The notes: generated by a model from the letters alone, not told the origin. DNA of 64,000 nt from Theionarchaea archaeon (GCA_018992685.1 JACVGT010000021.1:62001-126000), one strand, 5' to 3'; shown: positions 1-64,000, counted from the first letter of the stretch. Numbers and translations are program-made.

Positions 1-223
1 TTCATTGAATAAAGTTTCCTTTTTTCTTCTTTTCCTTTCTTTTCTCTTCCCGCCTATTACTTTCTCTTGGTTCATTCTGCCTTGGTTGTTTTCCTTTTCA
101 ATCACAGTCGACTTTTCCTTCTGTGAGCGTTTCAGCAGCCATTCATCGTTAGGTAAAACGGAAGGTTGGAGATACTTTTGCATGGAACCACCACAACTCT
201 GCATCAAAGAGTGCAGGGAAAAG

Positions 224-232
224 AATTTAAAA
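224..232 (+). promoter_or_regulatory. TATA box for the dehydrogenase at 253
   Basis: The sequence AATTTAAAA lies 21-29 nt before the ATG at 253, the spacing expected for a leaderless archaeal transcript. The stretch 1-223 shows no convincing gene; it is T-rich at the left edge. Confidence 0.5.
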
Positions 233-252
233 CGCTGCACCAACCTCATACC

Positions 253-1365
253 ATGACATACAAGATCGCTGTTCTGCCAGGTGACGGCATTGGCAATGAT
301 GTTATGGATGCTGCCAAAATCGTGCTCGACAAGATCAATCTGGATGCAGAATACCTCCATGGCGACGTTGGATGGGAATTCTGGTGTAAGGAGGGTAATC
401 CTCTCCCGGAACGTACTATTACTCTTTTGAAAGAAAGCGATTGCTGCCTGTTCGGAGCAATCACCTCAAAACCAAAAGAAGAAGCAGCTAAGGAGCTCGC
501 TCCTCACCTGCGTGACACAGGCCTGTCCTACTACTCTCCCATTGTGGCCATGAGACAGCTGTTCGGTCTGTACGTAAACATGAGGCCCTGCAAGTCCTAT
601 CAGGGAAACCCTCTCAATTATCGAGATGACATTGACATTGTGGTATTCAGGGAGAACACGGAAGGACTGTACGCAGGCGTTGAATTTCACCCCGTCCCTG
701 ACCAGGTGAGGACCGCATTGTCCGTGCATGCCAAGATGGCAGCCTTCAAAGATGTGGCTAATGAAGATATGGCAATTTCCTGCAGGATCTTCACTCGAAA
801 AGGCTGTCAAAGAATTGTGAGAGCTGCTTTCGAATACGCAAAGAAGTTCAACAGGAAGACCGTGACAGTCATTGAGAAACCCAATGTTATCAGGGAAACC
901 AGCGGACTCATGATCCGAGAAGCCAGGAATATTGCCCGGGAATACCCTGATATCGAGATGTGGGAGACAAATGTCGATGCCATGGCCATGTGGTTGATAA
1001 AGAATCCCCAGGACTACTCTGTTCTGGTCACTTCGAATTTGTTCGGAGATATCATCTCTGACTTGTGCGCTCAGTTAGTGGGAGGCCTCGGATTCGCCTC
1101 TGCGGCTAATATGTCAGAATCTTTTGCTGTCTTTGAGCCCACACATGGATCAGCTCCAAAGTACGCGGGGCAGCACAAGGTCAATCCCACGGCGATGTTA
1201 CTAGCTGTGAAATTAATGCTGGACTGGTTGGGAGAAAAGGAGGATGCTCGAGCTCTGGAGCAGGCCATAGCCACTGTTGTTAAAGAAGGGAGGTTCAGGA
1301 CATACGACATGGGGGGAACAAGTTCAACCCTCGAAGTGGCCCAGGAAGTAGCAAATAAGCTGTAA
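253..1365 (+). CDS. Isocitrate/isopropylmalate dehydrogenase family protein, NADP-type
   Basis: A 370-residue NAD(P)-dependent beta-decarboxylating dehydrogenase. The N-terminus has the family LPGDGIG motif; then come SPIVAMR and RP for the substrate pocket, FRENTEGLYAG, the metal-binding SNLFGDIISD, and HGSAPKYAGQHKVNP near residue 295. The Lys-Tyr pair and following Val in that last motif match residues that bind the 2'-phosphate of NADP in E. coli isocitrate dehydrogenase, so NADP use is inferred. The substrate loop (SPIVAMR) is neither the SxNxxLR of isocitrate dehydrogenase nor the typical isopropylmalate form, so isocitrate, homoisocitrate or isopropylmalate cannot be separated. An in-frame ATG at 166 is rejected because the added 29 residues have no family match and the TATA box fits 253. 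Confidence 0.85.
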   Translation: MTYKIAVLPGDGIGNDVMDAAKIVLDKINLDAEYLHGDVGWEFWCKEGNPLPERTITLLKESDCCLFGAITSKPKEEAAKELAPHLRDTGLSYYSPIVAMRQLFGLYVNMRPCKSYQGNPLNYRDDIDIVVFRENTEGLYAGVEFHPVPDQVRTALSVHAKMAAFKDVANEDMAISCRIFTRKGCQRIVRAAFEYAKKFNRKTVTVIEKPNVIRETSGLMIREARNIAREYPDIEMWETNVDAMAMWLIKNPQDYSVLVTSNLFGDIISDLCAQLVGGLGFASAANMSESFAVFEPTHGSAPKYAGQHKVNPTAMLLAVKLMLDWLGEKEDARALEQAIATVVKEGRFRTYDMGGTSSTLEVAQEVANKL

Positions 1366-1417
1366 CCTGCAGTCAGTACATATGAGTGTGTCCAGAAGAA
1401 ATCTGGGAACAGAAGAG

Positions 1418-1426
1418 TTATATATA
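1418..1426 (+). promoter_or_regulatory. TATA box for the pyrophosphatase operon
   Basis: TTATATATA lies 24-32 nt before the ATG at 1450. The same promoter may serve rpo7-spt4-dephospho-CoA kinase, which follow with gaps of 4 nt or less. Confidence 0.6.
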
Positions 1427-1449
1427 CTAACCAAGAGGACTAGCAGGTG

Positions 1450-3417
1450 ATGAACATGTGGATACTTGCACCGATAACTTCGGTGATTGCACTGGTGTTC
1501 GCCAGTGTCATCGCGTATAGACTCATGAAGTTAGATCCTGGTACTGAGAAAATGAAAGAGATCTCAGAAGCAGTCCACCACGGAGCTATGACCTTCCTCA
1601 ATAAGGAATACAAATTCCTGGTCATATTTGCCGCGGTGGTCACTGTTGCTATCGCTCTGACTATTAATAGGGAAACCGCAGTCTGCTTTGCTGTGGGAGC
1701 CCTATTCTCTTCACTTTCTGGCAATATAGGTATGCGGATTGCCACTGCTGCCAATGCCAGAACTGCCCAGGCTGCCAAGAGCAGCATCACTGCTGGACTC
1801 CGAGCGGCGTTCAACTCTGGGACAGTCATGGGGATGTGTGTAGTGGGGTTGGGACTCCTGGGAGTGAGCATATTCTACTACATCTACGGGAATCCAGACA
1901 TCATCTACGGGTTTGGATTTGGAGCATCTTCCATTGCGTTGTTTGCCAGAGTAGGAGGCGGCATCTACACGAAAGCAGCTGACGTGGGTGCTGACCTTGT
2001 GGGAAAGGTTGAAGAAGGCATTCCTGAAGATGATCCCCGGAACCCTGCGGTCATTGCTGACAATGTGGGGGACAATGTTGGGGATGTAGCAGGCATGGGT
2101 GCAGACCTGTTTGAGTCCTACGTTGACTCCATCATTGCTGCCATGGCCATTGGTGCTGTGATGGCGGCTACACTCAAGGTAGTCCTTCCCCTGCAAATTG
2201 CTGCCATCGGAATCCTCGCGTCAGTTGTGGGAACTTTCTTCGTGTCGGCCTCGGGAGAAAACCTGCACGCCGCACTCAATAGAGGTATTTTTGCTGCAGC
2301 CATCCTTATGGCGCTGGGCACGTTTGGATTGATCTATGCCACAGGCAATGACATGGGGATCTTTGGGGCTACCGTGGCCGGCTTAGTTGCCGGTATTGTC
2401 ATCGGGTTAATTACTGAATACTATACTGCAGACAACCGCCCCCCTGCCAGGGCAGTGGCCTCTGCCTCAGAGACAGGTCCTGCCACCAACATCATTGCAG
2501 GCCTTTCTCTGGGCATGCAAAGCACCGTCATACCGGTCCTTGCAGTATGTGCCGCCATTCTGGCCGCATACTACTTTGCTGATCTGTATGGGATTGCCAT
2601 TGCAGCTGTAGGCATGCTTTCCACCCTCGGGATTACACTGGCCACTGACACATATGGCCCGGTGGCCGATAATGCGGCAGGAATTGCAGAAATGGCCAAA
2701 ATGGGAAAGGAAGTGAGAGAGCGAGCAGAATCACTGGATGCAGTGGGTAACACCACAGCCGCCATTGGAAAAGGATTTGCCATCGGCTCTGCTGCTCTGA
2801 CAGCTCTTGCCCTGTTCAGTGCATACGGAACAAAGGTGTCCCAGTTATCAGGCGCACCCTTTGGCATTGACATTACCCAGCCTTCCACTGTGGTGGGGCT
2901 GTTCATCGGTGGATTGCTGCCCTTTGTGTTCTGTTCCTTCTCCATATCTGCTGTGGGAAGAGCTGCGTTTGACATGGTCAAGGAAGTGAGGAGGCAGTTC
3001 AAGGAAATTCCAGGCCTCATGGAGGGTACTGCAAAGCCAGATTACAGCAGGTGTGTTTCCATTTCAACAGGTGCTGCCCTGCGTGAAATGCGCATCCCCG
3101 GATTTCTGGCTGTGGCGTCTCCTGTGGTAGTGGGATTATTACTGGGGACGGAAGCCCTGGGCGGACTGCTGGCGGGTTCTGTGGTCACAGGATTCCTGCT
3201 GGCTGTATTCATGGCTAATTCAGGTGGAGCCTGGGACAATGCAAAGAAATATATAGAAAAAGGCAATCTAGGAGGTAAGGGCTCAGATCCACACAAGGCT
3301 GCTGTCGTGGGAGACACAGTGGGAGACCCCTTCAAAGACACGTCAGGTCCCTCGCTGAACATCCTCATTAAGTTGATGTCCATTGTGGCCCTGGTCTTTG
3401 CCCCCTTATTTGTGTGA
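1450..3417 (+). CDS. hppA: Membrane-bound ion-pumping pyrophosphatase, K+-dependent type
   Basis: A polytopic membrane protein of about 655 residues that couples pyrophosphate hydrolysis to Na+ or H+ export. The substrate motif [11 protein letters not shown] starts near residue 178 and continues into the Asp-rich [17 protein letters not shown] second Asp-rich site near the C-terminus reads [14 protein letters not shown] and [17 protein letters not shown]. The marker motif [10 protein letters not shown] has Ala (about residue 437) where K+-independent enzymes have Lys, so this is the K+-dependent class, which includes the known Na+-pumping enzymes; the ion itself is not decided here. GTG at 1447 is an alternative start. 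The stop is 4 nt before rpo7. Confidence 0.95.
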
Positions 3418-3421
3418 TTGT

Positions 3422-3973
3422 ATGTACAAGAAAGTGATACTACGAGATACGGTACGAGTGCCTCCTGCCAGGTTCGGCGAGAATCTGAAGGAGGCAATCA
3501 TTTCCATTTTGCGGGAAAGCTTTGCCGGTATCTGGAAGAAAGATCTGGGACTAGTCCTGGCCGTCATAGAGGTGCATGAGGTTGGGTCAGGCAAAGTAAT
3601 CCCTGGAGATGGGGCAGCATATTACGATGTGGAGTACGAAGTATTAGCATACGACCCGGTGATGCACGAAGTTGTTGAAGGAGAAATAGCAGAAATTCTG
3701 GAGTTTGGTGCGTTCATCAGGCTAGGTCCTGTGGATGGACTGGTTCATGTATCCCAGATAACCAATGACTTCATCAGCTTTGATTCCAAGCAGAGAACAC
3801 TGGCCGCAAAAGAAAGCGGAAGAATTCTCAAAGAAGGAGATAGAGTGCGGGCCAGAATCGTGACCATATCCAAGAAGAAGGATGGCACAAAGATTGGGTT
3901 GACATTAAGGCAACCAGGACTGGGCAAAATTCAGTGGATACAGGAAGACATGAAGAAAGAGGAGAGCGCATGA
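3422..3973 (+). CDS. rpo7: DNA-directed RNA polymerase subunit Rpo7 (RpoE1)
   Basis: A 183-residue homologue of eukaryotic Rpb7 that forms the polymerase stalk with Rpo4. The N-terminal part ([15 protein letters not shown], then a ribonucleoprotein-like domain to about residue 80) is followed by an S1 RNA-binding domain with [19 protein letters not shown] and a basic strand ending near residue 170. The start at 3422 was preferred over an upstream in-frame ATG at 3383 that would overlap hppA and add unrelated residues. It overlaps spt4 by an ATGA junction, so translation is coupled. Confidence 0.95.
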
Positions 3974-4146
3974 AAGTCTGTAGAGAGTGTCATAGACTGG
4001 TTGAGGGGAATGTGTGCCCAGTGTGCAAGACCTCTCATCTCACTGATGACTGGAGTGGACTGGTAATCATCTTCGATCTCGAATCGCAGATTGCCAAGAG
4101 TCTGAACATAACCCATCCTGGAAAGTACGCACTTCGGGTCAGATAA
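3970..4146 (+). CDS. spt4: Transcription elongation factor Spt4 (RpoE2)
   Basis: A 58-residue zinc protein. Cys pairs CREC near residue 4 and CPVC near residue 16 form the zinc ribbon, followed by DWSGLVIIFDLESQIAK, typical of archaeal Spt4, the partner of Spt5 that raises polymerase processivity. The start overlaps the stop of rpo7 (ATGA), and the stop directly abuts the next gene. The order rpo7-spt4-dephospho-CoA kinase is a widespread archaeal arrangement. Confidence 0.95.
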   Translation: MKVCRECHRLVEGNVCPVCKTSHLTDDWSGLVIIFDLESQIAKSLNITHPGKYALRVR

Positions 4147-4644
4147 ATGAAGATGACGCAAGAAGCATGGGAAAAGATGCAGGAACGTATTGGGCTCCTC
4201 ATCTCAGGAAAGATACCAGAACCGTACAGAATCTTGAAAGGCATGCTCACCGGTGAGAAAGTAATTGCTATTGGAGACGTTGTGGCCGAAAATATGCTGA
4301 AAGTGGGTATTGAACCTGAGATGATCATCGTAGACGGAAAGAGTATGAGAAAGGACCGTGTGGGTACCATGGAATGTGACATCACGGTGGAAAATCCGGC
4401 ATCTGAACTAACAAAGGAACTAATCGCAGCAGTAAAGAAGGGGTACAAGAGGATTTTTGTGGAGGGAGAAGAAGATCTGGCTGCACTCCCTGCAATCTTG
4501 TATGCTGATACCAATACAGTCATTGTGTATGGGGAACCCTCAGAAGGTATTATGGTGATTAGACCTACTGAAGAAAACAAGCAGAAGGTGAAGGAAGTTC
4601 TGGCTCTTTTTGAAAATGGTGATATGGCGCAACTTCTGGGTTGA
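4147..4644 (+). CDS. GTP-dependent dephospho-CoA kinase (DUF359)
   Basis: A 165-residue protein of the DUF359 family, known to phosphorylate dephospho-CoA with GTP as the last step of archaeal coenzyme A synthesis. Visible family marks are AIGDVVAENMLKVG, VDGKSMRKDR, the central ITVENPASELTKEL and EGEEDLAALPAIL. An internal ATG at 4153 is also possible. Position directly after spt4 is the usual archaeal context and supports the call. Confidence 0.92.
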   Translation: MKMTQEAWEKMQERIGLLISGKIPEPYRILKGMLTGEKVIAIGDVVAENMLKVGIEPEMIIVDGKSMRKDRVGTMECDITVENPASELTKELIAAVKKGYKRIFVEGEEDLAALPAILYADTNTVIVYGEPSEGIMVIRPTEENKQKVKEVLALFENGDMAQLLG

Positions 4645-4653
4645 TGGTCCGAA

Positions 4654-4678
4654 CTTTTCTGCAGAGTCAGCAGAAAGG
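4654..4678 (+). terminator. Hairpin between convergent genes
   Basis: Arms CTTTTCTGC and GCAGAAAGG pair over 9 bp (one G-T) around a 7-nt loop. A second short hairpin, GGAGG with CCTCC, follows at 4677-4693. The element sits in the 91-nt gap between two convergent genes, where a bidirectional terminator is expected. It lacks a clear T-run, so the function is inferred from position. Confidence 0.4.
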
Positions 4679-4735
4679 AGGGTTTTCACCTCCCGTCAGA
4701 AAATGACAACCTCCACAGTACACATGACTTGCCAT

Positions 4736-5167
4736 CTAGTATTTTCTTCTGCCTCCAAAGAAGAGACCTGCTAAAATATCTCTCCGGGATCCGAGTGAAA
4801 GGCTTCGTGTGAAGCTCCTACTCTCCTCATACGTGAGTTTTTCTTTGCTTTCCTGAATTCCTTCTCTCCAGATCTGAAGCCCTTCTTCAATCTCCACCGT
4901 GTAAACCGGAATCTCTTTCTTCTCGGCAAATTCCAGGACAGTCCACACGCTGACAGTGTACTTGCCTTCCAGAGCGATTCCCACCACTGCCTGACACGTA
5001 GTTATTTCCTTTTTCCAGTCTCGTATTCTTTCTGAACTGAGTCTGGAGGGAGACACAATCTGTACATCCGTCCCTAACTTGGACTTGATCATCTCTTTTA
5101 CTGATGCTTCGGTCCGGGAATTGTAGGTAATTGGAGGAAGTATTAGGTAAATTGTTCTCTGTTGCAT
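4736..5167 (-). CDS. Conserved-looking hypothetical protein
   Basis: A 143-residue soluble protein. The N-terminal beta strand (TIYLILPPITYNSRT), the following helix and the middle strand AVVGIALEGKYTVSVWTVLEFAEKKEIPVY resemble the Rossmann-like layout of nucleoside 2-deoxyribosyltransferase or toxin-like nucleotide-binding proteins, but no catalytic signature is certain. The C-terminus is basic and Arg/Ser-rich. A TATA-like element 24-32 nt before the start supports a real, separately transcribed gene. Confidence 0.65.
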   Translation of the reverse strand: MQQRTIYLILPPITYNSRTEASVKEMIKSKLGTDVQIVSPSRLSSERIRDWKKEITTCQAVVGIALEGKYTVSVWTVLEFAEKKEIPVYTVEIEEGLQIWREGIQESKEKLTYEESRSFTRSLSLGSRRDILAGLFFGGRRKY

Positions 5168-5190
5168 TACTTTCCCCTGGAGTCAGATGA

Positions 5191-5199
5191 ATAAAAAGG
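5191..5199 (-). promoter_or_regulatory. TATA box for the gene ending its start at 5167
   Basis: On the minus strand the sequence reads CCTTTTTAT, 24-32 nt before the ATG, giving a leaderless arrangement. Confidence 0.45.
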
Positions 5200-5209
5200 T
5201 TTCGAATTC

Positions 5210-5900
5210 TGTTTTGACTTCGATTTCTTCAAGTGGTTCATACATCTTTTGGATTCGCAGGCAACAGCAAGGATCTCATGCACCCAGACTCTTCAACCTG
5301 TGTAAGCGATCATCTATGAGGACCTTTATCCCTTGGAATCTCGTGTATCAAAAGGAGGAAAACTTATCATTCGCCGATAAATGAGGAAAAGTTACTGTTC
5401 TTTATTGATTCTCTGTCAAACGAAAGCCTCTTACGAAAATTTCTGTCTAAAGTATGTTAATTTAATCATAATGAGCATGAAGTAGATAATTTTTATTATA
5501 ATAGATCATGCTTAGATTACAGTGGTAAAAAAAGGATCAAGAATGATTTATCTGTATTTGGTGCACCTTGAGCAAATATAAACAGGAATAAAATAGTAAT
5601 TATAATTTTCACAATCTCTAAAATTTGATTCTTGCAGGAATTTCAGTCAAAAGTAAGAATCAAGTCGTTCACTAGAAATCAGGGATATGTACATCAGAAA
5701 AATGCACTAATCTGCATTCTGAGAAATAAGAAAAATCGCAAAGAATTCTTCCAATGGCTGGCTGGAGTCATCTTTGTTCTGTAAATTGAGTCACTTCTGA
5801 TATCACAATTGATATGTTTTTAGATATTAAAAGGCATTTAATAAGTATAAAATGTAGAAAAAAGGTTCAAACAGGGTCATTGGTAATCAATACCCAAAAG
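5210..5900. other. AT-rich intergenic stretch without a recognisable gene
   Basis: About 690 nt, markedly richer in A+T than the neighbouring genes between roughly 5390 and 5900. Only short unsupported reading frames are present. An imperfect inverted repeat AGCATGA/TCATGCT lies near 5473-5511. No tRNA, CRISPR or transposase signal is visible. Confidence 0.5.
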
Positions 5901-5908
5901 TTTATATA
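5901..5908 (+). promoter_or_regulatory. TATA box for the C25 protease
   Basis: TTTATATA lies about 47-54 nt before the proposed start, leaving room for a short leader that carries a full Shine-Dalgarno sequence at 5941-5948. Confidence 0.55.
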
Positions 5909-5940
5909 CCCATATGATAACACAAGAACATCACTACAAA

Positions 5941-5948
5941 GGAGGTGA
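5941..5948 (+). promoter_or_regulatory. Strong ribosome binding site before the C25 protease
   Basis: GGAGGTGA matches the anti-Shine-Dalgarno sequence fully. No ATG, GTG or TTG follows at a usable distance in the protease frame; the in-frame codon six bases later, at 5955, is ACG. The first in-frame ATG at 5988 is 39 nt away. Confidence 0.6.
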
Positions 5949-5954
5949 CAAGAT

Positions 5955-7790
5955 ACGAAAGGTAGAATAGGTATTGCACTTGTTCTCATGATATTACTGA
6001 GCTTGAGTATGTCTGCGGTTTATTCTGAAAACGACAACTTCAGTGTGGAGTATCATTTCACTGTCGCCACTGCCACAGATCAGTGTGGTTCCTGGATGAT
6101 CGAGGGCACTATAACCCAAGAGATTGCAGGAGAACCCTTGGTCCCCTACTACCCGGCCACCATTCTTTTGCCACAGGATTCAGAGGTGAAGGACATCAAA
6201 GTGAAGACCAGCAACCCTGTGATCCAGAAGGGTGTAGATTTGCCGTGGGGTCAGCCCCCTTGCACATTCAGTGATGAACCTGTAGTGGTGGGCAAGAATG
6301 AAGCAATCTACGGCTCTGATAATCTGTACCCGGCAACAGACTTTGAGGTGGTGAGCATAGAATCCTGTAAAGGATTCCAGATACTTCTGGTCAACCTCTA
6401 CCCTCTCCAGTACCAGCCAAAATCTGGAACCATAAAGTTCTATGAGACCATGACAGTGGACGTGAAATTTGGCAAGGGCATGAAGAACAACCTGTACAGA
6501 GGACTGGGAGGAGACAAAGCAGAGATCGCTGGGTTCGTGGACAATCCTGAAATGATATCCACATATGAAGAGGGTGCTGTCCCGCTGCAGACTTACCAGT
6601 ACGTCATCATCACCAACGATACCATGAGTTCCACTTTCCAGACACTGGCCAACCATAAGGCACATTACGTGACAGGAGCAGCGGTGTACACGGTATCATG
6701 GATTTCATCCAACTACACCGGAAGGGACAACCAGGAGAAAATCAGGAACTTCATCAAGGACTACTACACCAACCATGGAACACGGTATGTACTGCTGGGT
6801 GGTGATATTGCTGCTGTCCCCTACAGAGGATTCTACGTGTCAACTGGTGGATACACCGATTATGACATGTTGGCTGACATGTACTACGGCCATCTCGATG
6901 GCACGTGGAATACAGACAATGACAGACGCTGGGGAGAATCAGGCGAAGAAGACTGGTATGCTGAAGTCGCTGTGGGAAGAGCACCCGTTGAGACCACCTC
7001 AGAAGCATCAGCTTTTGTGAGCAAAGTCATCAGCTATGAACTGGCCACAAAACCACAAAGAGTCCTCTTGCACCAATCCCGGATTGCATCCAACAACGTC
7101 CCCGATTCACGATGTCTGGCATACAACTGCGACAACTGGATTCCTTCAGGGTACACCATTGATTACCTCTTCGAGGAGAATGGTACTGTTTCCAAATCAG
7201 TGTGGATTTCCCACTGGGCCCAGAACCCCGTGGCAGTAGCCCACATTGGACACGGTAACACAACTGTCTACTACATCAACTACCAGAATGGTGGTACAGT
7301 AAGCTGGTACAATTCAGATGTTGCCAGCATGACCAACACGTTCTGGCCCTGGACCACCAGCGTCGCCTGCATCTGTGGACAGATTGAAGCCAATGACTGC
7401 CTGGCAGAAGCCTACGTCAAGGACTCCAACAATGGAGCTATTGCTGCCATCTACAATGACAACTACGGGTGGTACTCCACAAGCAATGCGTGCAAGTACT
7501 CTGGAGAGTTCTGCGAGAAGGAGTTCAGAGCCTGCTGGAGTGATGGAAAGCAGAAGCTGGGTGATATGCTGAACAAGGCACGGAGCTACTTGGTATCCTC
7601 TGCAAAAATCAACACCACCTACAGATGGTGCTTCTACGAGAGGAACTTGGTAGGAGATCCTGAATCCCCCTCTCTCACCAAGAGAGCAAGCTACAGCGTT
7701 TCAGTAAGGCAGTTCCATTCCTTTGGGGCTTATGGGCTGTTTTCATACAGTACGACATTTCTCGCTCCTATAAGGTATGGACTTCAATAA
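5955..7790 (+). CDS. Secreted C25 (gingipain-like) cysteine peptidase
   Basis: An extracellular protease of about 611 residues. Reading from ACG at 5955 gives a classic signal peptide (KGRIGIALVLMILLS then SMSAVYS); starting at the conventional ATG at 5988 would remove its charged N-terminus. After a propeptide-like beta-rich region comes the C25 domain. The catalytic pair is visible as His in HIGHGN (about residue 433) and Cys in SVACICGQ (about residue 472). The protein ends soon after the domain's closing NLVGDPESP motif, with no C-terminal anchor or sorting domain. It probably digests extracellular protein for peptide uptake. Alternative to an ACG start: a one-base deletion in an original ATGACG. 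Confidence 0.85.
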   Translation, partial: TKGRIGIALVLMILLSLSMSAVYSENDNFSVEYHFTVATATDQCGSWMIEGTITQEIAGEPLVPYYPATILLPQDSEVKDIKVKTSNPVIQKGVDLPWGQPPCTFSDEPVVVGKNEAIYGSDNLYPATDFEVVSIESCKGFQILLVNLYPLQYQPKSGTIKFYETMTVDVKFGKGMKNNLYRGLGGDKAEIAGFVDNPEMISTYEEGAVPLQTYQYVIITNDTMSSTFQTLANHKAHYVTGAAVYTVSWISSNYTGRDNQEKIRNFIKDYYTNHGTRYVLLGGDIAAVPYRGFYVSTGGYTDYDMLADMYYGHLDGTWNTDNDRRWGESGEEDWYAEVAVGRAPVETTSEASAFVSKVISYELATKPQRVLLHQSRIASNNVPDSRCLAYNCDNWIPSGYTIDYLFEENGTVSKSVWISHWAQNPVAVAHIGHGNTTVYYINYQNGGTVSWYNSDVASMTNTFWPWTTSVACICGQIEANDCLAEAYVKDSNNGAIAAIYNDNYGWYSTSNACKYSGEFCEKEFRACWSDGKQKLGDMLNKARSYLVSSAKINTTYRWCFYERNLVGDPESPSLTKRASYSVSVRQFHSFGAYGLFSYSTTFLAPIRYGLQ

Positions 7791-7840
7791 CTTCTTTGAT
7801 TTCTTTATTTTGTTTTTTTATTTTTTTATTCCTGTTTTCT
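7791..7840 (+). terminator. T-rich terminator after the C25 protease
   Basis: Directly after the stop codon the plus strand is dominated by T-runs, including seven in a row twice. Oligo-T tracts are the usual archaeal termination signal. Confidence 0.6.
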
Positions 7841-8002
7841 GGTCGTTTTGTTGTTATTTCAGAATTATCATCCTTGCTGGTCAGTGATCCTGTCATATAA
7901 GATGAACATCTGCGAGATGAAACGAATGGAACTTGAATGAGAAGAGAAGATTATCTCTCGTCACAGTATGTCATCACATACTTCTTTGGCGTGACACCCA
8001 TA

Positions 8003-8012
8003 TCTTTTAATA
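8003..8012 (+). promoter_or_regulatory. TATA-like element before the small gene at 8040
   Basis: TCTTTTAATA lies 28-37 nt upstream of the ATG. Confidence 0.35.
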
Positions 8013-8039
8013 CCTTCTTTCATAAAGATTCTTGATACT

Positions 8040-8321
8040 ATGGCATGTAAGATGAACTGCACTTTGAAAGGGAATGACCCTAAAGAAACCATGGAAACCC
8101 TCATCAAGATGGTTGAAGGTCAAGGGTTTGTCTTCAAAGGAACCTCCACCAAAGGGACATTCAAGTATGAGAAAACACTGAAAGCAAGCGGTGAATACTC
8201 CAGGTCAAAAAAGAAGGTTACCTTGACTGTAACCAAATATCCCTTCTTTGTCACTTGCGGAATGATCATATCAGAACTGAACAAAAGGCTGGGTGACTAC
8301 CTTTCATGTGAAGAAGATTAG
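8040..8321 (+). CDS. Small hypothetical protein
   Basis: A 93-residue cytosolic protein. A helix around residues 15-30 (KETMETLIKMVEGQG) is followed by alternating strands rich in Lys, Thr and Gly, then a final helix SELNKRLGDYL. The helix-strands-helix layout recalls small polyhydroxyalkanoate-system-like proteins, but the similarity is not strong enough to name it. It has its own TATA-like element. Confidence 0.6.
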   Translation: MACKMNCTLKGNDPKETMETLIKMVEGQGFVFKGTSTKGTFKYEKTLKASGEYSRSKKKVTLTVTKYPFFVTCGMIISELNKRLGDYLSCEED

Positions 8322-8415
8322 AGTATCACTCGCCGGCATTGTAGGTTCGGGATAGTGACACGCCTGGCAAGCAATCAAAAATAAATGTGAGAAACCTTCC
8401 ATAAGGTGAACCGAG

Positions 8416-9645
8416 ATGACCAAAAGTATTGCGACATCGGGCTTTGTTAAGCCAGGATTTGAGGCTGTGCGGGAAGCTTTCATCGAGAACTTCGAGCGCC
8501 GCAGTGAGCTTGGAGCTGCCTGTTGTATCTACTACCGTGGGGAAAAAGTAGTGGACTTATGGGGCGGAATCCGGAACAAAGCAACGGGCGAACCCTGGCA
8601 GGAGAATACGATGGCCCTTGTCGCCTCGACCACAAAGGGACTTGCCGGTCTATCCATGGCACTCGCTCATTCTCGAGGGTTGTTTGATTACGATGAGCGT
8701 GTCTCGAAGTATTGGCCGGAATTTGCACAGCAAGGGAAGGAATTGACTACAGTTAGGCAACTCCTTTCGCACCAGGCCGGATTGCATGTGTTGGATATGC
8801 CGCCAGAAAAGAACCTGATCGCTGACCTCGACCAGCTCGCAATTGTACTCGCGGGGCAAAAGCCGGAGTGGGAGCCCGGCACGAGACAGGCTTACCATGC
8901 CATCACACTCGGGTTCTATGAAAGCGAGTTGCTTCGCCGGGTAGATCCTAAACACCGCTCTTTAGGGCAGTTCTTCCAAGAGGAAATGGCCATTCCACTG
9001 GGCCTTGATTTCTATATTGGGCTACCTGAAGAGATTCCCAACGCCAGACTTGCAACACTTCACAGGGTTAATTTGGCGAGTGCCTTTTTCACCATGCCCA
9101 TCCAGTTAGCACTCTCAGCTATGAACCCGCGCTCACGGTTTCGCCGATCGTTACTAGGATCGTTGCCAGAAGAGAGAGAGCACATCTATGCCCGGAATCT
9201 AGAGGTACCGGCAGGAGGGGGAGTGGGAACGGCTCGAGCCATTGCTCGAGCGTATGGCGAGTTCGCGACCGGGGGCCGTAACCTCGGATTGCGGGAGGAA
9301 ACACTTCAACAGCTAATGGCGCCCGCAGTCCCCCCACTTCATGGATTCCATGATGAATGCCTCAAAATGGAGATTGTTTTCTCACTTGGTTTCATGAAGC
9401 CAAGTCCTGAGAACGCATTCGCTCATCCGAGCTCCTTCGGAGCCCCGGGAACAGGGGGATCCTTCGGTTTTGCTGATCCTCATGCCGGGATTGGTTACGC
9501 GTACATCCCGAATTTGGTTAAGTTCTACTTGACGGATCCAAGGGAAGAAGCGCTTCGTACAGCAATGTATCGCTCGATTGGCAAGACAGACCCGTACCTC
9601 GAGCACAGAGAGCAATCCAGCACGTGCGGTCAGGGGGATTCGTGA
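8416..9645 (+). CDS. Serine hydrolase of the class C beta-lactamase/EstB family
   Basis: A 409-residue protein of the beta-lactamase-related serine hydrolases, which include esterases and D-aminopeptidases. The nucleophile motif SxxK is STTKG (Ser71, Lys74), and a Tyr-containing second motif is at AYHAITLG. A C-terminal Gly-rich GTGGSFGFADP stands where the third (KTG-like) motif lies. No signal peptide is visible, so it is probably cytosolic. AAGGTGA at 8403-8409 supports the start. Arginine codons of the CGN type are frequent, unlike the AGA/AGG-rich neighbours, which suggests transfer from bacteria. It is coupled to the next gene by a TGATG overlap. Confidence 0.85.
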   Translation: MTKSIATSGFVKPGFEAVREAFIENFERRSELGAACCIYYRGEKVVDLWGGIRNKATGEPWQENTMALVASTTKGLAGLSMALAHSRGLFDYDERVSKYWPEFAQQGKELTTVRQLLSHQAGLHVLDMPPEKNLIADLDQLAIVLAGQKPEWEPGTRQAYHAITLGFYESELLRRVDPKHRSLGQFFQEEMAIPLGLDFYIGLPEEIPNARLATLHRVNLASAFFTMPIQLALSAMNPRSRFRRSLLGSLPEEREHIYARNLEVPAGGGVGTARAIARAYGEFATGGRNLGLREETLQQLMAPAVPPLHGFHDECLKMEIVFSLGFMKPSPENAFAHPSSFGAPGTGGSFGFADPHAGIGYAYIPNLVKFYLTDPREEALRTAMYRSIGKTDPYLEHREQSSTCGQGDS

Positions 9646-10277
9646 TGGTAGAAACTGCAAGGATATTGCGATTCTTCCTCGTCTGTGGGATTCTCTCTTC
9701 GCTATTGTATGTCAGCACTGATATACTCGCAGGCATGCTGTGGGAAGGCTATGACTTTGCCTCCCAGTCCGCCAGTGAACTGAGCGCTTTAGGTGCTTCC
9801 ACGAGACCCTTCGTGCTTCCGCTTGAACTCACGGCTGACGTTCTTTTGATCGCTTTCGCGCTGGGAGTATGGGTATCAGCCGGTCGGAATCGCGCTCTGC
9901 GAGTGACTGGAGGCCTGCTGGCTGCAAACGCGGTCACGGCCCTGGTGGCAGTTGCATTCTTTCCGGTGCACCCCGGCGAGGCCATGACAGCGTCTGCCAA
10001 TACCATGAACGTAGTTCTCATGGGTCTGAGCGTACTCTTCCTTCTAGTAGCCATGGGATTCGGAGCTGCTGCATGCCAAAATTGGTTCCGCTTCTACTCG
10101 ATCGGGACATTTCTGGTATTCCTTGTAGAAGACATTTTGGCAACAATGGGCGCTCCGCGAGCCATTAGAGGACAATCGGGGCCGTTGGTGGGGATACAGG
10201 AGCGCACTATGATCTATGGTTGTCTGTTGTGGATCGTGGTGCTGGCAATTGTCCTCTTACGCGCGGAAAAGAAATAA
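9645..10277 (+). CDS. DUF998 family integral membrane protein
   Basis: A 210-residue protein with about six hydrophobic segments. The N-terminal stretch has FASQSASELSALGASTRP after the first helix, the hallmark of DUF998 proteins, and the rest alternates membrane helices with short loops. The start overlaps the stop of the serine hydrolase (TGATG), so the two are translationally coupled and probably were acquired together; both share the CGN-rich arginine codons. The function of DUF998 is unknown. An in-frame GTG/TTG start further upstream would only extend into the hydrolase. Confidence 0.8.
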   Translation: MVETARILRFFLVCGILSSLLYVSTDILAGMLWEGYDFASQSASELSALGASTRPFVLPLELTADVLLIAFALGVWVSAGRNRALRVTGGLLAANAVTALVAVAFFPVHPGEAMTASANTMNVVLMGLSVLFLLVAMGFGAAACQNWFRFYSIGTFLVFLVEDILATMGAPRAIRGQSGPLVGIQERTMIYGCLLWIVVLAIVLLRAEKK

Positions 10278-10398
10278 TTAATTCCGTTTATTCGTGAATG
10301 AAGTAAGAAAGTGTCTCGTGAAGCTGGGACGAATAAAAAGTACCAAATCTAAAAACAAAGAAAGAATATAGTACTATAGATTCAAACAAGTCATTTTA

Positions 10399-10470
10399 TG
10401 CCCCTGTCGGGATTCGAACCCGAGTCACAGGCTCCGCAGGCCCGTATTATATCCACTAAACTACAGGGGC
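10399..10470 (-). tRNA. tRNA-Arg (anticodon GCG)
   Basis: On the minus strand the 7-bp acceptor stem pairs GCCCCTG with CAGGGGC, the anticodon stem CGGGC pairs with GCCTG around loop CTGCGGA, and the T arm is TCGGG-TTCGAAT-CCCGA. The anticodon GCG reads CGC and CGT. The discriminator base is A and CCA is not encoded. No intron is seen. Confidence 0.95.
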
Positions 10471-10491
10471 TACTACTCATTGTGAGAGTGT

Positions 10492-10500
10492 GAATAAAAG
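10492..10500 (-). promoter_or_regulatory. TATA box of tRNA-Arg
   Basis: CTTTTATTC on the minus strand, 22-30 nt before the tRNA 5' end. Confidence 0.45.
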
Positions 10501-10724
10501 GTTTCCCCCTGCACTCTTCTTTTCTCCATCCAAGTCCTCCAACCTTTCTCATACAATGAGGTCCAAGGAGTCTTTCCACCGCCAAGAATGATCCCCACAT
10601 GGCTTTCCGTTGGAACCCCCGAACTAGGCAACCTTCTGCTTGGCTTTGGATAACAACAGGGGCACATTGAAATGTTGAGCCAGCCCACAAAAAGACTTAA
10701 GTATCGAGAGGAGGTGGACAATTC

Positions 10725-10934
10725 ATGCTAGAAAACCTCAGCAAGAATGGAGGAGGGAAAAGGGTGCTGAGAGTGACATATGTCATTCTCTTGTTGGCTC
10801 CTGTGGGAATTCCCTATCTTTTCAAAGAACAACTTCCCGGATCATGGTACAATTGGACAATTTTCGGGATGTGTCTTGCGATTCTGGCTTTCACTTTCGC
10901 CCAGATGGCCTACATTATTGTCCGGAACCCATAG
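10725..10934 (+). CDS. Small membrane protein, two transmembrane helices
   Basis: A 69-residue protein with a basic N-terminus (KNGGGKRVLR), a hydrophobic helix at about residues 17-33 and a second at 44-66 (FGMCLAILAFTFAQMAYIIV). A strong Shine-Dalgarno sequence GAGGAGGTGG at 10709-10718 decides the start. No family recognised. It runs toward the convergent Nob1 gene with only 22 nt between them. Confidence 0.6.
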   Translation: MLENLSKNGGGKRVLRVTYVILLLAPVGIPYLFKEQLPGSWYNWTIFGMCLAILAFTFAQMAYIIVRNP

Positions 10935-10956
10935 TCATTTGCTACTTTTTCCTTGC

Positions 10957-11466
10957 TCATTCCCCACTTGCTTTTTCCCTCTTGCGACATCCGGTCATTT
11001 GCGATTTTCTCTGGATACTCCTTCTTCGGATCACCCGATTTCCACAGAAGGGACATTCCGTGAGAGCGTGCCCGAATTTCCGTCCACATCCTACACACAC
11101 AAACTCCCACCGGAATATCTCCTCAATCCCCTTAACTCCTGCAGACTCGTATGGTACATCAAGAACTTCGCACACGTTTTGTATCCCATAGTCCCCGCTG
11201 ACCACACATCCATCCAGATCCAGTGCCAGTGCCACTACCTTCACATCTGTAGCACTCAAGGTGTCTTTCGTTTTCCCAACTGCACATTCAACCTCACTGA
11301 CTGCCTCTTCTGATGGCTCCTCAATCTGCAGTTTCCCTGATGCAATCAGTGATTCCATGGTAAATTCTGATGAATAATCTCTGATCTCCTGGATGACTTC
11401 AGGAACAGTATACCCATTATCCACAAATCCCGAGATGATGGCTGATGCATCCAGAATGTATTTCAT
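10957..11466 (-). CDS. nob1: Nob1-like rRNA maturation endonuclease (PIN domain plus zinc ribbon)
   Basis: A 169-residue protein. The N-terminal PIN domain shows the acidic residues of the nuclease site (YILDASAII near residue 3, then LSATDVKVVALAL and VVSGDYGIQNVC). The C-terminus carries a zinc ribbon with CVGCGRKF and CPFCGN. This arrangement matches archaeal Nob1, which trims the 3' end of 16S rRNA. The start at 11466 overlaps the NAD kinase stop by four bases; a longer in-frame reading that runs into the kinase gene is rejected. Confidence 0.85.
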   Translation of the reverse strand: MKYILDASAIISGFVDNGYTVPEVIQEIRDYSSEFTMESLIASGKLQIEEPSEEAVSEVECAVGKTKDTLSATDVKVVALALDLDGCVVSGDYGIQNVCEVLDVPYESAGVKGIEEIFRWEFVCVGCGRKFGHALTECPFCGNRVIRRRSIQRKSQMTGCRKREKASGE

Positions 11467-12194
11467 AATTTCTTTTTCCTCCAGAATATGGCACAATTGC
11501 TCGATTTTCTTACTGTGATCTGGTCCCCCACGGAAAGAGAAGATAATGCAAATCCATCCAATGTCATGTGACACGGCTTGTCCACAGCCGTAATCACAAC
11601 CTCCCAATCATGAGGAATGACCCGGGGGATAAAGGACAAGTCCAGAGGACAGATTGGAGTAATACACAGGACAGGACAGCCCTCTTCAATCCGAGGACCC
11701 CCTGCAGCAAGAGAGTAGGCTGTGGATCCCGTGGGTGTTGTGACAATAATCCCATCACCCAGGATTTCGTCAACGTGGTTCCCATACGCAACTCTGAATC
11801 GAGCCACCTTGTCCGGAATCTTGGCCCTCACTACCACTTCATTTAGAGCCTCCCCTGCTCCAGGAACTTCAATCTTCATCAGCCGGCTGACTTCATGGCT
11901 CTTCAATATATCCTGCATGCATGATACTTCGTCAGGAGAAATCTCACAGAGATGGCCATGTCTACCCACCTTTACTGCCAGAATGGGGAATGAATATTTC
12001 CTTACAGTCCGTAGAATGGTGCCGTCCCCCCCAATAACCATGAGAACGTCCACTTCCCGAATGGGATCGCCCTTGAAGAAAGGGAGTAAATCTGAATCAT
12101 AGAACAGATCATGGTGAGAGAATCGATCTGTAATCTCCTTTGCCAATTGGATAGCTTCTTCTCTATCTGTCCTTGAAACCAGGCCAATTCTCAT
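11463..12194 (-). CDS. nadK: NAD kinase
   Basis: A 243-residue enzyme that phosphorylates NAD to NADP. Diagnostic motifs are GGDGT at about residue 56, the NE pair in ALNEVVVR, and TTPTGSTAYSLAAGGP near residue 158. The length is in the archaeal range. It is the first gene of a two-gene operon with nob1. A TATA box 20-28 nt upstream of the ATG makes the transcript leaderless. Confidence 0.95.
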   Translation of the reverse strand: MRIGLVSRTDREEAIQLAKEITDRFSHHDLFYDSDLLPFFKGDPIREVDVLMVIGGDGTILRTVRKYSFPILAVKVGRHGHLCEISPDEVSCMQDILKSHEVSRLMKIEVPGAGEALNEVVVRAKIPDKVARFRVAYGNHVDEILGDGIIVTTPTGSTAYSLAAGGPRIEEGCPVLCITPICPLDLSFIPRVIPHDWEVVITAVDKPCHMTLDGFALSSLSVGDQITVRKSSNCAIFWRKKKL

Positions 12195-12212
12195 GCAAAA
12201 CTCTGGAAATTT

Positions 12213-12222
12213 TCATATATAA
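12213..12222 (-). promoter_or_regulatory. TATA box of nadK-nob1
   Basis: TTATATATGA on the minus strand. Being nearly symmetrical it could also serve the divergent metallo-beta-lactamase gene, whose start is about 60 nt away on the other side. Confidence 0.5.
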
Positions 12223-12280
12223 GGTTTTGGAATTGTCACCAGTGCTGCGAAACGCACATTTTCTGGGAGAGGATTCCGTG

Positions 12281-13102
12281 ATGAACGGAAACCTTTATCA
12301 ACCCCACGGTCTTTCATACTGCATGATCGAGATCGAGTCGCATGACGATGTTCACCGCATTAGTATGAGTATTTCTTTTTTTGGGAAACAGATTTTCCCC
12401 ATAAATGCATACATCATCAACGATTTGCTCATTGATACGGGTGCTGCCAATCTGTCAAAAGATTTCCTTGACACCATCAAGGAATTCACCATACAGGACG
12501 TGGTCAATACCCATGCTCATCCCGATCATACTGGATCGAATTCGGCCTTTCCCTTTGTTTATGTGCATCCTGAAGGTGCTGACCGGCTGAGATGTCCTCA
12601 GCTAGAAATGCAAATTCAGAAGTTCTTGTATGGACTTCCTGAGCCCTCCAATCCCAAGGAGGTTCCTCCTGTCCTCAAGACGGGTGAGTACACCTTTGAC
12701 GTACTCCACACGCCAGGACATTCCCCGGATCACATTTCACTGTATGAATCCCACAAGAAGTGGGCATTCACAGGGGATCTCCTCCTGTGGGGTCCCACTA
12801 GGGAAGTATTCGTCGATGTGAAAATTTATGATGCCATTGAGTCTCTGGAACGCCTTGCCGATCTAGATATCGACATTTTGTTCCCTGGTCACGGCCCCCC
12901 TTTTGGGCATCCCAAGGAAGCCCTTTCAAAGCAGGTGAGAACTCTGAAGGACTTTGGGGTGCAGGTGAAAGAACTTCACGAGAGAGGATGGAATGCAGAG
13001 GAAATTCGTAATCATCTGTTTGGAAGAGAGCGGATGTATGTGTATTTGTGTGGAGGCAAATTCTCTGCTCTAAACCTGATTAGAAGCTATCTTGAAGGGT
13101 AA
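12281..13102 (+). CDS. Metallo-beta-lactamase fold hydrolase
   Basis: A 273-residue binuclear metal hydrolase. Metal ligands are visible in THAHPDHTG (HxHxDH), HTPGHSPDHI, TGDLLLWG and the closing FPGHGPP. The C-terminal 60 residues form a helical tail typical of the glyoxalase II/LACTB2-like group, with a winged-helix-like end. The substrate is unknown; a hydroxyacyl-glutathione-type thioester or a phosphodiester are both possible. ATG 12281 is preceded by GGGAGAGG; an upstream in-frame ATG at 12173 would overlap the nadK promoter and is rejected. Confidence 0.85.
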   Translation: MNGNLYQPHGLSYCMIEIESHDDVHRISMSISFFGKQIFPINAYIINDLLIDTGAANLSKDFLDTIKEFTIQDVVNTHAHPDHTGSNSAFPFVYVHPEGADRLRCPQLEMQIQKFLYGLPEPSNPKEVPPVLKTGEYTFDVLHTPGHSPDHISLYESHKKWAFTGDLLLWGPTREVFVDVKIYDAIESLERLADLDIDILFPGHGPPFGHPKEALSKQVRTLKDFGVQVKELHERGWNAEEIRNHLFGRERMYVYLCGGKFSALNLIRSYLEG

Positions 13103-13156
13103 TTTCACCCCAGGATTCTTCCATTAGAATACGTTGAATCGTCGGCTCGCGGACCT

Positions 13157-14347
13157 TTACTGAACAATCTGCAGAGGAATGGGAATGACTGTCAGGACAA
13201 AGACGGTCAGTGCTGCAAGGGCCAGAACCTTGTTGGATCCACTGATTGGCTGCAATTCATTCATGGCCCCACCGGAGCCTGCCCGCATAATCACAAAATA
13301 CAGGAGCAAAGCCCAGACAAACCACCCTTCCCACACGAACAGAGGATTGTAGTAGGGGAATCCCAAGACCACCATGACGCCGATTAACATGTGCGATACT
13401 ATTCTATGCACCTTCTCTCCCAAGATTGCACGCGCAATGTGACCTCCGTCCAGCTGTCCAATAGGGATCAAATTCACCGAGGTTACCAAGAGGGCAGCCC
13501 AGGCTGCAATCCCCACGGGATGCAGAACCACCCCATAGCCTTCTGGAATGTTCAACAACAGAGTTGCCAGAAAGTCAGTCAGCAATGATTGACCGAAGTA
13601 TATCATCACTCCTCCTTCGACTGAAGGCTCCAGATGTGGCACCACATACGACAGCTTCAGCCCAAGAATGAAGAGAGGAACTGCCACCAGAAACCCACAC
13701 AACGGGCCTGATGCTCCAAGCTGAATCATTGAATCACTGTTTGGCATGGGTGACCTGGATTTTATGACAGCCCCCATGGTCCCGATTATGAAGAAAGGCA
13801 TGGGGATGAAATATGGCCAGGTGGCATCCACTCCATTCCTGCTGGACGCATACTTGTGTCCCATCTCATGGGTTCCCAGGATAAACATGATGGCCGCGGA
13901 AAAACTCACTGCTCCCATCCACACATTGCTCATCAATCCCTCCCGTACCATGCTCTGGGAAAGAGAGTACCCTGCAAAGAGCGTAGAAGCAATGGTAGCC
14001 ACAAGGAGCACAATATTCCACATGACGTTAGGAGAGCCCTGCTTCACTTTTTCTGCAAGAATGAGGAAGTCCTGGTCACCTTTCTTCCTCAAGAAAGGAT
14101 AGTACCCCTGGGACTCAAATTCCCTCTGTATCGTCCCAAAATCATATGCAGAGGGCTGCACCTTAAATATTATCACAGAGTCCTCTACTTTGTACTCTGC
14201 ATAGGTAAAGTACGTTGAAACCAGCCTTTCGATTTTTTCCATATTTATCCCTTTGAATAACAGGGGTGATCTGCACCTGGGGCACTCCCATAATTCATCT
14301 TCCGTCACCTGGGAAAACCCACATTGGGGACACTTGTAAATTCGCAT
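13157..14347 (-). CDS. Site-2 protease family (M50) membrane metalloprotease with N-terminal zinc ribbon
   Basis: A 396-residue intramembrane protease. The N-terminus is a cytosolic zinc ribbon (CPQCGF and CPRCRSP within the first 27 residues), followed by a soluble domain to about residue 105 and then six or more membrane helices. The catalytic HEMGH lies near residue 159 and the third zinc ligand in QLDGGH near residue 298. Such proteins cleave transmembrane substrates in regulated proteolysis; the target is unknown. A minus-strand TATA box (CTTTAAAAG near 14368) is about 24 nt upstream. Confidence 0.92.
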   Translation of the reverse strand: MRIYKCPQCGFSQVTEDELWECPRCRSPLLFKGINMEKIERLVSTYFTYAEYKVEDSVIIFKVQPSAYDFGTIQREFESQGYYPFLRKKGDQDFLILAEKVKQGSPNVMWNIVLLVATIASTLFAGYSLSQSMVREGLMSNVWMGAVSFSAAIMFILGTHEMGHKYASSRNGVDATWPYFIPMPFFIIGTMGAVIKSRSPMPNSDSMIQLGASGPLCGFLVAVPLFILGLKLSYVVPHLEPSVEGGVMIYFGQSLLTDFLATLLLNIPEGYGVVLHPVGIAAWAALLVTSVNLIPIGQLDGGHIARAILGEKVHRIVSHMLIGVMVVLGFPYYNPLFVWEGWFVWALLLYFVIMRAGSGGAMNELQPISGSNKVLALAALTVFVLTVIPIPLQIVQ

Positions 14348-14467
14348 GTCGGTTGTTTGAAAGGGAGCCTTTTAAAGATTGGCAAGAAGGAAGGAAAACA
14401 ATATTCCGCAGTCACTCCTCCTGAAGTTGATGCAATACCTTTTTAGTACACGTTCTCAGATTACAGT

Positions 14468-16393
14468 ATGAACCACTGCTTCCCATACCCGGAGATGCGC
14501 CTGCACCAGGAAGAACTGATTCATCTCATGCTGGAACATGTATCACTGGGCAGAAATGTGTTATTTGAGGCAGCCACGGGGTTTGGGAAGACGATTTGTG
14601 TCCTGTCGTCTCTGCTTCCTGTAGCTGATGCAGCCGGGAAGAAGATTGTGTATTGCTGTCGGACTCACAAGCAAATGGACAGAGTCATCGATGAATTGAA
14701 TGCTATTTCCCCGAATCATCCCGCATCTGGCATCTCACTGAGGGGAAGGCGGGACATGTGCCTGCATCCCACCGTGAAGAACCATGCGATGGATACAGCA
14801 TCTGCTCTCTATCTGTGCAAACTGCTGAGAAGCCTTGAGCGATGCGAGTACCATCTGAAATTCAAAGAGAAGCAGGAACAGGTTTACGAAATGGAAATAG
14901 CCCTTTCAAGGCGACCTTCGTACTCTTCTGAGATTCTGGATATCTGTATGGAAGCAGGAATTTGTCCCTATGACTTCATAAAAGAGGTGGCAAAGAATGT
15001 AGACGTGGTGGCCTGTTCCTACATGTACCTGTTTCACCCCCCCATACGCGAGAATTTTCTGGAGATTGTAGGGTGCCACCTCGAGGACATGATTGTGGTT
15101 CTGGATGAAGCGCATAACCTTCCTGATCTGTCTATACGGCTGGGATCGGACATACTGAGTACCATCTCCTTACAAGCAGCGCAGAAAGAGGCTGAAGAGT
15201 ATGAGGAACCAGATATTCTTTTCATTCTGCAAATCGTGGAACAGGTCATTGAACAGTTGGCTCAGAAATATGAACTGAACCAGGAAGATGAGGTCATTCT
15301 GAGTTATGTGGAACTGATGAATAGACTTCCGGGAGGAGAACACAAACTCCTGGAACTGTTCCGGTACATGAGAAAAGTGGGGGAAGAGGTCCAGAAAGAC
15401 AGGCTCAAGAAGGGCAGACCTCCCCGTTCCTACATTCACGGATGTGCCTTCTTTTTGATTAACTGGCTCAATGTCAAAGAAAGGGAAGACTACTGCTATT
15501 TGATCAAGCGGTTCTATACCCGCAGAGGGCATCCTGCATTCAGGCTGGAAATTGTCGATTTAGACCCCCGGAATATCTGCACTCAAGTCCTGAGCAATGT
15601 ACATGCATCTGTTTCTATGTCAGGTACTCTCACTCCCTTACATGCTTTTGCAGAGGTGGTAGGGTTAACCAATTATGAATCCAGGACATTCCCCACTCCC
15701 TTTCATCCTTCCAATATATTCGTGGCAGCTGTCCGGGGAGTAACAACCAAGGGCAACTTTCGCAGTCAGGAAATGTATCGAAAGCTGACAGTGGCCGCCA
15801 GTGAGGTCATTGATAACACGCCGAAGAATGTGGGAATCTTTGCTGCATCATACGAGGTTTTGAATGGGCTTCTCTCTGCAGGATTGAAATTGATATCCTC
15901 GAAACCATTGTTTATCGAGCGGAGAGAGTATACCTCCGGGCAGAATGATGAGCTTGTTGAATCCTTCAAGGAATGTTCTCACGAACATGGTGCTGTCTTG
16001 CTGGGGGTCATGGGGGGGAGAAATGCAGAGGGAGAAGACTTCCCTGGAGATCAGATGAATGCAGTGGTATTGGTAGGCGTCCCCTATGCGCAGCCCACGC
16101 CCCGTGTTGAGGCTCAGATACGGTACTACACCCAGGTCTTCCCCAACAAAGGGAAGTATTATGGATATTTCTTGCCCGCCCACCGGAAACTGAGCCAGGG
16201 AGCGGGGAGAGCACTTCGAATGGTCACTGATCGGGCAGCCATCGTGTTCCTGGACGAAAGGGTTATCCAGCCCTTTGTGAGAAAAGACATTGCCCAGTGG
16301 ATGCGGAGTGAAATGAAGATGCTTGAAGGCAACGAAGACCTCCTGGGAAGAATGATTGACCGATTCTTCAGGGGGACTGATGAGTCCCTGTGA
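14468..16393 (+). CDS. xpd: XPD/Rad3-family iron-sulfur DNA helicase
   Basis: A 641-residue 5'-3' superfamily 2 helicase. Walker A is ATGFGKT near residue 37 and Walker B is VLDEAHN near residue 215. Four cysteines between them (RRDMC, LC of YLCKL, RCEYH, GICPYD) match the [4Fe-4S] ligands of XPD in order and context. Motifs IV-VI follow, with SGTLTP, EGEDFPG and QGAGRALR. Archaeal XPD is assigned to DNA repair. A TATA-like CTTTTTAGTA lies 20-30 nt upstream. Confidence 0.93.
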   Translation: MNHCFPYPEMRLHQEELIHLMLEHVSLGRNVLFEAATGFGKTICVLSSLLPVADAAGKKIVYCCRTHKQMDRVIDELNAISPNHPASGISLRGRRDMCLHPTVKNHAMDTASALYLCKLLRSLERCEYHLKFKEKQEQVYEMEIALSRRPSYSSEILDICMEAGICPYDFIKEVAKNVDVVACSYMYLFHPPIRENFLEIVGCHLEDMIVVLDEAHNLPDLSIRLGSDILSTISLQAAQKEAEEYEEPDILFILQIVEQVIEQLAQKYELNQEDEVILSYVELMNRLPGGEHKLLELFRYMRKVGEEVQKDRLKKGRPPRSYIHGCAFFLINWLNVKEREDYCYLIKRFYTRRGHPAFRLEIVDLDPRNICTQVLSNVHASVSMSGTLTPLHAFAEVVGLTNYESRTFPTPFHPSNIFVAAVRGVTTKGNFRSQEMYRKLTVAASEVIDNTPKNVGIFAASYEVLNGLLSAGLKLISSKPLFIERREYTSGQNDELVESFKECSHEHGAVLLGVMGGRNAEGEDFPGDQMNAVVLVGVPYAQPTPRVEAQIRYYTQVFPNKGKYYGYFLPAHRKLSQGAGRALRMVTDRAAIVFLDERVIQPFVRKDIAQWMRSEMKMLEGNEDLLGRMIDRFFRGTDESL

Positions 16394-16407
16394 GAGTACC
16401 CAGAGGA

Positions 16408-17793
16408 CTAGTACTGGAGTGAGAAGGCCCCGGGGTTCAATATGCACCGTGGATCAAGCGCTTTTTTTATCCTCTCCAGTGTATCCCTGAATTGGGGAGT
16501 CATGTCCAGGTACGGATACCAGGCAATTCCCGTCCAGTAGGGAACTCCCCCGTACTCCCAGATATCCTTCTTCTTTTCGTCCCACATGTTCCGTATGAGT
16601 TCTAGGGACTTCTGGTCATTTTCCTTCCCGTAAACATGGCCCACGAAAGAGACACAGTTATTCAGAGCAGGCATGGCACATATCAACCCAAATAACCCTT
16701 TTTTCTCGATTTCGTATTTCTTGAAAGTGGCTTTCAATTCCTCCACAATTTCAGGGATTCGGTACGTTTCCAGACAGTGGCAGGTGGCATTCCACATGCC
16801 ATATTTAAAGAGCGGGGTAATCATCTCAAATTTAGAATTCCAGTACACCTTGGGAAACATGTCCCCCAAATCCTTTCCGTTGTGTTTTTGAGCTATATTC
16901 TGGCACAGTGCCTGCTTGGCTGCTGAAATATCTGCCGAAGGCTCTTCCAGGATAACCACAAACAGTGCTTCAATGTCAGGGAATAAATCTGCCATTTCCT
17001 CAATGACTCCTCTGATGGATGCTTTATCACATACCATCGTCATGTCCTCGGCAATCATCAATTTTTGGATGTCATAGAAGGCGCCTGTGGCATCCTCAAT
17101 GTTCGAGAACCCGAATGCACAATATGCAATACTTTCAGGGTACGGATAGATTCGCACGGTAATGTCATATTTCACCCCCAACAGGGAATGATCACCACAG
17201 AATAGCCCTGTTAAATCTGCGGTACAGGTAAACCTATTGAAGGGACGGGCATGAGGGTTGATTCGAGACCCCGTTTCCAGGATGTCTCCTTCGGGCAAGA
17301 CCACCGTGATGCTGGTCACTCCCTGGGGAGCCTGACCCCATTTGGCTGACGCCAGCCCAATAGAATTTGACGATACAGACCCTCCGATGGTTGCTGAATG
17401 ACCGGAGTAAGGTCCTCTGAATCCTGGTTTGAACCCTTTCTGTTTCAGCTCATAGAGAAGGTTTCCCCAGGTACATCCTGCACCTACAGTGGCCGTCATG
17501 TTATCGGGAGTTATAACTACCTGGTTAATTCCCGTCATGTCCAGCATGATTCCTCCCCTTTGGGGAAGACATGCACCTCCCATGCCACAACGGCCCCCTG
17601 CAGCAATGACAGGGGTTCCTGTCTGATTGGCAAGCTTGAGAATATCTGCTATGTGCTGGGCAGTTAGGGGTCTCACCACGAAATCAGGTTTGAGCGTCTG
17701 TATGAGAGACGCATCCCTAGAGTAAGAGAGTAACACAGTATCCCTATCAGTAGCATTGGATTCTCCCACAATGTTCTGGAGTCTGGAAAGCAT
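16408..17793 (-). CDS. FAD-linked oxidase, GlcD/lactate dehydrogenase type
   Basis: A 461-residue flavoprotein. The PCMH-type FAD domain spans about residues 35-215, with AAGGRCGMGGACLP and the later GPYSGHSATIGGSVSSNS. The C-terminal domain ends with LDPRCILNPGAF, typical for glycolate/D-lactate oxidase subunits. No Cys-rich iron-sulfur domain is fused and none is encoded next door, so the electron acceptor is unknown. The protein probably oxidises a 2-hydroxy acid. A minus-strand TATA element (TTATAAC) lies near 17810. Confidence 0.85.
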   Translation of the reverse strand: MLSRLQNIVGESNATDRDTVLLSYSRDASLIQTLKPDFVVRPLTAQHIADILKLANQTGTPVIAAGGRCGMGGACLPQRGGIMLDMTGINQVVITPDNMTATVGAGCTWGNLLYELKQKGFKPGFRGPYSGHSATIGGSVSSNSIGLASAKWGQAPQGVTSITVVLPEGDILETGSRINPHARPFNRFTCTADLTGLFCGDHSLLGVKYDITVRIYPYPESIAYCAFGFSNIEDATGAFYDIQKLMIAEDMTMVCDKASIRGVIEEMADLFPDIEALFVVILEEPSADISAAKQALCQNIAQKHNGKDLGDMFPKVYWNSKFEMITPLFKYGMWNATCHCLETYRIPEIVEELKATFKKYEIEKKGLFGLICAMPALNNCVSFVGHVYGKENDQKSLELIRNMWDEKKKDIWEYGGVPYWTGIAWYPYLDMTPQFRDTLERIKKALDPRCILNPGAFSLQY

Positions 17794-18067
17794 ACTATGC
17801 GGGTGGTATGACGTTATAAATAACTTTTCATTTCACATGCGTTGAGCCCTGCCAGGCGGCAAGGTTCAATCGTCTCGGTCTCAGAAGCCCGCTGATGAGA
17901 ATACCCCACAGGAATATGGGTAAGAAATGAACCTTGCACTTTGAGAACCCGTATGATCCCTGATTCCTCTTTTCTCACTCTCAGGCTTCAATTATCCACC
18001 GAGTTCAGAATATGGTAGCTTTTCAAAGAAGAGGGCCCAGGCAGCCACATTTCCCATATCCTGCATA
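17794..18067. other. Intergenic stretch with a long-range inverted repeat
   Basis: GCAAGGTTCA at 17859-17868 and its exact complement TGAACCTTGC at 17928-17937 could close a 79-nt structure. The stretch lies between the end of the cDPG operon and the promoter of the flavoprotein gene, so it may act as terminator or leader. No protein-coding signal is present. Confidence 0.35.
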
Positions 18068-19663
18068 TTATGTCAAATGTAACGTTCTAACGCTGTTGTT
18101 TCTCCGAGAGGTTTTTCTCCACCAGATTCCCATGATACGTTTCGATCTCCACAGACTATGTAGTTCTGAAATGATGAGTACCCGGTCAAAAATATCCACA
18201 ACATTAAACGAATTGCCAAAAAGACTCCTCACATACTGACCAGAAACGGCATTCGCATTGGAAATTACCGTATTGTCAACTCTGGATGCATAGGGATAGG
18301 AAGAATGGCCTGTAAGCACCAAATCTACCTGGAGGTCGCACAGTGTTTTCAAGACGTCTCCTGCATCTTCCAGTAGCCCCTTCTCTCTGATATGGGGCAA
18401 AGGAATGACGTTGTGGTGCAGGAACACGATGCTCATGTCCTGTTCCTGCTCTCTGATACCCCTTTCCAGTTTGGCCAGCTCGAATCGCCCTACAGCCCCC
18501 ACATCTGAATCATACTGAGAAGAGTTCACTGCATGCACATGAACCAGTGGGTTCTCAAAGTCCTGGTCCCATCCGCCTGCTAATCGGGGAAAGAGTTCAT
18601 ATCCAATATAGTTGATGTCTCGGGGCCCGGGCGTATATACTACGGGAGAACTGATCTGGCTCAAATACGTTTCTGCCAGATCGTAGTGGAGAGGAATTCC
18701 CGCCTCCACAATATCGCCGCAGTGGACCACAAGATCTGGTGAGAGAGCATTAATCTTTCTCACAGCATTTTCAAACTTTTTCCTCTCAAACATTTTTCGA
18801 TCCGAAAAAAAGGTACCTGCAATGTGAATTATTCGGGCCAGCTTCTTACCTTCTGAAATGAAGATCTCACTTGAGACACGGGGGTACTCATGTGGCTGAT
18901 ATTCCTGGAAGTGTTGTGGCCGAGACGGAGCGGTGTCACCAGCACTCCCATAGCACTGGGATCGTTCATTCCCTACTCTCCTGATGGTGATGGTGATCTT
19001 CTGAGGTGAAATGTCCACCTGGTTATAACTGCATGCATCTCCCGCTCTCACCTTCCTGCAGGACATGCAGCCCGCATTGCTGATGATCATGTCATCCACA
19101 TCGACCACATTCGGGTAGTGACGGTGGCCGGATAAAACGAGGTTTACATTATACTTTTGGAGTAAATCCATCAAATCTCCTGCATTGAACAGGACGTTTC
19201 TCTCTGTACCTGCCTTTGGAACAGGGACCAGGTGGTGATGGACTGCCACTATTTTTATCTTCTTTGAACTGTACTTCATCAGCTGAGTTTTCAACCAATT
19301 GAACTTGCTGCTTCCCACTCTGCCCTCATTGCGATCGGGAATGGAACTGTCCACGTAAAGGAGTACATAATCATCACCCTCTTTCACACCATTGAATTCC
19401 CCGTAGTACTCATTGAAAAGTTCGTATCCAACGTTACGTGAATCATGGTTTCCCGGGATAATCACAAGTGGCTTTTTTATCGTGTCGATGAAAGCCTTGG
19501 AATGTTCATACGCTTCCCTCAGTCCAGAGTCAGTCACGTCGCCTGTGTGAACCACCAGATCAAAAGGAAGGCGGTTAACCTCTTCCACGATCTGCGAAAA
19601 GGGTTCCTTCTTGAATTCTCCTCCAGGAGTGATGTGAGAATCCGAGATATGAGCAATTCTCAT
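18068..19663 (-). CDS. Tandem calcineurin-like metallophosphoesterase, second domain degenerate
   Basis: A 531-residue protein with two related domains. Domain 1 (about 1-225) has the complete metal-site set: DSH, GDVTDSG, GNHD, HHHLVP and GHRH. Domain 2 (about 270-515) aligns with it through the conserved CGDIVEAG, FLHHNVIPLP and VISNA segments, but the ligands have changed: DSH became AGT, GNHD became GPRD and GHRH became GHSS. Domain 2 therefore probably binds no metal pair and may be structural or regulatory. It is the last gene of the cDPG operon, 19 nt after the CBS gene, which suggests a phosphoester or phosphoanhydride linked to that pathway. The substrate is not known. Confidence 0.85.
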   Translation of the reverse strand: MRIAHISDSHITPGGEFKKEPFSQIVEEVNRLPFDLVVHTGDVTDSGLREAYEHSKAFIDTIKKPLVIIPGNHDSRNVGYELFNEYYGEFNGVKEGDDYVLLYVDSSIPDRNEGRVGSSKFNWLKTQLMKYSSKKIKIVAVHHHLVPVPKAGTERNVLFNAGDLMDLLQKYNVNLVLSGHRHYPNVVDVDDMIISNAGCMSCRKVRAGDACSYNQVDISPQKITITIRRVGNERSQCYGSAGDTAPSRPQHFQEYQPHEYPRVSSEIFISEGKKLARIIHIAGTFFSDRKMFERKKFENAVRKINALSPDLVVHCGDIVEAGIPLHYDLAETYLSQISSPVVYTPGPRDINYIGYELFPRLAGGWDQDFENPLVHVHAVNSSQYDSDVGAVGRFELAKLERGIREQEQDMSIVFLHHNVIPLPHIREKGLLEDAGDVLKTLCDLQVDLVLTGHSSYPYASRVDNTVISNANAVSGQYVRSLFGNSFNVVDIFDRVLIISELHSLWRSKRIMGIWWRKTSRRNNSVRTLHLT

Positions 19664-19682
19664 GTTTATCCTGCATTCACGC

Positions 19683-20099
19683 CTATTCGCTGGAGATCAC
19701 TGTCTCCAAGAGCTGTCTTTCCGGATCTACAAGATCTTTTAAGGAAAATAGCCCTGTGATCTGTCCTCGTTCTGTGATGAGAACATGACGTATCTGGTGT
19801 TGTTGCATTAATTCAAGCACTTTAGATACGGGAGAGTCAATGTCAGTTGTGATGAGGTCCCTGGTCATGATGCTGGAAATGGGTTTAGCATAGGACAGTC
19901 CTTTAGCCACCACCCGCTCGATAACGTCCCCCTGGGTTAGGAATCCCACGACTCCTTCATTACACACTACCAGAGAACCTACCTTGAATTCCACCATTTT
20001 TCGACAGGCTTCCTGAATAGTTTCATGTTCAGATATGCCCACCAGTTTTCGTGTGGTGTACTGTCTGATGGGAACTGAAAGGTTATTAATATCATTCAT
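19683..20099 (-). CDS. CBS domain pair protein
   Basis: A 138-residue protein made of two CBS motifs and little else: LVGISEHETIQEACRKMVEFKVGSLVV, GFLTQGDVIERVV, IMTRDLITTDIDSPVSKVLELM, and HVLITERGQITGLFSLKDLV. Such pairs bind adenine nucleotides and sense energy charge. The ATG at 20099 overlaps the end of the 2-phosphoglycerate kinase gene (ATGAATGA), so coupling is likely; an alternative in-frame start at 20129 would overlap more. In this operon it could report ATP/AMP status to the phosphoglycerate enzymes (inference). Confidence 0.85.
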   Translation of the reverse strand: MNDINNLSVPIRQYTTRKLVGISEHETIQEACRKMVEFKVGSLVVCNEGVVGFLTQGDVIERVVAKGLSYAKPISSIMTRDLITTDIDSPVSKVLELMQQHQIRHVLITERGQITGLFSLKDLVDPERQLLETVISSE

Positions 20100-20973
20100 C
20101 CGTTGCAGCCTCCTTTTGAAGTTGATCATACATTCTATTTAAGATTTGAGTGACTGTCTCCTCTAACGCTATATTTTCCAGAACCGGAACCCTCTCTCTA
20201 TTAGCCCTCCCTACGATGTGGTCTTGTATCTGCCTGATCTTGTCAATATTCTCAAGGTAGTGTTCTGGAGGTCTTCTGCTGTCCTTTGCTCGAGCATAGA
20301 ACCTGTTCACGTGTTCCTCTCTGTCACTGAGGGTAAGAACGAAATGAAATATCGTCCGATCCTGACGTTCAACATACCCAGGGACAAGATGAATTCCTTC
20401 CATTACAAGACTGAACCCCTCGGTCAGTGCTCTGTTGATTATGGCATTAATCCCCACAGCAACATGAGATACCTGAAGCTCAAAAGCATAGATCACTGCA
20501 CTCAAAAATGAAGAAGGAGCCTGAATTTCTTTCCATGCGGAAAATGAGGACGTGTGAAGAGTGGGGAGTAGATCCCGTGAGACCATTTTCCGCATGACCT
20601 CACGCACGACGTCTGTCCCAATAATGGAATGAATCCCCAGTCGATAGCTGATTTCAAAGGCTACCGTAGATTTCCCGATGCCTGTGGCACCTCCCAGAAG
20701 AACAACAAGTGACTGTTTTTTCTTTCTCAGTGAATGCCACATCTGGTAGAACGAGGCGATACGTGGGTACCCGTCATCTATCAGGATGTGGTAAGTCATG
20801 TCAGTGAGATCTTGTTCAGAGATCCGGGAGATTCCTGAGGTCACCATTCTCTGCCCAATTTCCTCTGCCATTTTGTAGGCCCTGTTCACATCCAGCCCTG
20901 CTTTCAACAAAGATCCGGCCAGGACACCCTTTGAAAATGGAGTTACATACTTCTTGCCTACTACTTCTATCGT
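20092..20973 (-). CDS. 2-phosphoglycerate kinase, ACG start proposed
   Basis: Enzyme that makes 2,3-bisphosphoglycerate, the precursor of cyclic 2,3-diphosphoglycerate. The N-terminal part is an ATP-cone-like domain (KKYVTPFSKGVLAGSLLKAGLD), followed by the kinase P-loop GGATGIGKST at about residue 96 and TDVVREVMRKM, EGIHLVPGY and RRPPEHYLENID. The first conventional start is TTG at 20910, which would cut the cone in half. In frame upstream the coding sequence runs to an ACG at 20973-20971, five bases after GGAGGGG within the cpgS end. I therefore place the start there; a sequencing variant of ATG is the alternative. About 293 residues in this form, near the family's usual 300. Confidence 0.85.
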   Translation of the reverse strand, partial: TIEVVGKKYVTPFSKGVLAGSLLKAGLDVNRAYKMAEEIGQRMVTSGISRISEQDLTDMTYHILIDDGYPRIASFYQMWHSLRKKKQSLVVLLGGATGIGKSTVAFEISYRLGIHSIIGTDVVREVMRKMVSRDLLPTLHTSSFSAWKEIQAPSSFLSAVIYAFELQVSHVAVGINAIINRALTEGFSLVMEGIHLVPGYVERQDRTIFHFVLTLSDREEHVNRFYARAKDSRRPPEHYLENIDKIRQIQDHIVGRANRERVPVLENIALEETVTQILNRMYDQLQKEAATDE

Positions 20974-22313
20974 GTGATCCCCTCCTCAGCCTTTCTTGCC
21001 AGCTGGACAATGGCATCCTCCAAGCTGGTGACAGTTCCTCCTCGAAGGCGGGGAACGTTATCCATGAACACGACATTGCGGTCGAATTTCAAAGCCTCTC
21101 GCGTGGCCACATCAATGGCAGAGGCCTTTATTTCAGTAAGGAGAGTATCTGCCTGGGGAAGGAATTGGTTCAGGTCTTTCTTTAATCTCGGTCGATTAGA
21201 AAGATGGGGAGAAGCCTTTACTATTTCACAACTGAAGGTTTGTTCGAGGTAGGGTACCAGAGTAGATTCCAGGACTGAGGGGGGCGCCGTGGTAGCCAGG
21301 AATACTTTTCTACCTGAAATGTCTTTCAGGGGTACCGGCCTGAACACGCAGTGTGCCTGGGGGAGTTCGGGCTTGATTTCACTAATTGCTTTTTGCATCT
21401 CTGCCACTTTTTGCGGCGAAGCCATGGGTTCTTCACACATCATGAGGATGAGCAGATCGGCCATGAGAATTCTAAAGGGACCGAAGTACTCGTTGATGAA
21501 TTCCAATGGTTGATGCGCTCCTGCAATCACGATGCAGCAATCTGTATTCACAGGAGGGAAGGTGGTGCCTGACCCCTCTAGTATTACGAAGGTTGCTTCC
21601 AGTGTATTTGCCAGTTGGGCTCCTTTTTCCATATTAGATGAAAAAGGAACTCCAGCCATTCCACCACCACATCGCCTGCATCCGACTGTTGCTACGCGGG
21701 AAATAAGAGCATTCTCCCAGTGGTCTGACGCAGCGTGCTTTCCCTGATTTGCCTGTTTCAGTAGATACGAAGGAGTGAGTTCGATGGTGTCACCTCTGAT
21801 GATTTCGGGCTGAGCTGGACCTCCCCTTCCCATCGTCACAATCCAGGGAATATAACCTGAAGCCTTGAGTGTTCGGGCTATGTATCCCGAGACAGCAGTT
21901 TTTCCCACCCTCTTTGTTGTCCCCACCACGGAAAAACTGGGACGTTTCAGAATCTTTGGGTATCTTGGAGGTGTAAACAGGAAGTCTGATCCCTTGTATT
22001 GGACTCCTTCTTTCATGAGCGCACAGGCGAGATGTAACCTGCTGACGTAGTCCATAATCGGCTCGTCTGAAAGATCCACAACTTGCTCAATCTCATGAGC
22101 CGAGCAAGCTGTCACAATAACGTCGTGAATATCTCTTGACTGGTTTCCTCTGTAGATAGGAATATCAAGATGTGCTGTCAATTCCTCAATGCTACCGACT
22201 TTTTCCGTTCCTCCCAAGAAAACAGCAGCTCTCACGTCACCTTCAATAGTTGCCAACGCATCTTTCGTTACTGGTGGATAATGTTCGCCGTCTATGAGGG
22301 CAAGAATATTCAT
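20967..22313 (-). CDS. Cyclic 2,3-diphosphoglycerate synthetase
   Basis: A 448-residue ATP-dependent enzyme that closes 2,3-bisphosphoglycerate into the cyclic pyrophosphate cDPG, a thermoprotective solute and phosphate store known from some methanogens. The N-terminus reads MNILALIDGEHYPPV; a P-loop-like VVGTTKRVGKTAVSGYI lies near residue 130, then MGRGGPAQPEI, the Cys/Gly-rich GCRRCGGGMAG and ILEGSGTTFPP. The annotated ATG at 22313 is preceded in frame by TTG at 22316. It heads a four-gene operon whose second gene overlaps it by 7 nt. Confidence 0.9.
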   Translation of the reverse strand: MNILALIDGEHYPPVTKDALATIEGDVRAAVFLGGTEKVGSIEELTAHLDIPIYRGNQSRDIHDVIVTACSAHEIEQVVDLSDEPIMDYVSRLHLACALMKEGVQYKGSDFLFTPPRYPKILKRPSFSVVGTTKRVGKTAVSGYIARTLKASGYIPWIVTMGRGGPAQPEIIRGDTIELTPSYLLKQANQGKHAASDHWENALISRVATVGCRRCGGGMAGVPFSSNMEKGAQLANTLEATFVILEGSGTTFPPVNTDCCIVIAGAHQPLEFINEYFGPFRILMADLLILMMCEEPMASPQKVAEMQKAISEIKPELPQAHCVFRPVPLKDISGRKVFLATTAPPSVLESTLVPYLEQTFSCEIVKASPHLSNRPRLKKDLNQFLPQADTLLTEIKASAIDVATREALKFDRNVVFMDNVPRLRGGTVTSLEDAIVQLARKAEEGITR

Positions 22314-22334
22314 CAAATGAACTTGTTTAGTATG

Positions 22335-22344
22335 TATTTAAGGG
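22335..22344 (-). promoter_or_regulatory. TATA box of the cDPG operon
   Basis: CCTTAAATAC on the minus strand, 22-31 nt before the ATG at 22313, at the left edge of the predicted origin. Confidence 0.5.
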
Positions 22345-22377
22345 TTCGCTTGAGAAAGAAGGGACTTCTCATACCTT

Positions 22378-22399
22378 TTCCCGTGGAACGAACCACGGG
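22378..22399 (+). repeat. ORB-like dyad element A
   Basis: TTCCCGTGGAACGAA resembles the ORB core and is part of a perfect 7-bp inverted repeat CCCGTGG/CCACGGG with a 6-nt centre. The trailing G-string of true ORBs is absent. Confidence 0.5.
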
Positions 22400-22573
22400 C
22401 TTGAGTTCTTATATTACTAGTTATTTGCGGACGAGGGGGCTTGGTTGATTCTGCTAGTTGAGATGGGGTGTGACGAGGACCGTAAAATAGGAGTGAAGTA
22501 ATTCGTTAGGAACGGGAAGGTGATTATTGAGTCTCGGAGAGGTCTTGATTGATTGTTTTTTGAGTGGCTGCCC

Positions 22574-22595
22574 TACCCCTTTATTTCCTGTGGAA
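22574..22595 (-). repeat. Origin recognition box B
   Basis: On the minus strand TTCCACAGGAAATAAAGGGG matches the ORB pattern of a TTCCA/GGAAA dyad followed by AA and a G-string. It points opposite to box C. Confidence 0.65.
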
Positions 22596-22742
22596 GTGGG
22601 GAAGAGGAAATGGTCGCTTATGTAGTGATAGAAGAATGAAATGGTTACTTGGTTAAAAAAGATTGTACGCTTATAAAGATTCCTAACGAAAATTACTGCG
22701 CACCTAGCCGCGAAGTTACTTATCTTCTTATAACCCGTCATA

Positions 22743-22763
22743 TTCCAGTGGAAATGAAGGGGG
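22743..22763 (+). repeat. Origin recognition box C
   Basis: TTCCAGTGGAAATGAAGG followed by a run of G is an almost exact archaeal ORB. It sits 50 nt before the orc1 start, just upstream of the TATA box, so Orc1 binding here could also control its own gene. Confidence 0.75.
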
Positions 22764-22772
22764 CGGAGGAAG

Positions 22773-22781
22773 GCTTAAATA
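22773..22781 (+). promoter_or_regulatory. TATA box of orc1/cdc6
   Basis: GCTTAAATA lies 32-40 nt before the TTG start and about 10 nt after ORB C. Confidence 0.5.
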
Positions 22782-22812
22782 GGTTTATCATGAAGGTGAC
22801 AACGGTGATACA

Positions 22813-24102
22813 TTGGAGGGTCAGAGATCATTGGACCAGCTCTTTGATGAGCTCTTGATTCAAAGGAAGATTTTCAAAAACAAGGAAGTGCTTCGCGACC
22901 ACTATACTCCCTCACTGCTTCCTCATAGAGATCTGCAAATTGATGAACTTGCTACTATACTTGTATCTGTAATGAAGGGTGAGACCCCTTCTAATATCTT
23001 TATTTATGGTAAAACGGGAACGGGCAAGACAGCTGTTACCATTCATGTAGGAGAAGCGTTGGTAAGAAAAGTAGGTGGATGTTGCTATATCCGTCCATAT
23101 GGAACAAAACTGGAGATAAAAAAGCCGGAAATGCGCATTCCTGTTTGGCTCATCTACACGAATTGTGAAATTGTAGATACTCAGTATCGGCTGCTAGCAA
23201 AGCTTGCAGAGTACATGGGGCAGTCAGTACCTTTGACTGGGTGGCCCACAGACAAAGTGTATGAAAGCTTTGTCCGCGCCCTGGACAAAGAGGAACGATT
23301 GGTGATTGTGGTCTTGGATGAGATCGATCGACTGCTCAAGAAAGGAAGCGATAGTGTCCTTTACAATTTGACACGCATCAACTCAGATCTGAAACGAGCC
23401 AAAGTGAGTATTATTGGAATTAGCAATGACCTGAACTTCGTGGAGTTTCTGGATCCCAGAGTGAGGAGTTCTCTGGGAGAAGAAGAATTGGTGTTTCCTC
23501 CGTATTATGCCCAGCAATTAGTTGACATTCTTTCCCATCGGGCAGAAGAGGCTTTTTTCGACAATGCACTGGATCTTGGGGTTATCCCACTGTGCGCTGC
23601 ATTTGCAGCTCAGGAACATGGTGATGCACGTCGCGCTCTAGACTTCTTGAGGATAGCAGGAGAAATTGCTGAAAGAGACAGAGCCTCTCGCGTGACTGAG
23701 AAACATGTGCGTATTGCCAAGAACCGCATTGAACAGGACAGGGTGACGGAAGTCATCAAGACCTTTCCCACCCAATCAAAGTTTGTACTGTTTGCCATAC
23801 TGCTTCTGGAGAAGTACAATGCTTCAGCCATTACCACGGGAGAAACGTACAACGTGTACAAGGAACTGTGCAGACAATCAAAGATGGACATTCTCACTCA
23901 GAGGAGGGTATCTGATATTATCAGCGAAATGGACATGATGGGGATAGTGAATGCAACGGTGGTCAGCAAAGGGCGATATGGAAGAACCAAGGAAATTCGG
24001 CTGGGAGTTCCAATGAGCCAGGTAAAGAATGTTCTGGAGAAGCACCACAAGATAGAACGAATTTCTAACTTTGTACCCCCTATTCAACGAAAACTTGTCT
24101 AG
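22813..24102 (+). CDS. orc1: Orc1/Cdc6 origin-binding initiator
   Basis: A 429-residue AAA+ ATPase plus winged-helix protein that marks origins and loads MCM. The N-terminus has IFKNKEVLRDHYTPSLLPHRD; Walker A is YGKTGTGKT near residue 66, Walker B VVLDEIDRL near 173, sensor 1 in IGISNDLNF and sensor 2 in GDARRALDFLR near 278. The C-terminal winged helix includes RRVSDIISEMDMMGIV and GRYGRTKEIRL. The start is TTG, because the frame opens only 33 nt upstream and holds no ATG or GTG; GGTGA precedes it. Location next to the ORB elements fits the typical autologous origin. Confidence 0.95.
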   Translation: MEGQRSLDQLFDELLIQRKIFKNKEVLRDHYTPSLLPHRDLQIDELATILVSVMKGETPSNIFIYGKTGTGKTAVTIHVGEALVRKVGGCCYIRPYGTKLEIKKPEMRIPVWLIYTNCEIVDTQYRLLAKLAEYMGQSVPLTGWPTDKVYESFVRALDKEERLVIVVLDEIDRLLKKGSDSVLYNLTRINSDLKRAKVSIIGISNDLNFVEFLDPRVRSSLGEEELVFPPYYAQQLVDILSHRAEEAFFDNALDLGVIPLCAAFAAQEHGDARRALDFLRIAGEIAERDRASRVTEKHVRIAKNRIEQDRVTEVIKTFPTQSKFVLFAILLLEKYNASAITTGETYNVYKELCRQSKMDILTQRRVSDIISEMDMMGIVNATVVSKGRYGRTKEIRLGVPMSQVKNVLEKHHKIERISNFVPPIQRKLV

Positions 24103-24107
24103 GTTCA

Positions 24108-24165
24108 CTCTACTTTTCCATTGATTTGACGATTCAGTTTTCTCATTTTCTTTTCTTTGGGTTCA
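24108..24165 (+). terminator. Pyrimidine-rich stretch after orc1
   Basis: Downstream of the stop the plus strand has repeated T- and CT-rich runs, consistent with an archaeal terminator. There is no hairpin. Confidence 0.35.
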
Positions 24166-24293
24166 TGACACCGGATAGGGTAACCCTTCTTGTATGACAG
24201 GGACCATCTTCCCCTCTTTCACAGACTCTCACATGGCTGAGGTTCAGAAGCATTTTTTTTCCTAGGCTATAGGCTACTACCATAACCGTAACA

Positions 24294-24303
24294 TTTATAT
24301 AAT
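24294..24303 (+). promoter_or_regulatory. TATA box of the heat-shock operon
   Basis: TTTATATAAT lies about 27-36 nt before the regulator start, a leaderless spacing. Confidence 0.65.
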
Positions 24304-24307
24304 AGAC

Positions 24308-24320
24308 TAACTTCAAGTTA
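24308..24320. promoter_or_regulatory. Palindromic operator candidate
   Basis: TAACTTCAAGTTA is a perfect 6+1+6 palindrome placed between the TATA box and the start codon, about where transcription begins. A dimeric winged-helix protein bound here would block initiation, so autoregulation by the first gene is likely. Confidence 0.5.
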
Positions 24321-24329
24321 AGATAAGTG

Positions 24330-24998
24330 ATGCTTATGATTTCATCAGAACAACTTCTGGACGTACTGGGAAACGAAACACGGAGGATGATACTGGAACT
24401 GCTGGCAGAAAAGCCACGATATACTACAGAAATTGCCAGTTTGTTGAATATCGGTCAAAAGGCCATCAATGATCATCTCAAAATTATGTCTGACTTCGGC
24501 ATAATTGAGACGTACGTCCAAAAGCAGCAGAGAGGTTCTCCTCGAAAGTATTTCCAGGTCAATGAACGGTTCAAACTTGAATTTACATTGACTCCTGGAT
24601 TGTTCCGGATTTATGTGTTGGAACCTAGAAGTGATTGGAAATTCATCCTTGAGGAGTTTCCTGAGTTTAAAGAGCTGCAAAAAGAAGTGGAGCAAATACA
24701 GAAACTGAGGCAGATCGAGCAACATCGAAAGGTGTGCAGAGATCTGGTTCAAGAACTGGATCGACTGACACAGGCAAAAATGTATATTGAAAACCTGCTG
24801 GCAAGGACAAGAAAGCGGTGTATGATGATCATAGATTCTCTGGATCTGCCGCCTGTAGAGAGCAGGGTACTCTTTGAGGTGGTAACTGGAAAAGAAGGTC
24901 TCACTGTGGAGGGTATTGCTGAAAAGTGCAAAATTTCTACAGAAGAAACTGTACAGGCCCTGCAGAACCTGGAACAGAAAGGTGTGGTGAGATTATGA
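24330..24998 (+). CDS. ArsR-like winged-helix regulator of the heat-shock operon
   Basis: A 222-residue protein. The N-terminal winged helix spans about residues 5-80 (LLDVLGNETRRMILELLAEKPRYTT, then IGQKAINDHLKIMSDFGII and a basic wing QQRGSPRKYF). The middle is a coiled coil (about 110-160) likely to dimerise it. The C-terminal 50 residues form a second helical unit (TVEGIAEKCKISTEETVQALQNLEQKGVV) that looks like another winged helix. It precedes the Hsp20-GrpE-DnaK-DnaJ genes and overlaps the first by ATGA, so it is inferred to be a repressor similar in role to Phr or HSR1. GTG at 24327 is an alternative start. Confidence 0.8.
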   Translation: MLMISSEQLLDVLGNETRRMILELLAEKPRYTTEIASLLNIGQKAINDHLKIMSDFGIIETYVQKQQRGSPRKYFQVNERFKLEFTLTPGLFRIYVLEPRSDWKFILEEFPEFKELQKEVEQIQKLRQIEQHRKVCRDLVQELDRLTQAKMYIENLLARTRKRCMMIIDSLDLPPVESRVLFEVVTGKEGLTVEGIAEKCKISTEETVQALQNLEQKGVVRL

Positions 24999-25531
24999 GT
25001 GTTATGTTCTGCGTGTATTGTGGGAATTATCTCTCGCAGACATGGCGGTACTGTCCATATTGTGGGAGGAAAATCTCAGGTGAATCAGAGTTGTTCGATG
25101 CTTTGTTCAGGAATGAGGTCAGGGGGATCAGCATTCAAATTATTTCAGGAGGCTTCAGAAGACAGGAGACGCGAAACAAGGCGGAACGATGGAGGATCCC
25201 TATTGAAGAATCCCAGGACAGGAATGAAGAGCATACCTTGAAGGTAAAGGACAGAAAGGGTGAACGCATCGGGGCTGAATCCCTCGTTGTGCCCAGGCGA
25301 GTTGAGGAGCCCGAAGGCAGGATTCACAGAATTGGGCAGCACTGGATAATCAGGGTTACTTTGCCTGGAGTCAGGAAAGAGAATATTGATGTACGAAAGC
25401 TGGAGACATCAATTGAAGTGAAGGCACACAAAAATGGTGAAGCATATTTTAGACAATTCGAAGTGCCAGAATCTGCACGAATCATCTCACAGCACATGGA
25501 AGGGGATGAACTCGTTGTAGAAGTGGGGTGA
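24995..25531 (+). CDS. Zinc ribbon-Hsp20 (alpha-crystallin domain) protein
   Basis: A 178-residue protein joining two modules. The N-terminus is a zinc ribbon with FCVYCGNY and YCPYCGRK (four Cys within residues 6-24). The C-terminal 70 residues form an Hsp20-type beta sandwich: HWIIRVTLPGVRKENIDVRK, then IEVKAHKNG and FRQFEVPESARI, and DELVVEVG. The middle (about 40-105) is charged and probably disordered. The C-terminal IxI/V tail of standard small heat-shock proteins is missing. Its place between the regulator and GrpE points to holding or targeting of clients for DnaK. The ATGA overlap decides the start. Confidence 0.75.
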   Translation: MSVMFCVYCGNYLSQTWRYCPYCGRKISGESELFDALFRNEVRGISIQIISGGFRRQETRNKAERWRIPIEESQDRNEEHTLKVKDRKGERIGAESLVVPRRVEEPEGRIHRIGQHWIIRVTLPGVRKENIDVRKLETSIEVKAHKNGEAYFRQFEVPESARIISQHMEGDELVVEVG

Positions 25532-25532
25532 C

Positions 25533-26111
25533 ATGATGGATAAAAAAGAGCGCAGTGGCATGCAGCCTGAAACGAATGCCCAGCCTGCAGATGACGAGGG
25601 AGAACCCGTATCTGAATCCATTGAGGTCCCACCTCAATGTCAGGAAGAGATCGATGCATTATGCAGAGAGATTGAGGAACAGGATCGTACGGTGAAGGAG
25701 TATCTTTCCACCCTCCAGAGGTTGCAGGCTGAATTCGAAAATTACAAGAAAAGGGTGGAACGAGAGCGAATTGAGTATACAGAGCAGGCAAATACAGCCT
25801 TGCTTGAGAAATTACTTCCCGTTCTGGATAATTTCGAGCGAGCATTGAATGCAGAGAGTTCTGACATCCACTCATTGAGGAAGGGCCTCGAGATGATCTT
25901 CTCGCAGTTCAGAAAGATACTGGAGGGAGAGGGACTTTCATCCATCGATGCTCTAGGAGAAGAATTTGATCCTTACTATCATGAGGCCGTCTTGGTAGCA
26001 TGCGGCGATTATGAAGACGACACTGTTATTGAGGTGCTGGAGAAGGGATATATGTTTAAGCATCGCTGTCTCCGGCCTTCAAAAGTTAAGGTGGGAAAGA
26101 GAGGTGATTAA
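25533..26111 (+). CDS. grpE: Nucleotide exchange factor GrpE
   Basis: A 192-residue cochaperone that releases ADP from DnaK. After an acidic disordered N-terminus (to about 45) comes a long coiled coil including TLQRLQAEFENYKKRVERE, then the DnaK-binding beta domain with EEFDPYYHEAVL and EVLEKGYMFKHRCLRPSKVKVG. A second ATG three bases on is equally possible. The stop abuts the dnaK start without a gap. Confidence 0.95.
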   Translation: MMDKKERSGMQPETNAQPADDEGEPVSESIEVPPQCQEEIDALCREIEEQDRTVKEYLSTLQRLQAEFENYKKRVERERIEYTEQANTALLEKLLPVLDNFERALNAESSDIHSLRKGLEMIFSQFRKILEGEGLSSIDALGEEFDPYYHEAVLVACGDYEDDTVIEVLEKGYMFKHRCLRPSKVKVGKRGD

Positions 26112-29158
<3,047 letters not shown>

Positions 29159-29309
29159 TTCTGGAATCCTTGCTGAGTTAGAGATCTGCACGTTACTCAC
29201 AGGGTTCCAAGAGGACTACTATCACGTTCCTGTATGCGGACATGAAACGTCATGTGAAAGATGCAAGTCCCTTCTTTTAACGCTCGGTCAGAGTACCTTT
29301 ACTTTTCCA

Positions 29310-29588
29310 ATGCTCTCGGACAAGTCACTTAAAAAGACCAATCCAGGTCTTCTCATGCACTATGAACTGGTAGCTCAATGTAATGCAGTAGAAAGACACC
29401 ACGTGATTCAGAAAATAGAGATGACTGGAGGACGAATCAAGGATATCCTGGAAGATGAACACGGGCTGCTGCTATTCATTGAATATGATGAACCACCAAT
29501 CCCTCGAAAAGGGCGCCTGATGGAGGTTTTGAGCGGCATTCTCTCGCAGATTGGGGATGGCGTTGCATTCCCCACTCCCTCAGCATAA
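29310..29588 (+). CDS. Small hypothetical protein upstream of diphthine synthase
   Basis: A 92-residue cytosolic protein with a strand-helix pattern (HVIQKIEMTGGRIKDILEDEHGLLLFIEYDEPP). Not recognised. A TATA-like TCTTTTAACG near 29273 stands about 28-36 nt before the ATG at 29310; an internal ATG at 29355 is also possible. It is separated from the diphthine synthase gene by that gene's own TATA box, so it is probably a single-gene unit. Confidence 0.5.
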   Translation: MLSDKSLKKTNPGLLMHYELVAQCNAVERHHVIQKIEMTGGRIKDILEDEHGLLLFIEYDEPPIPRKGRLMEVLSGILSQIGDGVAFPTPSA

Positions 29589-29591
29589 ACC

Positions 29592-29599
29592 CTTATATT
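29592..29599 (+). promoter_or_regulatory. TATA box of dphB
   Basis: CTTATATT lies 22-29 nt before the ATG at 29621. Confidence 0.6.
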
Positions 29600-29620
29600 G
29601 TTTCCGGATTCTCTTTTCTC

Positions 29621-30361
29621 ATGCTCTACTTAATTGGACTGGGTTTGAATGGTGATCTCACACAGGAGGGAGTTGCAGCTGCAAGAAGGTGCCGTGTCTA
29701 TGTTGAGAAATATACCAGCCTTCTCACAAGTTCGATTGAAGAGATCGAGAGGGTTCTGCAACGGACCACGGGCACCCTGTCCAGAAGAGACATTGAGGAG
29801 ACTGACAGGTTGCTCAGAGAAGCCGAAACAACTGATGTCGCACTTCTGGTGGTGGGGGATCCAATGGTAGCCACAACTCATTCTGAAATTATTATTGAAG
29901 CAAGAAAACGGAATATACCCACGAAAATTATTCATAATGCTTCTATTTACTCTGCAATAGGTGAAACGGGCCTTCAGATTTATAAGTTTGGCCGGACAGC
30001 AACGATTCCCTTTCCACAAGAAGGGTTCAATCCCACCAGTTTCTATGACATCATTGAAAAGAATAGGAGCATAGGAGCACATACGCTTGTCCTTCTGGAT
30101 ATTCAGGAAGACAAAAGAAGGTACATGAACCCTACGGAAGCGATGGAGATTCTGGACCAGTTACGATTTTCTGGTAATCTGATTTGCATTTCTCGTCTCG
30201 GTTCCGACAGCCAGCAGATTCTCTATGGTGACATCTCCACCCTCCTTTCCATTGAGAAGGATCACTGGGGACAACCTCCTCACTGCCTCGTAATTCCATC
30301 TTCTCTTCACTTCAAGGAAGAAGAGTCTCTGGAAGCCTTTAGTATAGAGGTGAGCACATGA
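29621..30361 (+). CDS. dphB: Diphthine synthase
   Basis: A 246-residue S-adenosylmethionine-dependent methyltransferase that methylates the modified histidine of elongation factor 2 during diphthamide synthesis. Tetrapyrrole-methylase fold marks are LYLIGLGLNG at the N-terminus, VALLVVGDPMVATTHSEIIIEA near residue 74, and IHNASIYSAIGETGLQIYKFGR near 105. Length matches the archaeal family. It overlaps the DUF357 gene by ATGA. Confidence 0.95.
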   Translation: MLYLIGLGLNGDLTQEGVAAARRCRVYVEKYTSLLTSSIEEIERVLQRTTGTLSRRDIEETDRLLREAETTDVALLVVGDPMVATTHSEIIIEARKRNIPTKIIHNASIYSAIGETGLQIYKFGRTATIPFPQEGFNPTSFYDIIEKNRSIGAHTLVLLDIQEDKRRYMNPTEAMEILDQLRFSGNLICISRLGSDSQQILYGDISTLLSIEKDHWGQPPHCLVIPSSLHFKEEESLEAFSIEVST

Positions 30362-30651
30362 AAGAGGTTACAGAGGAAAAAATCACCACCTACCTCGCCA
30401 TCACAGAGAAGGCTCTATCAGTGCTGAAGGTCCTGCCTCCAGAAGGTTCCACACTGCGGAAAGTTGCCGAAGATATCCTCATGATGGCAACGTCATACTT
30501 CAATGACGCTCGCTACTACAAAGAGAAAGCCGACTATGTGACTGCCTTTGCCTGCGTCAATTATGCACATGGATACATAGACTCGGGGGTTAGAATGGGA
30601 CTGTTCATGGGAGATGGCAGCGGACTCTTTGCATTTGAACCCGCAGATTGA
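30358..30651 (+). CDS. DUF357 family helical protein
   Basis: A 97-residue all-helical protein of the archaeal DUF357 family, with DARYYKEKADYVTAFACVNYAHGYIDSGVRMG as its hallmark segment. The family has no established function. Its four-base overlap with dphB shows co-translation, and a link with diphthamide or translation factor biology is an inference from that. Confidence 0.85.
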   Translation: MKEVTEEKITTYLAITEKALSVLKVLPPEGSTLRKVAEDILMMATSYFNDARYYKEKADYVTAFACVNYAHGYIDSGVRMGLFMGDGSGLFAFEPAD

Positions 30652-30694
30652 ATCTTGACGTTCAAGGAATGCAGTAGCCTGAACCGGCGGATCA

Positions 30695-32824
30695 TCACAA
30701 GTCACTGTCAACTAAAACAACCTGACCGAAGCTCGTTCCACCGTCTCCTGGAGGCACTTCACAGTGAAGGTACAGGTTGGTTCCTCTGCGGTGCATTTCC
30801 TTTCTCAGAACAGTGGTGATGATTTCATTGTATGCCACTCCTCCGGAGAATCCAACTGGCATGTGCAGATCTTCATAATGAGATACTACTTCACTGTATG
30901 CCCTGCCCAGAGCAGCGTGTGCTGTTCGGGCAATATCCTTCTTAGACGCATTAATTTCAGAAATCTTCTTCACAAAGTCCCTCACCATGATTGCATCCCC
31001 TTCTACTTCCATTTCCAGACCAAGATCACATCCTCCCATGGCAAGAGATTCCGCTTTCATGGCAGGCTCTCCTTCATACGTTCTCTCGTAACAGATTCCG
31101 GTTAGAACAGCCACACTATCCAGGAAGCGTCCAGTTGAAGAAGTGAGAACCTTTTCCTTCTTCAGCCGCGATAAAAGGATTCTCTGTTCTTCTGGGGAAT
31201 AGCGGTAACCGGGAATTTCATGTTCCAAATAGCTGAGCAGCATCCTTTCTGGATATTTTGTAGCCAGATCTCCTCCAGGCATGGGCACATATTCCAGGTG
31301 GCCAAGTCTCTCTGACGCTGTAAGTATTTCACCCCCCCACACATTTCCGTCCAGCCCGTATCCCGCACCATCAGCTGTGATTACCACCATCTCCTGATTA
31401 TGCTCGGCCATCAGCCCACGTGCGTGCGCGAAATGGTGCTGTACCTTCTTCAAAGGAATCCCGTGCGTTTCACAGAATTCCTCAGCCTGCCGCCCTGTGG
31501 AGTACTGGGGATGCAGATCAGATACGATTAGCTCAACAGCAGACCAATCAATTCCCAGCAATCGCATCATATGGGAAATGGCTTCCTTCTGGAATAAGAG
31601 AGTGTCATAGTGTGACGTATCCCCTATGTGCTGGGAAAGAAAGGCTTTTCTTCCTTTGGTGATGCAGAATGTGTTGTTCAGCTCCCCACCTACTGCCAGG
31701 ACGACTTTTTCGTGTGTCACCGGAATTCCCCGGGGCACAAATCCTCGGGACCTTCTGATGAACATCCCATTCCTGATAACAGAATCATCGCACCGGTTGA
31801 CAATTCTGAGATCGTGAGCAAGAAAGGCATCTGCAACGGGTAGCTCCTGTCGCGCAGCAGCATTGTCGACTATCATAGGGTTGCCTGGGAAATTGGCTGA
31901 GGTCATGACAAACACGTCACTGTGACTGAAGTGAAACAGTATGTGATGAACAGGTGCATAGGGCAGCATGATCCCTATGGTGTGGAGTCCTGGAGCTACA
32001 GCTTCCAATGGAATCTTCTTGGGCAAAACGACAATGGGTCGCATCCAGGATTCCATGAGGTTTTCCTCCCCCCGGAAGTGAGCCAGGGCTCTGACTGCTT
32101 CTATGTTGCGAGCCATCAGAGCAAAGGGCTGTTGCGGACGATTGAGCGCTTTTCTCAACGTTGTGACCACTTCATTATCTATTCTACACGCAATATGATA
32201 TCCGCCCAACCCCTTTATGGCCACAATGTTATCTGCGTCCAGAAGACGTGCGGCCTTCTCTATGGACATGTCATACTTGGGGCCCTCTTGTGGACAGCAC
32301 ACGGGCTCTGCATGGTATCGTCTATCTGTAATGGTCGTATACTGTTCTTGACAGAATTCACACAGGGGAAAGGCCTTCATAGATGTCTTTTCTCGGTCAT
32401 ATGGAATTTCTTCAATGATAGTAAATCGCGGACCACAATTTGTGCAATTTATAAATGGATACATATACCTTCTATCTGACGGTGAGAAGAGCTCTTCCAG
32501 GCAGTCATCACAGACTGCAATGTCTGGAGGGATTATTGATTCACCACCTTCCCTCTTCCGGCTTTTCACAACTTCAAACGTCTTGAAGTTCTGATCAGGA
32601 AGCTCTTCTTTCTCAATTCTGTCAATTTCTGATATGGGCGGCTTCTCGTTCTGTAGATCGTTTAAGAAATGCTCAATATCTTCTGCGGATCCCTCTACGG
32701 AAATCTCAACGTGATCTCCCACGTTGGCTATATACCCTCTGAGGTTATTCTCCAGCGCAATGCGGTGAATGAAAGGGCGGAACCCCACTGCCTGGACGAT
32801 ACCGTGCACCTGAAGTTTGAGCAT
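30695..32824 (-). CDS. hypF: Carbamoyltransferase HypF
   Basis: A 709-residue enzyme that converts carbamoyl phosphate into thiocarbamate on HypE for the cyanide ligands of [NiFe]-hydrogenases. Domains in order: acylphosphatase (VQAVGFRPFIHR), two zinc fingers (about 105-185), YrdC-like (KGLGGYHIACRID) and Kae1-like (VQHHFAHARG, ADGAGYGLDGNVWGGE). The finger spacing C-x2-C-x18-C-x2-C-x24-C-x2-C-x18-C-x2 is exact, but the eighth ligand is Glu instead of Cys. The start at 32824 follows GGGAGGATT; a longer frame to 32875 lies over the promoter. No hydrogenase or other hyp gene is in the window. Confidence 0.95.
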   Translation of the reverse strand: MLKLQVHGIVQAVGFRPFIHRIALENNLRGYIANVGDHVEISVEGSAEDIEHFLNDLQNEKPPISEIDRIEKEELPDQNFKTFEVVKSRKREGGESIIPPDIAVCDDCLEELFSPSDRRYMYPFINCTNCGPRFTIIEEIPYDREKTSMKAFPLCEFCQEQYTTITDRRYHAEPVCCPQEGPKYDMSIEKAARLLDADNIVAIKGLGGYHIACRIDNEVVTTLRKALNRPQQPFALMARNIEAVRALAHFRGEENLMESWMRPIVVLPKKIPLEAVAPGLHTIGIMLPYAPVHHILFHFSHSDVFVMTSANFPGNPMIVDNAAARQELPVADAFLAHDLRIVNRCDDSVIRNGMFIRRSRGFVPRGIPVTHEKVVLAVGGELNNTFCITKGRKAFLSQHIGDTSHYDTLLFQKEAISHMMRLLGIDWSAVELIVSDLHPQYSTGRQAEEFCETHGIPLKKVQHHFAHARGLMAEHNQEMVVITADGAGYGLDGNVWGGEILTASERLGHLEYVPMPGGDLATKYPERMLLSYLEHEIPGYRYSPEEQRILLSRLKKEKVLTSSTGRFLDSVAVLTGICYERTYEGEPAMKAESLAMGGCDLGLEMEVEGDAIMVRDFVKKISEINASKKDIARTAHAALGRAYSEVVSHYEDLHMPVGFSGGVAYNEIITTVLRKEMHRRGTNLYLHCEVPPGDGGTSFGQVVLVDSDL

Positions 32825-32843
32825 AATCCTCCCACTTGATGGA

Positions 32844-32852
32844 CTTTTAAAT
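32844..32852 (-). promoter_or_regulatory. TATA box of hypF
   Basis: TTTAAAAGT on the minus strand, 20-28 nt before the ATG, followed by a Shine-Dalgarno sequence very close to the start. Confidence 0.5.
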
Positions 32853-33059
32853 CCCTTTTGGTTTGACAGACGCACGAACCGTGTTCGTGGCAGACCAGCG
32901 CTGCCGTATTAGTGAGTGACTGCTATCACTGGTTCTATGACACCTGTGCTTGCCCTCGCTTGATATGTCTGCCTTTCGTTGCACCGGCCTGCAATGTGAC
33001 GTCTTTTCTGTACCTGACGCATAGAAAATTCTTAAGAAGCCAGCCCGTCATGATGCAAT

Positions 33060-33779
33060 ATGAACCCTGCACATTTGTTGTGTGATCCTGACAAGGTCGC
33101 AAGGTCTGTACTTCTCCCCGGAGATCCCAGAAGATCTGAGTGGATAGCAGATTTCTTTGATAATACAGAAAAAGTTGCACACAACAGAGAATTCCTCCTG
33201 TTCACTGGTGAGTACAAAGGTGTTCCAGTTTCTGTATGCTCCACAGGAATTGGCTCTCCTTCAGCAGTCATAGCTCTCGAAGAGCTCATCATGTGTGGTG
33301 CAAAGACTTTCATCAGAGTGGGCACGTGCGGTGCCCTCCAGGAGAACATTGATATCGGGGATTTAGTCATACCTCTGGCCAGCTGCAGAGGAGAAGGAAC
33401 ATCCTCACGGTACGCCCCTCCTGAATTCCCTGCAGTTGCTGACCCTGATGTTGTCGGGAGCTTAAGAAAGGCAGCTCCCGCAGCACATGTGGGTATTGTG
33501 TGGACTGATGATTCTTTCTATTGCTCGGGTGCGCAGTGCTGGCATTCTCTGGGGATTCTAGCAGTGGAAATGGAATGTGCGTCTTTGTTCACCGTGTCTT
33601 TGCTTAAGAAAGTGCAGACGGGAGCAATACTGGCTGTGGATGGGAACATCCTTTTGGGAACGTGTAAGAGTGATAGAAAGGCTACTGATCACACAGAAGT
33701 TTCTCAGGAAACACGGGAAGGTATTGAAAGAGAGATCGAGGCAGCTCTGGAAGCAGTGGTGTACTTGAGCCGGGAATAG
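33060..33779 (+). CDS. Uridine/purine nucleoside phosphorylase family protein
   Basis: A 239-residue phosphorylase of the PNP/UDP family, which splits nucleosides with phosphate. Motifs are VLLPGDPRRSEWIADFFD, STGIGSPSAVIALEEL, RVGTCGALQENIDIGDLVIP and the nucleoside-binding AVEMECASLFTVS. Uridine or a purine could be the substrate; sequence alone does not settle it. A TATA-like TTCTTAAG near 33030 lies 24-31 nt upstream. The 184-nt gap to hypF holds both divergent promoters. Confidence 0.9.
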   Translation: MNPAHLLCDPDKVARSVLLPGDPRRSEWIADFFDNTEKVAHNREFLLFTGEYKGVPVSVCSTGIGSPSAVIALEELIMCGAKTFIRVGTCGALQENIDIGDLVIPLASCRGEGTSSRYAPPEFPAVADPDVVGSLRKAAPAAHVGIVWTDDSFYCSGAQCWHSLGILAVEMECASLFTVSLLKKVQTGAILAVDGNILLGTCKSDRKATDHTEVSQETREGIEREIEAALEAVVYLSRE

Positions 33780-34030
33780 CCCATATCATCACACATGCAG
33801 TGATCCAAGGTCGCTTTCGCGTGCTTTTTCTCATTCCCCTTCCTGGACACTAGAAAGAGGTAACACAATCAAGGAGGAAAAGTTTGCCCTTAACGTGTAA
33901 CTCCGCGTACAGAACACATATATTTACATTGGTCAAATTGATCAAGGTAAACTTGTCATAGGTAAAATCTGGGAATCATCCAGCATCAATTACCTCTTTA
34001 CACAGAGTCCACGCCTTTTCCAGCGAAACG

Positions 34031-34039
34031 CTTATAAAT
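34031..34039 (+). promoter_or_regulatory. TATA box of the ATP synthase operon
   Basis: CTTATAAAT lies 24-32 nt before the GTG start of atpH. The upstream gap 33780-34030 also contains the palindrome TTGATCAA at 33938-33945 and another TATA-like stretch near 33917, so a second promoter is possible. Confidence 0.6.
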
Positions 34040-34062
34040 GAACTGCCCTTTACCATTTCAAG

Positions 34063-34395
34063 GTGACAGACGTGACATTGGAAGTACTCAGAGAAATCAG
34101 AGAAACAGAAGAGAAAGCAGAGAATATCATAGAAAGGGCGCGCATTGAAGCACAGGGTATAATTCGCGACGCCAGACAAGAGGCAGACAGATTATTTCAA
34201 AAGGAACAGGATGAAGCCCAGAAAAGTGGGGAAAAAAAGAAGAAGAGGATCATAGAGGACGCCAAAAAAGAGGCAGAAGATATCAGGAAGGAAGCAGAAC
34301 GGCAGATTCAGGAAATTGCCACTATTCCAGAAAAGAAGGTCGATGAAGCAGTAACAGAAATTGTCAATAGAGTGAGAAAAGATGCCAGTACCTAA
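34063..34395 (+). CDS. atpH: A-type ATP synthase subunit H
   Basis: A 110-residue coiled-coil protein (EETEEKAENIIERARIEAQG and a long Lys/Glu heptad pattern) that forms the peripheral stalk with subunit E. It begins with GTG; no ATG is in frame nearby, and the TATA spacing fits this leaderless start. It is the first gene of the nine-gene operon. Confidence 0.85.
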   Translation: MTDVTLEVLREIRETEEKAENIIERARIEAQGIIRDARQEADRLFQKEQDEAQKSGEKKKKRIIEDAKKEAEDIRKEAERQIQEIATIPEKKVDEAVTEIVNRVRKDAST

Positions 34396-36358
34396 GATGC
34401 TCAAGGTGCACATAGTTGCCCATGCTGACTATAAGGACAAAGTCATAGAAAAGCTCCATGATGCAGGTCTCGTTGAGGTGGAAAGCTTCATTGAGATACC
34501 TGAAGGGTTGCACACAGAAGATGTGGATACAGGCGATCTTGAACGCAGATTGGCCGATCTGACCTTCGGCATTGAGTTCTTGTATAGATTCAGTGAGAAA
34601 CCCAACCTTCTAGAGAGTTTCTTTCTTCCCCGTTACAAGATAGAAAGAAAGGATTACGACTCTGCTGTCAAGGAATTCGATTTTTCAATCATAGAGGAGG
34701 CGAAAGAACTCGACCAGACTCTTTCTGAACTGAAAAACGAAGAGACCCGGCTCAAATCTATTATTCAGCAGTTGCAGCCGTGGGAAAACCTGGGCATTGC
34801 TGTCCGTGACTTTGAGACAGTGAGAACTGTCACTGAGGTAGGAATCATTCCTACCGAGGCTGTGAGCGAAATCTCACAGGTGGACCATGTTCATGTGGAG
34901 ATTCCACTCTCCACTGAGAGGAAAACATGGATATCTGTCACCTATTTGAAAGATTACAGCGATGATATGGAGACAATCTTCCGGAAGCTGGATTTCCAGA
35001 AAGTGTCACTTCCTGGAGGGAGCGAGGGGACTCCAGCAGAAACTATTGAAGAAGCAAGACACCAGATTCAGGAGCTTCAGAAGGAGAGGGAGAAAGCGGA
35101 AGAACGGGGTGCGGCTCTTGCTGAAAAACGAATGCATTTGATGATTGTATACGACCATTACGCGGACATTAAGAAAAAACATGATGTCAGAAAGAATTTT
35201 GCCAGTACGGAAAAATCCTTCATTCTACAAGGGTGGATCAAAAAGGAGGATCTTCCCGTACTAGAAAAGGAACTCTCTTTCATTGATGAAGTGGAGATTT
35301 CCAGTTATGAGCCATCTGACATAGATGATGTTCCGGTGGAGATAGAAAACAAAAGAGCATTCAAGCCCTTTGAGGTCATCACCCGGATCTACGGCCTCCC
35401 CCTGTACAAGGAGATCGATCCCACCCTGCTGCTTTTTCCCTTTTTCATTGTATTTTTTGGATTATGTCTTTCCGATTTTGTGTATGGGGCAGTTCTCATC
35501 CTGCTCTCTGTGTTTGCCCTGAAGAAAATAAAGATCGGGCCTGATGCCGTACTCTTGTTCAAGGTGTTGATTGTGGGTGGAGCAGTCACCATGGTGCTCG
35601 GCCTTTTGACAGGTGGATGGGCAGGCGATCTCACCATGTATTTACCCCAACAGCTTTCATTTCTGGAAAATGTCAGAGAGTCTCTTACGGTGATTAATTT
35701 GTTGGAAAACCCCATTCTTATGTTGGAAATAGCCCTGATCTTGGGATTGATCCAGGTATGGGTGGGGATCTTAATTCGTGGATACATGAATGTGCGAGAC
35801 GGGTATTATCTTGACGCCATCTTTGACCAGGGATTGTGGTTGTTGTTGCTTCCCGTGGGTACACTTACCCTGGTAAATAAGATGTTTGGTGTTGATGTGC
35901 CTGCAGCAGACCTCATGTTCAATCTCTCGCTGGGTGCTCTGGCAGGGTTGGTTCTGACGCAGGGACGCTATCAGAAAGCAAAGAACCCTGTAGTGGCCTT
36001 AGGGAAGAAAGCAATGGTGGGAGTGCTCAGTATCTACAATATTTTCGGGTATCTTGGAGATGTGCTCAGTTATTCACGTATTCTGGCCTTGGGATTGGCC
36101 ACAGCAGCTCTGGCATCTGCTTTTAACATGGTGGCTGTACAGTTTTCAGGAGCGAAGATACTGGGACCAGTTATCATGGTGGTATTCCTCATTTTGCTGC
36201 ACCTTTTGAATATTATCATTTCTTCTCTGAGTGCTTTCGTGCACTCAGGAAGGCTCCAGTTTGTTGAATACTTTACTAAATTCTTGGAAGGAGGCGGACG
36301 CACATTCAAACCATTTGGATCTCGTCCAAAATATGTAAAAATCAAAGAGGAGGACTAG
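34382..36358 (+). CDS. atpI: A-type ATP synthase subunit I (a)
   Basis: A 658-residue stator subunit. The N-terminal half is cytosolic with coiled-coil arms (about 90-110 and 220-260), the C-terminal half has eight or so membrane helices carrying the ion half-channels. FFGLCLSDFVYGAVLIL and the essential Arg region YLGDVLSYSRILALGLATAAL are visible. The ATG at 34382 overlaps atpH by 14 nt; ATG 34397, just after the atpH stop, is an alternative. Confidence 0.95.
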   Translation: MPVPKMLKVHIVAHADYKDKVIEKLHDAGLVEVESFIEIPEGLHTEDVDTGDLERRLADLTFGIEFLYRFSEKPNLLESFFLPRYKIERKDYDSAVKEFDFSIIEEAKELDQTLSELKNEETRLKSIIQQLQPWENLGIAVRDFETVRTVTEVGIIPTEAVSEISQVDHVHVEIPLSTERKTWISVTYLKDYSDDMETIFRKLDFQKVSLPGGSEGTPAETIEEARHQIQELQKEREKAEERGAALAEKRMHLMIVYDHYADIKKKHDVRKNFASTEKSFILQGWIKKEDLPVLEKELSFIDEVEISSYEPSDIDDVPVEIENKRAFKPFEVITRIYGLPLYKEIDPTLLLFPFFIVFFGLCLSDFVYGAVLILLSVFALKKIKIGPDAVLLFKVLIVGGAVTMVLGLLTGGWAGDLTMYLPQQLSFLENVRESLTVINLLENPILMLEIALILGLIQVWVGILIRGYMNVRDGYYLDAIFDQGLWLLLLPVGTLTLVNKMFGVDVPAADLMFNLSLGALAGLVLTQGRYQKAKNPVVALGKKAMVGVLSIYNIFGYLGDVLSYSRILALGLATAALASAFNMVAVQFSGAKILGPVIMVVFLILLHLLNIIISSLSAFVHSGRLQFVEYFTKFLEGGGRTFKPFGSRPKYVKIKEED

Positions 36359-36850
<492 letters not shown>

Positions 36851-36854
36851 TGCT

Positions 36855-37439
36855 ATGGGAGTAGAAGATATCAAGAGGAAGATAATTACCGATGCGGAAA
36901 AGGAAAAGGAGAAGATCCTAGAGGAAGCCAGGGAGAAAGCAGCCCACATCATGGACGAAAAGAGGAAATCTGCCCAGAAAAGGAAAGAAGAAATCCTTTC
37001 TAGAGCAGAAAAGGATGGCGAAATGGAGAAGAGCAGGATCTTGACTATCGAAAAGCTCGAATCCAGGAAAAATCTGCTGGCAGCAAAGCAGACTGTCATA
37101 CAGCGCGTATTTGATGCCGCCCTGGAGCACCTATCTGCCTCAGATGAATATGAAGGAATTCTGGCAGAACGCATTACACACGTGGCTCATGGAGGGGAGG
37201 AAATCATTCTCTCTCCCAGAGATAGAAAGCACCTGGGCAAGGCTTTTTTTGACAGGGTGAACTCCACATTGAGCCAGCCTCTGACTCCGTCCACTGAAAC
37301 CAGGAACATTGCAGGAGGATTCATATTGAAGAGGGGCGACATTGAGATCAATGAAAGCTTCGACATGCAGATGCGTGAACTGCGGGATGACATGGAACGT
37401 GAGGTAGCACACATTCTCTTTTCAGGTGATAGCAGGTGA
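36855..37439 (+). CDS. atpE: A-type ATP synthase subunit E
   Basis: A 194-residue peripheral-stalk subunit. The N-terminal half is a long charged helix (EKEKEKILEEAREKAAHIMD); the C-terminal domain (about 100-190) is alpha/beta and attaches to the catalytic head. It starts 4 nt after atpK and its stop overlaps the GTG start of atpC (GTGA). Confidence 0.93.
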   Translation: MGVEDIKRKIITDAEKEKEKILEEAREKAAHIMDEKRKSAQKRKEEILSRAEKDGEMEKSRILTIEKLESRKNLLAAKQTVIQRVFDAALEHLSASDEYEGILAERITHVAHGGEEIILSPRDRKHLGKAFFDRVNSTLSQPLTPSTETRNIAGGFILKRGDIEINESFDMQMRELRDDMEREVAHILFSGDSR

Positions 37440-38410
37440 CGGGCTCCAAGTATGCCTATGCATTCGGAAGGATAAAGGCCCTTGAAGTGGGATTGATCGA
37501 TGCATCCCAGCTCAAGAGGATGATCGATGCCCGCACAGCTCAGGACGCAGTGAAGATTGTGGCAGAAACATCATATGGAACCTATCTTTCTGAGAGTCCA
37601 GACATACCAGAAATTGAGCGTGCTATCCTTCAAGAAGTGGAAAGGACCTACCAGGTTGTGGGGAAGATATCGCCCGAGAAGGCTGTTACTGATCTTCTTC
37701 AGCTCAAGTATGATATACACAATATCAAGATCTTACTCAAGTCGCAGATAACAGGAAAGGACCTGTCTCATCTGCTGGTGCCCCTGGGGAGAGAAGGTTC
37801 TGGCGCATTGAAGGCAGCATGCGATGGAGATCTGAAGGCAGTATCCCCTGAGGTAGCACAGATCATTCAGAAAGCACTCTCGCTGTATGAAGAGAGCGGG
37901 GATTTTCAGAAAGTCCAGTTCTTTCTGGACAGGGAGCATTCCCTTTTGCTCAGTGAGGGTTTCAGTGAAATCCCTTTCCTGCGGCAGTACAATGCCCTTG
38001 CAGTTGATCTAGAGAATATTCGCAACTTCATCAGAGCAGAAAAGATGGAAATCGGGTTTGAGGAGGTCTTCTTGTCAGGAGGGACACTGGTGCTGGCTTT
38101 TTTTTCTGAGGTAAAGGATCAACCCGCTGACTACTTTATGGAATCCACCAGGAATCGTGATTTTGCAGGTGTGGTTCATGAGGGGTTGACTGCCTATCAG
38201 GAGACAGGCTCACTCTCTCGTTACGAGACGCTGGTAGACAACTTCCTCATGGAGTACATGAAGAAAGCAAAGACATACTCCCTTTCTCTTGAGCCGGTAG
38301 TTGGATACCTCTTTGCCAAAGAACGGGAGGCAAAAGTGGTGAGACAGATACTTATTTCAAAAATGAAAGGGATCGATATCACAGGAAGGGTGAGTGACGT
38401 TTATGAATAA
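37436..38410 (+). CDS. atpC: A-type ATP synthase subunit C
   Basis: A 324-residue, all-helical subunit that links the rotor shaft to the c ring. Family features are the opening YAYAFGRIKALEVGLI, the repeated LKYDIHNIKILLKSQITG pattern and the closing EPVVGYLFAKEREAKVVRQIL. Starts with GTG overlapping the atpE stop and overlaps atpF by 8 nt. Confidence 0.93.
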   Translation: MTGSKYAYAFGRIKALEVGLIDASQLKRMIDARTAQDAVKIVAETSYGTYLSESPDIPEIERAILQEVERTYQVVGKISPEKAVTDLLQLKYDIHNIKILLKSQITGKDLSHLLVPLGREGSGALKAACDGDLKAVSPEVAQIIQKALSLYEESGDFQKVQFFLDREHSLLLSEGFSEIPFLRQYNALAVDLENIRNFIRAEKMEIGFEEVFLSGGTLVLAFFSEVKDQPADYFMESTRNRDFAGVVHEGLTAYQETGSLSRYETLVDNFLMEYMKKAKTYSLSLEPVVGYLFAKEREAKVVRQILISKMKGIDITGRVSDVYE

Positions 38411-38720
38411 GATAGCAATGATATCAGATAGAGAGACAGGATTGATCTTTAAGAACATGGGAATCGATAGTCTGGAGGCTGAAACTCCCGACATGGCCTC
38501 TGCACTCCTGAGAGAACACGCCAAGGAGTATGGAATCATCTTCATCACGGAAGACCTGGCAGTACAGATTGCAGGTACTATTGAGGAATATGCATCTTCA
38601 AGTCTTCCTGCAGTCATTGAAATACCTTCATTTGAGGGGCCAAAAGGCCTGGGCAAAATGAAGATGAGACGCATCTGCGAAAAAGCTGCAGGTGCTGATA
38701 TTCTGTTTAAGGAGGAATGA
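38403..38720 (+). CDS. atpF: A-type ATP synthase subunit F
   Basis: A 105-residue Rossmann-like subunit of the central stalk. [17 protein letters not shown] and the core [14 protein letters not shown] are typical, followed by the C-terminal [14 protein letters not shown]. The ATG at 38403 lies inside the atpC stop region (ATGAATAA); a GTG nine bases earlier is less likely. Confidence 0.93.
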
Positions 38721-38722
38721 TT

Positions 38723-40465
38723 ATGGGTACAATTATCAAGGTGTCTGGACCCGTGGTGGTGGCAGAGAAGATGGAAAATGCCCGAATGTACGATGTGTGC
38801 AGGGTGGCAGACGAGCGGCTGATTGGTGAAATCATTGAGCTGCGAGGCGATAAAGCCACCATTCAAGTATATGAAGAGACAGCAGGATTAGGCCCGGGCG
38901 ATCCCGTTGAATCCACAGGGAAACCATTGAGTGTGGAACTGGGTCCGGGAATGATTGAGTCAATTTATGATGGAATACAGAGACCTCTGGATGTGATCAG
39001 GGATAGAATTGGACCCCACATCAAGAGAGGAATTGAGCAACCTGGTATTGACAGGAAAAAGAAGTGGGAGTTCCAGCCCTTGCTGAAAAAAGGGCAGAAA
39101 GTCGTGAGTGGAGATATCCTGGGCGTTGTGCAGGAAGGCCCCCTGGTGAGCCACCGGATTCTGATTCCCATAGGCTCAGAGGGAGAGATCGAAGAGATCT
39201 TTTCTGGAACCTTTACGGTGGAGGAAACTGTTGCCACCCTTGATGGCACGGATATTTCTATGCTTCAGAAATGGCCTGTTCGAAAGGGGAGACCATACAA
39301 GGAGAAGCTGCCACCGTCCAGCCCACTGGTGACGGGGCAGCGCATTGTGGATACCTTCTTTCCCATGGCCAAGGGCGGGACTGCGTGCTGTCCGGGACCG
39401 TTTGGATCGGGAAAGACCGTGACACAGCACCAACTGGCGAAATGGGCAGAGGCAGATATCATATTCTTTGTAGGATGCGGAGAACGCGGTAATGAAATGG
39501 CAGAAGTGCTACGGGAATTCCCCGGGCTGCAGGATCCCAAGAGTGGGGAACCGCTGATGAAGAGAACTGTCTTGGTGGCCAATACTTCAGACATGCCCGT
39601 GGCAGCACGGGAAGCTTCCATTTACACGGGAATTACACTGGCAGAGTATTTCAGAGATATGGGGTATTCAGTGGCCTTGATGGCAGATTCCACATCCAGG
39701 TGGGCTGAAGCACTGCGAGAGATATCAGGGCGGCTGGAAGAAATGCCAGGTGAAGAGGGGTACCCCGCATATCTGGCGTCCCGGCTGGCTGAATTCTATG
39801 AACGTGCAGGCAAGGTGGTTACCTTGGGGTCTGAGTACAGGGAAGGGTCATTGTCTGTAATTGGAGCAGTTTCTCCTCCCGGTGGGGACTTTTCAGAGCC
39901 TGTGACCCAGGCCACTCTGAGAATCACCAAGGTGTTCTGGGGCCTGGATGCACGACTGGCCTTTGCCAGACACTTCCCGGCCATCGACTGGCTACAGAGT
40001 TATTCACTGTATCTGGACGATGTGAAAGACTGGTGGACTGAAAATGTTTCCGGGAACTGGAGAAGCTACCGGGATGAAGCCATGCGTATCCTGCAGGAAG
40101 AAGCGGAATTGGAAGAGATTGTACGGCTGGTAGGAGTTGAAGCCCTGTCCAACAGAGACCGATTGTTGTTGGAGACTGCAAAATCTCTGCGAGAAGATTT
40201 CCTTCACCAGAATGCGTACCATGAGATTGATACGTATACGTCTTCTGAAAAGCAGTTCACCATGCTGGAACTCATCCTTGATCTCCATCACTGGGGCCTG
40301 GATGCACTGGGCAGGGGTGCACCCATTAAGCCGATACTGGAATTGAAAGAAAGGGAAGATATCGCCAAACTCAAGTTCGTTTCAGAAGAGGAATTTCCCA
40401 AGGCACTGGAGGGGTTGAGGGAGCGAATACGAACTGCAGTGCAGTCCATGAAGGGAGGAGATTGA
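38723..40465 (+). CDS. atpA: A-type ATP synthase catalytic subunit A
   Basis: A 580-residue catalytic subunit. The P-loop GPFGSGKT lies near residue 232, preceded by the non-homologous insert typical for A subunits (about 110-190). [16 protein letters not shown] and [31 protein letters not shown] follow. No intein is present. ATG 38723 was chosen because GGAGGA at 38711-38716 is six bases away; ATG 38717, touching the ribosome site, is the alternative. Confidence 0.97.
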
Positions 40466-41878
40466 ATGCCCAAAGAATACAGGACCATTTCTGAGATAGC
40501 AGGCCCCCTGATGGTAGTAGAAAAGATCGAAGGAGTGAAATACGGAGAACTTGTGGAAATCGAGCTTGCTTCTGGAGAAAAGAGAAGAGGCCGTGTCTTG
40601 GAAGTGGAAGTAGGCAAGGCTCTGGTGCAGATTTTTGAAGGTTCTTCAGAGCTTGATGTGAATCAGACCAAGGTGCGTTTCCTGGGCAAGGGAATTGAAC
40701 TGGCTGTATCCCAGGACATGCTGGGTCGAGTGTTTTCGGGATTGGGTGAACCAATAGATAAGGGTCCCAGAATTATCCCTGAAGATCGTCTGGACATTTC
40801 AGGAAGCCCGATCAACCCATATGCTCGCGATTATCCTATAGACTTTATTCAAACTGGTATATCTGCTATTGATGGAATGAATTCTCTGGTGCGGGGACAG
40901 AAGCTTCCCATTTTCTCCGGATCAGGACTGCCCCATGCTGCCATTGCTGCACAGATTGCCAGGCAATCCAGAGTGCTCAAGACAGAAGAAGAATTCGCTG
41001 TGGTCTTTGGAGCAATGGGAGTCACCTTTGAAGAAGCCAATTACTTCATTTCCGACTTCAGACAGACGGGAGCCATTGAACGGTCGGTAGTGTTCATTAA
41101 TCTGGCAGATGACCCGGCTGTGGAGAGAATATCGACTCCCCGGATGGCTTTAACTGCAGCAGAATACCTGGCATTTACCCTGGACATGCACGTTCTGGTC
41201 ATTCTGACTGACATGACCAACTACTGTGAGGCACTGCGGGAGATCTCTGCTGCCAGGATGGAAGTCCCGGGAAGAAGAGGGTATCCCGGGTACATGTACA
41301 CTGATCTGGCCACCATCTATGAGAGAGCGGGTAGGATAAAGGGCAAGAAGGGTTCAATAACGTCATTTCCTATTCTGTCCATGCCCGAAGACGACATAAC
41401 TCACCCCATACCAGATCTTACGGGGTACATAACAGAAGGGCAGATTTTCCTCAGCAGGGAACTGCACAGGAAAGGTATCTACCCCCCTATTGACGTGCTT
41501 CCTTCATTATCTCGTCTGAAAGACCTGGGTATCGGTGTTGTCAAGGAAACAGGGGAACTAAGAACAAGAGAAGATCACCCGGATGTTTTGAACCAGTTGT
41601 ATGCTGCCTATGCCAGAGGAAAGGAAGCACGAGAACTGGCAGTCATCTTGGGTGAAGCAGCCCTGACTGACGTTGACAAGAAGTTCCTGGGATTCGCAGA
41701 CCAATTTGAGCAGAAGTTTGTGGCCCAGGGCGACCATGAGAACAGGACTATCGAACAGACCCTGGACATCGGCTGGGATCTCCTGACCACCCTCCCAGAA
41801 GGGGAACTGAAACGTATCAGGCCAGAATACATTGAGAAATATCTGAGACCACGGAAGACATCCGGAGAAGGAGCATAA
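40466..41878 (+). CDS. atpB: A-type ATP synthase regulatory subunit B
   Basis: A 470-residue non-catalytic nucleotide-binding subunit. The degenerate P-loop appears as [18 protein letters not shown] near residue 150, with [40 protein letters not shown] downstream. It begins directly after the atpA stop with GGAGGAG just before it. Confidence 0.97.
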
Positions 41879-41880
41879 CC

Positions 41881-42498
41881 ATGGCAAAGGTCAATGCAAC
41901 TCGAATGGAACTACTGAAACTGAAAAAACGGGTCAAACTGGCTAAGAGAGGACATAAATTGCTGAAAGATAAACGAGATGAGCTCATGAAGCAATTCCTC
42001 TCTCTTATTCACAGGAACCGGGAACTGCGAGAGGAGATTGAACGGGAAATCGCAGTAGTGTACCGCACCTTTATGTCGGCTCGCTCACTGATGTCCCCCG
42101 AAATGCTGGAAGAGGCTCTCATGCTTCCTAAGGCGCGCCTGCACGTGGATGTTGGAACCAGATTGATCATGAGTGTCCAGGTTCCCCAGATCGTGGTATC
42201 ACAGAAAGGGGAAGGCATCCTCTCTTATGGCCTGTACAATGTCCCCTCCGAGCTCGATGAGTCGCTGGAGGCACTCCAAGACCTAATGCCCAAGTTGATC
42301 CAGCTGGCCGAGATGGAAAAATCGCTGGAGCTTCTGGCAGCAGAAATCGAGAAGACCAGGAGACGGGTGAATGCACTTGAATATGTGTTGATCCCCGAGC
42401 TGGAAAGTACTGCCAGATTCATTGAGATGAAACTCGACGAGATGGAACGTTCAGCTCTGACGACCCTCATGAGTATCACGGGAAAACTGAGAGAGTGA
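41881..42498 (+). CDS. atpD: A-type ATP synthase subunit D
   Basis: A 205-residue central shaft subunit. Long antiparallel coiled-coil helices are visible at the N-terminus (NATRMELLKLKKRVKLAKRG and KLLKDKRDELMKQF) and at the C-terminus (LEYVLIPELESTARFIEMKLDEMER). It is the last gene of the operon, 2 nt after atpB. Confidence 0.95.
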   Translation: MAKVNATRMELLKLKKRVKLAKRGHKLLKDKRDELMKQFLSLIHRNRELREEIEREIAVVYRTFMSARSLMSPEMLEEALMLPKARLHVDVGTRLIMSVQVPQIVVSQKGEGILSYGLYNVPSELDESLEALQDLMPKLIQLAEMEKSLELLAAEIEKTRRRVNALEYVLIPELESTARFIEMKLDEMERSALTTLMSITGKLRE

Positions 42499-42572
42499 GG
42501 GAGGATTGTAGATGAGTTCTCTTTCTCGCACATGACACGAACACTTTTATTCTTGTGCTTCCCTTGAAGTGC

Positions 42573-43529
42573 ATGGAGATCCGCAAGCTGCAGTGCACTG
42601 GAGGCGGCACCTACATTCTGTCATTGCCCAAGAAGTGGATAGAGAAGTATTCTTTACAGAAAGGGGACAGTTTCGGCTTATTTGAACAGGAAAACGGATT
42701 ATTCATAACTCCAAAATTTGAAGAAAGAAAGGAGAAGCAGGTGGAGATCACCGCGGACGAATTTGTAGCCAGAAAAATTATGACGTCCTACACGTATGGG
42801 TATTCCTCCCTTTCCATTACTGGTAACCTGACCAATGAAGTCAGGTCTCAGATTCGAAAGACGGTGGATACCTTGCTGGGATATGAGATAATTGATGAGA
42901 AAGAGAACGCCATATTCGTCCAGGACTTGCTGAACCCCTCAGAACTTACCACTGAGAAAGCTCTCAAGAGAGAGTATTTTCTGGCTTCCAGCATGCATAA
43001 AGACCTCAACAGAGCCATATCTTCTCAGAGGTTTGGAATGGCAAATGATATCATCACCCGGGATTCCGAAGTGGACAAGCTATATTTTCTGATTGTGAGG
43101 CAGCTGAGGTCAGCTCTCCAGAATACAGGGTTTGCAGAGAAGGTGGGTGTCTCCCCCTTGGAATGCCTGGATGTCCGCATTGTTGCCAAGAACGTGGAGG
43201 AGATAGGGGATTCGGCTGAGACTGCATCCCGCAACCTCCTTGAAATTGACTCAATGCCAGAAGACATTGCAGAGGATATGGTCAGCTTCAGTGAGCTTGC
43301 CTTCTTGATGCACGAGACAGCATTTAGGGCCTTCCTGGATGCAGACAGGGCAAAGGCGAACCTCGTCATTGAGAAACTTGACGAAGCGGTGTCACGGAAA
43401 GAGGAACTCGATGAGAGAATTCTGAAGGCTGAACAGGCAGTGCTTCTGGGAAATATTGTAGAGAATATCGAGATTATCTGCGAAAAGGGAAGTGATGTGG
43501 CAGACCTGGTGTTCACTCCAGAGGACTGA
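42573..43529 (+). CDS. AbrB-PhoU domain regulator
   Basis: A 318-residue protein. The first 50 residues are a SpoVT/AbrB-type DNA-binding swapped hairpin (MEIRKLQCTGGGTYILSLPKKWI). Two PhoU-like three-helix bundles follow (about 110-310) with acidic metal-binding patterns such as ARIVxKNVEEIGDSAE-like and LGNIVENIEIICEKGSD. Archaeal proteins of this build are thought to regulate phosphate uptake; no pst genes are nearby. A TATA-like CTTTTATT at 42543-42550 fits the ATG at 42573 rather than an upstream GTG at 42555. Confidence 0.85.
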   Translation: MEIRKLQCTGGGTYILSLPKKWIEKYSLQKGDSFGLFEQENGLFITPKFEERKEKQVEITADEFVARKIMTSYTYGYSSLSITGNLTNEVRSQIRKTVDTLLGYEIIDEKENAIFVQDLLNPSELTTEKALKREYFLASSMHKDLNRAISSQRFGMANDIITRDSEVDKLYFLIVRQLRSALQNTGFAEKVGVSPLECLDVRIVAKNVEEIGDSAETASRNLLEIDSMPEDIAEDMVSFSELAFLMHETAFRAFLDADRAKANLVIEKLDEAVSRKEELDERILKAEQAVLLGNIVENIEIICEKGSDVADLVFTPED

Positions 43530-43559
43530 CTCATAAGATATAAAGAAAAGAGAAGAATA

Positions 43560-45209
43560 TTACAAGATATCCAGTGCGCGAGACAATACGTGACTTCCTC
43601 TGTAATCAGGAAGCAGCATGGGTGCTCTCCTGTCTGTCTCTACTCCGGCATTCTGCAAAGCTTCTTCGTATTTCCGTACATGATCCAAACTCAATTTGCC
43701 TAGTGCCACTTTCTTCACATATTCTGCTGCATTGATGCCAGCTCGTCTCCCGAAGACATTGTAGTCCAGAAGCGAATTGCCCATCAGCCTGTTCTTTCCA
43801 TGGACTCCACCTTCAACCTCTCCGCCTGCGAACAACCCAGGGACAGACGTTTCCGCCTTATCGGTTATCTCCACACCGCCGTTCTGATAGTGAAGCGTGG
43901 GAAAGACCAGGATGGGGTCCTGGGTCATATCAATGCCAAACCGTTCAAACATCCGCACCATGGCCGCTAGGTTCTTTCTGATAGTACCCTCCCCCTTTAG
44001 ATCATCGATCATGGGAGAATCCAGCCACACACCTTTCATTCCCGTGGGAGTGGTAAGCCCATTGTCCCTCCCATAGCATTCTCGAATGAAGTTTGCAGAT
44101 TCTACATCTCTGGGCTCCAGCGGGTACACAAAGAGTTCACCATCCTTGTTCACCGGTTGGGCACCCAACCCCCTTACCTTCTCTGTCACCAGTAGTCCCA
44201 CAATTTGCTCAGGGTACGCGGCTCCCGTGGGATGATACTGCACAGAGTCGAGGTCAATGAGATTGGCACCTACATGATAGGCCATAACAAGCCCGTCCGC
44301 CGTCGCTCCATAGTGGTTGGTGGTGGCAAATCCCTGGATGTGTAACCGCCCAAATCCACCGGTGGCCAGAATCACAGCCTTTGCCCTTACCACGTAGTAC
44401 TGATCTGTCTCCATGTTGAAAAGAACAGCTCCTGCAATCCTGCCCTGATCATCCTTTAACAACTCCACAGCAGGAGAGAATTCCAGTACAGGGACTCCAA
44501 TGTTCCGGGCTTCATCCCTGACTGTCCGCATGATCTCCATCCCCGTATAGTCCCTGGCAGAGTGCATCCTCTTTCTAGAGGTCCCCCCTCCGCTGAGCTC
44601 CATCATCACTCCTTTGTCATCTTTATCATACATGACTCCCAGTTCCTCATGCCACTTTATGATTCTGGGCGCATCCATGGTCAACGCTCTTACCAGTTCG
44701 GGCTTGTTGGTGAAATGCCCTCCTCCAATAGCATCCAGATAATGGCGAGGAGGACTATCTTCCGGTCGATCTGCAGCCTGAATTCCACCCTGGGCCATCA
44801 TGGAGTTGGAGTCACCATGTCGCAGTTTGGTGGTTATGAGCATCCTGTCCACAGGTATCCCTGCATAGTGGGCCCAGAGAGCAGCAACAGTGCCTGCACC
44901 TCCACCACCGATGATGAGAATGTCACAATCATGATCGACCTTGGACAGATCAACATCATCAGGATCTATCAGCGGGTGGGCTTCAAGCAAATCTGCCACC
45001 TCATGAGGCAGGCGCTGCCCCTTGCTTGGTCCAATCTTCAGGTCTCGCTTCGCTTCCGGCTTGTAATCCGGGTGGTATTCGTTGAGAATCTGTTCCCTCT
45101 CCTCCAGGGTCATGGCCTTAAATGTGGCTTTCAGTCTCTGAGGGCGGGTTTTCTCCACTTTTTCTATTGATTCTCGCATGTAGTCTGGATAACCTCTGAT
45201 TATTTCCAT
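43560..45209 (-). CDS. Fumarate reductase/succinate dehydrogenase-type flavoprotein subunit (TfrA-like)
   Basis: A 549-residue flavoprotein. An unusual 95-residue N-terminal extension precedes the FAD motif DILIIGGGGAGTVAALWA. Substrate-site motifs are present: SVQYHPTG, TEKVRGLGA, and GGVHGKNRLMGNSLLDYNVFG. In place of the His that links FAD covalently in Sdh/FrdA, the MMAQGGI region has Asn/Ser, as in L-aspartate oxidase, so FAD is probably non-covalent. It is the last gene of the HdrC-HdrB-FeS-flavoprotein operon. Thiol:fumarate reductase activity is the closest known analogue; the actual substrates are not proven. Confidence 0.9.
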   Translation of the reverse strand: MEIIRGYPDYMRESIEKVEKTRPQRLKATFKAMTLEEREQILNEYHPDYKPEAKRDLKIGPSKGQRLPHEVADLLEAHPLIDPDDVDLSKVDHDCDILIIGGGGAGTVAALWAHYAGIPVDRMLITTKLRHGDSNSMMAQGGIQAADRPEDSPPRHYLDAIGGGHFTNKPELVRALTMDAPRIIKWHEELGVMYDKDDKGVMMELSGGGTSRKRMHSARDYTGMEIMRTVRDEARNIGVPVLEFSPAVELLKDDQGRIAGAVLFNMETDQYYVVRAKAVILATGGFGRLHIQGFATTNHYGATADGLVMAYHVGANLIDLDSVQYHPTGAAYPEQIVGLLVTEKVRGLGAQPVNKDGELFVYPLEPRDVESANFIRECYGRDNGLTTPTGMKGVWLDSPMIDDLKGEGTIRKNLAAMVRMFERFGIDMTQDPILVFPTLHYQNGGVEITDKAETSVPGLFAGGEVEGGVHGKNRLMGNSLLDYNVFGRRAGINAAEYVKKVALGKLSLDHVRKYEEALQNAGVETDRRAPMLLPDYRGSHVLSRALDIL

Positions 45210-45218
45210 GAATATCCC

Positions 45219-45908
45219 TCACTTCTCAATATCCCTCTCTATGTATGATTTCTTCAACTGGTCCAGGTCCATGGTGGTAAGGTTCTCCATTTCCTGATCG
45301 AACACTCCAGCTTCGATTTCGTCATTCCGCTCCTTCAGATGCAGTGACTTGGGCAGGATGAACTTCCCGTACAATCGCCGGGCCAGCTGACCCACGTGAT
45401 AATGGACAATATCTGCCGGACATCGTGCTGCACACAGCCCACACTGCAGACAGTCAAATGACAGTTCAGCTGCCTGTTCAATATCTCCTCGTAATGATGC
45501 CTGGATGTAGTCCATGACCTGCAAATCCTGTGGACACGCTTTAGTACAGGTATTGCAGCTGACACATCGTGCAATTTCGGGGTACAACGATACAATGATG
45601 TTGGGTCCAGAAGCAAGTTCTTCAAGTTCATATTCTGCCTTGTTGGCAGGAACAAAAGGCAGTTCTGTCAAATACATGCCGTCCTCTGCAGGAGTCTGGC
45701 AGGCTAAAGCCGTCTTGAATTTGTATTCATCTTTTTTTCGGAATATTGTTCCACAAGCCCCACAGAACCCAGCTCTACATCCTGCTCCTCTGATGAACCG
45801 GTATCCTGCGTATTCCATGGCCTTCATGATGGTCAGTCCTTCAGGAACGTCATATTCCTTACCCATGATGTAGACTTTGATCATTCTGGTCTTGATAGTA
45901 TCTGTCAT
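45219..45908 (-). CDS. Iron-sulfur subunit of the fumarate reductase-like complex
   Basis: A 229-residue electron-transfer subunit. A plant-type [2Fe-2S] site is seen as GAGCRAGFCGACG with a later ALACQT (within residues 40-75). Two complete CxxCxxCxxxCP motifs follow, CVSCNTCTKACP and CLQCGLCAARCP, so two [4Fe-4S] clusters are predicted instead of the [4Fe-4S]/[3Fe-4S] pair of SdhB. It corresponds to the N-terminal half of methanogen TfrB. The flavoprotein gene follows after 9 nt. Confidence 0.9.
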   Translation of the reverse strand: MTDTIKTRMIKVYIMGKEYDVPEGLTIMKAMEYAGYRFIRGAGCRAGFCGACGTIFRKKDEYKFKTALACQTPAEDGMYLTELPFVPANKAEYELEELASGPNIIVSLYPEIARCVSCNTCTKACPQDLQVMDYIQASLRGDIEQAAELSFDCLQCGLCAARCPADIVHYHVGQLARRLYGKFILPKSLHLKERNDEIEAGVFDQEMENLTTMDLDQLKKSYIERDIEK

Positions 45909-45912
45909 ACAA

Positions 45913-46770
45913 TCACCTTAACAGTCCTTTCTCTTTCAATAACGGTTTGGGATCAACATAGTGTTGATCAAATTCGAGGGCATCGAAGAGCCCCAATGAT
46001 ATAGCCAGTAACTGGGAGAAATACAGAATTGGCATGGGTGCCAGTTCCTGTTCCAGGTCTTTCTGCCTGAAGTCTAGATTGAATTCACACAGAGGACAGG
46101 ATAGAACCACAGCTTCTGCACCTCTCTTGCGGGCAGAACTGAGAATGTGGTATGTTTTCTCGCATACAACCTCTTTATGATTTACCGTGTGATAACTTCC
46201 ACAGCATTCAAGCTTATACGGATAGTCCACAACAGTAGCCCCCAGGGAGGTAAGAAGTTCTGCCATCACCGTAGGTCTTTCCGGGTTGTCGATGGAGATC
46301 TCCTCAGGTCGCAGCAATAAGCAGCCATAATAGGGTACAACAGTCAATCCTTTGAGGGGGTTCTTTACGGGGAGAGAATCGAATCCCATCTCCTTCAATA
46401 CTGTCAAATAATGAACCACCGTCACTCCGCCTGTGTAGTCTTCCTCCTGGTCCATGAACGAGTTCATCTTTTCAAGCTTCTCAGGGTCACTCTTCACCAG
46501 TTGATTTGCCTGCTCCAGGGTATTGTAGCACATGGAGCACAGTGTCGTCACTCTGTCATACCCCATGTCCTGGACTCTGATCAAGTTTCGTATCGGTGCC
46601 AACTGGTGCATGAGATCATCACTGGCCAGTGAATAGACTGTGCCACAGCAGTTCCAGCGGGGCATCTCGATGAGTTCAATACCCACTGCTTCTGAAACTG
46701 CCTTTGTGGTGTCCTCGAAAGGTTTGGCCGTTGTTTTCAAGGTACACCCTGGATAATACGGAATCTTCAC
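45913..46770 (-). CDS. HdrB-like subunit with two CCG domains
   Basis: A 285-residue protein with two full cysteine-rich CCG domains: YYPGC, WNCCG, TLCSMCYN, then YYGCLLL, LECCGSYH, LSCPLCEF. In heterodisulfide reductase such domains bind noncubane [4Fe-4S] clusters that act on disulfides. It corresponds to the C-terminal half of TfrB, MfrE or SdhE but is here a separate gene. It starts with GTG after GGGTGA. Five nt separate it from the preceding HdrC-like gene. Confidence 0.92.
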   Translation of the reverse strand: MKIPYYPGCTLKTTAKPFEDTTKAVSEAVGIELIEMPRWNCCGTVYSLASDDLMHQLAPIRNLIRVQDMGYDRVTTLCSMCYNTLEQANQLVKSDPEKLEKMNSFMDQEEDYTGGVTVVHYLTVLKEMGFDSLPVKNPLKGLTVVPYYGCLLLRPEEISIDNPERPTVMAELLTSLGATVVDYPYKLECCGSYHTVNHKEVVCEKTYHILSSARKRGAEAVVLSCPLCEFNLDFRQKDLEQELAPMPILYFSQLLAISLGLFDALEFDQHYVDPKPLLKEKGLLR

Positions 46771-46774
46771 GAAA

Positions 46775-47179
46775 TCACCCTGTATACTTTCTGAAGTTTG
46801 ACACCAAAGCTACCGGAGGAAGTTCCTTCAGATCTTCCTTGGAAATCTCAGATATTCTGATGTGATCAACGTTCTCTCGAAGAACAAGCAAGCGTAGTGC
46901 TTCCATGACTCTTGTCAAGTCCACATCCTTGGGACACCTGGTGGCACACTGGAAACATGATGCACACAACCAGATGGTCTTGGACTCCAACACGTTCCAG
47001 TCGTTGGCCTGGACCAACTCGATGACTTGATGAGGGCGAACATCCATAAGAGTTCCTACAGGGCATCCTGCGGAGCACTTACCACATTTATGACAAGAAA
47101 AGATCTTCTCTCCACTCAATTCCTCTGCTTTTTCAAGGAGAGTCGTTTCCTTGGATATTTTCGGGATCATATGACTCAT
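46775..47179 (-). CDS. HdrC-like iron-sulfur protein
   Basis: A 134-residue ferredoxin-type protein. CHKCGKCSAGCPVG (near 34) and CASCFQCATRCPKD (near 82) ligate two [4Fe-4S] clusters. It matches HdrC, the partner of HdrB, and heads the four-gene operon. A TATA box CCTTATATA at 47210-47218 lies about 31-39 nt upstream; an internal ATG at 47170 is an alternative start. Confidence 0.9.
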   Translation of the reverse strand: MSHMIPKISKETTLLEKAEELSGEKIFSCHKCGKCSAGCPVGTLMDVRPHQVIELVQANDWNVLESKTIWLCASCFQCATRCPKDVDLTRVMEALRLLVLRENVDHIRISEISKEDLKELPPVALVSNFRKYTG

Positions 47180-47209
47180 CTCGGCTGTGATGAAGCCTCT
47201 TTACTTATG

Positions 47210-47218
47210 TATATAAGG
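47210..47218 (-). promoter_or_regulatory. TATA box of the Hdr/fumarate reductase-like operon
   Basis: CTTATATAC on the minus strand. The 263-nt gap 47180-47442 otherwise holds no gene signal. Confidence 0.5.
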
Positions 47219-47442
47219 TTTTCTATATGAGTTTAAAAAGTTTCTGCTGTATAAACCTTAATAAGTAGAGGCAAAGGAATCGGAAAAATCCCGGAGTAAC
47301 TATCTTTCTGGCTGGTCTCAATCCCCCGCTTCAACTAGTGGCACCTGTCACTCGTCTTCTAACGTTCATCCAGTGCCCAGTCTATCCTACTCTTTAACTC
47401 CTGGGTTTCATCCGGCACCTGGCCGCATCTCTGGATACGTGT

Positions 47443-48570
47443 CTACCCGATTACCAGTGAGTCCAATGTCTTGGGGCACGTGGTCAGCGCATTGCCACCC
47501 GTCTTTGTTACCAAGACAGTATCAGAATGCCTGAATCCGCCAAAGCCAGGTATATACACACCAGGCTCATTGCTGATTACCATGTTCTCCTGCAGAACTG
47601 TTGTGTCACCTTCTTCAATCCACGGAGGTTCATGACCTTGTAGTCCAATGCCGTGGCCCATTCTATGTCTGAGATAGCGTTCATATCCTCGTTCTCTGAT
47701 CACTTGAAGGCATTGCTCATTGACATCAGAACATTTCACACCGGCCCTCACCGCTTCTCCACCCTTTTTTTGGGCCTCATACATGACTTCAAACGCTTCT
47801 TTTTGTTCTGGTGCAGGGCTCCCCACAAATCCTGTGCGTTCACTTTCTGCTTGATATCCACCAACAGCGGCTCCGAAGCTCAGAATGATAGACTCACCTT
47901 TTTCCACCTTCTTGCTGGAAGGTAACCCGTGAGGGAGTGCACCATTCTTCCCGGAGCCCACCAGTCCTCCGCACATGCCGCCCTGAACAGGCACAATTTC
48001 CTCCAGTTCTTCAAGCATCCGTTCAGAAACATCCATCCTGGTCCTCTCATTGATTTCGAATTCAGTGACTCCCGGACGTGTATGGTGGACAGCCCGCTCC
48101 ACTGCATAGTCTGCATATTCGGCCGCTTTGGAAATTAGGACAACTTCCTCAGGGGTTTTCACCAATCTCATTTGTGAGATTATGCTGGAAGAACGAATTT
48201 TCAAATCAGAGAGTATTTTATGGGATGATATAGCAAGACTGTCCTCAATGCCCACATTGACCAAGGCCCGCTTCTTTAAGTGTGATTTGATCCATTCGAT
48301 GCGATTGATCTCCCCCGGATAGTCAAAATATGTTTCTACCTCTGTATGTTCGGGGACATGATCCACCTCCAAGAGGGGAATCAACAAGAGGGGTACACCT
48401 TCTCGGGGAATTACTGCTGCCAGAGGTCTTTCTGTCCTCAAGTGAAAGAACCCTGTTGCATAGGCGATATTGGCTGGCTCAAAAAGGAGGAGAGCATCCA
48501 GAGACTGCGTGTCCAGAGTGTCTTGGATTTTGTGGCAGATCTTTTGATAGAATTCGCTGCTCAGCTTCAT
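47443..48570 (-). CDS. M24 (pita-bread fold) family protein with substituted metal ligands
   Basis: A 375-residue protein of the Xaa-Pro aminopeptidase/creatinase family, with an N-terminal creatinase-like domain to about 135. In the catalytic domain, His (RMGHGIGLQGHE) and the Glu of ISNEPGVY are present. The first Asp of the usual DFG site is Ser (ILSFGAAVGGY), the second is Glu (AESERT), and the last Glu is Ser (GGFRHSDTV). Three of five metal ligands are thus changed, so it may be a non-metal hydrolase like creatinase, or bind metal differently. Start 48570 lies 22-30 nt after a TATA box. Confidence 0.85.
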   Translation of the reverse strand: MKLSSEFYQKICHKIQDTLDTQSLDALLLFEPANIAYATGFFHLRTERPLAAVIPREGVPLLLIPLLEVDHVPEHTEVETYFDYPGEINRIEWIKSHLKKRALVNVGIEDSLAISSHKILSDLKIRSSSIISQMRLVKTPEEVVLISKAAEYADYAVERAVHHTRPGVTEFEINERTRMDVSERMLEELEEIVPVQGGMCGGLVGSGKNGALPHGLPSSKKVEKGESIILSFGAAVGGYQAESERTGFVGSPAPEQKEAFEVMYEAQKKGGEAVRAGVKCSDVNEQCLQVIRERGYERYLRHRMGHGIGLQGHEPPWIEEGDTTVLQENMVISNEPGVYIPGFGGFRHSDTVLVTKTGGNALTTCPKTLDSLVIG

Positions 48571-48590
48571 AAGTTCTCTTTTCCCAATCG

Positions 48591-48600
48591 TGATATATAG
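48591..48600 (-). promoter_or_regulatory. TATA box of the M24 gene
   Basis: CTATATATCA on the minus strand, about 21-30 nt before the ATG. Confidence 0.55.
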
Positions 48601-48680
48601 GTTGCGGTGGAAGCAGTAACAACCTCTTTGAAGCTGCTTCCGTGACTGCCAGGGAATTCTTACCTGTTCTGCTGCCAAAG

Positions 48681-48689
48681 TTTATAAAG
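48681..48689 (+). promoter_or_regulatory. TATA box of tRNA-Gly
   Basis: TTTATAAAG lies 22-30 nt before the tRNA 5' end. Confidence 0.6.
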
Positions 48690-48710
48690 TTAGGTTTCTA
48701 CCCCTCAATG

Positions 48711-48781
48711 GCGGCTGTAGTCTAGTGGTAGGACTCAAGCCCCCCAAGCTTGCGACGCGGGTTCGAATCCCGCCAGCCGCA
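48711..48781 (+). tRNA. tRNA-Gly (anticodon CCC)
   Basis: The acceptor GCGGCTG pairs with CAGCCGC, the anticodon stem CAAGC with GCTTG, and the T stem GCGGG with CCCGC. The loop is CCCCCAA, giving anticodon CCC at 48743-48745, which reads GGG. Position 33, nearly always U, is C here. Discriminator A; CCA not encoded; no intron. Confidence 0.93.
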
Positions 48782-48858
48782 TTCCATGTATGTGTTCCTG
48801 GGGAATTGAAGGTAGAGCCTGTGCCTGTCCCAGGTTCGAGGACTCTGGACCGCAAACC

Positions 48859-48868
48859 TATTTATAAG
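48859..48868 (+). promoter_or_regulatory. TATA box of the DUF885 gene
   Basis: TATTTATAAG lies 18-27 nt before the ATG at 48886. Confidence 0.55.
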
Positions 48869-48885
48869 CACCTCAAAAGAGCATC

Positions 48886-50523
48886 ATGAAGCAAGCATTT
48901 GACAGGCTCCAGAAAGAATTCATGGAAGTGTGCTTCTGCAGGCGTCCTCAGGAAGCGAGTTATCTTGGATTCACTGAGTATGATGCAAAAATGCCCTTGG
49001 GGAGTCTTGATCATCGTGTAAGAGAAATAAAGCAGGATAGAGAATTCCTGCAACGGTTTTGTGATATTAATGAAGAAAACCTGGACTTTGATCGAAGGCT
49101 TTCCCTGAAATTGGCTATTCATAAGCTGAAGATATGGTTATTTGTGGACGAGACTCTTCAGCATTATTTAATGGATCCCAATGCGTCAAATGAAATTTCC
49201 TCAGCCCTGAACAGTCTGTTCATACGGGAAGGGCCTGAGAAGTTCTATCCAATCCTGAAGAGACTAGAGCAGACTCCCCAGTACATTGAAGACTTCAAGA
49301 GCCGAATAGTTCACCCCACACGACTGTGGACAGAAATGGCTATAGAAGCTGCCGACGGGTTGCTTGAATTTCTGCCTCTGATCGTGGCTGCAGCCAGAGA
49401 TGAAGCACCGCACATTGCGGAGTCAATAGAAGATGCCGGAAAGACGGTGGAGAAGTCACTGCTGAGCTACATATCCTTCTTGCGTGGGATTCTCCCCCAG
49501 GCTGTCACTCCCTGGGTCATGGGAAAGGAGAATTTTGAGACACTCCTGAGACTCAGGAAAATACCTTATACAGGGGCCCAAATCCTGGATATGGGAAAAA
49601 AGTGGCTTAAAGATGAGACAGAGATTCTGACGGAACTTGCACGCACAATTGACGGTAAAAAATCTGTGGATGAAGTTGCTCGGGCAGTGAAATCGCAGCA
49701 CCCCCCCACCTTTGACGAGGTCCTGGAGTTGTACCGTACCTACATAGAAAAATCTAGGGGTTTCATCATTGCTAATGATATTGTAACCGTCCCTGAGAAT
49801 GAGGTCCTTGTAGTTCAGGAGACTCCATCCTACATCAGGTATCAGTTGCCTTTTGCTGCTTATATGGCGGCCCCCGCGGTAGGGAATCGGATTGGTCACT
49901 ACTGGGTTACTCCTCCCGAAGACGCGCAGGGGCTGGATGAGCACTCTGAACCTGCAATAGCCAACACCTCGGTCCATGAGGCATATCCAGGACATCATAT
50001 TCAGATTTTCTGTAGCAACAGCCATCCTCACCCATTGCGCTGGGCCTTCACTCCGTCTGACGTCTATGCCAAATACGTGTCCGAAGGCCCTGAATTGATT
50101 GAAGGATGGGCTCACTACTGTGAAGAATATATGCTGCAGAAAGGATTCAGTGCGACCCGTGAACACAGATTCATCAAGGCTCTGTGGGGAAGATTCAGGG
50201 CAATCCGAATAGTCGCAGATGTGCAGCTTTCAACAGGAGATATGACATTTGATGAAGCTGTCGCCTTCTTGCAGACAGAAGGGGGACTCCCTCTGTACGC
50301 AGCGAAAGCAGAAGTCAAGAGGTATACTCTTGGTCCTTCCTACCCCCTGTCCTACCTCCTGGGAAAGCACATGGTAGTAGACCTCAAGGCCAGGGTACAG
50401 CAGATGATGGGATCACAGTTCACAGACAAATTCTTTCATGATACCCTTGTCTATGAAGGGACCATGCCACTGGCTCTCATGGAGGAAGCATTTGTCCACA
50501 GATCACAAGAACACTCTCTCTAG
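48886..50523 (+). CDS. DUF885 family zinc metallopeptidase-like protein
   Basis: A 545-residue, mostly helical cytosolic protein. The metal-binding motif VHEAYPGHHIQ lies near residue 366, with the third ligand probably in ELIEGWAHYCEE about 40 residues later. DUF885 proteins resemble M32/thimet-type carboxypeptidases and act on peptides in the few studied cases; that function is inferred here. No signal peptide is visible. Together with the C25 protease it supports peptide use by the cell. Confidence 0.85.
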   Translation: MKQAFDRLQKEFMEVCFCRRPQEASYLGFTEYDAKMPLGSLDHRVREIKQDREFLQRFCDINEENLDFDRRLSLKLAIHKLKIWLFVDETLQHYLMDPNASNEISSALNSLFIREGPEKFYPILKRLEQTPQYIEDFKSRIVHPTRLWTEMAIEAADGLLEFLPLIVAAARDEAPHIAESIEDAGKTVEKSLLSYISFLRGILPQAVTPWVMGKENFETLLRLRKIPYTGAQILDMGKKWLKDETEILTELARTIDGKKSVDEVARAVKSQHPPTFDEVLELYRTYIEKSRGFIIANDIVTVPENEVLVVQETPSYIRYQLPFAAYMAAPAVGNRIGHYWVTPPEDAQGLDEHSEPAIANTSVHEAYPGHHIQIFCSNSHPHPLRWAFTPSDVYAKYVSEGPELIEGWAHYCEEYMLQKGFSATREHRFIKALWGRFRAIRIVADVQLSTGDMTFDEAVAFLQTEGGLPLYAAKAEVKRYTLGPSYPLSYLLGKHMVVDLKARVQQMMGSQFTDKFFHDTLVYEGTMPLALMEEAFVHRSQEHSL

Positions 50524-50601
50524 TACAATACTACGGTGAAATGAATACCTCTTCCATCAAGGACTACCGACAGCTTTACTCAAAAAAGAAGTGATAAAGA
50601 A

Positions 50602-51102
50602 CTACAGACTATCATAGACTGCTCTGAAAATGCTGTAACTCTCTTCTGAATACAGGACGAAGACCACGTCGAGAGGTTTAGGGTACGTGAGAACCTCCTC
50701 CAACATGACCTGTGCACATCGGTTCAGGGGAAAGCCTCCCACACCTGTGCCCAGTGCAGGAAAGGCTACTCTTTTGACTCCAAGGCTTTCTGCAAGCTTC
50801 AGAGCGTTTCTGGTTGCCTTTCGTATTACCTGTTCATTTGTTCTGAGATCCTGTCCCATCACTGCTGCATGAATCACGTAGCGTGCAGGCAGTGTGCCAG
50901 CACCTGTCTCCACAACATCTCCCACAGATATCGGTCCTTTTCTCACAGCTTCGTCCTCAATGTCCTGTCCCCCTCTCCTCTTCAGAGCTCCCGCAACTCC
51001 GGTCCCCATCCACAGGTGGTTATTTGCTGCATTAACCACAGCATCCACCTCAATACTGGAGATGTCTCCTTTTACGAGTCGGATCCTGTCTTTAATAGTC
51101 AT
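50602..51102 (-). CDS. Macrodomain (ADP-ribose/O-acetyl-ADP-ribose processing) protein
   Basis: A 166-residue stand-alone macrodomain. The ligand loops are [36 protein letters not shown] at the N-terminus and [16 protein letters not shown] near residue 115. Such proteins remove ADP-ribose from proteins or deacetylate O-acetyl-ADP-ribose. The ATG at 51102 overlaps the end of the hydroxyacyl-CoA dehydrogenase gene by 11 nt, so the pair is co-translated. Confidence 0.9.
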
Positions 51103-51931
51103 AGAATCCTTTTCCCGTTTTCCTCCCCAGGTACCCGGCTTCAACCATTTTCACCAGTAAAGGACATGGTCGGTACTTACTGTCCTTGTATCCTTCGTAC
51201 AGAACATTCATTACCGCCAGCACCACGTCCAGTCCGATGAGGTCAGCCAGCGTCAGAGGCCCCATAGGGTGGTTCATACCCAGTTTCATCACCGTATCGA
51301 TGGCCTCCCTGGATCCAATTCCCTCGTACAAACAGAAAATCGCCTCGTTAATCATGGGACATAATATTCTGTTGGAAATAAATCCTGGGAAATCGTTCGC
51401 TTCTACAGGGGTCTTTCCCAACTGTTGGGCCAGTTCGACAGTCCTTCTGGTAGTCTCATCAGAGGTGGGCAGTGCCCTGATGATCTCCACCAGCTTCATC
51501 AAGGGAACGGGGTTCATGAAGTGCATACCAATGACTTTATCCGGCCTGGAGGTTGTAGCGGCCAGCTCCGTAACTGGCAAGCTGGACGTGTTGGTGGCCA
51601 GAATACTATCGGGGGAGACAATGGCATCCAGTTCCCTGAATATATCCTTCTTGAGGTTTAAATTCTCTGTGGCAGCTTCAATGACAAATTCTGCCCCTTT
51701 GATATCCTGTAGGTCCAGAGTACCCCGTATCCTGGACAGAATATCTTTCATGTCTGTATCCGAGATCTTCTCTTTTTCGACGAATTTAGAGAGGCTCTTC
51801 TGAATGATAGAGAGTCCTCTGTCAATAAACTGCTGTTCAATATCACGCATAACAACATCATGTCCTGCCGTGGCACACACTTGGGTAATCCCATTCCCCA
51901 TGGTGCCAGCACCAATAACAGCGATCTTCAT
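51092..51931 (-). CDS. hbd: 3-hydroxybutyryl-CoA (3-hydroxyacyl-CoA) dehydrogenase
   Basis: A 279-residue NAD-dependent dehydrogenase. The Rossmann motif [16 protein letters not shown] opens the protein; [30 protein letters not shown] (catalytic His) and [12 protein letters not shown] follow. The C-terminal domain ends [25 protein letters not shown]. It belongs to beta-oxidation or butyrate-type pathways; no thiolase or hydratase lies nearby. AGGTGA six bases before the ATG sets the start; an upstream ATG at 52123 adds a non-homologous AT-rich stretch. Confidence 0.95.
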
Positions 51932-52236
51932 GTACTCACCTGACCTCTCTTTTTCCATTGCCTTAAAAGGGTTTACCATCTTTCTATTACATATCACATA
52001 TCTTGCATGGACTGTATATTCCCGGTCAAAAAACAGAATGTAGATCAGTATTAGTATTTTCATCTTTTTCATATTCACTATACCGATACACATTTTCGAC
52101 TCATTTTTCCTTTTTTCTCTCAATTCTCGTAATCTTTTACATATTTGTCATGAATTTCATTATTTGCTTAAAGAATTGCGATTTCATCGAAAACCAACTT
52201 GAGATGTCACGATTTTCCCAAAAAATCTATCGCAAA
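51932..52236. other. AT-rich divergent intergenic region
   Basis: About 300 nt between the divergent hbd and isoprenoid-fold genes. It contains a CCTTTTAAGG-type promoter element for hbd near 51962-51971 and long pyrimidine runs, but no coding or RNA signal that I can support. Confidence 0.5.
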
Positions 52237-52246
52237 GCTTAAGTAT
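52237..52246 (+). promoter_or_regulatory. TATA box of the isoprenoid gene pair
   Basis: GCTTAAGTAT lies 22-31 nt before the ATG at 52268. Confidence 0.5.
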
Positions 52247-52267
52247 GTGTAATGATATTACGGGTAT

Positions 52268-53419
52268 ATGGGAAGAATTATGGGAACCCTGACAAGAGAT
52301 ATTGGCATGCTCTGCTGGATGGCATGGAGCACGACCTGCCCATCACTCAGATTTTCGGTGTCTTCTTCACTTGCCCATATCGCCCATGTTGCATGCAGGA
52401 CCCGACTGGAAACCCTTCCTGCGCATTGCCTTCCCTATCACGAACTTCTGGGAGAATCCTACTTGAAAGAAAAGCACTGGGTGTATGCCATCCTCATGGC
52501 TGTCATGGAATCCCTCCCCGTACTGTACGGGAGACGCACACAGGATGAGATTCTTCATTCTGTCCTGGGGAAGACCTACCTGGGAGCAAGCTCAAAACTG
52601 CTGGATAACCTCAACGACGAGATCCACACTGTCGATCAGGCTCTCAGTTCACTGCAGAACTACCTTGCAGCCCTGACGTGTGGACACTATCAGGTGAACG
52701 AAGATTCCAAAGTCTCAAGAGCTGAATCTTCTGCATGCGAAATGGCTTCCTGGATATATACCACCTTGAATGATGATTCCCCTGCATTCACCTGGTATGT
52801 TGAAGATTGTAGGAAGTTGGTGAATGGTCAGGTAGCCTCACTGAACCACAAGAGGACAACATGGCCATCACTTGCTGAGTATGTCGGTGCCATTGCAGAA
52901 AAGAGCATTGGGGATGTATGGATTGATATTGATCTGTGTCAGGTAGACGAGGTGGATTCAGATACACACCTTCTCAAGAAGAGCAATGAGTACATTTTCA
53001 AGTCCAGTCTTCTCTATGATGATGTTCAGGATCTCACAGACGATATTGAGACCACTTCCATAAATTCCGTGCTGCTCTTGGCTCTGGAGAGAAAAATAAT
53101 CTCAGAAGCAGATCTTGAGAACCTGCAACCGGCTCAGCTGAAGGTGTTGCTTCAGGAAGCTGGCATCGTAGACGATATTATTCACCTGGCTGACGCCTTC
53201 TTTTTGAAAGGCATTTATGCCTTCCAGGACATAGAGACCACAGAGGTAGACAAGAAAGGGTTGCTCTACAGCTTCCAGCTCGTGCGGCTTTTCAATTTTA
53301 GAAAGCTGCTTTTAGCACAGAGGGATAGAAAGACACTCAAAAAGGTCATGGCATCCTTCTCAGATCTCCAATCACTGCGAGACACCATACCTGAAGAAAT
53401 TGGGGCTCTCGTCTGGTGA
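52268..53419 (+). CDS. Putative class I isoprenoid-synthase-fold protein
   Basis: A 383-residue, helix-rich protein. Two acidic motifs stand where trans-prenyl synthases bind Mg-diphosphate: LLDNLNDE near residue 112 and LLYDDVQDLTDDIE near residue 257. The first is not the classical DDxxD. The next gene, 4 nt on, is a UbiA prenyltransferase, which supports a role in prenyl chain or prenylated product synthesis. Sequence similarity to known enzymes is weak by eye and activity is unproven. Transcript probably leaderless. Confidence 0.55.
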   Translation: MGRIMGTLTRDIGMLCWMAWSTTCPSLRFSVSSSLAHIAHVACRTRLETLPAHCLPYHELLGESYLKEKHWVYAILMAVMESLPVLYGRRTQDEILHSVLGKTYLGASSKLLDNLNDEIHTVDQALSSLQNYLAALTCGHYQVNEDSKVSRAESSACEMASWIYTTLNDDSPAFTWYVEDCRKLVNGQVASLNHKRTTWPSLAEYVGAIAEKSIGDVWIDIDLCQVDEVDSDTHLLKKSNEYIFKSSLLYDDVQDLTDDIETTSINSVLLLALERKIISEADLENLQPAQLKVLLQEAGIVDDIIHLADAFFLKGIYAFQDIETTEVDKKGLLYSFQLVRLFNFRKLLLAQRDRKTLKKVMASFSDLQSLRDTIPEEIGALVW

Positions 53420-53423
53420 TAGA

Positions 53424-54317
53424 ATGGTTAACCCATGGGTGAGAGCAATCCGGCTGCAATACTACCCCACGACGGGGCTGATCCTGCTGGTGGCCCTATC
53501 TGTATCCGCTTTTGAAGGCATTGTCTTCATGACCGGCATTGTGTGGATAGTGGCAGGGAATGTACTCCTCCATTGTGCATGCAGTCTGATCAATGAATAC
53601 CGGGATTTCAAAACTGGGGCAGACCTCGTGGAGTATCCTCAGAGCGGGTGGTCAGCAACAGGAGGGAGTGGTGTCCTAAAGGAGCAACTACTTCTGCCCA
53701 GGCAGGCTCTGCGTGTATCTGCCATCCTGTTCTTGGCATCCTGGGCTATCTGGCTGGTCCTGGGTTACAAGACCGATTACTGGGTTGTCTTCTTGATGAG
53801 TGGAGCCCTCTTGATGACATACTTGTATTCGGCAGCTGTATCTGTGGGAGGATTTTACTACTACAGAGATGTTGCAATGAGCCTGGGGAGCGTCCCTCTG
53901 GTAGTGGTATCAGTGGTGAAGGTCTTGACTGCAGGGTACTCTCTGGTTGCTCTTGCTACAGGAATTATTATGGGAATACTGATTCTTATTTACCTCCTAT
54001 ACCATGGGATTGTGGATCTAAATGCAGATTCTATGAGTGGAAAACTGCGGATCAGCAGGGTACTGGGACCGGAAAAGACACGTATGGTCGCGAAGGTGCT
54101 TTTCTTTTCCACGGTTCTGGGAGTCACGGGATTGGCGTACAAGGGGGTTCTCCCTCAATTCAGTATGTTGATAGTTACGCTACTCCCTCCTGCCATTGTC
54201 GTCATGTGGAACGAGAAGAGGCAGCCCCCCATGAAGACCTACAACCAGGTTATCTTACTGCTAGGAGCAGCTGCAGTATTTCTCTGCAGTGGGTTCTGGG
54301 TGCATCTTGTATTGTAG
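53424..54317 (+). CDS. UbiA family prenyltransferase (MenA-like)
   Basis: A 297-residue membrane enzyme with about nine helices. The first Asp-rich motif is NEYRDFKTGAD near residue 61, followed by the MenA-like GGSGVLKEQLL; the second is YHGIVDLNADSMSGK near residue 195. UbiA enzymes attach prenyl chains to aromatic rings or other acceptors. No other quinone gene is present, so menaquinone, archaeal lipid or another product all remain possible. ATG 53424 follows the previous stop by 4 nt. Confidence 0.9.
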   Translation: MVNPWVRAIRLQYYPTTGLILLVALSVSAFEGIVFMTGIVWIVAGNVLLHCACSLINEYRDFKTGADLVEYPQSGWSATGGSGVLKEQLLLPRQALRVSAILFLASWAIWLVLGYKTDYWVVFLMSGALLMTYLYSAAVSVGGFYYYRDVAMSLGSVPLVVVSVVKVLTAGYSLVALATGIIMGILILIYLLYHGIVDLNADSMSGKLRISRVLGPEKTRMVAKVLFFSTVLGVTGLAYKGVLPQFSMLIVTLLPPAIVVMWNEKRQPPMKTYNQVILLLGAAAVFLCSGFWVHLVL

Positions 54318-54343
54318 AAGAGGGTGATACTCCCACAGGCAGG

Positions 54344-54351
54344 TTTATAAG
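54344..54351 (+). promoter_or_regulatory. TATA box of the SpoIIM-like gene
   Basis: TTTATAAG lies 22-29 nt before the ATG at 54373. Confidence 0.6.
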
Positions 54352-54372
54352 ATGTGATTTGCCAGTTCTTTT

Positions 54373-55209
54373 ATGAAACGCCGGATCAACTGGATGCGGG
54401 TCATAAGTATTACTGGATTGGCCCTGGCTTTCCTGGGCATCCAGATCATTTTCACAAGCTATACACTGTTTGATACGAATTTTGATCATGTGATCTCCAT
54501 GCTCATAAGGAGAGGCGCCATTGAAACTGTGGTGGCCCTGCTGTTGTTTGTGGTAGTTGCCAAGAATACGACCCTGCATGACATCAAAGTTATCCTGCAC
54601 AGTCTGAGAGTATATGTTGTACTGGCAAGTCTATTTCTGTTGCTTGGATTCGTTGCGGGTATTTTCCTGCAGGAGGCTTTCAAGGGACTTGCCCAAACTA
54701 TTTTTGAAGAATTGGCCAGGGAAGCTGAAAAAATCCAATCCATTCCATCCCACTATCAGGTTCTTGTAATTTTTGGAAACAATTCCCGTGTTACAGCACT
54801 CTCTGGTATCGTTTCTGGAATTATAGCCCCTTTTTTCCTTGTTGGAGTCCTGGTCCCGCCAGTGGTCATGGGGATGAACGGATTCATACTGGGGTTTGCC
54901 CCCGGTCTTGTGGGGATGAGCTGGTCTGATTTTATGATAGCCATTGCCCCCCACGGGATATTTGAAATTCCTGCCCTGGTTCTGTCTGCGGCTGTCGGAT
55001 TGAAGTTTGCCATCTCAGTACTCCAAGCCTGCATTGGGTATCTGTTTCCTCCACCAGGTGTCAAGGCGATGGAGGCCTTCCTAGACAGGATCAGACCTGG
55101 ATGGTATTCACTGAAGCTCTTTGCCTTGATCATTCCCCTTCTCGTGGTGGCTGCATTCGTCGAAGCTTACGTCACCCCGCAGATCATGGAGCTTTTTGGC
55201 ATCTTGTAA
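54373..55209 (+). CDS. SpoIIM-like (stage II sporulation protein M family) membrane protein
   Basis: A 278-residue protein with about six helices. The family core is clear: IFGNNSRVTALSGIVSGI, NGFILGFAPGL, APHGIFEIPALVLSAAVGLKF and a closing VVAAFVEAYVTPQI. Archaeal members have no sporulation role; membrane remodelling or a transport-associated role has been proposed. It is transcribed from its own leaderless promoter. Confidence 0.88.
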   Translation: MKRRINWMRVISITGLALAFLGIQIIFTSYTLFDTNFDHVISMLIRRGAIETVVALLLFVVVAKNTTLHDIKVILHSLRVYVVLASLFLLLGFVAGIFLQEAFKGLAQTIFEELAREAEKIQSIPSHYQVLVIFGNNSRVTALSGIVSGIIAPFFLVGVLVPPVVMGMNGFILGFAPGLVGMSWSDFMIAIAPHGIFEIPALVLSAAVGLKFAISVLQACIGYLFPPPGVKAMEAFLDRIRPGWYSLKLFALIIPLLVVAAFVEAYVTPQIMELFGIL

Positions 55210-55274
55210 TCGAGGGTACACCTGAACTGAGTAATGGCTGAAAAGGGTACGTGGGAATCCTGAAAATCCTAAAC

Positions 55275-55283
55275 CCTTATAAC
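55275..55283 (+). promoter_or_regulatory. TATA box of the coiled-coil membrane gene
   Basis: CCTTATAAC lies 23-31 nt before the ATG at 55306. Confidence 0.6.
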
Positions 55284-55305
55284 TTCTGGTGCTGTGCTGT
55301 AGACA

Positions 55306-56724
55306 ATGCAGAAGAAACGCAGTGATGGCAACTTAGCAATTCTGACCTCCATTATCGTCCCAACAGCCATCATGATATACCGGAATGACAGCATGAGCCT
55401 TTTTGAATTCCGCGTTCTAATGGGGGGGTTTTTGATCCCTATTTTTGGAGAATTCCTTCTCTTCCAGAAAAAGAAAAGTTCTGCCTTGAAGTGGATCTTG
55501 TTTTCCCACACGTCTCTGTTCATTCTTGCAGTAATTGCTCTCTCCTTTCACAAGAAGGAGCACCTGTTCTTTGGACTGTTCTCTGCAGGGATACTGATCA
55601 TTCTCCTCTCCAATGCAGTAATAGATAATCTCTCTTTCACTGCCCGGGTCATGAGGCTATTTACGGGAGGCATTGCGTTCTGGGTTGTAGTTTCATATTT
55701 TCCTCTAAACATTGTGCTTTCAGTGATATTTGGAGCCGTAGCATTCTTTCTGTGTTACATTTTCTTTGAGATTCCTGTGAAGATCACTCCCACGCAACCT
55801 CCCAAGTCAGTCGAACAGAGTGTACCACCTCGCGAGCTTGTGCTCATGTCCCCAGCGGCGCAATTTTTCCGTAAGCGGGATTTTTCCCGGCTGACAAGCG
55901 AAGTTAATACACTCATTGAGGTGACGGATTGCTCACCATATGCAGAGCGGACTATCAGAGAAGAAGCTCTCACCTATATTCTCCAGCTCTATTCGCGAAA
56001 AGCAGAGTCTTTTGAGCAGTGTGTTGCGCAGCCTGACCTGCAGGAATTTCATGATAAAGTTGATCACTGCAGGAGGCTTCTGGCAAAGATGCAGCAGGCA
56101 GAGACGGGGTGGAACAACCTCAGGGCAGACCTGTCCTTTCTGAAGAAACATGTCAAGGAAGCCACTTCGCAGCAGATCCAAGAGATTCTTTCTCAAATCT
56201 CTAACTTCAAAGAGGAATATGGCAATCATGTGCCTGAAAAAGATATGGCTGCTCTTTCCAAAGAGGTTGCTGCTACTTCGCAGTATATTGCACACTACGA
56301 TGTCATTAGAGAAGAATGGGGCAACTTGGCAAAGGAGGTATCTCGGCTCATGAGACGACTTGAAGTTGCTCAACCGTCTGAATGCCAGACATTGAGGGAC
56401 CGGTTCACGGAGAATGTGGGCCTCTTTCAAAGATGCATTCCTCTGGAGAAGATTGAGGAAATGCGCCAGAAGATTACGTACTGTCACTCTCTTTCACAAC
56501 TGATGGAAGAATGGAAAACCCTCAAGGCATCCCTGAATAGTGTCTTGAGTGCAACCCAGGATTCCGGACAGGAAATTGCGGAGCTTGAACGGCTTTTCCT
56601 TTCTAAAACGGATGAATTTGCATCTATAGTGCCCCCTGATGAAATATCATGGATGAAAGTTCGACTTAGGCTGGCACGTCTCAGCCATGAGAGATCTGGA
56701 CAGAAAGGTCAAGACGCGGGCTGA
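55306..56724 (+). CDS. Unrecognised membrane protein with a long cytosolic coiled-coil domain
   Basis: A 472-residue protein. Residues 1-155 contain about six short hydrophobic helices; residues 180-470 are helical and charged with repeated blocks around a CxxL spacing (TDCSPYAERTIREEALTYI, DHCRRLLAKM, SECQTLRDRF, TYCHSLSQLM). The repeats suggest spectrin-like bundles. No family recognised. It directly precedes the glycosyltransferases and may help organise a membrane glycosylation complex (inference). Confidence 0.7.
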   Translation: MQKKRSDGNLAILTSIIVPTAIMIYRNDSMSLFEFRVLMGGFLIPIFGEFLLFQKKKSSALKWILFSHTSLFILAVIALSFHKKEHLFFGLFSAGILIILLSNAVIDNLSFTARVMRLFTGGIAFWVVVSYFPLNIVLSVIFGAVAFFLCYIFFEIPVKITPTQPPKSVEQSVPPRELVLMSPAAQFFRKRDFSRLTSEVNTLIEVTDCSPYAERTIREEALTYILQLYSRKAESFEQCVAQPDLQEFHDKVDHCRRLLAKMQQAETGWNNLRADLSFLKKHVKEATSQQIQEILSQISNFKEEYGNHVPEKDMAALSKEVAATSQYIAHYDVIREEWGNLAKEVSRLMRRLEVAQPSECQTLRDRFTENVGLFQRCIPLEKIEEMRQKITYCHSLSQLMEEWKTLKASLNSVLSATQDSGQEIAELERLFLSKTDEFASIVPPDEISWMKVRLRLARLSHERSGQKGQDAG

Positions 56725-56745
56725 TTGAACAAATGGAGAGTAAGC

Positions 56746-57432
56746 ATGAAGGTTTCACTGGTATTTCCGACCCGAAATGAAAAACTTACCATAGGAGGCT
56801 GCATAAATAAGGCCAGGGAGGCTCTCCGTCAGAATTCATTCGATGTAGAGGTTATCGTCTGTGATAGTTCTGTGGACGCTACTCCACAGATTGCTCTGGA
56901 TCTGGGAGCCGATGTCATTTCTTGCACCACACTGGGGTACGGTCGTGCGTGTCGAACAGGACTTCACCATTCCTCAGGGAATGTTATCGTGATATGTGAT
57001 GCAGATGGGACTTATCCCTTGGAAATACTAGAAGAATTCATCGAACCAGCGATTTCGGGTGAAGCAGATCTCGTGATTGGGAATCGATTTACCAGCATCA
57101 TGGAAAAGGGTGCCATGCCATGGCACCACAAATATGTGGGTAATCCCTTTCTCACCGGTGTACTGAATCTCCTTTTTGGGATGGATATTAAAGATGCACA
57201 CTGCGGGATGAGGGCAGTAACCCGGAAAGCGTATCAGAACATGCATATGAAGTGCGATGGCATGGAATTCGCATCAGAAATGCTTGTTGAAGCCAAGAGG
57301 TGTGGCCTCACCATCAGACAAGTTCCCATACCCTACTTTTCAAGGAGATCTCCTTCTCATCTTAATTCATTTTCAGACGGATGGAGGCATTTTTGGTTCC
57401 TGGTTTCACGCTGGATCAGATCTCATCTGTAG
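56746..57432 (+). CDS. Family 2 glycosyltransferase, dolichol-phosphate sugar type
   Basis: A 228-residue soluble GT2 enzyme. VFPTRNEKLTIGGCI, then VIVCDSSVDATPQIA and the metal-binding VICDADGTYP (near 88) are diagnostic, followed by LVIGNRF and DAHCGMRAVTRKAY. The build resembles dolichol-phosphate mannose/glucose synthases without membrane helices. ATG 56746, preceded by GGAGAG, is preferred over an upstream TTG. Confidence 0.9.
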   Translation: MKVSLVFPTRNEKLTIGGCINKAREALRQNSFDVEVIVCDSSVDATPQIALDLGADVISCTTLGYGRACRTGLHHSSGNVIVICDADGTYPLEILEEFIEPAISGEADLVIGNRFTSIMEKGAMPWHHKYVGNPFLTGVLNLLFGMDIKDAHCGMRAVTRKAYQNMHMKCDGMEFASEMLVEAKRCGLTIRQVPIPYFSRRSPSHLNSFSDGWRHFWFLVSRWIRSHL

Positions 57433-57463
57433 CTGTTTCAGAGAATGCCCGGGGAATGCGAGG

Positions 57464-57472
57464 GTTTATATA
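57464..57472 (+). promoter_or_regulatory. TATA box of the glycosylation operon
   Basis: GTTTATATA. Transcription would start near 57495, giving a leader of about 55 nt with GAGGAGAG before the ATG at 57551. Confidence 0.5.
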
Positions 57473-57550
57473 GAACGATTCGATGAGTACGTATAGATCG
57501 GAAACCATTTCCGGAAAAAGAAATGAGAAAACAGCTGAGGAGAGTTCAGT

Positions 57551-58432
57551 ATGGAAACGCTCTCTATAATTATCCCGACACTGGATGAAGAGGAAGCCAT
57601 TGGACTGGTTCTGGACGAATGCCTGTCAGTACTGGAGACTCTGCCCTTTGAATCAGAGGTAATTGTGGTGGATGGGAATTCTTGTGATAAGACAGCAGAA
57701 ATTGCCAGAGAAAGGGGAGCCAGAGTGATAACGGAAAAGCGAAGAGGGAAGGGCACTGCCATAATGACTGCATTCAGAAGAACAAGTTCCGAGTATGTAA
57801 TTATGATGGATGGGGATTTCTCCTATGATCCACGGGATATACCCAGAATGCTGGCCCCATTACGTAACAATGAAGCCGACTGCGTACTGGGGAAGAGAAA
57901 TCCTGCAGAAGGCTCCATGGCCAGGGTCAACAATGTGGGTAACCGGATCATCAGTGGACTCGTCCGGATGTTGTACAACATTCCTGTTTGTGATGTGTGC
58001 ACAGGGTTTTGGGCACTCAAGAAAGATGTGGTGGCGATTTTGAAGAATAGTGATGCAGGGGGATTTGACCTGGAGGCCACCATGTTGATAAGAACGTTCC
58101 ACGGAGGATACCACGTTGCAGAAGTACCTGTGGGGTACAGGCAGAGGAAAGGGACTGCAAAGTTGCGTCCTCTGCGAAGTGGGATTACTATTGTAGCTAC
58201 TGTAGTAAGGATGTTGCGAGACTACAATCCACTCCTTCTGTTCGGGGGAATCAGCTTGCTGAGCTTTCTTATTGGGGGGTTTCTAGGGGTTAATGTGATA
58301 TCCATGTTTCAGAAATATGGAGAAATCATGATCGGAAGGGCTTTGTTGACAGTGCTTTTCATTCTGATCGGTGTCCAGAGTTTGTTTTTCGGGCTACTCT
58401 CTGATATGATTCTGAGAAGGGATATGAGATGA
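57551..58432 (+). CDS. Family 2 glycosyltransferase with two C-terminal membrane helices
   Basis: A 293-residue enzyme. The GT2 domain holds IIIPTLDEEEAIG, VVDGNSCDKTAEIA and IMMDGDFSYDPRDIP (near 86), then DVCTGFWALKK. Two hydrophobic helices (about 222-246 and 258-283) anchor it. This layout matches polyprenol-phosphate hexose synthases such as archaeal Agl enzymes that charge dolichol phosphate. It overlaps the next gene by ATGA. Confidence 0.9.
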   Translation: METLSIIIPTLDEEEAIGLVLDECLSVLETLPFESEVIVVDGNSCDKTAEIARERGARVITEKRRGKGTAIMTAFRRTSSEYVIMMDGDFSYDPRDIPRMLAPLRNNEADCVLGKRNPAEGSMARVNNVGNRIISGLVRMLYNIPVCDVCTGFWALKKDVVAILKNSDAGGFDLEATMLIRTFHGGYHVAEVPVGYRQRKGTAKLRPLRSGITIVATVVRMLRDYNPLLLFGGISLLSFLIGGFLGVNVISMFQKYGEIMIGRALLTVLFILIGVQSLFFGLLSDMILRRDMR

Positions 58433-59616
58433 TACACATATTGCTGATTTTGAGCGGTATTTCTCTCTTGTTGTTCTACTCTTCATACTATTGCCTAGTT
58501 CTGCTTGAATCCAGAAAGAATAAAACAAAAAGGCCATTTGAAACGAGTGTATCCATTATTATCCCAACGTATAATGAGGAAAAAACTATAGAGCAAAAGC
58601 TCCAGAATGTAGGAAGTCAAGACTACACCGGCAAGATGGAAATTCTCGTTGTCGACAGTTCTACAGACGGGACGCTGGAGACAGTCAAGCACTGCGCAGG
58701 AACGGATCCGTGCATACGCGTCCTACATGAAGAAACCAGAAGAGGAAAAGCATTTGCGCTTAATCAGGCATTCCCCGTCTGTTCTGGCGAAATCATTGTT
58801 ATAACTGATGCAGATGCGATCTGGGCACGTGATACTTTGAAGGAGGCCATTATGAATTTCTCAGATCCGGAAGTGGGGGCAGTCACAGGGAGGCAGATCC
58901 TTTTGAATCCAACACAAACGCGTGCAACAGAAACTGAGCGTGTCTACAGAAAATTCTATGAGATTCTGAGGATTGCGGAGAGCAACATAGATTCAACTCC
59001 CATATTCCATGGCGAACTGGCTTGCTATAGGAGGGATCTCCTGGAAAAAGTCACTGAAAATAGCATGGCAGACGATTCAGAGCTGGCTCTATCTGTTCGG
59101 AAAAAAGGAGCTAGAAGTATCTATGATCCAAAATCAGTGTTCTTTGAGTACGCACCTCCCACATGGAGGTCTAGATACATTCAAAAAGTCAGAAGGGGTC
59201 AGGGGTTACAGCAGCTCTTCTGTCGGAACTGGAGAATCCTTTTCAATTCCACCTACGGTAGGTTCGGCCTCGTGGTGTATCCAGCGGAGTTTTTTATGCA
59301 TGTTGTGTCTCCTAATCTAGTGTTGCTTTTTGTGATAACACTATTATGGACAGCGATCAAGAATTTCCTGGGCTATTTTCTGGTTCTTGCACTTGGTCTT
59401 ACCCTCCTGTACTTGATAAGTGGAAAAACTCTTGAGACTTTTGCCACTTTTTTTCAATCACAATTCATCCTTATAATTTCTCTGATTCGTTTGATCTCAG
59501 GACATTCTCAGCATGTGTGGCCCCAAGTGGAGGAGATTAGAGACCTGTGGGAAATCGAGATGTTCGAATCGAATGGCACTCATGAAGAACAAGGGGTCAA
59601 TAGGCATCATGAATAA
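58429..59616 (+). CDS. Processive-type family 2 glycosyltransferase
   Basis: A 395-residue membrane enzyme. An N-terminal helix precedes the GT2 core with IIIPTYNEEKTI, VVDSSTDGTLE and ITDADAIWA; a later DDSELAL and the KVRRGQG segment resemble the D and QxxRW motifs of cellulose/hyaluronan synthases. Two or three helices close the protein. It may extend a polysaccharide or glycan chain. ATGA overlap with the preceding gene. Confidence 0.88.
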   Translation: MIHILLILSGISLLLFYSSYYCLVLLESRKNKTKRPFETSVSIIIPTYNEEKTIEQKLQNVGSQDYTGKMEILVVDSSTDGTLETVKHCAGTDPCIRVLHEETRRGKAFALNQAFPVCSGEIIVITDADAIWARDTLKEAIMNFSDPEVGAVTGRQILLNPTQTRATETERVYRKFYEILRIAESNIDSTPIFHGELACYRRDLLEKVTENSMADDSELALSVRKKGARSIYDPKSVFFEYAPPTWRSRYIQKVRRGQGLQQLFCRNWRILFNSTYGRFGLVVYPAEFFMHVVSPNLVLLFVITLLWTAIKNFLGYFLVLALGLTLLYLISGKTLETFATFFQSQFILIISLIRLISGHSQHVWPQVEEIRDLWEIEMFESNGTHEEQGVNRHHE

Positions 59617-59661
59617 TAAATCCTATAAGTGAAAACTGCGTGTAGGAGGCGGAGAGTCTGA

Positions 59662-60582
59662 ATGGAAAAGATATTGGTGACAGGTGGGGCTGGCTTCATT
59701 GGCAGCCACCTCGTTGATCATTTGGTGAGCTGTGGAGAGGTTGTGGTCATTGACAACTTCGAAACAGGGAAAATATCCAACTTGAAACAGGTTAGAGACA
59801 GAATACGTCTGGTGAAGGGTGACATCAGAGATAGTAATCTCTTAAAAAGGGTTATTGTAGATATTGATACTGTATTTCATTTTGCAGCTAGTGCGTCTGT
59901 GCCCCTTTCTTTTCATGATCCACGAATTGATCTAGAAACAAATGCGCTTGGCACTCTCAACCTGTTGCAGGCTGCAGCCGAATCTGATGTTGAAAGGATT
60001 ATTTATGCTTCCTCTGCAGCAGTCTATGGCGAGCCTCAATATCTTCCTGTGGATGAGGATCATCCAGTCTCTCCGATTTCACCGTACGGCATGACGAAGT
60101 ATCTGGGTGAGCGATACGGCATGATATTCAGAGAACGTTATGGAATTTCCTTTTCATCTGCACGCATCTTCAATGTTTACGGACCGCGGCAGGCCAATAA
60201 CGTAGTGCACGATTTGCTGTCAAAGCTCAGTAAGAATCCTCGAACTCTCGAGGTTTTGGGAACGGGTGAGCAAGTAAGAGATTTCTCTCATATAGCAGAT
60301 ATAATTGACGCACTTCTTCTCATCGCGAAAAGAGGGGATGGGACATACAATGTTGCAAGTGGAAATGCAATTACTGTTAGAGAACTGGCACAAATGCTTG
60401 TTGGGCTAATATTTCCATCTGTAGATATATCGTATACAGGATCATCATGGGAAGGAGATGTTAGTCGTTTGTCGGCAGACATTGCACGATTGTCAGAGCT
60501 TGGATTCATTCCTCGAGTCCCTCTGGAAGAGGGCCTTAGCCACACAGTGCAGTGGTTCTTCACAAGGAGAAGAGAGGTATGA
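59662..60582 (+). CDS. NAD-dependent sugar-nucleotide epimerase/dehydratase (GalE-like)
   Basis: A 306-residue extended short-chain dehydrogenase. GGAGFIGSHL binds NAD at the N-terminus; SSAAVYGE and the catalytic YGMTK (near 142) follow, then RIFNVYGPRQ and EQVRDFSHIADI. UDP-glucose/galactose 4-epimerase or a related UDP-sugar epimerase is most likely. AGGAGGCGGAG precedes the ATG. It overlaps the next gene by ATGA. Confidence 0.9.
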   Translation: MEKILVTGGAGFIGSHLVDHLVSCGEVVVIDNFETGKISNLKQVRDRIRLVKGDIRDSNLLKRVIVDIDTVFHFAASASVPLSFHDPRIDLETNALGTLNLLQAAAESDVERIIYASSAAVYGEPQYLPVDEDHPVSPISPYGMTKYLGERYGMIFRERYGISFSSARIFNVYGPRQANNVVHDLLSKLSKNPRTLEVLGTGEQVRDFSHIADIIDALLLIAKRGDGTYNVASGNAITVRELAQMLVGLIFPSVDISYTGSSWEGDVSRLSADIARLSELGFIPRVPLEEGLSHTVQWFFTRRREV

Positions 60583-61634
60583 GAATAATTCAGATAACTC
60601 CCAGGTACCTGCCATTCTATGGCGGAGTCGAAATTCATGTAAAATACATTTCAGAGTGGCTTGCAAGGATGCATGAAGTGGTAGTTCTTACCTGTGACCC
60701 TGTGGGTGGTCTTCCAAGGGAGGAAATCATCAATGGCGTTTTCGTCAGAAGATTTCGGGGATTTGCTCCAGGGGAGGCGTACTATTTCTCTCCGGAAATG
60801 GCACTAGAAATAAAACGAGCACATCCTGATATTCTTCACGCTCACAACTATCATGCGTTTCCTTTCTTCGCCTCAGCATTGGGAACCTCAAAACTTGTAG
60901 TCACGCCTCACTATCACGGAAGGGGTCACACTTGGCTGCGGAATATTCTGCTGGGCGGATTTCGTCCAATAGGAAAAGTAGTTTTTGGAAAGGCAGACAA
61001 GATATTATATCTGTCGTCGCACGAAAGGAGGCTACTCAAGGAGCATTTTGGAATAGGTGATAGTAAATTGTATTTTCTTCCGAATGGAGTAGACCCCAGT
61101 GAATTGAGGAATCCGAAAACGAAAACAAGAAAGCAGAATCAGAAAACCATTCTTTGCGTGAGTAGACTCCAGAAATATAAGGGAATCCATTATGCTATAC
61201 ATGCACTTTCCCATTTGGATTCCAGGTTTGAACTTGAAATAGTGGGAACCGGTCCATACAAGAAAGATCTGATCCGACTGGTTAAGGAAACCGGACTTGA
61301 AGAAAGAGTCACCTTCTATGAGAATTTGCCGCGAAAGCTCCTTCTCGAAAGATATGGTGAGGCGGATGTTTTCGTTCTTCTCTCTTCAGCAGAAAGTTAT
61401 GGAATATCTGTTGGAGAAGCCCTTGCGTCAGGAATACCATGTATAGTGGCAAATACTTCTGCCCTATCAGCGTGGGCTGACGGGAAGACCTGTTTTGGGA
61501 TTGATATTCCTCCGAATATTGAAAGGCTTGCAGGCTTGATAAGGGAGGTTTCAACTGCAATTTCTGAACCAGTTGAGTTGCCGACATGGCCAGAGATAGG
61601 CCAGAGATTGAATCAGATCTATCAGATGGAGTAA
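60579..61634 (+). CDS. Family 4 glycosyltransferase
   Basis: A 351-residue GT-B enzyme. The N-terminal ITPRYLPFYGGVEIHVKYIS and the C-terminal ILCVSRLQKYKGIHYAI, then the nucleotide-sugar site AESYGISVGEALASGIPCIV (E-x7-E), are typical. It likely adds one sugar to a lipid-linked glycan. The ATGA overlap decides the start. The rest of the operon ends here; the next gene has its own TATA box. Confidence 0.92.
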   Translation: MRIIQITPRYLPFYGGVEIHVKYISEWLARMHEVVVLTCDPVGGLPREEIINGVFVRRFRGFAPGEAYYFSPEMALEIKRAHPDILHAHNYHAFPFFASALGTSKLVVTPHYHGRGHTWLRNILLGGFRPIGKVVFGKADKILYLSSHERRLLKEHFGIGDSKLYFLPNGVDPSELRNPKTKTRKQNQKTILCVSRLQKYKGIHYAIHALSHLDSRFELEIVGTGPYKKDLIRLVKETGLEERVTFYENLPRKLLLERYGEADVFVLLSSAESYGISVGEALASGIPCIVANTSALSAWADGKTCFGIDIPPNIERLAGLIREVSTAISEPVELPTWPEIGQRLNQIYQME

Positions 61635-61708
61635 TCCCTTTTTCTGGCCTTCGGGCGGAATCCTTGGATTTGGTGTTCGCCAGAACATCAAAGCAAGACT
61701 AGGTTAAA

Positions 61709-61716
61709 CTTTATAT
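61709..61716 (+). promoter_or_regulatory. TATA box of the large membrane protein gene
   Basis: CTTTATAT lies 24-31 nt before the GTG start at 61740. Confidence 0.6.
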
Positions 61717-61739
61717 GACTGATTATCTAACATTGACGG

Positions 61740-63533
61740 GTGTCCCCTTTGACAAGAAAGAGACTCTGCATTCTGATCTCCGCAGTTCTTGGAGAGGTTG
61801 GTCTTTTCTGGTTGGTGCTGGAAATATGGAATGGGGAATCATCCCTGGGGGCCTACATTCTGGGCTCAATCATCGTTTCAATGTCAATTTGCTATTTGAC
61901 TCTTGAATCTGAAGACTATAGAATTCCCACTTTTCTCGTCTTTATGGCATGTCTATACCTTACAAGTGCCTATTTTATGTATGTTGCCTTTGGTTCGCTC
62001 CCGCCTGGAGATGAAATGATTGAGTATGCAGCAATTGATATGTTTTCGGCTGAAAATCACCTTTTTGCCGTCAAATCATCGCCGGACACTCCGTGGTATT
62101 TTTCCTCCCCTGCCAACAGGCTCGCGTGGTACACATCATGGCCAGGAATCTATAGTTGCTCTGTTTCTCTGGTTGAGGTATCGGGAATCGATCCATACTA
62201 TGTGCCAATGATTCTACCTTTGTTCTTTACCATTGTGAAATTCATGATTGTGTATTCCCTTGCTGTCCACATAGGTAATGATTTGTCTTTGCATAAGAAT
62301 TTTATTCCCATTTTTGTTCTTATCTTTGCATTTTTGCCTGAATCCATCTATTTTAATTTCAAGTTTGTCAGGCAGAATATGGCCATTGTCTTATTCTTTT
62401 TCATCATATACTTGTCCTATAGAATTGCTACTTCTCGGACCAAATTGAGTCCTCTATCCTGGCTTTTCTGGCTTTTCTCGATAGTCCTTGTTATCACCCA
62501 TCATCTAACATCATTCATTTACATATCTTACTTGTTTTTTATTATTTTTTTCTCTGTGGTTTTCAAATACAAATACAGAATCGATTTGAAAATTAGGACG
62601 ATAATCCTGCCAATTTTCGCTATAATGTCTGTGGTGATTGTGGGTTTCTGGACGAACTTTTCTAGTCTGATTATGGGATCAATAGAGGCAGCACTCAATA
62701 ACATTCATTCATTTTCATTGTCTTTCATTACAAGCCATTGCTTCCCTCAGGTGCTCACACCGTTTTGGTCAATCATCCTCTTGAATATGAGAGACTTTCT
62801 TCTTTTGATTGGATGTTTAGCCGGATATGCTCTCCTCATTGTTTTTTTCCTCAGAATGGATAAAACTGGCAAAAAGGTACCAATTGTATCCTTTTTAGTG
62901 TTGTCAATTTCCTCCTTTGGGATTATTTTTCTCCTTCTTGTTCTTCTTAGAAGGGAACCCTTTCGGATGATAGCGATTTGCACACCCTTCCTCTCTCTGA
63001 CCTTTTCTTTCTTCATGCTCAAATTGAATGAGAGAAGAACATTCTCATTCGTTCTCATTTTCTTAATAGTTTTCTCGTCCTTCTTGGGATTTTGGGGGCA
63101 CCAATATGTGCCGCTACACATGTATTCAAGTCAAGTTCAGAAAGAAGAGGTCGAGGGCTTTATTATGTTCGATACGTCTAGAGTTGAAGCATTGAAGGGA
63201 TTTTTCGATCAGGATTACAGAATTTCAACAGAAGCTCAGATTCTCTCTGATGGAAGACAAATCTTTTTTGTCCTCGCCCCGCGCCATTATTCGAATGTAT
63301 ATAGTACGACTGCATTCACGCCATATTACACGTATGAACAGGCGTTCACTGAAAGCGAAAACATTATTATCGTCTGTTTCAATACGGCATTCTACTCCCA
63401 CTTCAACCCACATTGCGGAGCAGGAGATTTATACATTTCGTGGGAGAGAATATTCACTAGAGGGGAGGAGGGAGATAAGATATACGATAGTGGAATCCAG
63501 GTGTATGTGAACTCATCTGATCCAGAGATGTGA
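61740..63533 (+). CDS. Multi-spanning membrane protein, possible GT-C glycosyltransferase
   Basis: A 597-residue protein with about twelve hydrophobic helices (from residue 10 to 455) and a C-terminal extracytoplasmic domain of about 130 residues. The first large outer loop holds GSLPPGDEMIEYAAIDMF, where the Asp-Glu pair matches the acidic motif of GT-C enzymes that use lipid-linked sugars. The identity is inferred from topology, this motif and the glycosylation neighbours. The GTG start fits the leaderless promoter. Confidence 0.65.
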   Translation: MSPLTRKRLCILISAVLGEVGLFWLVLEIWNGESSLGAYILGSIIVSMSICYLTLESEDYRIPTFLVFMACLYLTSAYFMYVAFGSLPPGDEMIEYAAIDMFSAENHLFAVKSSPDTPWYFSSPANRLAWYTSWPGIYSCSVSLVEVSGIDPYYVPMILPLFFTIVKFMIVYSLAVHIGNDLSLHKNFIPIFVLIFAFLPESIYFNFKFVRQNMAIVLFFFIIYLSYRIATSRTKLSPLSWLFWLFSIVLVITHHLTSFIYISYLFFIIFFSVVFKYKYRIDLKIRTIILPIFAIMSVVIVGFWTNFSSLIMGSIEAALNNIHSFSLSFITSHCFPQVLTPFWSIILLNMRDFLLLIGCLAGYALLIVFFLRMDKTGKKVPIVSFLVLSISSFGIIFLLLVLLRREPFRMIAICTPFLSLTFSFFMLKLNERRTFSFVLIFLIVFSSFLGFWGHQYVPLHMYSSQVQKEEVEGFIMFDTSRVEALKGFFDQDYRISTEAQILSDGRQIFFVLAPRHYSNVYSTTAFTPYYTYEQAFTESENIIIVCFNTAFYSHFNPHCGAGDLYISWERIFTRGEEGDKIYDSGIQVYVNSSDPEM

Positions 63534-63537
63534 TTCT

Positions 63538-64000
63538 ATGACAAGATCCAAGAATGTAAACAACCGCCACAGAGTCATCATCGTGGGACTTGATGGAGCT
63601 TCCTGGGAGGCATTGAATCCCCTTATTCAAGAAGGTCTGGTTCCCACCATAGAGATGCTTTGCAGAGAAGGATGCAGTGGAGTCCTGCAAAGTACCATTC
63701 CTCCCATAACTCCTCCCGCCTGGACCTCTCTGGTTACGGGGGTGAATCCAGGAAAACATGGCATTTTTGACATGACAATCGTTGACACAGACTATCATCA
63801 GAAGCTTCCGAGTTCTTTTGACATTCAGGCTGACACTCTGTGGGACCTAATTGAAAATTCTGTAGTAATCGATTTCCCCGTATCATATCCCCCTAATGCG
63901 ATTTCTGGAGTTATGATTTCAGGAATGTTTACTCCGCACAGAGGCAAGGAATTCACTCATCCAAAGGCGCTGCGAGATGAAATCCTTCACACGATGCCAC
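63538..64000 (+). CDS. Alkaline phosphatase superfamily phosphodiesterase (partial, cut by window end)
   Basis: The first 154 residues of a type I phosphodiesterase/nucleotide pyrophosphatase-like protein. VIIVGLDGASWEAL holds the first metal-binding Asp, and TPPAWTSLVTGVNPGKHGIFD holds the catalytic Thr and following metal-site residues. Such genes are frequent in archaeal glycosylation and polysaccharide loci, where they may hydrolyse lipid-linked or nucleotide intermediates. The ATG is 4 nt after the preceding stop. The rest lies beyond the window. Confidence 0.88.
   Translation, partial: MTRSKNVNNRHRVIIVGLDGASWEALNPLIQEGLVPTIEMLCREGCSGVLQSTIPPITPPAWTSLVTGVNPGKHGIFDMTIVDTDYHQKLPSSFDIQADTLWDLIENSVVIDFPVSYPPNAISGVMISGMFTPHRGKEFTHPKALRDEILHTMP

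Follow-up and report, generated by a model that had tools for sequence, protein, structure and literature searches.

A phosphoesterase gene beside the cyclic 2,3-diphosphoglycerate genes of archaea and Actinomycetota is a good candidate for the breakdown step

Introduction

The locus described here raises the question of whether a metallophosphoesterase (PDE), encoded next to the genes for synthesis of cyclic 2,3-diphosphoglycerate (cDPG), could catalyse the breakdown of this metabolite. Earlier work has described 2-phosphoglycerate kinase (2PGK), cDPG synthetase (cDPGS) and a cDPG hydrolase activity that is membrane-bound (PMC1224877, PMC10690619), hydrolysis having been measured since the 1990s. 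The hydrolase of M. thermautotrophicus is membrane-bound and is inhibited by K+ and phosphate (PMC1224877). No gene for a cDPG hydrolase is named in the literature found, including the review PMC1224877. cDPG and its synthetase have been published as exclusive to hyperthermophilic methanogens. The Thermococcales synthetase is also known to respond to stress (PMC4890121, PMC7511516).

We analysed a window of 64,000 nucleotides (contig C6, 62001-126000) from a 3.03-Mb, 45-contig genome of a Theionarchaea archaeon. Among named relatives the closest is Theionarchaea archaeon SZ_28-30 (L031), whose cDPGS is 82 % identical. A sequence-only reading of the window had proposed that a four-gene unit at 18068-22313 makes, senses and breaks down cDPG.

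Results

The four genes of the unit proved to be real, co-directional on the minus strand and placed as that reading had claimed, including the 19-nt gap, which lies between the CBS and PDE genes. The features are given below, the four genes in order of transcription.

20967-22313, minus strand: cDPGS (phmmer to PDB 8oru/8ork, E 1.6e-138; nine published ligand residues kept)
20092-20973, minus strand: 2PGK with N-terminal ATP-cone (NCBIfam PRK04220 above cut-off; PF03477)
19683-20099, minus strand: two-CBS-domain protein of 138 aa (two Pfam CBS matches; 2yzi, E 3.4e-38)
18068-19663, minus strand: PDE of 531 aa (two Pfam Metallophos matches; fold matches GpdQ and Rv0805)
18971-19663, minus strand: PDE domain 1, with intact metal site and GRER-type motif, GTER in the window (ligands in 75/75 Thermococci-type PDEs)
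18104-18850, minus strand: PDE domain 2, a degenerate copy (alignment of 75 Thermococci-type PDEs)
22334-22341, minus strand: TATA-like box TTAAATAC, approximately 25 nt upstream of the cDPGS start (read from the sequence)

The TATA-like box is a possible single promoter for the operon. An orc1/cdc6 gene lies upstream of cDPGS, and an FAD-oxidase gene follows 274 nt downstream of the operon. The former is divergent, and in L031 the latter is set apart from the operon by intervening genes; both therefore appear to lie outside it.

The assignments of cDPGS and 2PGK rest on strong homology. No Pfam or NCBIfam model matches the cDPGS of the window, and its homology to the solved M. fervidus enzyme extends over the full length. 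Walker A is kept, as are all nine of the reported ligand residues checked (E45, K46, K145, R146, T150, D208, E305, T353 and E404). Most Thermococcales cDPGS lack two residues at the CEEP motif, in the column of M. fervidus E305, and the nucleotide-contacting glutamate is replaced by D in 59 of 68, hinting at an altered use of nucleotide in these enzymes. The 2PGK passes the curated cut-off of PRK04220 (367.1 compared to 343 bits) and carries an ATP-cone that had escaped the sequence-only reading. The operon resembles the pathway of Methanothermus fervidus and Methanothermobacter both in the ligand residues of cDPGS and in the 2PGK family with its ATP-cone. Neither ATG, GTG nor TTG occurs at the homologous 2PGK start, where the window reads ACG ATA GAA and L031 reads ATG ATA GAC, so either the start is the non-canonical ACG/ATA or there is an error in the metagenome-assembled genome (MAG). 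The ACG ATA in the window (20968-20976) comes after a GAGGAGGGG stretch. The first listed start, TTG at 20910, would truncate the ATP-cone.

The start of the CBS gene that matches L031 is at 20099, giving an 8-nt overlap with 2PGK. Both CBS domains of the protein are above the Pfam cut-off (83.1 compared to 24 bits, two stretches), and it is an ortholog, matching over the whole length, of PH0107 from Pyrococcus horikoshii, which has been solved as 2yzi. Among 75 orthologs the T/S..D motif is conserved (T55 0.99, D58 1.00, D122 0.96). Such a T..D motif is typical of CBS domains that bind adenosyl ligands. For PH0107 or 2yzi itself neither a functional paper nor ligand data were found in the open-licence literature, subscription papers lying outside its coverage.

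The phosphoesterase had been described as double. It does contain two Metallophos stretches, but the metal site is intact in domain 1 only. All seven ligands of domain 1 (D8, H10, D42, N72, H143, H180 and H182) are present in each of the 75 Thermococci-type PDEs, and they agree with the ligand set of class III two-metal phosphodiesterases (DxH, GD, GNH, H, GHxH). In domain 2 of the window protein four of the seven ligands are replaced; across the group the positions read G/F, D, P/R, H and H/S by positional counts, and the idea of two active sites was rejected on this loss of metal ligands. Domain 1 shares the signature HHHLxPxP..GRERN with the actinobacterial and methanogen members, reading GTERN in the window. 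In fold and in the domain-1 ligand set the PDE is like the class III phosphodiesterases GpdQ (2dxl/3d03) and Rv0805 (2hy1/3ib7), as seen from an AlphaFold model of moderate quality (mean pLDDT 70.6, 8 sequences), from which no role was assigned to domain 2. It shares about 21-24 % identity with them and differs in having its own signature and, in Thermococci, the fused degenerate second domain. The NCBIfam cut-offs for the cyclic-nucleotide phosphodiesterase equivalogs SpdA and PRK11148 were not reached (93.7 compared to 225 and 66.7 compared to 400 bits).

Whole-genome searches were made in 115 genomes of the phylum of the window, and gene order was read at fetched loci. cDPGS was found in 91 genomes, PDE in 98 and 2PGK in 96, and at the search thresholds all three were missing from the same 12 genomes (G005-G016). 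The genes stay together in Thermococci, in several layouts. In the Thermococcus-like group g9 the order cDPGS>2PGK> <PDE<CBS was seen at 47/47 loci, while the co-directional order of the window, cDPGS>2PGK>CBS>PDE, was found in 9/9 genomes of g10 and 2/5 of g11. Four-gene linkage was present in both Theionarchaea genomes. These counts are not independent, since within a phylum the genomes showing linkage are relatives of one another. In two further g11 genomes an apgM-type phosphoglycerate mutase takes the place of 2PGK (L129 8404-9705, L130 8424-9710), and the cDPGS of these two (L014, L016) has diverged unusually far for Thermococcales.

In g8 one genome has the two halves of the cluster separated by approximately 3.5 kb and other genomes have them unlinked, and in g7 and g12 CBS>PDE occurs alone. 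The CBS-PDE pair outlives the cluster, as it stays joined in these three groups where the cluster splits. Four f2 genomes have 2PGK>CBS>PDE and three g6 genomes apgM>2PGK> <CBS PDE>, the apgM-type gene ahead of 2PGK lying at 4936-6174 in L123 and 5581-6816 in L125. No true cDPGS was found in these seven genomes (L119-L125), even by profile search. One member of the Thermococcales, G108, is without cDPGS and 2PGK and has no CBS gene at its PDE locus; its PDE (L128 7016-8532) has a frame change that separates the active from the degenerate domain, domain 1 being intact.

In a wider scan of species genomes, relatives of cDPGS were found at 458 places, of which 80 loci were kept; none was found on viral contigs. 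The methanogen loci among the 80 had no PDE, CBS or 2PGK in the flank, except that cDPGS-2PGK was present at two Methanolliviera loci. In this they are unlike the window operon. A PDE-subfamily member does occur in Methanobacteriales, unlinked to cDPGS; in L206, L207, L211 and L215 it comes just after putative archaeosine tgtA and nascent-chain NAC genes.

The loci of the Aquicultor/Actinomycetota type all had PDE-cDPGS-2PGK (6/6 among the 80). Actinomycetota is the phylum of Aquicultor, and by profile search cDPGS was found in 185 of the 346 genomes sampled from it; homologs such as L247-L284, L094 and L103 keep the ligand residues. At 38 actinobacterial cDPGS loci, fetched so as to spread down the ranking, a same-strand PDE of the same subfamily was directly upstream of cDPGS in 34, 2PGK and then a transaldolase-like gene were downstream in 28, and apgM was in the region in 14. 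Ten loci without an adjacent 2PGK had a 2PGK-like gene elsewhere in the genome, 34-37 % identical to the actinobacterial query. This cluster has three enzyme families in common with the window operon, but it differs in gene order, in its single-domain PDE and in the transaldolase-like gene following 2PGK, and no CBS gene was detected in it. The CBS protein, put forward as a sensory partner, was thus kept with PDE in Thermococci and sister families but was not detected beside cDPGS at the Actinomycetota and Methanobacteriales loci examined, and among the layouts examined the gene is limited to the Thermococci type.

The 344 Halobacteriota genomes included 6 with cDPGS, 7 with 2PGK and 67 with a member of the PDE subfamily. 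PDE was present in every one of the 8 genomes that had cDPGS or 2PGK, compared to 59 of the 336 others (hypergeometric 1.5e-6, the genomes not being independent), and 2PGK>PDE was adjacent in two, G683 and G693. The idea that the PDE marks this pathway exclusively was rejected on account of those 59 genomes.

In a tree of 54 PDE domain-1 sequences, the backbone of which is weak, the Thermococci PDEs lie on one side of a well-supported branch, and the linked actinobacterial and halobacterial PDEs intermix with unlinked ones. A minimum of three linkage changes was obtained. The linkage of PDE to cDPG genes probably arose more than once, because a single clade of linked PDEs is mildly rejected by the AU test (p=0.016). 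A single mobile cassette was likewise considered and is mildly disfavoured by this tree, subject to its weak backbone.

Discussion

The sequence-only reading would have failed if the phosphoesterase and CBS genes were absent from cDPG gene neighbourhoods elsewhere. For the phosphoesterase the opposite was found, its association with cDPG genes being conserved across archaea and bacteria. Because these genes adjoin the same kind of phosphoesterase in both, genome linkage makes the PDE a good candidate for the breakdown step of cDPG.

The best reading of the locus is that the PDE would open cDPG, or dephosphorylate 2,3-diphosphoglycerate (2,3-DPG), under control of the CBS protein. In the proposed cycle, 2PGK would phosphorylate 2-phosphoglycerate to 2,3-DPG, which cDPGS is predicted to cyclise with ATP. 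Domain 1 of the PDE, as an active class III two-metal centre, would open cDPG to 2,3-DPG and possibly also remove phosphate. The probable part of the degenerate domain 2 is to complete a pseudo-dimer or to provide a docking site for the CBS protein. The most likely role of the CBS protein in Thermococci and Theionarchaea is to bind an adenine nucleotide and modulate the PDE, and the ATP-cone of 2PGK may sense ATP on the synthesis side.

That the PDE opens cDPG as part of such a CBS-tuned turnover module is, in our estimate, an evenly balanced proposition. It is favoured by the linkage in g9, g10, part of g11 and both Theionarchaea genomes, by the CBS-PDE pair being kept where the cluster is split, and by the joint absence of cDPGS, 2PGK and PDE in 12 genomes. 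The separate actinobacterial layout, with PDE upstream of cDPGS even in the ten loci having a distant 2PGK, the Halobacteriota co-occurrence and 2PGK>PDE adjacency, and the AU result against one linked clade point in the same direction, as do the intact two-metal site in a GpdQ/Rv0805 fold and the cDPG hydrolase activity known from M. thermautotrophicus (PMC1224877). However, that known hydrolase is membrane-bound (PMC1224877), Methanobacteriales, known for cDPG, have the subfamily member unlinked, and cDPG was undetected in Thermococcales (PMC7511516). Also against it are the seven f2 and g6 genomes having 2PGK, CBS and PDE without cDPGS, the 59 Halobacteriota genomes with the subfamily and neither pathway gene, and G108, which keeps an intact domain 1 with no cDPGS, 2PGK or CBS gene at the locus.

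The same seven genomes make 2,3-DPG a rival substrate, since they retain 2PGK-CBS-PDE without a cDPGS. The PDE would then be a 2,3-DPG phosphatase reversing the 2PGK step, with cDPG consumed either through a different enzyme or through cDPGS running in reverse, and the 2PGK>PDE adjacency in G683 and G693 would fit this. We hold it as a tentative possibility and lean against it: the ten actinobacterial loci keep PDE with cDPGS although 2PGK is elsewhere, and the closest solved relatives are phosphodiesterases. Alternatively, the pathway could be controlled by the PDE and CBS protein as a nucleotide-signalling pair (acting on e.g. cAMP, 2',3'-cNMP or AMP), with pathway metabolites not being substrates of the PDE. 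The best family matches do include cyclic-nucleotide phosphodiesterases, the CBS protein retains nucleotide-type motifs and the PDE subfamily is found without the pathway, but the NCBIfam scores fall well short of the cut-off (94 compared to 225 bits), the PDE stays linked to actinobacterial cDPGS where no CBS was detected, and no cyclase gene was noticed on reading the clusters, without a dedicated search; we regard signalling as quite unlikely. Finally, the PDE and CBS genes could be neighbours by inheritance only, with no functional tie to cDPG. Several clusters are indeed split and the linked genomes are related within each phylum, their counts being non-independent, yet the genes occur in three or more arrangements across two domains of life, adjacency is kept when orientation changes, and absence is shared in 12 genomes, which makes this explanation highly improbable.

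No report was found in the open-licence literature, which does not cover subscription papers, of the PDE/CBS linkage, of a phosphoesterase beside cDPGS or of actinobacterial cDPGS clusters; this silence on the linkage and the actinobacterial clusters is not proof of novelty.

With cDPGS in more than half of the Actinomycetota set, the purpose of cDPG itself comes into question. The case for a thermoprotectant role is weak for the window organism and for most of the genomes bearing the genes. Rather than being confined to hyperthermophilic methanogens, cDPG could be in wide use among Thermococci, Theionarchaea and many Actinomycetota, with a synthetase-phosphodiesterase pair dedicated to its formation and removal, and could be kept low and serve as a phosphate or energy buffer or as a signal instead, although we consider this unlikely. 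The phosphoesterase subfamily that recurs beside cDPG genes in both archaea and bacteria provides a concrete gene candidate for cDPG hydrolysis.
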